NCBI GenBank assembly: GCA_003218945.1
Contig: QHPE01000130.1
Location: forward strand, 1-40,889
Direction of reading: 5' to 3'
DNA from: Verrucomicrobiota bacterium
GTDB lineage: Bacteria; Verrucomicrobiota; Verrucomicrobiia; Chthoniobacterales; UBA10450
Length of the DNA: 40,889 nucleotides
Shown here piece by piece: positions 1-40,889 of the stretch. Positions within the stretch are counted from its first letter, which is position 1. The number at the start of each line of letters is the position of its first letter. The translations under genes and the position numbers were made by a program. The notes below the pieces were generated by a model. The model did no database searches. It was given only the letters and a program-made list of their open reading frames with translations, and was not told the origin of the DNA.

Positions 1-146
1 CCGATCTGCAGCGCTTTGACGCCAAAAACACAAACCACAATTGCAACGAGCAGGCCCATCGCAATGACAACACTGCGCCAGCGGCGCCGCGGTCTTAGAC
101 TCGATTGTACTGGAACATTTGAAATGCTCTTTGCCACGTCATGCAT
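1..146 (-). CDS. RND-type efflux periplasmic adaptor (membrane fusion protein), N-terminal fragment
   Basis: This minus-strand frame starts with ATG at 146 and runs off the left edge after 48 codons. It opens with MHDVAKSIS, then a basic patch (RPRRRW), then one hydrophobic segment of about 22 residues (VVIAMGLLVAIVVCVFGVKAL). This is the usual N-terminus of an HlyD/AcrA-type adaptor, which links an inner-membrane pump to an outer-membrane channel. The start overlaps the stop of the tetR-type gene by 8 bases (ATGCATGA), so the two are translationally coupled. A TetR regulator directly followed by an adaptor is a common efflux-operon layout. Only the membrane anchor is visible, so the adaptor assignment is inference; another single-pass membrane protein cannot be excluded. 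Confidence 0.55.
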   Translation of the reverse strand, partial: MHDVAKSISNVPVQSSLRPRRRWRSVVIAMGLLVAIVVCVFGVKALQI

Positions 147-771
147 AAGCGAGTTCTCCCTGAGGTTTGAATAACAGGCCCCAAAGTCTGCGGGTGACTT
201 CCAGTTGCCGCGTGCGCCGCTCTGCTGCGGTCAATTCGTGCGGCCGTAAGACATCCAGCATCAACATCCCGCGCGCAACGGCAAAAATTAGTTCTGCCAG
301 GTCATCCGGCGTCAGATTATTCCCTGTATTTTGTGCTTCCGGAGCGCGCGCAATTAGATCTCTCACTCCAGCCATTGCGGTTTCCAAAACATCGCGCGTT
401 AAATCGGCCACGTGCTGATTTCGCGAAGCTTCAGCGTAAAGATCCACGACAAACGCGGAGATCAGTCGCGGCTCATTTTCGCAGCAATGTGCGGTGAACA
501 AAATCTCCAATGATTCGAGGAGGCTCGGCGCCCGGCGCGCGCGTTCAAGCATCTGCTGAATTTCTTCCTTATGTCTGGCGGCCATCGCAGAAATGACTGC
601 CTCCTTATTTTCGAAATAGCGATAGATCAATCCGACGCTGATCCCAGCCTCAGCGCTGATATCGTGCATGCTGGTTTGGTGAAAACCGCGTTTGGCGAAG
701 CAGACCAAGGCAGCTTCAAGAATCTGAGAACGCCGATCGGCACTGGAAGCGTCTATGAGCGGTTGCGACAT
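139..771 (-). CDS. TetR/AcrR family transcriptional regulator
   Basis: The protein is about 210 residues, the usual TetR length. The N-terminal helix-turn-helix is clear: RRSQILEAALVCFAKRGF, then TSMHDISAEAGISVGLIYRYF and NKEAVI, the family signature. The C-terminal part is a ligand-binding/dimerisation domain with no recognisable ligand. I chose the ATG at 771 (MSQPLIDASS) rather than the upstream ATG at 798 because the latter lies inside a 20-bp palindrome that looks like the operator of this gene. The gene overlaps the start of the efflux-adaptor gene, so it probably autorepresses the operon and releases it on binding a toxic or fatty compound. The family is certain; the ligand is unknown. 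Confidence 0.9.
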   Translation of the reverse strand: MSQPLIDASSADRRSQILEAALVCFAKRGFHQTSMHDISAEAGISVGLIYRYFENKEAVISAMAARHKEEIQQMLERARRAPSLLESLEILFTAHCCENEPRLISAFVVDLYAEASRNQHVADLTRDVLETAMAGVRDLIARAPEAQNTGNNLTPDDLAELIFAVARGMLMLDVLRPHELTAAERRTRQLEVTRRLWGLLFKPQGELAYA

Positions 772-782
772 AAGGCAGGAAG

Positions 783-802
783 ATGAATGAACGTTCATTC
801 AT
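783..802. promoter_or_regulatory. Palindromic operator for the TetR-type regulator
   Basis: ATGAATGAACGTTCATTCAT is a perfect 20-bp palindrome just upstream of the chosen regulator start. The half-site TGAATGA/TCATTCA resembles known TetR-family operators, such as the Bacillus FadR box (recalled, not searched). Its position fits autoregulation of the regulator-efflux operon. Confidence 0.7.
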
Positions 803-890
803 TGTCAAATTCGGCGCCAGGAGCCATCTCCCTCTTAAGTAAAACTCGACGTGGTGGGTGCTTGGAAACAGTCGTTACGAATCGGTTCAA

Positions 891-940
891 GGGCGCCGCG
901 CTACGCCGAAAGTTTCGGCACTCGGCGTAGCCCGACGCCC
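891..940. repeat. Intergenic long inverted repeat (hairpin)
   Basis: GCTACGCCGA (900-909) pairs with TCGGCGTAGC (922-931), and the outer GGGCG/CGCCC arms extend the stem past a few unpaired bases. It lies between the regulator operon and the small membrane protein gene, downstream of the latter. No T-run follows on either strand, so a palindromic repeat is more likely than a classic terminator. Confidence 0.6.
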
Positions 941-971
941 CGGAATTATTCGAAATGTCTTGCCACGGCGG

Positions 972-1253
972 TCAGGACTTTGTCTTCCACGCTGCTTGCA
1001 CCACGTGTGAAACAACCGGAACGGGTTGCGCTGCCGGGTCGAAGCCAGCAAACGGATCTGGCGTCGGTTGTCCCATGAATTGGAAGATCGCGGCAACCAC
1101 GCTTAAAATGCACGTGGCATAGACCGCTGTTTCCATCGCGCCCCGGCCTTTCTCTTCCGAGCCAGCCAGGATTCCGTATAATGTCTGATTGGTTTTCATA
1201 ATTTTAAGACGCCGCGGGCTTACCTCTTTGTCTGTTGTTTGTTGATTGTTCAT
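972..1253 (-). CDS. Small hypothetical membrane protein (93 aa)
   Basis: The frame starts MNNQQTTDKEV and encodes about 93 residues. A polar N-terminus of about 45 residues is followed by a glycine-rich turn (GSEEKGRGAM) and one hydrophobic segment (TAVYATCILSVVAAIFQF), then a proline-rich tail (GQPTPDPFAGFDPAAQPVPV). It resembles no family I recognise. The clear membrane segment and lack of low-complexity artefacts argue for a real gene, but no good ribosome binding site is seen before either this ATG or the alternative start at 1199 (MKTNQTL). It lies alone between the TetR gene and the secreted repeat protein. Function unknown. Confidence 0.45.
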   Translation of the reverse strand: MNNQQTTDKEVSPRRLKIMKTNQTLYGILAGSEEKGRGAMETAVYATCILSVVAAIFQFMGQPTPDPFAGFDPAAQPVPVVSHVVQAAWKTKS

Positions 1254-1643
1254 GATTGGTTTTGAACGTTGGATGCTGCGGCCTCGTGAATTGGATTCAA
1301 ATAAAAGCAAAATTGCTGCGAAGCGTTGCGCCCGATGCAAGCTATCTGATCGGCGTGTCGGGCGGCGCGATTCCGCCGTAAGTGACCCAATGTCTGTTCG
1401 ATCTGGTTATCACAGATTGCTCGTTCTGTATTCCACAATGTATACTACCGGCCTTCTGCTTAACCACCGGTCGGCCGGGCCACGCCGATGCACCAAGTAG
1501 TCATGTTGTGATCGCGATGCGGCGCCAGATCGGGTGGCCGCTGGCCAATCTCCTCCTTCCATGTCATCGGGAGGGGCCTCGCCCACGGGCCCGCCCTTCC
1601 TGTGTCGTATTCTATTCGCCGTCGTCCGGCGACACGCACTGCC
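1254..1643. other. Gene-poor interval
   Basis: No convincing gene is visible on either strand in these 390 bases. There is a GC-rich stretch near 1565-1605 and a short hairpin around 1616-1630 (CGCCG/CGGCG) downstream of the secreted repeat protein. It has no T-run and is not a convincing terminator. Confidence 0.4.
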
Positions 1644-2954
1644 CTAGTGAACAGACGCCTCCGCCACGCTGACTTGGATGTCGGTTCCGATCGAGAGCCC
1701 GAAGCCGTTCGCCTCGGTCACGATGAGCTCAATCATCCGAATCTCGATGCTGTTCGACGTCTGGATAATTCGGTGGAGCCAGAGCGTTCCCAGCCCGACG
1801 ATGTGAAGCCTCGTGTTCGGTGGCACGTCATCGCCGATGTGCGGGAATCCGGTGACGTGGAGACCGACGAACATCGAGCCGTCATCGCTGAAGGTCAGGG
1901 TTCCGCCGATGTTTGAAGCGTGCGCGTCGGCTTTCACCGTAGTCGCCGTCAGCAAACTCGTGGCGACGTCGACGGCTTGGACCGTTGATGTCATCTCACC
2001 CACTGCCGAGGTGCTGTCTATGGTGCCCTGCGCAGTGTCCACCACTTCGCCTACCGAGAACAGAGGAGGATCCTGAACCTCAGCGATCGAGTTGGTCTTG
2101 AGGGCGCCATTGGTCCCCAAGCACGACATCTTCACGAGAGCGCTCGGACCTGACGTGATCACGCGTGCAAGGGTGGCTTTGGTCCCGTAGGCTTGCCCGT
2201 CCAAGGTCCCTTGGACTCCCGAGGTCAAGCCGCTAGAGGCGTGAGACACTATGATTTGCGTCCCAATGGGGATGTTCAGGACGTTCGCCTCCGTGATGAA
2301 CACATGAATCATGTTCACCGTGAAAGACGCAGACGTCGACCTCACTCTCGTGATTTGCTCGTTAAGCACCACGTGGCCAAACCCCGGCAGGCTGATGTTC
2401 GTGTTCGGCGGAGGATTCACAGTGATTGGTACTCCAGCCACCACGAGGTTGACGAAGGTCGAGCCCTCCGCGCTCGTGTGGAAGCCGCTGTTATCATGCG
2501 TGGTCGTACTGACGGCCTTGACCTCATCTGCGGTGATAACTCCGCCGAGCTGGGCAATCAGCAGACTGGCGTCGTGGACGTCTGCCGTGGCCATGGCCTG
2601 CAGAGTGCCGTCAACCAGCACGGTGCCGTCGGCTGTCGTGTTAATGACGCCGGTGGTAAACAACGGCGTGGCATCTGCGCTCAAGACTGTGTTCTCATCA
2701 TGCACCGGTGGCTGGACGATCCCGCATGCTCCCAGTGAAGAAACTGCGGTCTTGCCTGCAACGACCACGTTCCCGAGGGTCGCTTGCGTTCCGTAGGCAT
2801 CTGCGACGAACTGGAACCCGGAGCTCGTTTCTGGCTGGAGCGATGGCGTCGCTGTGCCGGCGGCGGGGCCGAAGCCGAAGGCCAGTCCAATTCCGAGGAT
2901 CATCGCGAAAAATCCCTTCATCATCCCTATGTCGATGTTGTTTTTTTGTTTCAT
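1644..2954 (-). CDS. Secreted protein with two tandem domains, choice-of-anchor-P-like
   Basis: The 436-residue product begins with a signal peptide (MMKGFFAMILGIGLAFGFG, cleavage probably near residue 35). The rest is two diverged copies of one unit, about residues 53-245 and 257-436. Paired landmarks are AYGTQATL/AYGTKATL, PPNTNISLPGFG/PPNTRLHIVGLG, and TEANVLNIPIGTQIIV/TEANGFGLSIGTDIQV. Beta-rich, Thr/Val-rich composition with few charged residues suggests an extracellular protein. The unit resembles the choice-of-anchor P family known mainly from Actinobacteria; this is recollection, not a search. No C-terminal membrane anchor or sorting motif is seen. An AAAGGA ribosome site lies about 9 nt before the start. 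Function unknown. Confidence 0.7.
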   Translation of the reverse strand: MKQKNNIDIGMMKGFFAMILGIGLAFGFGPAAGTATPSLQPETSSGFQFVADAYGTQATLGNVVVAGKTAVSSLGACGIVQPPVHDENTVLSADATPLFTTGVINTTADGTVLVDGTLQAMATADVHDASLLIAQLGGVITADEVKAVSTTTHDNSGFHTSAEGSTFVNLVVAGVPITVNPPPNTNISLPGFGHVVLNEQITRVRSTSASFTVNMIHVFITEANVLNIPIGTQIIVSHASSGLTSGVQGTLDGQAYGTKATLARVITSGPSALVKMSCLGTNGALKTNSIAEVQDPPLFSVGEVVDTAQGTIDSTSAVGEMTSTVQAVDVATSLLTATTVKADAHASNIGGTLTFSDDGSMFVGLHVTGFPHIGDDVPPNTRLHIVGLGTLWLHRIIQTSNSIEIRMIELIVTEANGFGLSIGTDIQVSVAEASVH

Positions 2955-3078
2955 GTTAATTGTCCTTTCGTTTTCTCTTTGCTGGCTCTCCTTAGGAGAT
3001 AACCACTAATACTTACGGAAACTGGACGACAAGGTTTCATCCCGTGCTAACTATCTCGGAGATCTCATTTCCTCGATA

Positions 3079-4035
3079 ATGAGGCGGCGCTGCATTCAGT
3101 TTAAATCCGACGCGCTGCGGAAGTTTCCGCCGCGCTGCCGCTACCTGATTGCTGTTTCGGGCGGGCGCGACTCGGTCTCGCTGCTTCATTGGTTAGTCCA
3201 GCTTGGTTATCGCAAGTTGATCGTCTGCCATCTTAATCATCAATTGCGTGGCCAGTCTTCGCGGGCAGATGCGCGTTTTGTCGAAAAAGTCGCGGCGGAA
3301 TACCAGGCCGATTTTGAAATCGGTTTGGCAAATGTTCAGGCTCTGGCGAAAAAACAAAGGATATCGATCGAAACTGCGGCGCGTGAAGCGCGCTACGCAT
3401 TCTTTGCTGAAACCGCCCGACGGCGAAACTGCAGAACGATCTTCGTCGCGCATCACGCCGACGATTTGGTCGAAACTTTTCTAATTAATCTGTTTCGCGG
3501 GGCCGGGAGCGCCGGCCTGAGTGCGATGCAGGAGACTTCTATTCGGCGAATCGACAGGCTCGAGTTAACAATCGTGCGGCCGTTTCTTCGCTTTTGGCGC
3601 AAAGACATCGATGAGTATGTCGGCGAGCACGGACTGAAATTTCGCGAGGATGCTACGAACAAAAATCTCAGACCCCTTCGCAACCGCATCCGACATCGGA
3701 TCATTCCGTATCTTGAGAAAACCGTTGGCCGCAACATCCGCCGGAACATTTGGCGAACAGCGATTATTGCTGCGGAGGAAGAGAAATGGATGGGAGGCGA
3801 GCTACTCGATTTGACCCGTGCAGAACTTTCCGTGCCAGCCATCCGTGCGCTGCCGATCGCGTTTCAGCGTCGTGCGATTTTGAAATGGCTGCGCGCGCAA
3901 AACGTTTCGAACGTTGGATTCGATGTGATCGAGCGCGTTCGGTCGCTCGCCGATGGTGACACTCGAATCGCAAAAGTGAATCTTCCGGAAAATCGACACG
4001 CACGGCGTCGCGCGGGAAGGATTTTTGTGGAGTGA
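3079..4035 (+). CDS. tilS: tRNA(Ile)-lysidine synthase
   Basis: TilS attaches lysine to C34 of the CAU-anticodon tRNA-Ile using ATP, so that it reads AUA codons. The PP-loop SGGRDS (residues 27-32) binds ATP, and the family block HHADDLVETFLINLFRGAG follows. At 318 residues it lacks most of the C-terminal domain present in E. coli TilS (about 430 aa) and is close to the short Aquifex-type form. The start is the ATG in GATAATGAGG; no strong ribosome site is seen. It is followed by a hairpin-doublet repeat and then gltX on the same strand, so both genes serve tRNA function. Confidence 0.93.
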   Translation: MRRRCIQFKSDALRKFPPRCRYLIAVSGGRDSVSLLHWLVQLGYRKLIVCHLNHQLRGQSSRADARFVEKVAAEYQADFEIGLANVQALAKKQRISIETAAREARYAFFAETARRRNCRTIFVAHHADDLVETFLINLFRGAGSAGLSAMQETSIRRIDRLELTIVRPFLRFWRKDIDEYVGEHGLKFREDATNKNLRPLRNRIRHRIIPYLEKTVGRNIRRNIWRTAIIAAEEEKWMGGELLDLTRAELSVPAIRALPIAFQRRAILKWLRAQNVSNVGFDVIERVRSLADGDTRIAKVNLPENRHARRRAGRIFVE

Positions 4036-4039
4036 TTTG

Positions 4040-4119
4040 CTGTAGCGGCGCTCTGTGAGCGCCGAATTGGTACGATGCAATTCTCTCGCTTAGTCGGCGG
4101 TCATAGACCGCCGCTACAG
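4040..4119. repeat. REP-like hairpin-doublet element (type A)
   Basis: The ends are exact 11-bp inverted repeats, CTGTAGCGGCG and CGCCGCTACAG. Inside are two 8-bp hairpins with 3-nt loops: CGGCGCTC-TGT-GAGCGCCG (4046-4064) and CGGCGGTC-ATA-GACCGCCG (4095-4113). The first 29 bases are nearly identical to those of the element at 25297, so this is a dispersed family. Confidence 0.85.
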
Positions 4120-4141
4120 TTCGTGCCTAAATTACGGCGCA

Positions 4142-5467
4142 ATGCCTTCTGAGGTTCGCGTTCGTTTTGCCCCGTCCCCTACGGGTTATCTACACATCGG
4201 GGGCGCGCGCACTGCACTTTTTAACTGGCTGTTTGCGCGGCATCACGGAGGCAAATTCGTGCTGCGCATTGAAGACACCGATATGAAGCGCAACACCGAG
4301 GAAGCAATGGCCGCTATATACGAAGGATTGGAATGGCTTGGCCTGAATTGGGACGAAGGGCCGCATGTCGGCGGCGAGTTTGGACCGTATTTGCAAAGCG
4401 AACGCACAGAACTCTACGAGCGTTATTTAAAAAAGCTTCAGGACGCCGGCCACATCTTTGAAGACCAGGGCGCACTGCGATTTCGATCGCCTCGTGAGCA
4501 CGTTATCCTGGAGGATGCCGTGTGCGGGAGAATCGATTTCGATCTGAGCAATCCTGCGACGCACCCCGACATGACGATCCGGCGCCCTGACGGCTCATGG
4601 ATCTTCCATTTCGTGAATGTGATTGACGATTTGGAGATGAAAATCTCCCATGTGATCCGCGGCGAAGATCATCTCTCGAACACGCCAAAGCACATGGAGA
4701 TCATTCGCGCGTTGGGCGCGACGCCGCCGCAGTACGCGCACATTCCGCTTATTCTCAATCGCGATGGCACAAAAATGAGCAAACGCGACGCGGGTGCGCG
4801 CGTGGAGTACTATATCCGACGCGGGTACCTTCCCGCAGCGCTGCGCAACTATCTTTGCCTGCTCGGTTGGTCGCCGAAGGACAATCGTGAGAAGTTGGAC
4901 ATTAACGAGATCATCCGCATTTTCGATTTGAAAAACATCGGCCGCAGCTCGGCCACGTTCGATCCCGACAAACTGCATTGGTTAAATGGCGAATACGCGC
5001 GCGAACTCAGCGATGAGGAGTTTAATGGACTAGCCGTCTCAGCCCTGAAATTGAGCGGCGTGAAGGTGGATGATTATCAGGAGCAATACGTGCGCGCCGC
5101 GCTGCAAACGTGCAAAGGGAAAATCAACACGTTCGACGAGTTGCCAGCGTATTGCGGGTTCTACTTCACAGATGATTTTGGTTACAATCCGGAAGGCGCA
5201 GCCAAACATTTCATTCCTGAAAATAAGCCGAGGCTTGAGGCTGTTCGCGATGCCTTGAGTTCATTTGAAAAATTCGATGCTGCAGAAATCGAAGCGGCAC
5301 TAAAAACTACCGCGGCAAAGCTCGGCGTAAAACTCGGTGCGATTGTTCACCCCACACGCCTCGCTGTAACTGGCAGTAATGTAGGACCGAGCCTGTATCA
5401 CTTACTACAAGTCCTCGGAAAAGAAAAAGTGCGCGAGCGCATCGACCGAGCACTGGGGATGTTCTGA
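4142..5467 (+). CDS. gltX: Glutamyl-tRNA synthetase
   Basis: A class I aminoacyl-tRNA synthetase that charges tRNA-Glu (possibly tRNA-Gln in a non-discriminating form). The HIGH-type motif is seen in PSPTGYLHIGGARTALFNW (HIGG, residues 18-21). The KMSKR loop is at about residues 211-215 (GTKMSKRDAG). Rossmann-fold signatures such as LRIEDTD and VIRGEDHLSN are intact. The C-terminal part is the helical anticodon-binding region of the bacterial enzyme. At 441 residues it is slightly shorter than the E. coli enzyme (471). The start ATG directly precedes the conserved VRVRFAPSPTG. No lesions are seen. Confidence 0.96.
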   Translation: MPSEVRVRFAPSPTGYLHIGGARTALFNWLFARHHGGKFVLRIEDTDMKRNTEEAMAAIYEGLEWLGLNWDEGPHVGGEFGPYLQSERTELYERYLKKLQDAGHIFEDQGALRFRSPREHVILEDAVCGRIDFDLSNPATHPDMTIRRPDGSWIFHFVNVIDDLEMKISHVIRGEDHLSNTPKHMEIIRALGATPPQYAHIPLILNRDGTKMSKRDAGARVEYYIRRGYLPAALRNYLCLLGWSPKDNREKLDINEIIRIFDLKNIGRSSATFDPDKLHWLNGEYARELSDEEFNGLAVSALKLSGVKVDDYQEQYVRAALQTCKGKINTFDELPAYCGFYFTDDFGYNPEGAAKHFIPENKPRLEAVRDALSSFEKFDAAEIEAALKTTAAKLGVKLGAIVHPTRLAVTGSNVGPSLYHLLQVLGKEKVRERIDRALGMF

Positions 5468-5475
5468 GGGGGAGC

Positions 5476-5515
5476 GCGAGCATTCTGCTCGCTCTGGCTG
5501 GCATGTTGCCGGCCA
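5476..5515. repeat. REP-like hairpin-doublet element
   Basis: Two adjacent hairpins with 3-nt loops: GCGAGCA-TTC-TGCTCGC (5476-5492) and TGGCTGGCA-TGT-TGCCGGCCA (5495-5515, one G-T pair). It lies between convergent gltX and tgt. It could act as a weak bidirectional terminator, but it has the same architecture as other doublets in the window. Confidence 0.75.
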
Positions 5516-5569
5516 GCAATCTCGCACTAAAGATACGCATGCAAACACATACGTACGCCGTCCCTGCCT

Positions 5570-6799
5570 CTATACGATCGGGATCGCATCTCGCGGTTTG
5601 TATTCTGCTACGAATGCTTTGAGAAAGTGATCGAACATCCCGTCTTCAATCTCAGACCGCGCTCGCCTCATCAGATTCAAATAAAAGTGCAAGTTGTGCA
5701 GGGTGATAAGGCGAAGGCCCAGAATTTCCTCCGCCTTGACAAGATGGCGAATGTAGCCGCGCGAAAATCCGCGGCATGCCTCGCAGGCGCAATTTTCTTC
5801 TATTGGTCTTTTGTCCAGTGCGAACTCCGCGTTCTTTAAATTCAGTGTGCCGATGGCGGTAAACGCCGTTCCATTTCGGGCCAGGCGGGTTGGCAGCACG
5901 CAATCGAACATGTCCATGCCGTGCGCGATCATCTTCAATAATTGCGGCGGCGTACCGAGTCCCATGGCGTAACGCGGTTTGTTCGCTGGCAAAAATGGCT
6001 CAGCCGATTCAACTGCCCGCATCATTTCCTCCTCGGGTTCGCCCACGCTCACGCCGCCGATTGCGTATCCATCGAAATCAAGCTCCACAATCGCCTGCGC
6101 CGATTCGCTCCGCAGATCTGGAAACGTCGCGCCCTGAACGATGCCAAAGAGAAGCTGGTGGGCCGCATCGTCATTCCGAGCCCCGAAAGCTTTCGGGGTC
6201 GAAGGATCCCTTTGCGAATGCGTTGAGGCAATTCCACGGGATCCTTCGACTTCGCCCAGGATGACAGAGTGTGCAGCCTTGCATCTCTTCGCCCAACGCG
6301 TGGTCATTTCCACGCTTTTCGCCGCGTAATCGTATTCGCACGGATAGGGAACGCACTCGTCGAGCACCATCGCGATGTCGCTGCCGAGCGCGGCTTGAAT
6401 TTCCATTGCGATCTCCGGCGAAATGAACGCTCGCGCGCCGTCGATGTGGTTTTGAAATTCAACACCTTCCTCAGTTATTTTGCGCAATTTCGCGAGCGAG
6501 AAGATCTGGTAACCGCCGCTGTCGGTAAGAATCGGTCCGTCCCAACTCATGAAATTGTGCAGACCGCCAAAATGCTTGATGACCTCGAGCCCGGGCCTGA
6601 CGAACAAGTGATAAGTGTTACCGAGAATGATCTGTGCCTTTAACTCGCGCAGCTCACGCGGACTGACGCCCTTAATGGACCCTTGCGTGCCTACGGGCAT
6701 GAACGCCGGCGTATCAATCACGCCATGCGCAGTTGTCAGCCGACCGTGTCGGGCTTTTGAGTGTTGAGCGGCGGCGACAACTGCAAACTCATTCTGCAT
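5570..6799 (-). CDS. tgt: tRNA-guanine transglycosylase, with an in-frame repeat-derived insert
   Basis: Tgt exchanges G34 for preQ1 in GUN-anticodon tRNAs during queuosine synthesis. DSGGYQIFS carries one active-site Asp and MFDCVLPTR the nucleophilic Asp; the zinc site is CACEAC plus a downstream LITLHN histidine. Without the insert the length is about 377, the family norm. About 32 extra residues (roughly 179-210, from the VILGEVEGSRG stretch to GARNDDAA) sit between WAKRCKAA and QLLFGIVQG. They are encoded by a 96-bp palindromic element, so the frame is kept. I chose the ATG at 6799 (MQNEFAVV). An upstream in-frame ATG at 6838 lies in sequence resembling one end of the same repeat family. 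Confidence 0.94.
   Translation of the reverse strand: MQNEFAVVAAAQHSKARHGRLTTAHGVIDTPAFMPVGTQGSIKGVSPRELRELKAQIILGNTYHLFVRPGLEVIKHFGGLHNFMSWDGPILTDSGGYQIFSLAKLRKITEEGVEFQNHIDGARAFISPEIAMEIQAALGSDIAMVLDECVPYPCEYDYAAKSVEMTTRWAKRCKAAHSVILGEVEGSRGIASTHSQRDPSTPKAFGARNDDAAHQLLFGIVQGATFPDLRSESAQAIVELDFDGYAIGGVSVGEPEEEMMRAVESAEPFLPANKPRYAMGLGTPPQLLKMIAHGMDMFDCVLPTRLARNGTAFTAIGTLNLKNAEFALDKRPIEENCACEACRGFSRGYIRHLVKAEEILGLRLITLHNLHFYLNLMRRARSEIEDGMFDHFLKAFVAEYKPRDAIPIV
6170..6265. repeat. Palindromic GTCAT-type element inserted in frame inside tgt
   Basis: The outer arms are GTCATTCCGAG and CCAGGATGAC. An inner exact 13-bp inverted pair, GTCGAAGGATCCC (6198-6210) and GGGATCCTTCGAC (6238-6250), is present. 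The left arm also holds an 18-bp perfect palindrome, CCCCGAAAGCTTTCGGGG (6181-6198). The length of 96 bases is divisible by three. A related element lies between rplW and rplB. Confidence 0.85.
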
Positions 6800-6858
6800 G
6801 TGCAGGTGGAGATTCCTCGACTTCCCTCCGAATGACAATTCAAGGACAAAAATATTTT

Positions 6859-6886
6859 TTGCAGATCGCGATCTTCCCTCTATATT
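6859..6886 (+). promoter_or_regulatory. Candidate promoter for the ribosomal protein run
   Basis: TTGCAG (6859-6864) and TATATT (6881-6886) are separated by 16 nt, in the only sizeable gap before the long plus-strand ribosomal cluster. The -35 match is poor (TTG only), so this is a candidate and nothing more. Confidence 0.3.
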
Positions 6887-6996
6887 CGGCGCTTACCGCA
6901 TTCGGCGCGTGAGAGAGTTTGTTGCGCGGCCTGAAGCGGGTTTTTTGTCGCCCGGAGTAAACACCAATGGCGGCGCGCTATTTTAGCTTCTGGAAG

Positions 6997-7425
6997 ATGC
7001 CCACGATTAATCAGCTAATTAGGAAAGGACGCCGGAAGGTGTCGGTGAAATCGAAGTCACCGGCGCTCGCGGGTTGCCCGCAGCGGCGCGGAGTGTGCGT
7101 GCAAGTGATGACGCGCACGCCGAAGAAGCCGAATTCTGCGCTCCGTAAGGTGGCGAAAGTGCGGTTGACGAATGGGCAGGAAGTGATTGCATACATTCCG
7201 GGCGAGGGGCACAATCTACAGGAACACTCAATCGTGCTCGTGCGCGGGGGACGCGTGAAAGATTTACCCGGCGTGCGTTATCACATTGTGCGCGGAACGC
7301 TCGACTCGTTGGGTGTGGATGGGCGGAGGCGCGGTCGTTCCAAGTACGGAGCGAAGCGACCAAAGGGCAGTGCGGGGGCTGGTGGAGGCGGCGCAGCGAA
7401 AGCAGCGCCGGCAGCGGCCAAATAA
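6997..7425 (+). CDS. rpsL: Small ribosomal subunit protein uS12
   Basis: S12 sits at the decoding centre. [12 protein letters not shown] is the canonical start, followed by the invariant [17 protein letters not shown] and [10 protein letters not shown] loops; the Lys residues whose substitution gives streptomycin resistance appear wild type. The C-terminus is extended by an Ala/Gly-rich tail after the usual GAKRPK end. An in-frame ATG at 6967 would add ten residues and has a better-spaced GGAG ribosome site, so the true start is not certain. First gene of the str-type group; rpsG follows 31 nt downstream. Confidence 0.95.
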
Positions 7426-7456
7426 AACAATCAAAGTTTGAAACAGACGATCAACA

Positions 7457-7930
7457 ATGTCGCGGCGGCGGAGAGTTTACAAGAAAGAGGAGCACGTCGA
7501 TTCCCGATATGGGAGTCCGGCGGTAGCCCGTCTGATTACGACCGTGATGAAGCGGGGCAAGAAATCGCTTGCCGAGCGGGTAGTCTACACCGCGATCGAT
7601 AAGTCGCGTGAAGGCTCTGATTCAGTCGATCCGCTGGAGATTGTAAACAAAGCAGTCGAAAACGTTCGTCCGCGGCTGGAGGTGCGTTCCCGCAGGGTTG
7701 GCGGCGCGACGTACCAAGTGCCGATGGAAGTGACGCCCGCGCGGCAAATCTCACTAGCCATGCGCTGGATCGTGAAATTTGCCGGCGGTCGCAAGGGTAT
7801 GCCATTGGCTGACGCGCTGGCGCAGGAACTCAAAGACGCAGCCTCCGGTCAGGGCAACGCCATCAAAAAACGCGATGACACACATAAAATGGCGCAGGCG
7901 AACCGCGCGTTTGCGCATTTCAGGTGGTGA
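7457..7930 (+). CDS. rpsG: Small ribosomal subunit protein uS7
   Basis: S7 nucleates assembly of the 30S head by binding the 3' major domain of 16S r[23 protein letters not shown], then [40 protein letters not shown]-type segment, and the end NRAFAHFRW are all typical. Length 157 is normal for the family (E. coli 156-179). The stop lies 5 nt before the preferred fusA start, so the two are coupled. Confidence 0.96.
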
Positions 7931-7935
7931 CGATT

Positions 7936-10116
7936 ATGGCGACGGCGACAATGGAACAGAAAAAAGCCCCGGCGAAAAGTCCGAACTCGCCGAATCGCAA
8001 GTTTCCGCTGGAACGAACGCGAAACATTGGCATCGCGGCCCACATCGATGCGGGCAAGACGACGATCACCGAGCGCGTTCTGTTTTACACCGGCATGATC
8101 CACAAAATGGGGGAGGTGCACGAAGGCACCACCGTCACCGATTGGATGGAACAGGAGCGAGAGCGCGGAATCACGATCACATCCGCAGCGACAACGTGCA
8201 CATGGGCGCAACGAAAAGAAGAAGGTGTTTACAAGATTTTTGAAGGGGTCAAGCAGCGCGTCAATATCATTGACACACCCGGCCACGTCGATTTCACCGC
8301 CGAAGTCGAGCGCTCGTTGCGTGTACTCGACGGCGCAATTGCCGTGTTTGACGGCGTAGCTGGCGTGCAGCCGCAATCGGAAACCGTCTGGCGTCAGGCG
8401 ACCAAGTACAACGTGCCGCGCCTGGCGTTCATTAACAAAATGGACCGCGTTGGCGCAGATTTCGAAATGTCCGTGGACAGCATCCACAAAAAACTCGGCG
8501 CGAATGCGTGGCCGGTTTTACTCCCGCTGGGGAAGGAAGATCAGCTGCGCGGCCAGCTCGATGTAATTAACAAAAAAGCGATCATCTATTCCGAGAACGA
8601 TCAGCTCGGATCGACCTACGAAGTGACCGATGTGCCGAAAGAGTATATGGACGCGGTTGAGAAGGCGCGCCACGAACTTATTCAACAGGTTTCCAACATC
8701 GACGATGAAGTCGCCGAGGCGGTGCTCGAAGAGCGTGAAGTCACCCCGGAGTTGTTGAAGGCCGGCATTCGCCGCCAGACGATCGCGAACAAATTTGTGC
8801 CGGTGATCGGTGGCTCCGCTCTCAAAAACATCGGTATTCAATATTTGGTCGATGCGGTTGTCGATTACCTGCCCAGCCCTCTGGACATTCCGCCGGCCAA
8901 AGGTCAGAACCCCGACACTGGCGAGCCAATGGAAGCGGTGACCGACGACAATGGCACGTTCTGCTCGATTGCGTTTAAGTTGTGGAGCGATCCGTTTGTG
9001 GGGAAACTCGTGTTCTTCCGGGTTTACTCCGGCACACTTAGCAAAGGCGATACGGTTTACAATCCGCGCACGAACAAGCGGGAGCGGATTTCGCGTTTAA
9101 TTCAGATTCAGGCGGACAAACGCGAAGATATCGAAACGTGTTACTCCGGCGACATCGCGGCGATTGTCGGAATCAAGAATATCACGACTGGCGACACGCT
9201 CTGCGATGAAGATCACCCGATCCTTCTCGAGCCGCCGTCTTTCCCCGATCCAGTTATTTCAATGGCGATTGAGCCGAAGACGAAATTGGACCAGGAAAAA
9301 ATGGGCACCGCGTTGCAACGACTCGCCGAGGAGGATCCAACTTTCCGCGTTTACACACACGAAGACACCGGACAGACCATCATCGCCGGAATGGGCGAGT
9401 TGCACCTGGAAATCATTCGCGACCGGATGTTCCGCGAGTTCAAAGTGGACGCGAACGCCGGCAAACCGCAGATCGCGTATCGCGAAACAATCACCGCTAG
9501 CGCGCATGGCGTTGGTAAATTGATCAAGCAGTCAGGAGGCCGTGGTCAGTATGGGCATGTGGAAGTCGACGTGCGTCCGGCCGAACGAGGCAAAGGGCTG
9601 CTTGTCGAAAACAAGATCGTCGGCGGCATCATTCCGAGGGAATACATCCCCGCGGTGAAAAAGGGCATCGACGAAGCGGTGCTTAACGGCGTGCTGGGCG
9701 GTTATCCTGTTGTGGATGTGGAGGTGGACATCGTTTACGGATCGTTCCACGAAGTCGATTCCAGCGAGATCGCATTCAAGATGGCGTCGATTTTCGCGAT
9801 GAAGGACGGTTTCAGGCAGGGCAAACCCATTCTGCTGGAGCCGATCATGAAGGTGGAGAACATCACGCCAGAAGAATATCAGGGCGATATTTGCGGCGAC
9901 CTGAGTCGGCGGCGCGGCGCGATCAATAGCATCGAGACCCGCGGTAACTTGGTGATCATTCACGCGCTGGTGCCGCTTGCGGAATTGTTCGGATATGCGA
10001 CGGCCATCCGGTCGTTGTCGAAAGGCCGCTCGAGTTATTCAATGGAGCCATCGCACTTCGAGCCGGTGCCGGCGAACCTCGTCGCAGCAATTCTCGATCA
10101 AAAGGAGGCGAAATGA
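7936..10116 (+). CDS. fusA: Translation elongation factor G
   Basis: EF-G is the GTPase that drives ribosomal translocation. GTPase motifs are G1 AHIDAGKTT (about residues 35-43), G2 RGITITSA, G3 DTPGHVDF, G4 NKMD and G5 GSALKN; the domain II to V regions follow, giving about 726 residues. A short insertion after TCTWAQRK (about 15 residues) precedes the VNIIDTPGH strand compared with the E. coli protein. I chose the ATG at 7936, which has AGGTGG 8-9 nt upstream; a GTG at 7924 inside rpsG is the alternative. tuf does not follow; rpsJ overlaps the stop by 4 nt. Confidence 0.96.
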
Positions 10117-10424
10117 GCAACGGCCAGCGTATTCGCATTCGCCTGAAGGCGTTCGATCACCGAATGCTCGACCAGTCCGCGATGGAAATTGTGGACACTG
10201 CCAAACGCACTGGCGCACGCGTGGCCGGACCTATTCCACTGCCGACGTTGATTGAGAAGTTCACTGTGAATCGTTCGCCGCACGTGGACAAAAAATCGAT
10301 GGAACAATTTGAAATTCGCACGCACAAACGGCTGCTGGACATCATCGAACCAACGGCAAAGACAGTGGACGAATTGAAGAAACTGAACCTGCCCGCGGGC
10401 GTTGACATCACGATTAAAATTTAA
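10113..10424 (+). CDS. rpsJ: Small ribosomal subunit protein uS10
   Basis: S10 is a 30S head protein and also the NusE transcription antitermination partner. The 103 residues match the family length; [21 protein letters not shown], and [20 protein letters not shown] are diagnostic. It begins with ATGA overlapping the fusA stop, which joins the str and S10 groups directly without the intervening tuf gene. Confidence 0.96.
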
Positions 10425-10461
10425 CCGGAGGCGCCTCTGAAACATTTTCGATCGCAAGGTC

Positions 10462-11187
10462 ATGAGCATCGGACTTCTTGGACAAAAAATTGGTATGACC
10501 AGCGTTTACGACGCGAAAGGTCGATTGTGTCCCGTGACCGTGATCGCAGTTGGCGATAACGTTCTGCTGCGCCGCTTGACCGCAGAAAATGAAGGTTATT
10601 CGGCGGTGCAGATCGGGTTCGGCGAGCAAAAGCAATCGCGTTTGACCAAACCGTTAATCGGCGAATTTAAAAAGGCCGGAGTCGAGCCACAGCGATTGGT
10701 GCGCGAATTTCGGCTGAAACGCGATCTTCCCGAAGGCGAAATTGATTTGACCGTTACGCAATTTCAGCCCGGCGACTTCGTCGATGTCATTGGCCGCTCG
10801 AAAGGCAAAGGTTTTCAAGGCGTAATGAAAAAGCACAATTTCGCTGGGCAAGGTGCGGCGCACGGTTCGAAAACGCACCGGCGCATCGGCGCGGTCGGCA
10901 ATCGCTCTACGCCGGGCCGCATTTGGAAAAATCAGGGTATGCCGGGTCACATGGGCGATCGACGTGTAACGGTGCAAAATCTTCAGGTCATGCAGGTGCG
11001 CGAAGCGGAGAAAATCATTTTGGTAAGTGGCGCGGTGCCGGGAGCCAACGGCAGTTACGTCATCGTGCGGCCTGCCATCAAACATCCCGAACGCCTGCTG
11101 GCCCTGCATGCTGAACATCGAAAGCACGAGGAAGAAGAGAAGGCGAAGAAGCCCAAGACCCTCCGTGAAATGGCGCAGAACAAATGA
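10462..11187 (+). CDS. rplC: Large ribosomal subunit protein uL3
   Basis: L3 is an early 50S assembly protein near the peptidyl-transferase centre. LGQKIGMTSVYDAKG at the N-terminus and the GKGFQGVMKKHNF, HGSKTHR, and PGRIWKNQGMPGHMG loop are intact; the Gln in NQGMPGHMG is the residue methylated by PrmB in other bacteria. The C-terminus has a charged extension (KHEEEEKAKK). rplD starts inside the stop (ATGA overlap). Confidence 0.96.
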   Translation: MSIGLLGQKIGMTSVYDAKGRLCPVTVIAVGDNVLLRRLTAENEGYSAVQIGFGEQKQSRLTKPLIGEFKKAGVEPQRLVREFRLKRDLPEGEIDLTVTQFQPGDFVDVIGRSKGKGFQGVMKKHNFAGQGAAHGSKTHRRIGAVGNRSTPGRIWKNQGMPGHMGDRRVTVQNLQVMQVREAEKIILVSGAVPGANGSYVIVRPAIKHPERLLALHAEHRKHEEEEKAKKPKTLREMAQNK

Positions 11188-11819
11188 GCGCGAAAGTTTT
11201 GACCACAGCCGCAGCGAAAGAAGCGAACATCGACATCATCGAGGACGGTCGCGGTACGCAGGCTGTGCACGATGTAGTAGTGGCAATGCGCGCTGCCAGG
11301 CGTTCCGGATCAGCGAACACAAAGACCAAAGCCGAAGTGGATTTGTCGGGTGCAAAACCGTGGCGGCAAAAAGGGACTGGTCGTGCCCGGGCCGGTTACA
11401 AATCGTCGCCGATCTGGAGAGGCGGCGGCGTCGTGTTCGGGCCGAAGCCGCGTGATTATTCGAAAAAAGTTGCGAAGTCCGTTCGGCGTCTCGCTTTTCG
11501 GAAAGCACTGAGCGAACGGATTAATGGCGGTGATGTCTTAACGATCGACAATTTCGTGGTACCGCAACTGAAGACGAAATCATTTGTCGATCTGGTCAGA
11601 GAACAAACGGACGCCGCGAAAGTGCTTATCGTTTCAGATTCGTTTGATGAGAAAACCTACAAATCGGCCCGCAACGTGAAGCCGGTCAGCTTAGCCACTG
11701 CCTCGGATGTGAACACAGAACAATTGCTCGGGTTTCAGAAAATTCTCATTACACAGAAGGCCCTCGAAAAGCTGGCCGAAAGAACACGTCCACCTTCGCC
11801 GAGAGTCACGCCACGCTAA
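11184..11819 (+). CDS. rplD: Large ribosomal subunit protein uL4
   Basis: L4 lines the exit tunnel; in E. coli it also represses the S10 operon, but no matching leader was identified here. QAVHDVVVAMRAARRSGSANTK and KPWRQKGTGRARAGYKSSPIWRGGGVVFGPKPRDY show the typical tunnel loop. Length 211 is normal. The stop is directly followed by the rplW ATG (TAAATG). Confidence 0.95.
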   Translation: MSAKVLTTAAAKEANIDIIEDGRGTQAVHDVVVAMRAARRSGSANTKTKAEVDLSGAKPWRQKGTGRARAGYKSSPIWRGGGVVFGPKPRDYSKKVAKSVRRLAFRKALSERINGGDVLTIDNFVVPQLKTKSFVDLVREQTDAAKVLIVSDSFDEKTYKSARNVKPVSLATASDVNTEQLLGFQKILITQKALEKLAERTRPPSPRVTPR

Positions 11820-12101
11820 ATGAACGAGCCATACGATATTATTAAGACTGCGTCGCTGACCGAGAAGTCGACATTACTGAGCGAGAAGCAGAACAAGTAT
11901 GTCTTCCGCGTCAGCCCGAAGGCGAACAAGATCCAGATCAAGAACGCAATCGAACGGCTTTTTCAAAAAACAGTCGTCGATGTGAACACTTGTAATTACG
12001 CGGGCAAGGAGAAACGCGTGCGTGGCCCGCTTGGGCGTCGCCCGCGGTGGAAGAAAGCAATCGTGACGTTGAAGGAGGGCGAGAAGATCGATCTGATATG
12101 A
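11820..12101 (+). CDS. rplW: Large ribosomal subunit protein uL23
   Basis: L23 sits at the tunnel exit and docks trigger factor and SRP. NEPYDIIKTASLTEKS, NKYVFRVSPKANKIQIKNAIE and the VDVNT segment are typical, as are the basic GRRPRWKKAIVTL end and the 93-residue length. A repeat element separates it from rplB, a gap unusual for this operon. Confidence 0.95.
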   Translation: MNEPYDIIKTASLTEKSTLLSEKQNKYVFRVSPKANKIQIKNAIERLFQKTVVDVNTCNYAGKEKRVRGPLGRRPRWKKAIVTLKEGEKIDLI

Positions 12102-12126
12102 AATCGCCTTACTTCAACATCAGCGC

Positions 12127-12225
12127 TGTCATCCTGAGCTGCGTAGACGGCCGAGGATCTCAGGATTTAGAGCGAGTAAAGGCCGAGAAGAATTCCAGAG
12201 ATTCCTCGCTCTGCTCGGCATGACA
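12127..12225. repeat. GTCAT-type palindromic element in the S10 operon
   Basis: The ends are TGTCATCCTGAGC (12127-12139) and GCTCGGCATGACA (12213-12225), an imperfect inverted pair enclosing about 70 bases. It is related in its ends to the element inside tgt. It lies in the only large gap between rplW and rplB, so the operon transcript probably carries this hairpin. Confidence 0.7.
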
Positions 12226-12236
12226 ATTTTGGTTTT

Positions 12237-13085
12237 ATGGCCCTTAAAGAATTTCGCCCATTAACTCCGACACTGCGTTTTAAGTCGCTGCCCGCGTTTG
12301 ATGAAATCACGAAGTGGCGTCCTGAAAGGAGACTTGTTGAGCCAAAAAAAAGAAGCGGCGGCCGCAACAACCGTGGTCGGCTGACGTCGCGGCACATTGG
12401 CGGCGGCCACAAGCAAAAATATCGCAAAGTCGATTTCAAACGACGCAAGCACGGCATCGCAGCGGAAGTGATCGGAATTGAGTATGACCCGAACCGCTCG
12501 GCCCGCATTGCTCTCATTAAGTACACCGACGGCGAAATGAGCTACATTCTCGCACCAAACGGACTTCGAGTCGGAGCGACCGTTTCCGCCGGGCTCGACG
12601 TTGCGTCTGACTTGGGCAATGCCCTGCCGCTTCGCGCGATCCCCTTGGGCACGAATGTTCACAACATTGAATTGACTCCGGGCCGCGGGGGCCAGGTCGC
12701 GCGCAGTGCCGGGCAACAGGCGACGCTCACGGCCCTCGAGGCTGGTTATGCATTAGTGAAAATGCCGTCTGGCGAAATTCGCCGAATTCACGAGACCTGT
12801 TTCGCGACCATAGGCCAGGTTGGCAACGTCGATCATATGAATGTTTCGAGCGGCAAGGCTGGGCGTACTCGCTGGCGAGGCCGGCGACCGCATGTGCGCG
12901 GCATGGTGATGAATCCCATCGACCATCCAATGGGCGGTGGTCAGGGTAAATCAAAGGGCGGTGGCGGTCGCCATCATCCTGTCAGTCCATGGGGTCAGTT
13001 GGCGAAAGGCTTCAAAACTCGTAGTAAACACAAACCAAGTGACCGTTTTATTTTGGAGAGGAAAAGACCCAAGAAAAGAGCGTGA
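12237..13085 (+). CDS. rplB: Large ribosomal subunit protein uL2
   Basis: L2 is needed for subunit association and peptidyl transfer. [35 protein letters not shown] and [13 protein letters not shown] are characteristic. The His of the IDHP motif (E. coli His229 region) is kept, while the second His of the usual DHPHGGG is Met here. Length 282 is close to normal. It starts just after the repeat element and has no obvious strong ribosome site. Confidence 0.96.
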
Positions 13086-13086
13086 C

Positions 13087-13140
13087 GTGAATCGCAACTC
13101 GCGAATCGAAAGCGGCTCGGATTCACGATTCTCGAATTAC
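13087..13140. repeat. Short inverted repeat between rplB and rpsS
   Basis: GTGAATCG (13087-13094) pairs with GATTCAC (13120-13126), and further CGAATC/GATTC pieces lie between and after them. It fills the rplB-rpsS gap. The pairing is short, so its status as a dispersed repeat is tentative. Confidence 0.35.
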
Positions 13141-13156
13141 GAATAACTTGCAATTT

Positions 13157-13435
13157 ATGGCTAGATCGTTAAAGAAAGGACCCTTCGTCGAGTTGTATCT
13201 TCTGGAAAAGATCGACAAGATGAACGCATCGGGCGTAAGGAAACCGATCAAGACCTGGTCGCGACGCTCGATGGTGACGCCGGACTTTGTCGGCCACACG
13301 TTTCTGGTGCACAACGGAAAGACGTTCAATTCCGTCTTCGTTACCGAGAACATGGTGGGCCACAAGCTCGGCGAATTTTCGCCTACGCGCGTGTTTAGGA
13401 AACACGGCTCGCATACGGCGAAGGTCACGAAATAA
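13157..13435 (+). CDS. rpsS: Small ribosomal subunit protein uS19
   Basis: S19 is a 30S head protein contacting S13 and 16S r[46 protein letters not shown] and the [13 protein letters not shown] end are canonical; 92 residues is the standard length. I start at the ATG of MARSLKKG rather than the in-frame TTG nine bases upstream. In most bacteria rplV follows at once; here a non-ribosomal gene and repeats intervene. Confidence 0.95.
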
Positions 13436-13527
13436 TTGCACATTGCAGATTGCAGATTGCGGATTGGCAGCTCGCGGCTACGTCGTGGGCTCGTGCAATT
13501 TGCAATTTGCAATTTACAATTTGCAAT
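13436..13527. repeat. ATTGCAGATTGC / GCAATTTGCAAT inverted simple repeats
   Basis: Left arm: repeated ATTGCAG-type heptamers (13436-13466). Right arm: GCAATTT heptamers repeated about four times (13495-13527). The arms are roughly inverse complements. The right arm overlaps the signal-peptide-coding region of the coiled-coil gene that follows. Confidence 0.65.
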
Positions 13528-14275
13528 CGGGTTTTGCGCGTATGCGCAGGGAAATAGTTCTTTGTCAGAATCCAAAAGCGGAACCGTCACGCAGTCGGCG
13601 AAGGCTGAGCCTGTGGCAGCGGAAACAGAATTGCGAAGACAATTGTCGATCGCGCAGGAATCGCTTAAGGCCTTGACCAGCAGCCTGGCGGAATCCAACG
13701 CGGAGGCGGAAGAACTGCGTCGCAGGTATTCCGATCTCCAGTTGCGAATGGAAGCGCTGGGTCTGGGATCGGCGAACAAGGATCGTGCGAAACTCGAGCA
13801 GCGGTTGCTCTCCGCAGTGAGCGATCTTGGGTTGGCGCAGAAAGCTCGTAACGAATATCGCGACCAGATGCTACGGCTGAACGAAGCGATCTTGCGTTAT
13901 TTTAAAACGTCGCAGGGCGGTGACGCGCAGGCGCGCATGGATGTAGAAGCGCAATTGCGCAGCACGAACGAGCTGGTGACGAGATCGACAAACGGGTCCG
14001 GGGCCGCGGAGCCGACTTTAATGGACGGCAGCGTGATCAGTGTTAAGGAGGAATGGTCGTTTGTCGTCGGCAATCTTGGCGAAAACCAGGGAGTGAAGAT
14101 CGGGATGCCTATGCGGGTAATGCGGGAGGATCGAAAGATTGCAACGCTGCGGGTGGTAGATGTGCGACAGAAGGTATGCGGCGCGGTCGTTCAGGAAATG
14201 GATTCGAGGAAGGAAAAGATTAAAGTGGGTGACCGCCTCCAAGTGGATGCGCAACCCGATGTGAGTTTGAAATAA
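13493..14275 (+). CDS. Secreted or periplasmic coiled-coil protein within the S10 operon
   Basis: Unrecognised family. From a GTG at 13493 the protein has about 260 residues. It begins VQFAICNLQFAIGFCAYAQG, a plausible signal peptide ending AYAQ, but without the usual basic n-region unless the upstream in-frame TTG at 13436 is used (RRLRRG-type stretch). A coiled coil follows, rich in Glu, Leu and Arg (from about ELRRQLSIAQES to LEQRLLSAVSDLG). A compact C-terminal domain contains EWSFVVGNLGENQGVKIGMPMRVMRE and ends KIKVGDRLQVDAQ, resembling the small beta domains of some envelope proteins. The hydrophobic core is encoded by the GCAATTT repeat. Its place between rpsS and rplV is abnormal; co-transcription with ribosomal genes is likely. 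Confidence 0.7.
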   Translation: MQFAICNLQFAIGFCAYAQGNSSLSESKSGTVTQSAKAEPVAAETELRRQLSIAQESLKALTSSLAESNAEAEELRRRYSDLQLRMEALGLGSANKDRAKLEQRLLSAVSDLGLAQKARNEYRDQMLRLNEAILRYFKTSQGGDAQARMDVEAQLRSTNELVTRSTNGSGAAEPTLMDGSVISVKEEWSFVVGNLGENQGVKIGMPMRVMREDRKIATLRVVDVRQKVCGAVVQEMDSRKEKIKVGDRLQVDAQPDVSLK

Positions 14276-14281
14276 AGGAAA

Positions 14282-14364
14282 GGTTAAAAGAGTTACAAGA
14301 GTTACATTGCTTAAAAGAAAGAGCGTTCCTGTTGTAACATTGTAACCCTTTTAACTTTTTAACC
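14282..14364. repeat. Long inverted repeat before rplV
   Basis: The arm at 14282-14306 (GGTTAAAAGAGTTACA core) pairs imperfectly with 14333-14364 (TGTAAC...CTTTTTAACC). About 26 bases separate the arms. Together with the repeat at 13436-13527 it brackets the coiled-coil gene. The 3' arm includes T-runs, so partial termination is possible. Confidence 0.65.
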
Positions 14365-14374
14365 TCGCGAAGCG

Positions 14375-14851
14375 ATGGAAGTCAGATCGACATATAAATA
14401 TGCGCGGATTTCGCCCTTCAAGGTGCGCGAAGTCACGCGTGAGATTCAAGGGCTGCCTGTTTCGGCGGCGCTGGATTTGCTTGCGTTTACTCCGAAGAAA
14501 GCGGCGTCCTTGATCGGCAAGACCCTCAAGAGCGCAATCGCCAACGCCGAGAACAACGCGAATCTCAAAGCTGACGGTTTGGTGGTGAAGGAAGCGACCG
14601 TGGGTGAAGGACCGACCTTGAAGCGGATCATGGCACGTGCCCGCGGTAGCGCCAGCCGGATTTTGAAGCGCACGAGTCATATTCGCATCGTGCTTTCGGA
14701 CGAAATCGCCATTGAGACGCGAGCGACACGAAAAGCGAAGCGAAAAGCCGAAAAGAAAGCGACAAAGAAGGAGAGTAAGAGCGAAACCACTCAAAACGCG
14801 TCGGGCGAGAGCAAGTCGGACAAAAAGACCGCCAACCAGCCAAACAAATGA
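14375..14851 (+). CDS. rplV: Large ribosomal subunit protein uL22
   Basis: L22 spans the 50S subunit and forms the tunnel constriction (macrolide site). YKYARISPFKVREVTREIQG, KKAASLIGKTLKSAIANAENN and GPTLKRIMARARGSASRILKRTSHIRIVL are canonical. The core ends near residue 112. A Lys/Glu/Ser-rich tail of roughly 40 residues follows, so the protein (158 aa) is much longer than the E. coli one (110). rpsC follows 11 nt later. Confidence 0.95.
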   Translation: MEVRSTYKYARISPFKVREVTREIQGLPVSAALDLLAFTPKKAASLIGKTLKSAIANAENNANLKADGLVVKEATVGEGPTLKRIMARARGSASRILKRTSHIRIVLSDEIAIETRATRKAKRKAEKKATKKESKSETTQNASGESKSDKKTANQPNK

Positions 14852-14862
14852 GGTAGCAGCTT

Positions 14863-15555
14863 ATGGGACAAAAGGTTAATCCAATTGGGTTTCGTCTGAA
14901 CGTGAATCGCGACTGGCGCTCACGCTGGTATGCGTCGCCACAGGAATTTCCATCGTTTTTGCACAATGATCTGAAGATTCGCGATTACGTGAAGAAGAAG
15001 CTGCAGTTTGCGGCAGTCGCCAAAATCGTCATTGAGCGGGCGTGGAACTCCATTCGCGTAACGATTCATACGGCGCGTCCCGGAATTGTGATCGGACGCA
15101 AGGGCGCGGAGATCGAAAAGATGACGGAAGAAATTTCTAAGATGGCCGATGGCAAACAGGTGAAGATCGACATCCAGGAGATCAAAACCCCTGAGCTTGA
15201 CGCACAGCTGGTTGCCGAAAACGTGGCGCTACAGATTGAGCGGCGCATCGCGTATCGGCGCGCGATGAAAAAAGCCGTGCAGACGGCGATGGATTTTGGC
15301 GCGGAAGGCATCAAGATTCGTTCCTCCGGGCGGCTGAACGGCGCAGAGATCTCGCGTTCGGAATGGTATCGGGAGGGAAAAATCCCACTGCATACATTAC
15401 GTACGGCGATCGATTACGGGTTTGCGGAAGCCAACACCGTTTACGGAAAAATCGGAGTGAAATGTTGGATTTGTAGAAAAGAAGAGCGACCCGCAGAAGC
15501 GCCAGCTGCGCCTGCTCCTCCTCCGCCGCCACCGGCCGAACCAGCTGAAGTTTAG
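14863..15555 (+). CDS. rpsC: Small ribosomal subunit protein uS3
   Basis: S3 lies at the mRNA entry site. [22 protein letters not shown], the KH-domain GXXG loop in [13 protein letters not shown], and [22 protein letters not shown] are diagnostic. The C-terminus has a Pro/Ala-rich tail with a run of prolines. GAGGT precedes the ATG by about 9 nt. Confidence 0.96.
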
Positions 15556-15566
15556 GAGGGATCTCT

Positions 15567-15992
15567 ATGCCATTGATGCCAAAACGCGTGAAGTATAGGA
15601 AAGCCCAGCGCGGGAGCCGAAAGGGGACTGCTTCGCGCAATCTCACCATCGATTTTGGCGAGTTCGGATTGCAGACACTCGAGCGCGCGTGGATCACCAA
15701 TACGCAACTGGAAGCCGCGCGGGTCGCGCTCACCCGCAATATGAAGCGCAAGGGAAAATTGTGGATCCGTGTTTTCCCGGATAAACCGGTAACGGCGCGG
15801 CCACCGGAAACTCGCATGGGCAAGGGCAAAGGCCAACCTGAGTCCTGGGTCGCCACCGTGCGGCCCGGCAATGTCCTCTTTGAGCTGGACGGTGTGCCGG
15901 AATCGGTCGCGCGCGAGTCTCTGCGACTGGCAGCGGACAAGTTGCCTGTGCGCACGAAGTTTCTTTCACGCCATCACGTGAGGGCTGCCTAA
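15567..15992 (+). CDS. rplP: Large ribosomal subunit protein uL16
   Basis: L16 lies near the A site and is needed for late 50S maturation. [60 protein letters not shown] are canonical. The Arg of the RMGKGKG loop, hydroxylated in E. coli, is present. 141 residues; a GGAGG ribosome site lies 8-9 nt upstream. rpmC starts five bases after the stop. Confidence 0.96.
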
Positions 15993-15997
15993 CAACC

Positions 15998-16201
15998 ATG
16001 AAAATGAAAGAGCTCACCGAGTTAGTTATGGACGAGTTGCTCACAAAGCGACGCGACCTCCGCCAGGAAAGCTTGCATCTGCGTTTGCAACAACAGAGCG
16101 GTCAGCTTGAGCAGCCGAGCAGGCTCCGATTACTGCGGCGTGATATTGCAAGAATTGAAACAGTGCTATCTAAGCGCGGGAAAAAAGCGGAGAGGAAATA
16201 A
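15998..16201 (+). CDS. rpmC: Large ribosomal subunit protein uL29
   Basis: A small two-helix protein at the tunnel exit beside L23. [57 protein letters not shown] is seen in pieces as the typical helical hairpin with the R.DIARI.T signature. 67 residues fits the family, and the position between rplP and rpsQ is standard. Confidence 0.92.
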
Positions 16202-16205
16202 GATC

Positions 16206-16505
16206 ATGCCCGAGCAAGAATCGTCATCACCGGCTGCATTAGCCCAAGCTGCGCGCGCGAATCGCGCCGCGCGTAAAACCCGCACAGGCGAGGTGGTTTC
16301 CAGCAGCATGAATAAAACGATCGTGGTGCGAACAGTGACGCGCGTGCCGCATCCGAAGTTTGGCAAGATCGTGAAGCAGATGAGAAAATTCTATGCCCAT
16401 GATGAACAAAATCAGGCAAAGCCGGGCGATACAGTCCGCATCATGGAAACGCGCCCACTCAGCAAACTCAAGCGATGGCGCCTTGTGGAAGTCATTCAAA
16501 AATAA
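16206..16505 (+). CDS. rpsQ: Small ribosomal subunit protein uS17
   Basis: S17 is a primary 16S-binding OB-fold protein. [60 protein letters not shown] are canonical. I start at the ATG of MPEQESS, which gives 99 residues with an N-terminal extension (about 20 residues, Ala-rich) before the core; longer in-frame starts lie inside rpmC and are unlikely. Confidence 0.94.
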
Positions 16506-16511
16506 ACTTCG

Positions 16512-16877
16512 ATGGTTCAAATTCGATCCAGATTGGATGTGGCTGACAACACCGGCGCGCGTATGGCGACGATGATCGGTGTCATTGGCAAACAGACGCG
16601 TAGCGCCGGGATCGGCGACGTGATCACTGCTAACGTGAAGGAAGCGAGCCCCAATGGGACTGTGAAGAAAGGCGAAGTAGTCCGCGCGGTCCTCGTGCGC
16701 ACAAAACAGCCCATCCGACGCGACGATGGCTCGCTGCTGCGCTTCGACAACAACGCCATCGTGATTATTGATAAAGATTTAAATCCACGCGGCACCCGGA
16801 TATTCGGGCCGGTCGCACGCGAATTGCGCGAGCGTAACTTCATGAAAATTGTGTCGCTCGCCCCAGAAGTTTTATGA
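16512..16877 (+). CDS. rplN: Large ribosomal subunit protein uL14
   Basis: L14 is at the subunit interface (bridge B8). [72 protein letters not shown] are diagnostic, with 121 residues. rplX begins with an ATGA overlap of its stop. Confidence 0.96.
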
Positions 16878-17167
16878 ACCGCATCAAGTGTCACGTTAAA
16901 AAAGGCGACCACGTCGAGGTCATCGCTGGCAACTATCGTGGCTCTTCAGGACGAATTCTTGCGGTGTTTCCAGGGAAGCAGCGCGTGTTGGTGGAAGGCG
17001 TCCGTATTATTAAGAAGCACCTCCGCAAATCGCAGGACAACCCAAGCGGCAAGATCGCCGAGCGCGAAGGCCCAATTCACATTTCGAATGTGCGATTGCT
17101 CGAGCGCGAGAAACCGGAAAAGGAGAAAAGGAAACCCAAGAAAGAAGCAGACAAAAAGGCGGCGTAA
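16874..17167 (+). CDS. rplX: Large ribosomal subunit protein uL24
   Basis: L24 initiates 50S assembly through a KOW domain. [22 protein letters not shown] is the KOW motif, followed by [15 protein letters not shown] and GPIHISNV. A Lys/Glu-rich C-terminal tail of about 25 residues is present. The stop overlaps a possible 37-codon frame by one base (TAATG). Confidence 0.95.
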
Positions 17168-17280
17168 TGGTCAAGAATACTGCAGAACAAATCATCCCCA
17201 GCGAAGTCGTTGGACCGCGCTGCGGAACGCCAGGTCAGGCCGTGGGACTTGTCGGCTCCACGTCGCTGCGCTCGAAGTAA
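17167..17280 (+). CDS. Possible small protein (37 aa) between rplX and rplE
   Basis: An ATG overlapping the rplX stop opens a 37-codon frame starting [16 protein letters not shown] and ending GSTSLRSK. It ends five bases before the rplE ATG. The tight coupling on both sides looks operonic, but the sequence matches nothing I recognise and could simply be spacer. It has no zinc-finger cysteines, so it is not rpsN. Confidence 0.3.
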   Translation: MVKNTAEQIIPSEVVGPRCGTPGQAVGLVGSTSLRSK

Positions 17281-17285
17281 CAGCC

Positions 17286-17858
17286 ATGAAAAACGAATTT
17301 CGTCGTCATTACAAAGAGCATGTTATGCCCGCGCTTCAGGAACGCCACGGCTATAAGAACGCCCATCAGATTCCAAAGGTGGAGAAGGTCGTGATCAACA
17401 CTTCGGTGGGCTCACAATCTGACGTGAAGCAAGCGCTGGAAGAAGCGAAGGCCGAGTTGTCGCTGATTACCGGACAGCGCCCAGTGGAAACGCTGGCCAA
17501 GAAAAGTATTTCTAACTTCAAGTTGCGCAAAGACCAGGCCATCGGCGCGAAAGTCACTCTGCGCGGAGAGCGCATGTATGAATTTCTCGAGCGGTTCATC
17601 AAGGCCGCCCTCCCGCGCATTCGCGATTTTCGCGGCGTATCTCCGAGGTGTTTCGATAAGCATGGTAACTACACCATCGGTATTTCCGACCAGTCAATTT
17701 TTCCTGAAATCGAACTCGACAAAATCAAGCGCAACATCGGATTTGATGTTACAATTGTAACTACGGCGCGAACGGACGAGGAAGCTAAATCGCTTCTAAG
17801 TGAGATGGGGATGCCGTTCAGCGACCGGGCGAAGAAGCCCGCCGCACAAGCGGCCTGA
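17286..17858 (+). CDS. rplE: Large ribosomal subunit protein uL5
   Basis: L5 forms the 5S rRNP with L18 and contacts the P-site tRNA. FRRHYKEHVMPALQERHGYKN, PKVEKVVINTSVGSQ, GQRPVETLAKKSISNFKLRKDQAIGAKVTLRGERMYEFLERF occur in order, and the RDFRGVSPRCFDKHGNYTIGISDQ-type segment follows. 190 residues from the ATG of MKNEFRRH, slightly extended at the C-terminus. rpsH follows without rpsN in between. Confidence 0.96.
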   Translation: MKNEFRRHYKEHVMPALQERHGYKNAHQIPKVEKVVINTSVGSQSDVKQALEEAKAELSLITGQRPVETLAKKSISNFKLRKDQAIGAKVTLRGERMYEFLERFIKAALPRIRDFRGVSPRCFDKHGNYTIGISDQSIFPEIELDKIKRNIGFDVTIVTTARTDEEAKSLLSEMGMPFSDRAKKPAAQAA

Positions 17859-17866
17859 TTTTTTTA

Positions 17867-18265
17867 ATGAGTACTGTTACAGATCCTATTGCTGATTTTC
17901 TGGCGCGCGTCCGCAACGGCGTGCGTGCGCAACGACCTGAGGTACTCGTGCCGTACTCGAAAATTAAAGCGGAACTTGCGCGTATCTTAAAAGAGGAAGG
18001 TTACATCTCGGATTACTCCGTCGACACAGGCGGAGAGCACCCGCGCATCAAAGTGATCAATAAGCTTGTAGACCGATCCAGCGCGATCGCAGGACTGCGA
18101 CGGATCAGCCGGCCCGGTTTGCGCCGTTACGTTGGTGCGGATGAAATCCCGCGGGTTCTTGGTGGAATGGGTCTGGCGATCCTTTCCACTTCGCGAGGTA
18201 TTTTGTCAGGCCGCGAAGCGAGAAAGCAAAAGGTCGGCGGCGAACTGCTGGCGTATGTTTGGTGA
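17867..18265 (+). CDS. rpsH: Small ribosomal subunit protein uS8
   Basis: S8 binds the 16S central domain; in E. coli it is the spc-operon repressor. TDPIADFLARVRNGVRAQ, VPYSKIKAELARILKEEGYI, ISRPGLRRYVGADEIPRVLGGMG and the STSRGILSGREARKQKVGGELLAYVW C-terminus are canonical. 132 residues, normal length. Confidence 0.96.
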   Translation: MSTVTDPIADFLARVRNGVRAQRPEVLVPYSKIKAELARILKEEGYISDYSVDTGGEHPRIKVINKLVDRSSAIAGLRRISRPGLRRYVGADEIPRVLGGMGLAILSTSRGILSGREARKQKVGGELLAYVW

Positions 18266-18305
18266 CGGATTTGATGTTGTAACGGTCTAAACGGATTACG
18301 AATTC

Positions 18306-18845
18306 ATGTCACGAATCGGAAATAAAGCCGTCGAGATACCCGACAAAGTCAAGGTGAATGTCGGTGACGGCGGGCAGGTGTCGGTGGAAGGGCCGAAGGG
18401 AAAAATGCAATGGACACTTCCGCGCGAGATCAAGGCTACCGTGCAAGACAATCGTGTATCGCTGGTGCGGGAAGCGGAAACGCGCAGCGCGAAAGCGTTG
18501 CATGGACTTTCGCGCAGTCTCGTGCACAACATGGTTCAGGGCGTCAGCGAGGGGTTCACGAAGCAACTCGAAATCGAAGGCGTCGGATTCAGAGCGGCTG
18601 TGCAGGGATCAAACCTCAACTTGAGTCTTGGCTTCTCGCATCCGGTAGCATTTCCAATTCCCAAGGACATCAAAGTTACGGTGGCCGATAACACCAAAAT
18701 CACGATTCAGGGCGTCGATAAAAAATTAGTCGGACAAGTTGCGGCTGATATCCGCCGATTCTATCCACCGGAACCTTACAAGGGCAAAGGCGTTCGTTAT
18801 GCAGGCGAGCAGATTCGTCGCAAGGAAGGCAAGACCGTTCAATAA
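18306..18845 (+). CDS. rplF: Large ribosomal subunit protein uL6
   Basis: L6 lies near the sarcin-ricin loop and GTPase-factor site. [31 protein letters not shown], the second domain [23 protein letters not shown] and the [23 protein letters not shown] end are diagnostic. 179 residues is standard. rplR starts two bases after the stop. Confidence 0.96.
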
Positions 18846-18847
18846 GC

Positions 18848-19222
18848 ATGGCGACGATTCGTAAGGCAGCGCGGCAGCGCATTCATCGGAGGATCAGGAA
18901 AAAAGTTGCAGGCACGGCGCAACGTCCGCGACTGGCAGTTCATTTCTCCGGCAAGCATATATACGCCCAGGTAATCGATGATGATGCTGGCCGCACAATC
19001 GCTGCCGCATCGACTGCTGAGTCCCGAATGCGTTCGGGATTGCTCGGCAAAGCGAAAGCACACGCAAATCAGGCTGCAGCCGAACTGGTCGGCAAGGCAA
19101 TCGCGGAGCGTTCACTGGCGAAGAACCTCGACCGGGTTGTTTTTGATCGTGGCGGGTTTTTCTATCACGGAAAAGTGAAGGCGCTGGCAGATGCTGCGCG
19201 CGCGGGCGGTTTAAAGTTTTAA
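18848..19222 (+). CDS. rplR: Large ribosomal subunit protein uL18
   Basis: L18 binds 5S r[64 protein letters not shown] and [26 protein letters not shown] are typical; 124 residues. The next gene, rpsE, starts three bases after the stop. Confidence 0.96.
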
Positions 19223-19225
19223 TTC

Positions 19226-19789
19226 ATGAATCACACACACTCAGGAAGGCGAGGAGACTCGCGCAGGCAAGAAAGGCCATCGACTGCAAGGGGTGACACC
19301 AGTGAGAAAGTCGTGTTTATCAATCGCTGCGCGAAAGTCGTGAAGGGTGGCCGCCGTTTCAGTTTTAGCGCCTTGATTGTGGCGGGCGACCACGATGGAC
19401 GAGTCGGGTACGGGTTTGGTAAAGCCAACGAAGTTTCCGAAGCAATTCGCAAAGCCTCAGAGGCGGCGCGCAAGTCGATGGAGAAAGTTTCGCTGAACGA
19501 AAATACGATCCCGCACGAAGTGATCGGCGAATTCGATGGTGCGCGAGTGCTGTTGCGCCCCGCGTCGCCTGGAACAGGGATTATCGCCGGCGGCGGTGTC
19601 CGAGCGGTTGCAGAAGCGGCCGGTATTCGCGATGTCCTGGCCAAATCGTTGGGATCAAGCAATCACGCGAACGTAGTAAAGGCGACGATCGCCGCGCTGC
19701 GATCGCTTCGACGGAAGGATGAAATTTTTAAACTGCGCGGAATTCCATCGCGCGATGGGAGAGGTGAATTACATGCTGCGCCTTCATAA
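19226..19789 (+). CDS. rpsE: Small ribosomal subunit protein uS5
   Basis: S5 is a fidelity protein at the back of the 30[77 protein letters not shown] and [16 protein letters not shown] are canonical. The N-terminal extension (about 25 residues) is basic and polar. rplO begins within its last 17 bases; rpmD, normally between them, is missing. Confidence 0.96.
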
Positions 19790-20345
19790 TCTGCGACCTC
19801 GTCCCGGTTCCCGCCATCGCGTAAAACGCCTGGGTTGCGGTGAAAGTTCGGGACATGGAAAAACCAGCGGGAAGGGGACCAAGGGCCAAAAGGCGCGTTC
19901 TGGCGGAAGTATCCGGCTTGGATTCGAAGGCGGGCAAATGCCATTAATTCGGCGTTTGCCAAAGCGCGGATTCAACAATGCTGCATTTCACAAATGTTAC
20001 GCGATTGTGAATGTGAGCGATCTGAATGCATTTGAAGCTGGCACGGTTGTAAACGAACAGCTGTTGCGCGAGTCGAATCTCGTCCGCGGTCATTTCGCAG
20101 GGATAAAAATTCTCGGCGAAGGCGAGCTGAAACACGGGCTGCAGGTGCAAGCGGATAGAATCAGCACGACCGCGCGAGAGAAAATCGAGAAGGCCGGTGG
20201 CACTGTGACCCTGCGCGAGGCGCGTACCAGTCAAGAAAACAAAACAGACGTTACTTCGTCTGGAGCGGAGCCAGATGTCGCGGCCGCGACTGTCAAGCCG
20301 AGGGCCAAAACCAAAACGAAATCGCGCAAGAATAAGAGCGAATGA
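19773..20345 (+). CDS. rplO: Large ribosomal subunit protein uL15
   Basis: L15 is a late 50S assembly protein. [42 protein letters not shown] begins as [16 protein letters not shown], and [19 protein letters not shown] is diagnostic. I chose the ATG at 19773 (GAGAGG 9 nt upstream), giving 190 residues; longer in-frame starts lie inside rpsE. A C-terminal tail of about 40 polar/basic residues exceeds the family norm. secY overlaps its stop by 4 nt. Confidence 0.95.
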
Positions 20346-21847
20346 TTTCGGCGTTCTTAAACACAGTCAAAATACCGGAGCTGCGCCGGCGAATTTTATA
20401 TACGCTGGCCGTGATTGTGATTGTGCGCCTGGGCGCTGCGATTACCACGCCCGGTGTTAATCAGGGCGTTTTACAGGAGTGGTTCCGCACTTCGTTGACA
20501 CAACGCACTGGAGGCGGTCTGGCAGCGCTGTTCAACTTGTTCAGTGGCGGAGCGCTGGAAAATTGCGCCGTCTTTTCTCTTGGCATCATGCCTTACATCA
20601 GCGCTTCAATCATGATGCAGCTATTGACGGCGGTGATTCCGCAACTGGGAAGACTCGCGCGCGAAGATGGTGGTCGGCAGAAGATCATGCAGTTGACGCG
20701 GTACACGACGCTAGTGCTATGCATTTTCCAGGGTTACTTGCTGGCTCTCTCATTTCAGCATCCGGAATCGTACCACACGATGCTGCCCGGAATCACTGAC
20801 ACCATTAGGCAACTTGGGATCCCGCTGGTGGACGATCTTGGTTGGAAATTCCGAATAATAACCGTCGTCTCGCTCACCACCGGCACGTTGCTTTTGATGT
20901 GGTTAGGCGACCAAATCACCGAGCGAGGTATCGGCAACGGCATCTCTCTTATTATCACGATCGGCATTGTTGCGCGGCTGCCCGCCGGACTGGTGCAGGC
21001 ATGGAAGACTTTTGTTCCGTCGGGGCAGGGGGCGAGCCAGGTGAACCCGATGGTGCTCGTTCTGCTGGTGTTGGTCCTAGTTTTTGTCATCGCCGCTGTC
21101 ATCGCGATCACCCAAGGCGTCAGGAAAATTACTGTGCAGTATGCAAAGCGGGTAGTCGGCCGAAAGATGTATGGCGGCCAGACCCAGTACATGCCATTGA
21201 AAGTGAATTATGCCGGGGTGATGCCAATCATCTTTGCCTGGGCATTGCTTCTTTTCCCGGCCACCATTGTGAGCTATGGGTTTAAGAATAGTCCCACTGC
21301 GAATCGCATCGCCGCCGCGCTTTCCACTGGCTGGCCGCATTATGTGGCTCTTGCGGCAATGATTTTCTTTTTCAGTTATTTCTGGGTCGCCACACAGTTT
21401 CAACCGACTCAAATCGCCGATGATCTGAAGAAATATGGCGGGTACATCCCCGGAGTCCGACCGGGGAAACCGACTGCCGATTTTCTCGATTTCACCATGA
21501 CGCGACTGACGTTCGCTGGTGCAATTTTTTTGACGCTGATCGCCGTTTTCCCCAGCCTGCTCAGCCAGTCGTTAAACGTGCCGGTAATTACCGCCCAGTT
21601 TTTCGGCGGCACAAGTTTGTTAATCATTGTTGGAGTCATGCTCGATACGATGCGGCAAGTGGAGACCCATCTGATTCAGCGGCATTACGACGGGTTCTTG
21701 CGAAAAGGCAAGATCCGGGGGCGCTCGTTTGATCGCGCTGCCTATGCGCGCGGCGAAACGGCAACAAGCGGCACCCTGATCTGGTTTGGCGTGGGGATCG
21801 CCGTGCTCGTGATCGCCGGGGTCGCAATTTTCCTTTATGGGCGATAG
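20342..21847 (+). CDS. secY: Protein translocase subunit SecY
   Basis: SecY is the channel of the SecYEG translocon in the inner membrane. The start SAFLNTVKIPELRRRILYTL, the plug region GGLAALFNLFSGGALENCAVFSLGIMPYISASIMMQL, and the cytoplasmic loop KITVQYAKRVVGRKMYGGQ are canonical; ten membrane helices can be traced. The pore and late loops YGFKNSPTANR and KYGGYIPGVRPGKPTADF are intact. At 501 residues it is longer than E. coli SecY (443), with a longer external loop near residues 130-165. It is the last gene of the spc-type group, followed by adk after its TAG. Confidence 0.96.
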   Translation: MISAFLNTVKIPELRRRILYTLAVIVIVRLGAAITTPGVNQGVLQEWFRTSLTQRTGGGLAALFNLFSGGALENCAVFSLGIMPYISASIMMQLLTAVIPQLGRLAREDGGRQKIMQLTRYTTLVLCIFQGYLLALSFQHPESYHTMLPGITDTIRQLGIPLVDDLGWKFRIITVVSLTTGTLLLMWLGDQITERGIGNGISLIITIGIVARLPAGLVQAWKTFVPSGQGASQVNPMVLVLLVLVLVFVIAAVIAITQGVRKITVQYAKRVVGRKMYGGQTQYMPLKVNYAGVMPIIFAWALLLFPATIVSYGFKNSPTANRIAAALSTGWPHYVALAAMIFFFSYFWVATQFQPTQIADDLKKYGGYIPGVRPGKPTADFLDFTMTRLTFAGAIFLTLIAVFPSLLSQSLNVPVITAQFFGGTSLLIIVGVMLDTMRQVETHLIQRHYDGFLRKGKIRGRSFDRAAYARGETATSGTLIWFGVGIAVLVIAGVAIFLYGR

Positions 21848-22507
21848 GTGAAAAGGCGGCTTGTTCTTCTCGGCCCGCCTGGTTCCGGCAAGGGAACGCA
21901 GGCGGAAATGGTTACGCGGCACTTTGGGATTCCCGTGACTTCCCCGGGGGCAATTTTGCGGCGTGAACGCGATCTCGGAACGCCCCTCGGGCAGGAGACC
22001 GCTGAGGTCCTCCGAAGCGGCGGATTGGTCTCGGATAAGATCATCATCGAACTTATTGAGGACTGGTTGCGTTTGCACGGAGGTCACGGATTCGTCTTCG
22101 ACGGTTTTCCCCGGACATTGCCGCAGGCCGAAAGTTTAATGTCGATGTTAACGAAGTTGCGCACGGCGCTGGACCTGGCGATCTGGCTGGAGGTATCGGA
22201 GGAAACAGTTCGCGAGCGTATCACCGGCCGGCTTCAATGCGCCGAGTGCGGCTTTACGACGAGTTCATCCAGTGCGCAATTTGCCAACCGTCCGGTATGC
22301 CCATATTGCGACGGGCGATTGGAGCGCCGCAACGATGATGATCTGGGCGTATTGCAAACACGCTTGCAAGAGTTCCGCACAAAAACTGAACCGTTGGGCG
22401 CCTTCTACAAGAAGCTGTCGATCCTGCATCGGATTGACGGCAACCGGGACCGCGATGCGGTCTTTGCCGACATTTCGCGACTGATCGAGGACAAGAAGGC
22501 GAAATGA
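21848..22507 (+). CDS. adk: Adenylate kinase
   Basis: Converts ATP plus AMP to two ADP. The P-loop GPPGSGKGTQ lies at residues 8-17, and FVFDGFPRT is the NMP-binding/core signature. The LID domain is the zinc type with two Cys pairs (CAEC and CPYC). The segment normally reading STGDMLR is SPGAILR here, an unusual change in the AMP-binding part, though the following Arg is kept. The start is GTG directly after the secY stop; map overlaps the end by 4 nt. 219 residues, normal for the long form. Confidence 0.94.
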   Translation: MKRRLVLLGPPGSGKGTQAEMVTRHFGIPVTSPGAILRRERDLGTPLGQETAEVLRSGGLVSDKIIIELIEDWLRLHGGHGFVFDGFPRTLPQAESLMSMLTKLRTALDLAIWLEVSEETVRERITGRLQCAECGFTTSSSSAQFANRPVCPYCDGRLERRNDDDLGVLQTRLQEFRTKTEPLGAFYKKLSILHRIDGNRDRDAVFADISRLIEDKKAK

Positions 22508-23280
22508 TTCCGATTAAGAACGCCAGCGAAATCGACAAGATGCGCCAGGCATGCCGCTCAGCGAGTGACATTCTCCACAAGGTCAGCGACCTGATTCGCC
22601 CCGGAATCAGCACCAAGGAAGTAGATGAGGCAGCTGCGGACTTTATGAGTGACGCCGGCGTAAAGAGTGCGTTCCTGGGTTATCGGCTCGGGCATCGCGT
22701 GTTTCCCGGAAACATTTGCATCTCGCTTAATGATGAAGTGGTGCATGGGATTGGCAGTCACCGGCGCATTCAATACGGCGATATTGTGAAGCTCGACATC
22801 GGGATCGTTCAGGATGGCTGGGTTGGCGATAACGCGACGACTGTTCCGGTTGGAATAATTGATGAGCGCACGGACCAGTTGCTGCGTGTGACCGAAAACG
22901 CGCTTACCCGCGCAATCGGCGTCGCGCAGGAAGGCCGGCGCGTTGGCGATATCTGCGCAGAAATCGAGGACGAAGCTCGGCGCTCTGGTTTTTCAGTGGT
23001 ACGCGAATTCGTTGGGCACGGCGTTGGGCGCAAAATGCACGAGGAACCGCAAATTCCTAATTATGGTAAACGTGGCAGCGGACCGAAATTGAAGGCCGGC
23101 ATGACGCTCGCCATTGAACCGATGATTAACATCGGCACCTCCGATGTCCGATTGCTCGACGACGGCTGGACGGTGTGCACGGCGGATGGCCGCCCGTCGG
23201 CCCACTTCGAGCATACGGTTCTGATTACCAGGGACGAGCCGGAAATTCTGACATGGCGCGCAAAGACGCAATTGAGCTAG
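22504..23280 (+). CDS. map: Methionine aminopeptidase, type I
   Basis: Removes N-terminal Met from nascent proteins. Metal ligands of the pita-bread fold are visible: [16 protein letters not shown] (two Asp), [21 protein letters not shown] (His), LAIEPMIN (Glu) and the final HFEHTVLI (Glu). 258 residues matches type Ia without an N-terminal extension. Its 3' end overlaps infA by 28 bases, in the usual secY-adk-map-infA order. Confidence 0.96.
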
Positions 23281-23471
23281 AGGGAACCGTCGTCGAGTTG
23301 CTGCCGAACACCATGTTCCGGGTCGAGATCCCCGGTGGCCGTCGCGTGCTGGCGCATATCTCCGGGAAAATGCGCCTGCACTTCATTCGCATCTTGCCAG
23401 GAGACAAAGTTATGCTAGAGATTTCACCCTACGATTTGTCGAAAGGGCGAATTATTTATCGCCAAAAATGA
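23253..23471 (+). CDS. infA: Translation initiation factor IF-1
   Basis: IF-1 occupies the A site during initiation. The 72-residue S1-type OB fold reads [38 protein letters not shown] and [15 protein letters not shown], all canonical. The start lies inside map. rpmJ follows 39 nt downstream. Confidence 0.96.
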
Positions 23472-23510
23472 CGACCCGGCGGGCGGCCGCGGTTTTCGAT
23501 TTCGCGAATT

Positions 23511-23624
23511 ATGAAAGTACGACCATCAGTGAAAAGGCTTTGTGCGAGTTGCAGGATCGTGAAGCGCAAGAACGTCGTGCGCGTGATCTGCAAGAATCCG
23601 CGGCACAAACAGCGCCAGGGCTAA
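23511..23624 (+). CDS. rpmJ: Large ribosomal subunit protein bL36
   Basis: A 37-residue protein starting [20 protein letters not shown] and ending NPRHKQRQG. The zinc ligands are present (CASC, then a third Cys in VICKN and a His in PRHKQ), so it is the zinc-binding form. Its place between infA and rpsM is standard. Confidence 0.95.
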
Positions 23625-23659
23625 TTACTGGAGTGATGAAGTAGTGGAGTTTTTGATTT

Positions 23660-24055
23660 ATGCCAAGATTGCTAGGAGTTGAAATACCAGCAGATAAACG
23701 CGTGGAGGTGTCTTTGACCTACATTTATGGAATCGGGTTTAGCACAGCGCGCCGGATTCTCGAGCAGACAAACATCGATCCGAACATTCGAGCAAAAGAC
23801 CTTACGCCGCAGCAGTTAAACGAAATCATTCATGCGATCACGAACAATAAGGTCAAAATCGAAGGCGACTTGCGCCGCGACGTGCAAAGCAATTTGAAGC
23901 GTTTGCAGGCAATCAATTCTTACCGTGGCATCCGTCACCGCAAAGGTTTGCCGGTGCGGGGTCAACGCACTTCCACCAATGCGCGCACACGCAAAGGACC
24001 TCGCAAGACCGTGGGTGTGATACGCAATCCCGACGCAAAGGCTGGCAAAGTTTAG
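23660..24055 (+). CDS. rpsM: Small ribosomal subunit protein uS13
   Basis: S13 contacts the P-site tRNA and forms head bridges to the 50[66 protein letters not shown] are seen in order (the last in two overlapping blocks). 131 residues; the C-terminal tail is slightly longer than in E. coli. rpsK follows closely. Confidence 0.96.
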
Positions 24056-24067
24056 TTATTGATTCAC

Positions 24068-24661
24068 ATGGCTGAAGAAACCAATCCTGCAAATCCGGAC
24101 GAGACGAAAACGCAAGGCGACGCTGCTGATGACCAACCGGCCGCCAAAGAGGCAACTCCAAAAGCCGAAGCGGCCGTCAAACGTCCTGTCGCAAAAAAGG
24201 CAGCAAAGCAAAAGAAAGAACAACCCGCGCCTGCTGCCGGAGCGCCCGAAACTCTTTCGCTCTCAACCGAAGAGGTTGACAAGCCAAAGATTGTTAAGGC
24301 CAAAGGAAGCAAGAACGTTCATTCAGGCATTGCGCATGTGCTTGCTACGTTTAACAACACCGTCGTCACGATCACCGACCTGAAAGGCAACGTTATTGGA
24401 TGGTCGAGCGCCGGGAAAGTCGGCTTCAAAGGTTCGCGCAAAAGCACCGCTTACGCCGCGCAAATGGTGGCGCAGGATGCCTCCCGCCAGGCAATGGGCC
24501 ATGGACTGAAGGAAGTGGAAGTATTGGTCAAGGGCCCAGGAGCAGGACGCGAATCTGCGGTGCGCGCTTTGCAGGCTATTGGGCTCGATCTCACGGTGAT
24601 TCGTGACGTAACGCCCGTGCCGCACAACGGTTGCCGTCCTCCAAAACAACGCCGCGTCTGA
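24068..24661 (+). CDS. rpsK: Small ribosomal subunit protein uS11 with long N-terminal extension
   Basis: S11 forms part of the platform near the E site. The core begins at about residue 75 ([24 protein letters not shown]) and includes [35 protein letters not shown] and the invariant end [16 protein letters not shown]. The first 75 residues are an Ala/Lys/Pro/Glu-rich low-complexity extension, absent from the standard S11 of about 129 residues. I chose the ATG of [10 protein letters not shown]; a TTG nine bases upstream is also in frame. Nothing suggests a frameshift. Confidence 0.95.
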
Positions 24662-24684
24662 TGTTTTAACGCTTTAACGAATCC

Positions 24685-25296
24685 ATGGCCAGATACACAG
24701 GACCAAAAACAAAGGTAAGCCGACGCTACGGTGTGCCGATCTTCGGTTCCTCCAAGGCATTGGAGCGGAAGAATTATCCGCCGGGCCAGCATGGTCCCAG
24801 AGGGTCGCGGCGCAAACAATCTGACTACGCGATTGCACTCGGTGAAAAACAGAAACTGCGTTATCAGTACGGACTGCTCGAGCGCCAGTTCCGGCGCATC
24901 TTTCAAAGGGCGCTGCGGAAGCGAGGTGTGACCGGTGAAACGCTTCTCCAGTTATTGGAAACGCGGCTCGACAATGTTGTTTATCGGCTTGGATTCGCCA
25001 ACACTCGCAGCGCAGCGCGCCAACTAGTGTCACATGGGCATGTGCTGGTAAAGGGGCGTCGGGTCAATGTCGCTTCGTACAATGTCAAAGCAGGCGATGA
25101 GATCACGATCAAAGACAAACCCAAGTCACGACAACTCGTGCTGCGGAATCTTGATCTCACGCAGATTGTTCCCGTGCCCGATTGGCTTACAGTCGACCGC
25201 GACGGCCTCAGCGGTAAGGTTGCGCGCATCCCATCGCGAGAGGAAATGCAGCCGATTGTGAACGAACAGTTGGTCGTTGAGCTGTACTCGCGGTAG
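24685..25296 (+). CDS. rpsD: Small ribosomal subunit protein uS4
   Basis: S4 nucleates 30S assembly. MARYTGPKTKVSRRYGVPIF, the YPPGQHGPRGSRRKQSDYA loop, and the S4 RNA-binding domain RLDNVVYRLGFANTRSAARQLVSHGHVLVKG are canonical. It lacks the N-terminal zinc-binding Cys cluster (C-minus type). 203 residues. It ends the ribosomal run: rpoA and rplQ do not follow, and a repeat and minus-strand genes come next. Confidence 0.96.
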   Translation: MARYTGPKTKVSRRYGVPIFGSSKALERKNYPPGQHGPRGSRRKQSDYAIALGEKQKLRYQYGLLERQFRRIFQRALRKRGVTGETLLQLLETRLDNVVYRLGFANTRSAARQLVSHGHVLVKGRRVNVASYNVKAGDEITIKDKPKSRQLVLRNLDLTQIVPVPDWLTVDRDGLSGKVARIPSREEMQPIVNEQLVVELYSR

Positions 25297-25367
25297 CTGT
25301 AGCGGCGCTCTATGAGCGCCGAATTACCGCCGCGCCAAGAACGACGGGCGGTCGTACACCGTCACTA
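25297..25367. repeat. REP-like hairpin-doublet element (type A, right arm decayed)
   Basis: The left part, CTGTAGCGGCGCTC-TAT-GAGCGCCG (25297-25321), matches the element at 4040 with one change in the loop. The right hairpin (about 25345-25367) is degenerate, GGGCGGTC...ACCGTC. It sits directly after rpsD, and its right end supplies the stop codon of the next minus-strand gene. Confidence 0.75.
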
Positions 25368-25598
25368 GGGTTTCGCTTCGAGGTGCTCGAGCGCTTTATC
25401 GTAGCTTTTGCGATCGAGAAAATGCTTCAGCCGCGGATCGGCTGACGGCGGAAGCGACTCTTGCAGCCGGTCGATTTTTTCCGAGACTACGCGCAATCGG
25501 GCGATGTGTTTTGCCTCGTCGCGGCGACTTTCCTCGTCCCGAATTACCGCGAGTCGTTCTCGCAGCGCCTCCGCCAGGGCGGCCAACCGCTTGTTCAT
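25365..25598 (-). CDS. Small hypothetical helical protein (77 aa)
   Basis: The frame reads MNKRLAALAEALRERLAVI and continues as a strongly charged, probably all-helical chain (RDEESRRDEAKHIARL, VVSEKIDRLQESL), ending DKALEHLEAKP. No known family is recognised. It lies 22 nt downstream of the DUF2934 gene on the same strand, so the pair may be one operon. Heptad-like Leu spacing suggests a coiled coil. Confidence 0.55.
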   Translation of the reverse strand: MNKRLAALAEALRERLAVIRDEESRRDEAKHIARLRVVSEKIDRLQESLPPSADPRLKHFLDRKSYDKALEHLEAKP

Positions 25599-25620
25599 TG
25601 TGTGCTACTGCTCGGTAACT

Positions 25621-25968
25621 TCAGCGACGTGTTTCGGCGACTAACTGTCGCTTCGCTTCAAGCCAATCGGACTCAGCATCGCCGGGCAAAGCGAATCTGC
25701 GCCGGCGCTCCGAGATGAAATAGGCCAGCAGGCGAATGGTTTCCTCTGGAAGTTCGCCAGACGTCGCCGGCTTCTGCTGTGGAGATGCTGAAATCTGTGC
25801 CGTCGTTCCGGCAAACGTCTCCTTGCTCGTCGCCTCCTTGCGCGGTTTTTTGGCTGTAGTGACGCGTCGTCCGCTCTGACGCTTGTCGGCCTTTTCTTTC
25901 GGGGCCGGCCCGCCTGACTCTGAAGACGATTGATTCTTAATTTCGGCAGTTTTCGTTTTTCTCGGCAC
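25621..25968 (-). CDS. DUF2934 domain protein
   Basis: The first 70 residues are Lys/Ser/Ala-rich and disordered-looking (MPRKTKTAEIKNQSSSESGG). The last 45 residues form the short helix-turn-helix-like DUF2934 unit: EETIRLLAYFISERRRRF, then ALPGDAESDWLEAKRQLVAE, with the typical G-D-x-x-x-D-W-L-x-A motif. Proteins of this family are small and of unknown function. It precedes the 77-aa gene on the same strand. Confidence 0.75.
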   Translation of the reverse strand: MPRKTKTAEIKNQSSSESGGPAPKEKADKRQSGRRVTTAKKPRKEATSKETFAGTTAQISASPQQKPATSGELPEETIRLLAYFISERRRRFALPGDAESDWLEAKRQLVAETRR

Positions 25969-26094
25969 GATAGATCAATGGTTAAATGACTCCAATTCGT
26001 TTATCGTTCATCGGCTGGTTGGCAAGTGCTTTCTCGCGCCCCGTCAGACATTCGCATAAACTAGTAATTTGGGCTTCCAGCCTGACGGATCATG

Positions 26095-26161
26095 CAGGCT
26101 TCCCAGCCTGCTCATTCCCGACCAGGCAAGGTGCCTGTTCGACGAGACAGGCAAGATGCCT
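26095..26161. repeat. REP-like hairpin cluster
   Basis: Three small hairpins in a row: CAGGCT-TCCC-AGCCTG (26095-26110), CAGGCA-AGG-TGCCTG (26123-26137) and AGGCA-AGA-TGCCT (26149-26161). The latter two share the stem with 3-nt loops. It lies upstream of the YvlD-like gene. Different stem sequence from the type A element but the same architecture. Confidence 0.7.
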
Positions 26162-26197
26162 ATGTTACGGGTCGCGCGACCATTAAAAATCCATAGT

Positions 26198-26623
26198 ATG
26201 AGACAATTCGTGTTCCGCTGGGCTGCCACGACGGTTGCCGTAATGGTTGCGTCGTCGATAATCAGCGGCATCCGGTATGACACTGTCGCCGCGCTGATCG
26301 GAGCGTCGCTTTTGCTCGGTATTCTCAACGCGTTTGTTCGGCCGTTTCTCTTGATCCTGAGCGCGCCAGTGATTCTCCTGACGCTTGGCTTATTCATTCT
26401 TGTCTTGAACGGACTCCTGCTGCTCCTGGTGCCGAGCGTTGTTGTTGGATTTCATGTGCACAGCTTTTGGAGCGCCTTCTGGGGCGCCATGGTAATCAGC
26501 TTTGTGAGCTGGCTTCTAAGCGCATTTTTCCGGGGAAGCGACGGACGCGTTCATGTACTGACTCATCACAGCGAAGTACGCCCAGTCCGAGGTCGAGTCC
26601 TTGAGGACGAGGAGCGCCGTTGA
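26198..26623 (+). CDS. YvlD-like / phage-holin-4 superfamily membrane protein
   Basis: A 141-residue integral membrane protein with four hydrophobic segments: RWAATTVAVMVASSIISGI, LIGASLLLGILNAFVRPFL, VILLTLGLFILVLNGLLLLL and FWGAMVISFVSWLLSAFF. NAFVRPFL and the GLFILVLNGLLL segment are typical of the YvlD (phage_holin_4_2) family, a chromosomal membrane family not tied to phage. The charged C-terminal tail (VRGRVLEDEERR) is cytoplasmic or soluble. I start at the ATG of MRQFVFRW; longer frames run into the repeat. Function unclear; some homologues are linked to envelope stress. Confidence 0.8.
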   Translation: MRQFVFRWAATTVAVMVASSIISGIRYDTVAALIGASLLLGILNAFVRPFLLILSAPVILLTLGLFILVLNGLLLLLVPSVVVGFHVHSFWSAFWGAMVISFVSWLLSAFFRGSDGRVHVLTHHSEVRPVRGRVLEDEERR

Positions 26624-26636
26624 GAAGCAATGTCGG

Positions 26637-27242
26637 TTATAAATCAAAATATTTGCTGAGACGGGCACGGAGTTCTGTCCGGGCGCGAAAAAGCACGCTT
26701 TTAACAGCTGGTACCGAAAGACCCAGAACATCGGCGATTTGCTCGTAACTGAGCTGCTCGTACCGACGCAGCACGAGCGCCATTCGCTGAGTCTCTGGCA
26801 GCCGTTGAATCGCTTCCTCAATGGCTTGTTGCAGTTCCGACTCCAGAAGGGATGCGTCCGGCGCGGGGTTCGTCTCATCCTTTAAAGGTGGATCCTCCGC
26901 ACCTTGTTCTGATTGCAGCGGGACATGCGGTCGACGTTTGGTTCGGCGCATCTCGTTGAACACCAGATTGCGCGTAATTTTCAACAGCCATGTCGTAAAC
27001 TTGGCGCGCGGAACATAACGAGGCGCGCTTTTCCAGACTCGAATAAAAACCTGTTGCGCAATGTCTTCGACGTCCGAACTGCTGCCCAACATCCGAGCGA
27101 CCGTGCCTGCCACCAACGCCTGATGTTTTTCGATTAGCTGCTCAAACGCCTGGGCATCGCCTCGCCCGACGAGCCCCATCAGCCGTACATCGTCGGCGTC
27201 CTCTTCCGATCTGCCCTGGTTTCCCGGATCGTTCTGTGACAT
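26637..27242 (-). CDS. ECF-type RNA polymerase sigma factor
   Basis: A 201-residue sigma-70 family factor with region 2 (DAQAFEQLIEKHQALVAGTV, SDVEDIAQQVFIRVWKSAPR, KFTTWLLKITRNLVFNEMRR) and region 4 (LPETQRMALVLRRYEQLSYE, QIADVLGLSVPAVKSVLFRA, then RTELRARL). It recruits polymerase to a specific promoter set. No anti-sigma gene lies beside it. The ATG at 27242 (MSQNDPGNQG) is preferred to a TTG 39 bases upstream. It is divergent from mqnE. Confidence 0.92.
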   Translation of the reverse strand: MSQNDPGNQGRSEEDADDVRLMGLVGRGDAQAFEQLIEKHQALVAGTVARMLGSSSDVEDIAQQVFIRVWKSAPRYVPRAKFTTWLLKITRNLVFNEMRRTKRRPHVPLQSEQGAEDPPLKDETNPAPDASLLESELQQAIEEAIQRLPETQRMALVLRRYEQLSYEQIADVLGLSVPAVKSVLFRARTELRARLSKYFDL

Positions 27243-27391
27243 CGTGACTTGGACGTTCCAAGGCCGAAAAGTTTGCCCCAAAAAATGCCGACGGCTAAAT
27301 TCGGCCGTCTATCACCCTCGTAGTCATCGTTTTTGTTGCAAGCCATCAGCGGCCTGTGCATGCTTGATGTGCGATTAACCAGAGCCCGCCG

Positions 27392-28529
27392 ATGAATTAT
27401 CAGCTCATTCCAAAGGAACTGCGACCGATCGCTGAAAAAGTCGAAGCGCGGCAACGGATATCAGGGGAGGAAGCTCTCATCCTTTACGGCGCAAACGATC
27501 TCAACGCGCTTGGAATGATCGCGAACGTGGTGCGCGAGCGAAAGAACGCCAACTACGCAACGTACATCCATAATCGCTACATCAATTATTCGAACATCTG
27601 CATTTTATCCTGCCAGTTCTGCGCTTTTGCAGCCAAGAAGCGCGACGCGCACGCCTTTGAATATGCTATTGAAGAAATCGAGCGTGCTGTGGCGGAGGCA
27701 CTTCCTTTGGGCGTCACCGAAGTGCACATGGTAGGCGGGCTGCATCCCACCTTGAAGAAAGATTGGTATCTCGACCTCTTGCGGCGACTCCGAGCGCTCG
27801 ACCCGCAGCTGCACATCAAGGCATTCACAGCGATCGAGGTTCGCCACCTAGCTCAACGTTCGCGATACGCTGTAAACTCTGCGGTCAGCCGGACTTGGTT
27901 CGATCACCGGGGGTGGCGCCGAGATTTTCGATCCGATTGTGCGCGACCAAATCTGCCGGGGCAAGGAAACCGCTGCCGAATGGCTCGATGTCCATCGCAC
28001 CTGGCACTCCATGGGCGGCCGCAGCACCTGCACGATGCTTTACGGACACATTGAAACGCTGGCACATCGCGCTGATCACCTGCGCCAGTTGCGCCAACTA
28101 CAGGATGAGACCGGAGGATTCACTGGCTTTGTTCCTTTTGCTTTCGAACCGGGACAATCCCACGGCACCCTCGCGCATATCAAGCGCGCCTCGGCGTTTG
28201 AACAACTGCGCAATCTGGCGGTGAGCCGGATTTACCTCGATAACATCGATCACCTGACCGCTTACTGGGTCAGCCTCGGATTGCCGCTCGCGCAGGTCTC
28301 GCTCAGCTACGGCGTGGATGACCTGCACGGAACGATTTTGGAGGAAAAGATTTTCCACATGGCTGGCGCAACCACCCCGCAGCAACAGAGTGTGGCCGCG
28401 CTCGAGCACGCCATTCGCGAAGCGGGCCGGGAGCCAGTACAGCGAGACAGTTATTACCGGCATATTTCGCCGCGTCAGACAACGGAGACACGCGCCACGC
28501 CTGCGCCAGCCGAGCTTGCCTGCGCGTGA
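27392..28529 (+). pseudogene. mqnE: Aminofutalosine synthase, disrupted
   Basis: MqnE is the radical SAM enzyme that joins SAM and 3-[(1-carboxyvinyl)oxy]benzoate in the futalosine route to menaquinone. The 5' part (27392-27860) has the cluster CILSCQFC (CX3CX2C) and VTEVHMVGGLHP; the 3' part, in another frame, has GLGSITGGGAEIFDP, TMLYGHIET and LQDETGGFTGFVPFAFEP. The frame changes after EVRHLA (about 27855), where homologues have a few more residues before LNVRDTL. The second frame also has a TAA at 27873-27875, so at least two lesions are implied. It is either a pseudogene or an assembly error; mqnA downstream is open. Confidence 0.8.
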
Positions 28530-28566
28530 TTTGGTACGGCGCGACCGCCGGGCGATTCAAGAAAGA

Positions 28567-29400
28567 ATGCTGCGCATCGGCTGCGTCAAATATCTCAACG
28601 CCCTTCCGCTTATCCGCGGGTGGCCGGGTGAGGTAGATTTTGATCATCCATCGGCATTGTGTCAGCGCGTCGCGATCGGCGAACTCGATGTCGCACTTGT
28701 TTCCAGCTTTGAGTTTTTACGCAACCCGCTTTATCGAATCGTTGACGACGTTTCGATTTCATCCGATGGCCCGGTTTATAGCGTCGTACTCGCGCACTGC
28801 GGCGAACTCTCTGATATTCAGGAAATTGAGCTCGATCCTGCTTCGCAAACCAGCATCAACTTGTTGCGCTGCCTTCTCGCAGAGCTTGGAATGAATCCGC
28901 AACTGGAGAGCGCCACGAAAACTTTCGGGGCTGGTGTCGGCAGTCCGCCACAGGACGGATTCGCCGTGGCGAACTTGCCGACACCTCATAGCGGACAGCT
29001 CCTCATCGGCGACCAAGCCATTGCATTTCGACAAAGGCACGCCGGTGAATTTCAGTTTTGGGATCTCGGCGAACAATGGAAGAACCTTACCGGTCTTCCG
29101 TTCGTCTATGCACTTTGGCTGATTCGGCCTGAGGTTGTGGATGCAAAATCGGTCGCTCAACGTCTGCGCGCTTTACGTGATGAAAACCTCACCAATCTCG
29201 ACGATCTAGTCAGCGATTCTGTAGCCGGTGGCGTTGAACAGGATTCGCGAAGCATGACTGAATTTCTTACGCAGTATTATAGCGAGCATCTTCGATTCAG
29301 TTTCGGAGAAGCTGAGAAGCAGGGATTGGAACATTTCGCGCATCTGTGCGTCAGGCATTGCGTGCTTCCAAGGCGCGATCGTACGTTTACGCTCGTTTAG
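28567..29400 (+). CDS. mqnA: Chorismate dehydratase
   Basis: MqnA removes water from chorismate to give 3-[(1-carboxyvinyl)oxy]benzoate, the first futalosine-pathway step. MLRIGCVKYLNALPLIRGW is the family start, followed by VALVSSFEFLRN, ISSDGPVYSVVLAH and the LLIGDQAI motif with WDLGEQWKNLTGLPFVYALW. It has 277 residues. A segment of about 18 residues before the SGQLLIGDQA motif appears inserted; its DNA (28933-28985) is an inverted-repeat hairpin doublet. A much longer frame begins at 28318, but the start at MLRIGCVK is dictated by homology. It follows the damaged mqnE by 37 nt. Confidence 0.92.
   Translation: MLRIGCVKYLNALPLIRGWPGEVDFDHPSALCQRVAIGELDVALVSSFEFLRNPLYRIVDDVSISSDGPVYSVVLAHCGELSDIQEIELDPASQTSINLLRCLLAELGMNPQLESATKTFGAGVGSPPQDGFAVANLPTPHSGQLLIGDQAIAFRQRHAGEFQFWDLGEQWKNLTGLPFVYALWLIRPEVVDAKSVAQRLRALRDENLTNLDDLVSDSVAGGVEQDSRSMTEFLTQYYSEHLRFSFGEAEKQGLEHFAHLCVRHCVLPRRDRTFTLV
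28933..28985. repeat. REP-like hairpin doublet inside mqnA
   Basis: GGTGTCGGCA (28933-28942) and TGCCGACACC (28976-28985) are exact 10-bp inverted arms. Between them lie a short TCCGCC-ACA-GGACGGA hairpin (one bulge) and TTCGCC-GT-GGCGAA. Same plan as the intergenic elements at 4040 and 36101, but smaller. Confidence 0.55.
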
Positions 29401-29439
29401 AACGCAGTATTCCAGTCAGGTGAGCTTGCGATCTCGCAA

Positions 29440-29946
29440 TCAACGCTTCTCCTCGGTTAAACCAAGGTCGAGATCGTAAAGCTGCCAGCCCGACCAGGTA
29501 AAATGAAACCGGAGCTTGATTCCATCGCGATCGACGACAAATACCCGCGGCCCGCTAAAAAACGCATATTTCACCTTCGACCAGTTTACGCCTTTGCCGA
29601 GTGTGAAATGGAATTCTCGGGGATTTTTTAAGTTTTTCAGTGTTTCTGGGTTAGACAGCAGCGCCGCGATCCCGTCAGGTGTGACATACGTATCAACAAT
29701 CGCATCGATCAGCGTGGGCCCGAGGTTACTCCAGCGTTTGTGGCCGCTTGTTTCGCGGGCAAACCGCGCCACCAATTGCCGCTTCAGCGAAGCTCGAACA
29801 GCGGGAAAATCGACGCGCGAACTGATTGCAGCAGCATTGCCCGATCGAATCGCCTCTGTGAACTGCCAAAACGAAACGTAAGGCGACGCTGCGTAAGCCA
29901 GCAAAGCAATGACACAGATGATCAGGAGCCAGCGGATCAGTCTCAT
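29440..29946 (-). CDS. DUF2939 family protein
   Basis: A 168-residue protein with an N-terminal membrane anchor (MRLIRWLLIICVIALLAYA), then the DUF2939 block: SFWQFTEAIRSGNAAAISSRVDFPAVRASLKRQL-type sequence and FHFTWSGWQLYDLDL at the end. The family consists of small membrane-anchored proteins of unknown function. It is convergent with mqnA and divergent from recJ. Confidence 0.75.
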   Translation of the reverse strand: MRLIRWLLIICVIALLAYAASPYVSFWQFTEAIRSGNAAAISSRVDFPAVRASLKRQLVARFARETSGHKRWSNLGPTLIDAIVDTYVTPDGIAALLSNPETLKNLKNPREFHFTLGKGVNWSKVKYAFFSGPRVFVVDRDGIKLRFHFTWSGWQLYDLDLGLTEEKR

Positions 29947-29985
29947 TTTAGATCTAACATAAACAGGATTCGTACACGTCTGAAA

Positions 29986-30005
29986 GCGATGCGAGGACGC
30001 ATCGC
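29986..30005. repeat. Perfect hairpin upstream of recJ
   Basis: GCGATGCG-AGGA-CGCATCGC: an 8-bp stem with a 4-nt loop in the 147-bp gap between divergent genes. It could be a protein-binding palindrome or part of a leader; there is no T-run. Confidence 0.5.
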
Positions 30006-30093
30006 ACCTGAAACGGCTTTGCGCGAAAAAAGTTGTCTGATTTCAATGTGCGTAGTCGCCTTGTCACTTGCTAGGTAGTAAATAAACTGAGCG

Positions 30094-31857
30094 GTGCAAC
30101 ATCGATGGATTCTACCGCCGCGCGAAGATCTGAATGGCGGCGCTATTCCGTGGAGCGAAATTTGCGCATCGGAGTGCATTGCACGATTGCTTTTTCGGAA
30201 AGGCTTTCGAAGCGCCGATGAAGTCCAAAATTTTCTGCGGCCGCGTCTTAGCTCCCTGAGCGATCCATTTTTGCAGCCACAAATGCGGGCAGCCGTCCCT
30301 CGCATCCTCCTCGCACTGGATCGGCGCGAACGCATTGTTCTGTTTGGGGATTACGATGTCGATGGCGTGACCTCACTGGCCTTGCTGGCTGAAACATTGC
30401 GTGCTTACGGCGCGGCGCCGGAGCTATTCTTGCCGTTGCGCATGGAAGAAGGCTACGGGTTGAGCAGGGAAAGCCTCGCGCGTTGTCTCGAGCAGCATCG
30501 ACCGCAACTGCTCGTAGCGCTCGATTGCGGCACTGCTTCAATCGTTGAGATCGCCAATCTTAAAAGAGACGGCGTGGACGTCATAGTGCTTGATCACCAC
30601 CAGCCTTCCCAAAGCCACGGCGTGGCGAGCGAACCGAAATCACAGTTGCCCGATTGCGTCGCAATGGTGAATCCAAAGGCTGATTCAGCCTCGTCGTTTC
30701 ATTATCTCTGCAGCGTGGGGATCGTATTCAAGCTGTGCCATGCGCTGTTGAAGACGCGACCGTTGCCCGGGTTTGATTTGAAATCAAAACTCGATCTTGT
30801 GGCGCTTGGCACCGTGGCTGACATCGTGCCGCTGGTGGAAGAGAATCGTTTGCTCGTTCAGCGCGGCGCAATCGAGATTGGGCGGACCTCGCGCATCGGT
30901 CTAAAAAAACTAATGCAAGTCGCTGGAGTGCGTCCGCCGATTTCGCCGCATGACATTGGGTATCGACTTGGGCCACGCTTGAATGCCGCTGGCCGCTTGA
31001 GCACCGCGGAGAAATCCTTGCGCCTATTGCTCACAAACGATGAAGAGGAAGCAACTGCGTTGGCGATAGAGCTGGATCAACAAAACCGCGCGCGCCAGGA
31101 AGTGGAAAAGCAAATTCTCGCTGCAGCCGTTGAGACCATCGACAAACGATTCGATCCCGCGCGCGACGCGGGCATTGTGGCAGGCGCGCGGGGTTGGCAT
31201 CCAGGCGTGCTTGGCATCGTAGCATCGCGCATTGCTCGAAAATATCATCGGCCTGCTATTCTAATCGGATTTGACGAAAACGGAGTCGGTAAGGGAAGCG
31301 GACGGAGCATCGAGGGGCTAAATCTTGTCGACGCGCTGACCCGGTGCGTGTCGCGCGATTGCGCGATTGAGAAGTTCGGAGGCCACGAAATGGCAGCGGG
31401 TCTGGCTATGCGCGAAGAAAATTTCGAGCAATTCGCCGAGGTATTTGGCCGCATCGCGCGCGAGTCACTTTCCGAGGAAGCCTTGCAAGGACGCCTCTGC
31501 CTCGATCACGAGCTACCGTTCAGGGACATTGATTTCGAATTCTTGCGCTGCCACGAACTATTGCAGCCGTTCGGAAATGCGAATCCCCAGCCGCTTTTCT
31601 TTGCGCATGCGGTTGAGCCAGTCGGGCCGCCACGAGTTTCAAACCAAAAGCATCTTGTGTTTCGCTTGCGCCAGGGCAACCAGCATCGGCGCGCCGTCTA
31701 TTTCGACGGCGCAGCAAACCAATTACCCCCATTACCGTGGGACGTCGCCTTCCGAATTAGCGTGGATGAATATAATGGCGAAGCCTTGGTTGGGATGCGA
31801 ATCGAGGCCGTTCGCGCAGCCGAACCCGTTTTAAACGCCGGGGTTCGAATTGCATGA
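30094..31857 (+). CDS. recJ: Single-stranded-DNA-specific exonuclease RecJ
   Basis: A 5'-3' ssDNA exonuclease in RecF-pathway repair and mismatch repair. DHH-family motifs are FGDYDVDGVTS, DHHQPS, VALGTVADIVPL, PRLNAAGRLSTAEK, GWHPGVLGIVASRIARKY and the DHHA1 GSGRSIEGLNL and FGGHEMAAGLAMRE. The C-terminal OB fold is present; 587 residues is normal. The start is a GTG with an ordinary context. recG begins with an ATGA overlap, so the two repair genes are coupled. Confidence 0.94.
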   Translation: MQHRWILPPREDLNGGAIPWSEICASECIARLLFRKGFRSADEVQNFLRPRLSSLSDPFLQPQMRAAVPRILLALDRRERIVLFGDYDVDGVTSLALLAETLRAYGAAPELFLPLRMEEGYGLSRESLARCLEQHRPQLLVALDCGTASIVEIANLKRDGVDVIVLDHHQPSQSHGVASEPKSQLPDCVAMVNPKADSASSFHYLCSVGIVFKLCHALLKTRPLPGFDLKSKLDLVALGTVADIVPLVEENRLLVQRGAIEIGRTSRIGLKKLMQVAGVRPPISPHDIGYRLGPRLNAAGRLSTAEKSLRLLLTNDEEEATALAIELDQQNRARQEVEKQILAAAVETIDKRFDPARDAGIVAGARGWHPGVLGIVASRIARKYHRPAILIGFDENGVGKGSGRSIEGLNLVDALTRCVSRDCAIEKFGGHEMAAGLAMREENFEQFAEVFGRIARESLSEEALQGRLCLDHELPFRDIDFEFLRCHELLQPFGNANPQPLFFAHAVEPVGPPRVSNQKHLVFRLRQGNQHRRAVYFDGAANQLPPLPWDVAFRISVDEYNGEALVGMRIEAVRAAEPVLNAGVRIA

Positions 31858-34553
31858 CCGACATTTCTATAAATCTTGAAGAACTAAGCTGGATGCCACG
31901 CCCGCGTTTGCTGGCGCTGCGACGGCTCGGAGTTGCCACCGTTGAAGACTTGCTGACGCATTTTCCGCGTCGTCATGAGGATAGAACCGAGTTCCCGAAT
32001 TTCCCTCGGGAGGAGAGCGATGTCCCCATCTGTTTATGCGGTGAAGTCATCAAAACGTCGCTGCGACGATTTGGCGGCTGGAAGAAAATCTTCGAAGCGA
32101 CCCTGCAGGAATCACAGCCGAACGCTTTGAGTGAACCGATGGTGTGCCGCTGGTTCAATTTACATTACGTACAGAAGATGATCGCCACTGGTCAAAGGAT
32201 CGTTGTTTTTGGCAAACCGCGACTGCGCGGAAAACGAATGTGCATGGATCATCCGGAATTCGAGGTGATCGAGAACGATGAAGAGATATCGATCCATTTC
32301 CGGCGCATCACGCCAATCTATCCTGCGACAGAAGGTCTTTCGCAGCGTGCCTTGCGCAGCATCCTTTATCGCGTCTTGCAGGAAGTTGCGGATGCAGCTT
32401 GGGAACCGATCGCGCCGCACAATTTGGTGCGCGGCGCGCGATCGGAAGCCATTCGCGCAATCCATTTTCCGAAAAGCTGGGAAGCACGCGATGCCGCGCG
32501 CGAGTATCTGGTGCTCTCGGAATTCTTCGCCATGCAGATGCTGATCGCGGGGCGACGCGCTGATGCTTCGGTCCGCCACGGGCAGGCCCACTGCGGATCC
32601 GGTGCACTGCTGGAAAAATTCCTAAAATCGCTGCCGTTCGAATTGACCGCTGCGCAGCGAAAGGTGCTCTCGGAAATCCGGCGTGATCTGGCGGCGAATT
32701 GTCGCATGAACCGTTTGTTACAGGGCGATGTTGGCTCGGGAAAAACCGTCGTGGCAATTGCGGCGATGCTCCTTGCGGCTGAAGCCGGATATCAGACGGC
32801 GTTCATGGCGCCAACCCAGATCCTGGCGGAGCAACACTACGACGTGCTGCGTCGCTGGCTCGAACCGCTGGGTGTGCGCATCGCTTTGCGAACAGCCGCA
32901 AGGCAGGAGGAAACCGGTCCGTTGCCGCTGTTTGCGCGAGAGGCCGCCTCGGGTAGCGCACGCGTCTCGCGTGCTGGCGATGGCGTCGCGCCGTCGCGGA
33001 CTTTGGTTGATAGACAGTGTGAGCCTGGAGCTCAGTATTCCCGTCGACGTCTTCCACATTTCGAAAGGCCGTGGGCCATTTACGCCGTCACTATTGCGAC
33101 GAACAAGGATCGTTGTCTGTCACCAAATGCGCGCACAATTGTCCTGGAATCCCTGCGTCACTTTCACAACAGACGTTACGAAATGTTCGCCGCCTGCGTA
33201 ATGCCCGACCATGTGCATTTACTCATCCAGCCTTGGCCAAAAGACGACGACGACAAGGGAAACACTGCCTTTTGGCCATTGAGTGAATTGCTGCATTCGA
33301 TCAAATCTTTTTCAGCGCATGAACTTAACGAAATCGAGAACAAGAGCGGATCGGTCTGGGAGAAGGAACGGTTCGATCGCTACGTGCGATCGGATCGCGA
33401 TCTAAAGGAAAAGTTTCACCACATCCTGCGGAATCCATGGGATTCGGGGGTGGCAAAGCAAAATGAAGATTATCTCTGGGTCTGGACGCAGGACGATGAA
33501 CTACGTAATGAAAGTTCGTTTCGGCGCGACGCCGAAACCAGCACGCGGGACGCGTGCGCTCCCCAGGCGCTCCCGCCTGACGAGCCCCAAATCATCGTCG
33601 GAACGCATGCGTTGCTTTACGAGAGTGTTTCGTTTTCGAATCTCGGACTGGCGGTGATTGATGAGCAGCACAAGTTCGGAGTTGCGCAACGCGCGCGTCT
33701 GACTGCGCGCGAGCCGGTGCCGGATGTGCTGGTCATGACCGCCACGCCGATCCCGCGAACCCTAACCATGACGATTTACGGCGATCTCGATGTATCCACA
33801 ATCGATGAGATGCCGGGAAACCGTGGAAAGATTGTCACTGCGGTGCGCGATACGTCTGCGCTGGGGGAGGTACTCAGGTTTTTGCAAACGGAATTGGCGA
33901 GGGGACGTCAGCTGTATGTGGTCTATCCGCTAATTGATGAAAGCGAGAAACTGGACGCGAAAGCCGCCGCCGCCGAATACGAGCTGTGGCGTGAACGCCT
34001 GCATCCGTTCCGATGCGAGTTGCTTCATGGCCGGAAGGCAGCGGCTGAGAAACAGCAGATCATGGAGCGTTTTCGACGGGGCGAAACGCATGCGTTGATC
34101 AGCACGACTGTGCTCGAGGTCGGGGTCGATGTTCCCAATGCGAGCGTGATGGTGATTGAAAACGCCGAGCGCTTTGGTCTAGCGCAGTTACACCAGCTCC
34201 GGGGTCGCATCGGTCGTGGTGAACATAAATCGTATTGCATTTTGCTGAGCTCCAACCAGACGCCAGAGACGTCGGCGAAGCTCGCAGTTTTAGAAGGAAC
34301 GACCAATGGCTTTGAAGTGGCCGAAGCGGACTGGGAATTGCGTGGGCCGGGCGATCTGCTCGGCACAGCGCAGAGCGGCTTGCCGGCGCTGAAGATTGGA
34401 GACTTGAAACGCGACGCAAGCCTGATGCGGCGTGCTCGCGCTGCTGCCATGGCGGTTTTCGAAACCGACCCGCGCTTGGAGCTGTCTGAGAATCAACGTT
34501 TTCGCCATTTAATTGTCGAACAACAGGGACAAAGTTTCTCGCACGTTAGTTGA
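31854..34553 (+). CDS. recG: ATP-dependent DNA helicase RecG with an in-frame RAYT insert
   Basis: RecG reverses stalled replication forks and migrates branched DNA. Wedge domain, then helicase motifs: I GDVGSGKTVV (about residues 291-300), Ia MAPTQILAEQH, DEQHKFG (603), TATPIPRTLT, and GVDVPNASVMVIENAERF with QLHQLRGRIGRG. The frame is 899 codons, about 200 more than RecG usually has. The surplus (about residues 366-571) lies between motif Ia and IIVGTHALLYESVSF. It is a REP-associated tyrosine transposase with HUH motif PDHVHLL (H453/H455), catalytic-Tyr candidate Y510 and RAYT segments RSDRDLKEKFHHILRNPWDSG and NEDYLWVW. No stop interrupts it. Whether the hybrid still unwinds DNA is unknown; removal of the insert gives a normal length of about 694 residues. 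Confidence 0.93.
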   Translation: MTDISINLEELSWMPRPRLLALRRLGVATVEDLLTHFPRRHEDRTEFPNFPREESDVPICLCGEVIKTSLRRFGGWKKIFEATLQESQPNALSEPMVCRWFNLHYVQKMIATGQRIVVFGKPRLRGKRMCMDHPEFEVIENDEEISIHFRRITPIYPATEGLSQRALRSILYRVLQEVADAAWEPIAPHNLVRGARSEAIRAIHFPKSWEARDAAREYLVLSEFFAMQMLIAGRRADASVRHGQAHCGSGALLEKFLKSLPFELTAAQRKVLSEIRRDLAANCRMNRLLQGDVGSGKTVVAIAAMLLAAEAGYQTAFMAPTQILAEQHYDVLRRWLEPLGVRIALRTAARQEETGPLPLFAREAASGSARVSRAGDGVAPSRTLVDRQCEPGAQYSRRRLPHFERPWAIYAVTIATNKDRCLSPNARTIVLESLRHFHNRRYEMFAACVMPDHVHLLIQPWPKDDDDKGNTAFWPLSELLHSIKSFSAHELNEIENKSGSVWEKERFDRYVRSDRDLKEKFHHILRNPWDSGVAKQNEDYLWVWTQDDELRNESSFRRDAETSTRDACAPQALPPDEPQIIVGTHALLYESVSFSNLGLAVIDEQHKFGVAQRARLTAREPVPDVLVMTATPIPRTLTMTIYGDLDVSTIDEMPGNRGKIVTAVRDTSALGEVLRFLQTELARGRQLYVVYPLIDESEKLDAKAAAAEYELWRERLHPFRCELLHGRKAAAEKQQIMERFRRGETHALISTTVLEVGVDVPNASVMVIENAERFGLAQLHQLRGRIGRGEHKSYCILLSSNQTPETSAKLAVLEGTTNGFEVAEADWELRGPGDLLGTAQSGLPALKIGDLKRDASLMRRARAAAMAVFETDPRLELSENQRFRHLIVEQQGQSFSHVS
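32951..33564 (+). mobile_element. RAYT (REP-associated tyrosine transposase) element inside recG
   Basis: A 614-bp unit bounded by 42-bp inverted ends (32951-32992 and 33523-33564, 36 of 42 bases matching). Each end folds into two hairpins with 3-nt loops: left GCACGCG-TCT-CGCGTGC and GATGGCG-TCG-CGCCGTC; right TTTCGGCG-CGA-CGCCGAAA and GCACGCG-GGA-CGCGTGC. The transposase domain (about 33045-33480) reads in the recG frame: RRLPHFERPWAIYAVT, the HUH pair in MPDHVHLLIQP, then VWEKERFDRYVRSDRDLKEK. In many relatives a Tyr stands where this one has Arg (KERFD), so activity depends on the other Tyr and is uncertain. REP-like ends plus RAYT is the known RAYT arrangement; lodging in frame inside a helicase is not one I know. 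Confidence 0.88.
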
Positions 34554-36088
34554 TGAAAAACCTCGCAAAATTTTTGCTTTTTGTGCTGCTGTTAAGCGCC
34601 GGAATTTCGCTGCTTTACGATTACCGCCTCAAACACGGCGGCTTAAAGTTCGCGTCCGGGCGCACACCGGAAAAATATACGTTTGCCTCCGAGTCGGCGG
34701 TGAACCCAAAACAGGTTGCATCCCTTGAATCGTTGAATCAGGAACGGCGGGCGCTCGTCAAGGGTGTCGTGCCATCAGTTGTAGCGGTGAAGACGTCAAC
34801 GAAGGTCGCTATCCGGCGCGAATATGGAGTCGATCCCTTCGAATTTTTCTTTCCAAATCAACGGAGATTTCGCAATCCGCGCGACGAAGCGCTGGTGCAA
34901 ACGTCGCTTGGGTCCGGCGTGATCGTGACGAATGAGGGTCATATCATTACGAACAACCACGTGGTGACTGACAGACAAGGCCGTCCGGTTGATCAGATTG
35001 AAGTCCAACTGAGCGACGGCCGAACGAAAAAGGCGCGCTTCGTTGGTGCCGATGACCAGGTGGACCTGGCCGTGCTCAAGATCGATGATCCAGGAGTCAG
35101 GCCGCTCAAGCTTGCTGACTCGGACAAGGTACAGCCAGGGGATTTTGTCCTGGCGATCGGTAACCCACTTGGATTTGAGGAAACGGTCACCGATGGGATC
35201 ATCAGTTCAAAGGGACGGCCCAATCGCAGCGATGTTTTCGCTGATCTGCTGCAGACAAATGCAGCAATCAATCCGGGCAACAGCGGAGGCCCATTGATCA
35301 ACCTCCGCGGCGAAGTGATTGGGATCAATACGGTGATCGCCTCAACCACCGGCGGGTCTCAGGGACTTGGGTTTGCAATCCCCTCAAACACAGTTCGCAG
35401 CGCGCTGGAAAGTTTGTTGAAACAGGGACGCATCATTCGCGGCTACCTCGGAATCCAGACGGGAGCGTCGCAGCGCGGCGTCGGTGACTCGGACACGGAA
35501 GGTGTGACTGTGGGTGAAGTAGTCTCCGGATCCCCGGCAGAACAGGCAGGCCTGCAGCCCGGCGATGTCATCAGCAAATTCGACGGACGCGACGTGAAGA
35601 ATTTCAGGACGCTTCGCACACTAGTCGCCGAGGCGCCACTGGACAAGCAGGTAGAGCTTCAAATCGTCCGCAACGGAAAACCGTTAACGGTAAAAACGCA
35701 GATTAAAGAACAACCAGTCGATTACGAAAGCGCGCGCGTTGCTCCGAGCGGAAACCAGCCGCGTCCACAAGGCCCGCAACAGCCTGAGGATCAGGAAGAC
35801 GTCGACAGTCCCCTGGCATCAATTCACGTAGACGAATTAGCTCCGGAAAAAGCGCGCCAACTCGATCTGCCTCCAAACGTGAAAGGCGTACTCGTTACTA
35901 ACGTTGATCCCGACAGCGGTGTGGCCGAATTACAGAAGGGCGACGTGATTGAAGAGATCAATCAACAGCCAGTCACATCCGTTTCCGACTACAACAAGAT
36001 CGTCGCCTCGCTCGATCCGAACCAGCCGCAAGTCTTATCTGTTTGCCGCCATCGCGCGCGCTCGTTTTTAGTTTTGCGGCCGCGATAA
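34553..36088 (+). CDS. DegP/HtrA-type periplasmic serine protease with two PDZ domains
   Basis: An envelope quality-control protease or chaperone. An N-terminal signal anchor (FLLFVLLLSAGISLLYDY) is followed by a trypsin-like domain with the triad: His in HIITNNHVV, Asp in VDLAVLKID, Ser in NPGNSGGPLIN. PDZ1 (RGYLGIQTGAS, GSPAEQAGLQPGDVISKFDG) and PDZ2 (NVKGVLVTNVDPDSGVAELQ) follow. A long Pro/Gln linker (NQPRPQGPQQPEDQED) separates them. At 511 residues it is close to family size. The ATG overlaps the recG stop (TGATG). The very C-terminus (CRHRARSFLVLRPR) replaces the usual V-R-x-G pattern. Confidence 0.92.
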   Translation: MKNLAKFLLFVLLLSAGISLLYDYRLKHGGLKFASGRTPEKYTFASESAVNPKQVASLESLNQERRALVKGVVPSVVAVKTSTKVAIRREYGVDPFEFFFPNQRRFRNPRDEALVQTSLGSGVIVTNEGHIITNNHVVTDRQGRPVDQIEVQLSDGRTKKARFVGADDQVDLAVLKIDDPGVRPLKLADSDKVQPGDFVLAIGNPLGFEETVTDGIISSKGRPNRSDVFADLLQTNAAINPGNSGGPLINLRGEVIGINTVIASTTGGSQGLGFAIPSNTVRSALESLLKQGRIIRGYLGIQTGASQRGVGDSDTEGVTVGEVVSGSPAEQAGLQPGDVISKFDGRDVKNFRTLRTLVAEAPLDKQVELQIVRNGKPLTVKTQIKEQPVDYESARVAPSGNQPRPQGPQQPEDQEDVDSPLASIHVDELAPEKARQLDLPPNVKGVLVTNVDPDSGVAELQKGDVIEEINQQPVTSVSDYNKIVASLDPNQPQVLSVCRHRARSFLVLRPR

Positions 36089-36100
36089 ATATTCCAAAAT

Positions 36101-36176
36101 TGTAGCCACCGGCCTGTGGCCGTTCCGGTCCGCAGTCATTTACAACGAGAAGACGGTCCACAGGACCGTGGCTACA
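36101..36176. repeat. REP-like hairpin-doublet element (type B)
   Basis: Exact 9-bp inverted ends TGTAGCCAC (36101-36109) and GTGGCTACA (36168-36176). Internal hairpins CGGCC-TGT-GGCCG (36110-36122) and ACGGTCC-ACA-GGACCGT (36153-36169). It lies between the convergent protease and CADD genes. Confidence 0.85.
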
Positions 36177-36181
36177 GCCGC

Positions 36182-36853
36182 TTAGCACGCGATCGCGTGC
36201 CGCTGGCACACCCCAGAGAGCATTTCCCAAAGCGCGTCGAGAACGCGATTCACGGACGCTTTCACTGACTCAAAATTTTGCTTATCGATGTAATGGCTCA
36301 GCATTTCGCGTTCGGAAGCGGAATGTTCGCGGTCAGCTTCGATGTGCACGCTGAAGTATTCGTAATGTTTTGGATCAGCGAAGCCGTAATATTTTGTTAG
36401 CCCGTCGATCTTGGATTCACATATTGCCGGGATCTGACTTTCATACGCGTAGAGCGCCGCTAACCCGCCCGCCGTTGATTGCTGGCCGCAAACTGAACGG
36501 AAAGTGTCTATCAGATTGTTTGTCTCCCGTCGCTTGTCAGATTCGCGCGCATCGCCGTAAGACACACCGAGGCCTTCAGCAAACTGGAGCCACAGTTCGG
36601 GATGGTTCGGCGATCCCGCTTCCTCATCGATCAAATTGTTGAGCAATTGTTTGCGCGCCGACTGATCTTCGCAGTGCGCATGCACTGCCGACAGGTACGT
36701 CGGAAAAGCTGCGACGTGATGGTAATACTGCCTCGCATAATCCGCGAGTGCTTCTCGGCTGAGTTCCCCGCGTGTCCACGCGAGATAAAACGGATGTTTC
36801 AAGAGATGTTTCGCCGCAATGTCGTTATCGATCGTATCGAGGTATTCGTTCAT
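36182..36853 (-). CDS. CADD-family protein (putative para-aminobenzoate synthase)
   Basis: Chlamydia CADD is a heme-oxygenase-fold, metal-dependent oxygenase that makes para-aminobenzoate from its own Tyr27 and a Lys (K152). Counting with offset 4, the known residues are all here: Y23 in HPFYLAW (Tyr27), Y39 (Tyr43), E77 and H84 (metal ligands E81, H88), E138 (E142), K148 (K152), H170, D174 and H177 (H174, D178, H181). 223 residues matches the family. This would feed folate synthesis without pabABC. The family is well supported by these residues; activity here is inference. Its neighbours on this strand are the maltokinase and treS parts, with no obvious pathway link. Confidence 0.85.
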   Translation of the reverse strand: MNEYLDTIDNDIAAKHLLKHPFYLAWTRGELSREALADYARQYYHHVAAFPTYLSAVHAHCEDQSARKQLLNNLIDEEAGSPNHPELWLQFAEGLGVSYGDARESDKRRETNNLIDTFRSVCGQQSTAGGLAALYAYESQIPAICESKIDGLTKYYGFADPKHYEYFSVHIEADREHSASEREMLSHYIDKQNFESVKASVNRVLDALWEMLSGVCQRHAIAC

Positions 36854-36878
36854 TTATGTTCTCCAGATGGATTCAGGC

Positions 36879-36939
36879 CACAGATTGACACAGATCCTCA
36901 CCAATTAAGAAGCAGAATTTTATCTGTGTTTCATCTGTG
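36879..36939. repeat. Inverted repeat of ACACAGAT / ATCTGTGT words
   Basis: CACAGATTGACACAGAT (36879-36895) is mirrored by ATCTGTGTTTCATCTGTG (36922-36939), between the CADD gene and the maltokinase stop. It looks like a dispersed intergenic repeat; a regulatory role is not evident. Confidence 0.55.
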
Positions 36940-36960
36940 TGAATTGTGTGGCAGAAAATT

Positions 36961-38724
36961 TCACGCAACTTGCAAAATGTGTTTGATCCCGCGAATCGGA
37001 ATGAGGACCCAGCTGGGACGATGGTTTAGTTCATAGGCGATCTCGTAGACAGCTTTGTCGAGCAGATAGGCTTCAAGCATGATCTGGAGGTCCTCGCTGT
37101 TTTTCGGGACAAAGATCGCGGCTGCGGTCGTGTGCAAATAGCTTTGCAGAAAGACGCTGCTCATGTGGCGATACCAGAGATCGGCCCAGCGCTCGAGGAA
37201 GGGCACGTCTTCTTTGCGCATGGCCGGCTGCCACAGTGCGGCGTAGGCGGCATATTGGAACGAACGCATCATACCGGCGACATCGCGTAGCGCGGACCGT
37301 TTCATTTTTCGATCGCTCAACGGTCGCGCCGGTTCTCCTTCGAAATCGAGAATCACGAAATCTTTACCCGTATAAAGCAGTTGCCCAAGATGATAGTCGC
37401 CGTGAATCCGGATTTTCGCGGCGTTCGCGCGGCGATCGAGCAATCCCTTTTCGCGTGCCAATATTTCCTTTTCCGCAGCGAGCACTTCCCGGGCTTCGCT
37501 TCGGAATTTCGCAGGGACATCCGACAATTTCTTCCCCAAAAATGTAAACGCGCGGCGCAATGAGGTGCGCATGCTTTGGTAAACAGACCGCTGCGCCATG
37601 GCATTAAATGCCTCTGGCGCGAACGCAGGATCGTCACTTCTCGATGCCAGCGCAAGATGCAGCTCACCAGTGCGCTGTCCTAGCAACTTTACCTTTTCGG
37701 GATACACGCCGCCTATCAGCTCATCGAGAAGAGCCCCGGGAGGGGCTGTCTCATTTTGAAAATCGGCTTTGCGCTCCAGCATGCGTTCGTAATAGCGGCC
37801 GAGAGCGTCCACTGTAAGGGTCCAAACGTCGCCTTCGTTGGCGACCGCGCGCTGCAGAAGACAAACAACAGTTGGCTCTGCCTTTGCCCGGCGATATTCG
37901 AGTGCCCCGACGAAAGCAGGCACGTTCGGAAACTCGGTTCGCTCCGTCAGAAATCGGGTGATTTCCACGTCAGGGTTCATGCCGTCCTCGAGTTTCCGAT
38001 AGAGTTTCAGGAAGAATTTATTGTCAAACAGCATCGAAGAGTTGCTTTGTTCTGCGTTCAAAACGTAGGATTTTTCGGAGACACCAGGGTCCTGCGGCTC
38101 CAGGTCATCCTTTGCGACGCCGACAAATTGTCCTGCCTGAGCTCGGAGCGTGCGACGCTGCACGATGGCGTCGAACAATTGTGAGCGAAACGCCGAGTCC
38201 CAGATGGCATCGCATAGAATAGCGCCGTTGCTTTGAGCAAAATGCGCTACGACGGCTTGAGGCGCACTCTGCGCAATGGAGTGTGCGCTTTCGCCGGAGG
38301 CAATCTCTACCGGAATTGTGTACGTTTCTGATGGGGCATCCAGATAATTTACCTCGACCAACCAAAGTCGCGCGCCGTCGGCATTGGGCGAAACCGGAAG
38401 CTGCTCGGTCACTTTGAGGTTCCGAAAACTGCGTGCTTTCGAACCAAACCAACGGGCATTGTGGATGTGATTGGGGAGAACCTCTCGCTCGAGCTGGTCT
38501 CGCTGGCCATCGCCAAGCAGGATGTCGAACTGAGCTGGCACGTTGATACTTGGGACAACGCGTTTCTTCAATGCACGCCGACTATTGCTCGGCGTTTGGA
38601 GCGCGAACCAGTAATAAGCGTGTGGACCGAGTGTGATGACGTAGCGCGTTTTCCTTATCGGTCGAAAGAGATTGCGGCTAAAAACCTCCATCGGGACGCA
38701 GCCGGCGAAACGCGAAAGATCCAA
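36961..38724 (-). CDS. Maltokinase domain (3' part of a treS-maltokinase fusion)
   Basis: Maltokinase (Pep2/Mak) phosphorylates maltose to maltose 1-phosphate for GlgE-type glucan synthesis. The kinase-like core has IHGDYHLGQLLYTGKDFVILDFEGEPARPLSDRKMK, in two motif blocks: HGDYHLGQ catalytic Asp and DFEGEP metal site. The N-terminal part (about residues 1-45: DLSRFAGCVPMEVFSRNLF, ITLGPHAYYWFAL) is the C-terminal beta domain of TreS, showing that this is a fused TreS-Mak gene. The frame extends upstream to about 38780 as QTIIVVANLSRF and is out of frame with treS. The listed start is a TTG and is probably not a real start. Confidence 0.85.
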   Translation of the reverse strand: MDLSRFAGCVPMEVFSRNLFRPIRKTRYVITLGPHAYYWFALQTPSNSRRALKKRVVPSINVPAQFDILLGDGQRDQLEREVLPNHIHNARWFGSKARSFRNLKVTEQLPVSPNADGARLWLVEVNYLDAPSETYTIPVEIASGESAHSIAQSAPQAVVAHFAQSNGAILCDAIWDSAFRSQLFDAIVQRRTLRAQAGQFVGVAKDDLEPQDPGVSEKSYVLNAEQSNSSMLFDNKFFLKLYRKLEDGMNPDVEITRFLTERTEFPNVPAFVGALEYRRAKAEPTVVCLLQRAVANEGDVWTLTVDALGRYYERMLERKADFQNETAPPGALLDELIGGVYPEKVKLLGQRTGELHLALASRSDDPAFAPEAFNAMAQRSVYQSMRTSLRRAFTFLGKKLSDVPAKFRSEAREVLAAEKEILAREKGLLDRRANAAKIRIHGDYHLGQLLYTGKDFVILDFEGEPARPLSDRKMKRSALRDVAGMMRSFQYAAYAALWQPAMRKEDVPFLERWADLWYRHMSSVFLQSYLHTTAAAIFVPKNSEDLQIMLEAYLLDKAVYEIAYELNHRPSWVLIPIRGIKHILQVA

Positions 38725-40216
38725 CTCGGCTGACTGCGAAAACCTGGAGAGATTTGCAACGACTATGATCGTCTGAGAACGCTTTGAAATTTCTTCGCAT
38801 CGCGATCACACGACGCGTCCACCACAGCAGCGACGAAAGATTTTTCTGCTGGTTCTCGACGTTCACAGCTTCGTAGTGATACTCAGGGTCGATCGTGACC
38901 GGCAAATAAAGCTGTTGCGGATTTGCCCTTGAAAATCCTGCGTTCCGGTCTGGGCTCCATTGCATGGGCGTGCGGCAACCATTGCGGTCGCCCAGATAAA
39001 AATTGTCTCCCATGCCAATCTCATCGCCGTAATAGATGATTGGTGTGCCTGGCATGGAAAAGAGCAGCGTGTTGAGGAGCTCGATTTTTCGGCGGTTGTT
39101 CGCAAGGAGCGGCCCAAGCCGACGGCGGATGCCGAGATTGATCCGTGCGTGAGGGTCTGTGGCGTACACGCGATACATGTAGTCGCGCTCCTCGTCGGTC
39201 ACCATTTCCAGCGTAAGCTCGTCGTGATTGCGAAGAAACATCGCCCATTGGCAGTTGTCGGGGATCGGCGGCGTCTGATCGAGGATGTCGATGATTTGGA
39301 GCGACATGAACATTCGCGGCATCAGCGGGAAATGAAAACTCATGTGGGTCTCATCACCCTTGCCGAAATACGCTGCCGCGTCCTCCGGCCATTGATTGGC
39401 TTCTGAGAGCAGCATGCGATTTGGGAACTTCGCATCCACATGCGCACGCAGTTCGCGAAGAAATTCGTGTGTTTCGGCTAAATTCTCGCAGTTAGTGTCT
39501 TCCCGTTCGTAAAGATACGGCACGGCGTCGAGCCGAAGTCCGTCCACGCCCATCGACAGCCAGAAATCGCAGACCTTCTTCACCGCCTCGTGCACCGCGG
39601 GATTGTCAAAATTCAGGTCCGGCTGATGCGAATAAAAGCGGTGCCAGTAATAGGCCTTGGCCACAGGGTCCCACGCCCAGTTCGACGTTTCGAAATCTTT
39701 GAAGATGATTCGCGCATCACCGTATTTTTCCGGCGTGTCGCTCCAGACGTAGAAATCCTTGTAGGCGAGGTCGCCGGCGCTGTAGCCGGCGGCGTTGACC
39801 CCGGTTGCCCTTGCGTCACCGGCCGCTGCTGCCGCCACCGCGCGTCGTGATTTTTGGAACCACGGATTTTGGTCGGACGTGTGATTGATTACCAGTTCGG
39901 TAATAACGCGCAGATTGCGTTGATGCGCGGCATCCAGAAACACCCGGAAATCATCGAGCGTGCCGAAATTCGGATTAACATCGAAATAATCGGCAATATC
40001 GTAACCATCGTCGCGCAGCGGCGACGGATAGAACGGCAGCAGCCAGATAGCGGTGATCCCGAGTTCCTGGAGATAATCCAGCTTCTCCATGAGCCCGCGA
40101 AAATCGCCCATGCCGTCGCCATCGCTGTCGCAAAAAGTCTTGACGTGCAGCTCGTAGATGATGGCGTCCTTGTACCAAAGTGGATCCACACTTGTTTGAG
40201 ATTCCCCTTGCACCAT
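38678..40216 (-). CDS. treS: Trehalose synthase (maltose alpha-D-glucosyltransferase), frame-disrupted at its 3' end
   Basis: TreS (GH13) interconverts trehalose and maltose. The catalytic blocks are DGLRLDAVPYLYERE (nucleophile Asp), SEANQWPEDAAAYFG (acid/base Glu) and FLRNHDELTLEM (stabiliser Asp). PLWYKDAIIYELHVKTF and GDFRGLMEKLDYLQ are typical. The frame is lost after RRNFKAFS (about 38775), ending in a spurious tail; the true continuation reads in the maltokinase frame. A 20-odd-residue Ala/Gly-rich insert (AAAAAGDARATGVNAAGYSAG) precedes KDFYVWSDTPEKYGD; its DNA contains a GC-rich inverted repeat. I chose the ATG at 40216 (MVQGESQTS). Confidence 0.9.
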   Translation of the reverse strand: MVQGESQTSVDPLWYKDAIIYELHVKTFCDSDGDGMGDFRGLMEKLDYLQELGITAIWLLPFYPSPLRDDGYDIADYFDVNPNFGTLDDFRVFLDAAHQRNLRVITELVINHTSDQNPWFQKSRRAVAAAAAGDARATGVNAAGYSAGDLAYKDFYVWSDTPEKYGDARIIFKDFETSNWAWDPVAKAYYWHRFYSHQPDLNFDNPAVHEAVKKVCDFWLSMGVDGLRLDAVPYLYEREDTNCENLAETHEFLRELRAHVDAKFPNRMLLSEANQWPEDAAAYFGKGDETHMSFHFPLMPRMFMSLQIIDILDQTPPIPDNCQWAMFLRNHDELTLEMVTDEERDYMYRVYATDPHARINLGIRRRLGPLLANNRRKIELLNTLLFSMPGTPIIYYGDEIGMGDNFYLGDRNGCRTPMQWSPDRNAGFSRANPQQLYLPVTIDPEYHYEAVNVENQQKNLSSLLWWTRRVIAMRRNFKAFSDDHSRCKSLQVFAVSRVGSFAFRRLRPDGGF

Positions 40217-40456
40217 GTGTTTAATCTTTGACGCACAAAAGGCTGCGCGCAATCATCGATCAATCGCTGTCCCGTAACTGCGCGTCACGTGGATTGAAAC
40301 AAAATAGGCTGCGTTGTCATGGCCGCGCCTGCAAAACTTAAGATTTGGCGCGTGGTGCGCTCGGAAAACCGGTGGACGAACTCAGCCGCCCAGATTAAGA
40401 CATTCAACTGCATTTCGGGCATCGATCTCTTCTTGACTCTTGATTTCCGATCTCAC

Positions 40457-40889
40457 ATGGCACGTTCCAAATTAAGCTCTTCCACGGGCGGCTCACGAAA
40501 GAAACGCGCGCGAGTCGCAAAGCCACGAGCGAGACCGCTCACCACTGCGCCGACGCTCGAACCCGGAGCGCCGACTGATTTCGAACTGATGAAGGGGATT
40601 CAAGCGGGTGACGCTGATGCGCTGTCGCAACTCTACGACCGGTACAACGGCATTCTCAAAGCGCTGATCCTGCGAGTAATTCATAATGAGGCTGAGGCCG
40701 ATGATCTCTTGCAGGAGATTTTCATGGAGATCTGGAACCAGGCAAAAAATTTCTCCCCTCAAAAAGGCAAACCGCTCGGCTGGATGGTCACCCTCGCACG
40801 GAGACGCGCAATCGACGGTCTGCGCAAGAAACAGGCTTATGCGCGCGCAGAGGAACGCCTGCAAAACGAAACCGAACAACAGCCCGATG
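40457..40889 (+). CDS. ECF-type RNA polymerase sigma factor (N-terminal part, runs off the window)
   Basis: The frame starts MARSKLSSSTGGSRKKRARV and is open to the right edge (144 codons). Region 2 is clear: ELMKGIQAGDADALSQLYDRY, HNEAEADDLLQEIFMEIWNQA, GWMVTLARRRAIDGLRKK. Region 4 lies outside. The start of a SigK-like ECF sigma factor is a fair reading. An upstream in-frame ATG at 40319 would add 46 residues, but the sigma fold needs only the nearer start. Divergent from treS across a 240-bp gap. Confidence 0.85.
   Translation, partial: MARSKLSSSTGGSRKKRARVAKPRARPLTTAPTLEPGAPTDFELMKGIQAGDADALSQLYDRYNGILKALILRVIHNEAEADDLLQEIFMEIWNQAKNFSPQKGKPLGWMVTLARRRAIDGLRKKQAYARAEERLQNETEQQPD

Follow-up and report, generated by a model that had tools for sequence, protein, structure and literature searches.

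Few gene strings in bacteria are as conserved as the S10 operon. The sites of the NusB-S10 complex (S10 being NusE), called boxA, belong to rrn leaders and to suhB- and NusE-linked genes, where they lie in leaders or 5' UTRs. The gammaproteobacterial boxA consensus is GYTCTTTAANA, and autoregulation of NusE through boxA has been predicted widely (PMC5725501). Hairpins whose arms consist of degenerate heptanucleotide repeats are known from Nostoc tRNA-Leu introns (PMC3488679). The locus described here lies in a window, the whole analysed stretch of 40,889 nt from a soil-dwelling Verrucomicrobiota bacterium of the order Chthoniobacterales (GCA_003218945.1, contig QHPE01000130.1), with the gene order fusA-rpsJ-rplC-rplD-rplW-rplB-rpsS-[gene]-rplV-rpsC...secY-adk, in which the names of neighbours absent from the following list were read off their translations. 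The features of the locus are:

13157..13435, + strand: rpsS (ribosomal protein S19), the upstream neighbour (PF00203, E 1.5e-36)
13436..14275, + strand: the gene, 279 codons if read from TTG 13436 (start uncertain); its predicted product is exported and combines a coiled coil with a beta-barrel
13436..13526, + strand: 5' hairpin with arms of degenerate heptamers, (ATTGCAG)n opposite (CAATTTG)n, which coincides in part with the codons of the signal peptide
13436..13546, + strand: likely signal peptide, residues 1-37, cut between AYA and QG (from the sequence; AF2 helix 16-35)
13557..13569, + strand: boxA-like element GTTCTTTGTCAGA inside the coding sequence, right after the signal peptide
13613..13990, + strand: predicted coiled-coil region, residues 60-185 (AF2 helices, pLDDT about 70-97 over most)
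14018..14254, + strand: predicted C-terminal small beta-barrel, residues 195-273 (AF2 strands; resembles FlgT 3w1e and the F1-ATPase crown domain)
14278..14360, + strand: 3' hairpin of 8-9-nt words (GTTAAAAGA/GTTACAA) in the gene-rplV spacer (fold and scan)
14375..14851, + strand: rplV (ribosomal protein L22), the downstream neighbour (PF00237, E 6.2e-37)

The initial annotation had recognized an exported coiled-coil gene between rpsS and rplV, and this gene is real: its frame is open from the codon right after the rpsS stop (TAA TTG) up to 14275, and in 63 of 73 loci it is unbroken from the rpsS stop to the mature start. Purifying selection on it is strong (median dN/dS 0.098 over 53 close pairs). 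Neither a sigma-70 promoter nor a T-tailed terminator stands out, and the window gives no match in Rfam; a reading of TTGACA/TTGTCA as an internal -35 promoter was dropped, as it had neither a -10 element nor a promoter match. Abundance at the level of ribosomal proteins had also been anticipated. Co-expression with these follows from the position of the gene in the operon, but the protein may be scarcer than assumed, because its TTG or GTG start lies at or near the rpsS stop and, in some species, within a strong hairpin. Further downstream, in the spc part of the cluster, rpsN is missing between rplE and rpsH (window 17858-17867).

The N-terminus of the protein comprises a basic n-region and a hydrophobic core (h-region LVQFAICNLQFAIGFC) followed by the predicted cleavage site, and some distant members resemble, by eye, lipoproteins or anchored proteins (LVAAC, LGSGC). 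The protein thus appears to be exported or membrane-anchored in the envelope. An AF2 model built with 34 orthologues (mean pLDDT 74, pTM 0.32) places coiled-coil helices at residues 60-107, 117-158, and 164-185 and strands at 198-270. For the C-terminal domain, a structure search had been suggested; on this model of mean pLDDT 74 it returned FlgT (3w1e) with a Foldseek E of 4.4e-4 and the F1-ATPase crown domain with a Z of about 10 and an rmsd of about 2 over about 70 residues. As modeled, the protein therefore starts with a signal peptide or anchor, continues as a coiled coil, and ends in a small beta-barrel of the F1-ATPase-crown/FlgT-C type, the fold shared by the FlgT C-terminal domain (PF16538) and the crown barrel of the F1-ATPase alpha and beta subunits. 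The order of these parts agrees with that in MreC, but the second barrel of MreC is absent, and the ribosomal cluster contains no mreB neighbour. No named family in Pfam or NCBIfam scored above its cut-off; in particular, the window protein has no Pfam match to FlgT_C (PF16538) or MreC (PF04085), and a sequence search of the PDB gave weak matches, mostly to generic coiled coils. Elsewhere in these genomes, a paralogous family combines an N-terminal anchor, a coiled coil, and the same barrel (L002, L079, L080, L081); its matches are sub-threshold, with 17.7 vs 27 bits for FlgT_C in one paralogue and 17.6 vs 28 bits for MreC (PF04085) in L080.

Among the relatives compared, mostly MAGs, the gene is an old, vertically inherited feature of much of the phylum, fixed just upstream of rplV. 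It adjoins rplV in all 80 named loci fetched and lies between rpsS and rplV in 75 of the 75 named Chthoniobacterales loci with both flanks. To judge from L108, the genus is likely Candidatus Udaeobacter. The families of the order retain it with few exceptions (G039, G040, G043, G049, G052), and Akkermansia and several other families, including those of other classes, have it between the same neighbours; among the carriers is genome G168, which we take to be A. muciniphila ATCC BAA-835. Weaker, phylum-level profile matches adjoin rplV in 22 of the genomes checked, and in most such regions that were read the product looks exported or anchored and has this barrel at its C-terminus. The assumption that rpsS and rplV are nearly always adjacent fails in Verrucomicrobiota: in a sample of 120 genomes the distance between them was at least 300 nt in 41, below 200 nt in 34, and in between in 2, and the two genes were on different contigs or far apart in 43, including closed genomes (G063, G102, G138, G172, G176). 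A gap above 300 nt is no proof of the gene, as G052 and G039 have such gaps without it. Among the loci with a split S10 operon (L221-L240, L199), 21 were read, and in 14 a homologue-like frame lies directly upstream of rplV, some of them called by eye from the barrel signature; after a break between rpsS and rplV, the gene thus mostly leads the part that contains rplV. Through much of the phylum the gene has kept its neighbours, apart from losses and operon splits, which is largely the outcome that the initial annotation had named as refuting its idea. Of the two origins first proposed, the lineage-specific envelope gene is supported by the export or anchor signals in the sequence, provided that the lineage is taken to be the phylum and not the genus. 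The other proposal, a fixed insertion, is as a recent event contradicted by orthologues in the same slot across the order, Akkermansia, and several other classes, and by the turnover of the flanking hairpins while the gene stays. A literature search on Verrucomicrobia found nothing about the gene, their S10 operons, or palindromes of this kind, and the gene is not named in the section consulted of an essentiality study of V. spinosum (PMC12283558).

A boxA-like element within the coding sequence was missed in the first reading. Within the window, YTCTTTGWCARAWT is matched perfectly just once, by TTCTTTGTCAGAAT at 13558-13571. The codons AGT-TCT-TTG open the mature region, and TCT and TTG are invariant in 64 of 64 aligned species, with a synonymous entropy of 0 where 66 comparable codons average 1.33 bits, whereas other conserved degenerate codons nearby vary freely; conservation at the base level thus exceeds what the protein demands. 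The word lies 76-140 nt past the rpsS stop in six families (f1, f2, f7, f9, f10, f12), among which the codons around it change (AGT, CGA, CGC, CGT). Synonymous shuffling recovered a strict match in 0.15-5% of trials, depending on the family, for a motif that was chosen after the data had been seen; comparison with rrn leaders and the loci from other classes are more independent tests. At the same place, other families of the order have GATCTTTGACAGAT, GTTCTTTGACAGG, GCTCTTTGAAAGAT, TCTTTGACAAAT, and TTCTTTCTCAGAT. In families of other classes, TTGTTCTTTGATG, AGTTCTTTGACG, GGTTCTTTGAAG, AGTTCTTTGAAT, and TGTTCTTTGAGC occur while the protein changes around the word, and GTTCTTTGA is found at +112 to +136 in f38, f57, and f36, with differing neighbouring residues and at up to 74% GC. 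A search of the rpsS-rplV gap in nine genomes that lack the gene did not find the word, and neither did a search of the gene itself in Akkermansiaceae, Verrucomicrobiaceae, and several further families in which the gene is retained. The element is therefore not present wherever the gene occurs, as our proposal, though not the definition of boxA, would have it; this limits the element and not the gene, and since families retain the gene without it, boxA does not keep the gene in the operon everywhere. In one species (L111 / L029), the mature N-terminus is gone together with the TCTTTG word and the larger part of the signal peptide, and the gene resumes near LANEQLQKQL.

Similar words precede the rRNA genes. 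In the same lineage, rrn leaders contain GATCTTTGACAGT in seven of the eight f1 genomes that have the 16S 5' end, counting GATCTTTGATAGT in G070, and the 16S leaders of the family have GATCTTTGACAGTTTGG, or a word close to it, at a distance of 210-345 nt upstream of the 16S gene. In f28, f33, and f36, this distance is about 165-170 nt and the word is GTTCTTTGAAAA/GATCTTTGACAA. Words of the boxA type TCTTTGA are found repeatedly in rrn leaders across the phylum; f38 has the word in the gene, yet its rrn leader word is GCTCTTTGGAAA or weaker. The wider pattern WTCTTTGWCAGWWT matched 43 times in 35 relatives, against 2 matches for the reversed control; about half of the 43 were this gene, and the others were rrn leaders or scattered sites in unrelated genes. 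With the core TCTTTGA/TCTTTGTCA in common, the S10 site (GTTCTTTGTCAGA, in other families GATCTTTGACAGAT) matches the TCTTTGACAG-type boxA words of the rrn leaders of its lineage, with about three differences from the rrn site found there, and it agrees with the gammaproteobacterial consensus (PMC5725501) at 9 of 11, that is, at all but two. Like NusE-linked boxA it is tied to the operon that encodes S10, but unlike the known elements it would be a boxA in mid-operon, inside a translated gene. Based on the codon constraint, the rrn leader words, the excess of WTCTTTGWCAGWWT, the shuffles, and the published boxA and NusE autoregulation, we regard the word as a candidate boxA (NusB/S10) antitermination site within the S10 operon.

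Alternatively, the invariant TCTTTG might be kept for reasons of protein or translation, and its likeness to boxA be a coincidence: the mature N-terminus could be fixed, or slow codons could hold up translation as the signal peptide makes contact with the export machinery. The position of the word directly after the signal peptide would fit this explanation, as would the conservation of the residues [SRGC]SL and the minority share that AGT, TCT, and TCA have among the serine codons of neighbouring genes. Exact codons are kept, however, not merely slow ones, and the flanks change (SSLS, RSLT, CSLM, GSLK, SSLN) while GTTCTTTG or its core persists. Furthermore, some species have TCTTTC or TCTTTT, which encode Phe, so that the base word outlives the residue, and the same word occurs in rrn leaders. 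We therefore consider a purely protein- or translation-based constraint rather unlikely.

The interpretation towards which we lean, with modest confidence, is that an old, exported or anchored envelope gene resides in the S10 operon together with a boxA-like element that keeps RNA polymerase going into rplV...secY, and that the hairpins at its ends are young. Ribosomes ending rpsS would re-initiate weakly on the gene, whose mRNA would therefore be less covered by ribosomes than that of its neighbours and open to Rho. In Chthoniobacterales and some distant families, the boxA-like element right after the signal-peptide or anchor codons would be loaded with NusB and S10, the product of rpsJ upstream in the same operon; NusB-S10 would keep Rho off, and the polymerase would be carried through into rplV...secY. 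The flanking hairpins would be young elements invading spacers, one of which supplied part of the signal peptide. Antitermination of this kind predicts read-through, not termination, at 14278-14360. Several points speak against boxA: ribosomes translating this region could push NusB-S10 off the word, some families keep the gene without it, the rrn leader of f38 has only GCTCTTTGGAAA or a weaker word, and the S10 site departs from the published consensus and from the rrn site of its own lineage.

The gene might also have entered the operon by ancient chance and have been kept there since breaking a ribosomal operon is costly, so that its position would have no regulatory meaning. Lineages without the gene in which rpsS and rplV are tightly spaced (the 34 of 120 gaps below 200 nt) could be cited for this scenario; however, where the operon was split the gene mostly stayed with rplV, and many species have it running up to or into the start of rplV (TAATG, TGATG, TAAATG), and we judge such a history unlikely.

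Both inverted repeats described in the initial annotation exist. When the 40.9-kb window was scanned for inverted repeats, the 5' repeat scored 44 and the 3' repeat 48, compared with a maximum of 34 in 250 dinucleotide shuffles; RNA 13436-13535 folds at -50.3 kcal/mol (z -8.8) and RNA 14276-14374 at -28.7 kcal/mol (z -3.5). The repeat described as upstream does not lie upstream of the gene but overlaps its first ~30 codons, and therefore encodes the signal peptide. Its tandem degenerate 7-mers pair in both arms as in the cyanobacterial tRNA-Leu hairpins (PMC3488679), but those sit in introns, whereas here spacers and the signal-peptide region are occupied, with periods of 7, 8, and 9. The gene-rplV spacer measures 0-18 nt in 36 of 64 family members, the gene stop often abutting or overlapping the rplV start, and is a 65-117-nt hairpin in the other 28. 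The words of these hairpins are degenerate, with period 7 (GAATCGA; 3' spacers of L112, L115, L140) or, elsewhere and in the 3' element of the window, 8 (GTTGAAGC) or 9 (GTTAAAAGA). The word types were assigned automatically and only roughly (L108 was put under 8-9 despite GAATCG-type words), and we therefore relied only on the empty or occupied state of the spacer, which changes seven times on a tree built from rpsS, gene, and rplV DNA, at least six of them on starred branches. The 5' repeat is likewise replaced from species to species and here encodes the signal-peptide core. The hairpins are thus young repeat elements that change or vanish between sister species and are unrelated to the origin of the gene.

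Further repeats were seen nearby. A GAATCG repeat upstream of rpsS (13082-13156) folds no better than chance (z -0.1) and is perhaps a decayed hairpin. A REP-like inverted repeat, GTAGCGGCGCTCTGTGAGCGCCG ... CGGCGGTCATAGACCGCCGCTACA, lies at window 4020-4140, and a similar one fills the gene-rplV spacer of L117. A wider scan of the source genome covered 194 kb, the window plus 20 contigs, and nine of its hits were false, arising from runs of N.

Selection of the hairpins as regulators that set the dose of exported versus ribosomal proteins, be it as attenuators, RNase sites, or translation locks, has a low probability in our view. The folds are strong in the window and, for the 3' element, across species (median z -4.1), and in the source species the 5' hairpin covers the start region; yet close relatives have no hairpins or other word families, a T-tract terminator is lacking, and many species show a weak fold at the 5' element (median z -2.3). 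It is highly improbable that the repeats bracketing the gene in the window are the ends of a mobile element that brought it into the operon, as they differ in sequence and period, relatives in the order have the gene in the same slot without them, the downstream slot flips between empty and occupied at least six times while the gene stays, and matching ends with an empty site in close relatives were not found. Eye-catching repeats beside a gene need not account for its arrival.

Returning to the candidate boxA, a feedback loop is possible, if doubtful, in which S10, made early from the operon, would join NusB on the boxA, set how far the polymerase reaches into rplV-secY, and so couple the supply of ribosomes with that of envelope protein and translocon. 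If this were true, the splitting of the operon at rpsS-rplV in parts of the phylum would follow from an internal boundary, and the internal boxA would suggest a reason for where the S10 operon breaks. A boxA within coding sequence of a ribosomal-protein operon would, if confirmed, extend Nus-factor control from rRNA to ribosomal proteins in mid-operon. Irrespective of the element, this phylum-wide, predicted exported protein of the S10 operon, which belongs to no named family, makes a strong candidate for a role basic to the envelope of Verrucomicrobiota, including Akkermansia muciniphila.
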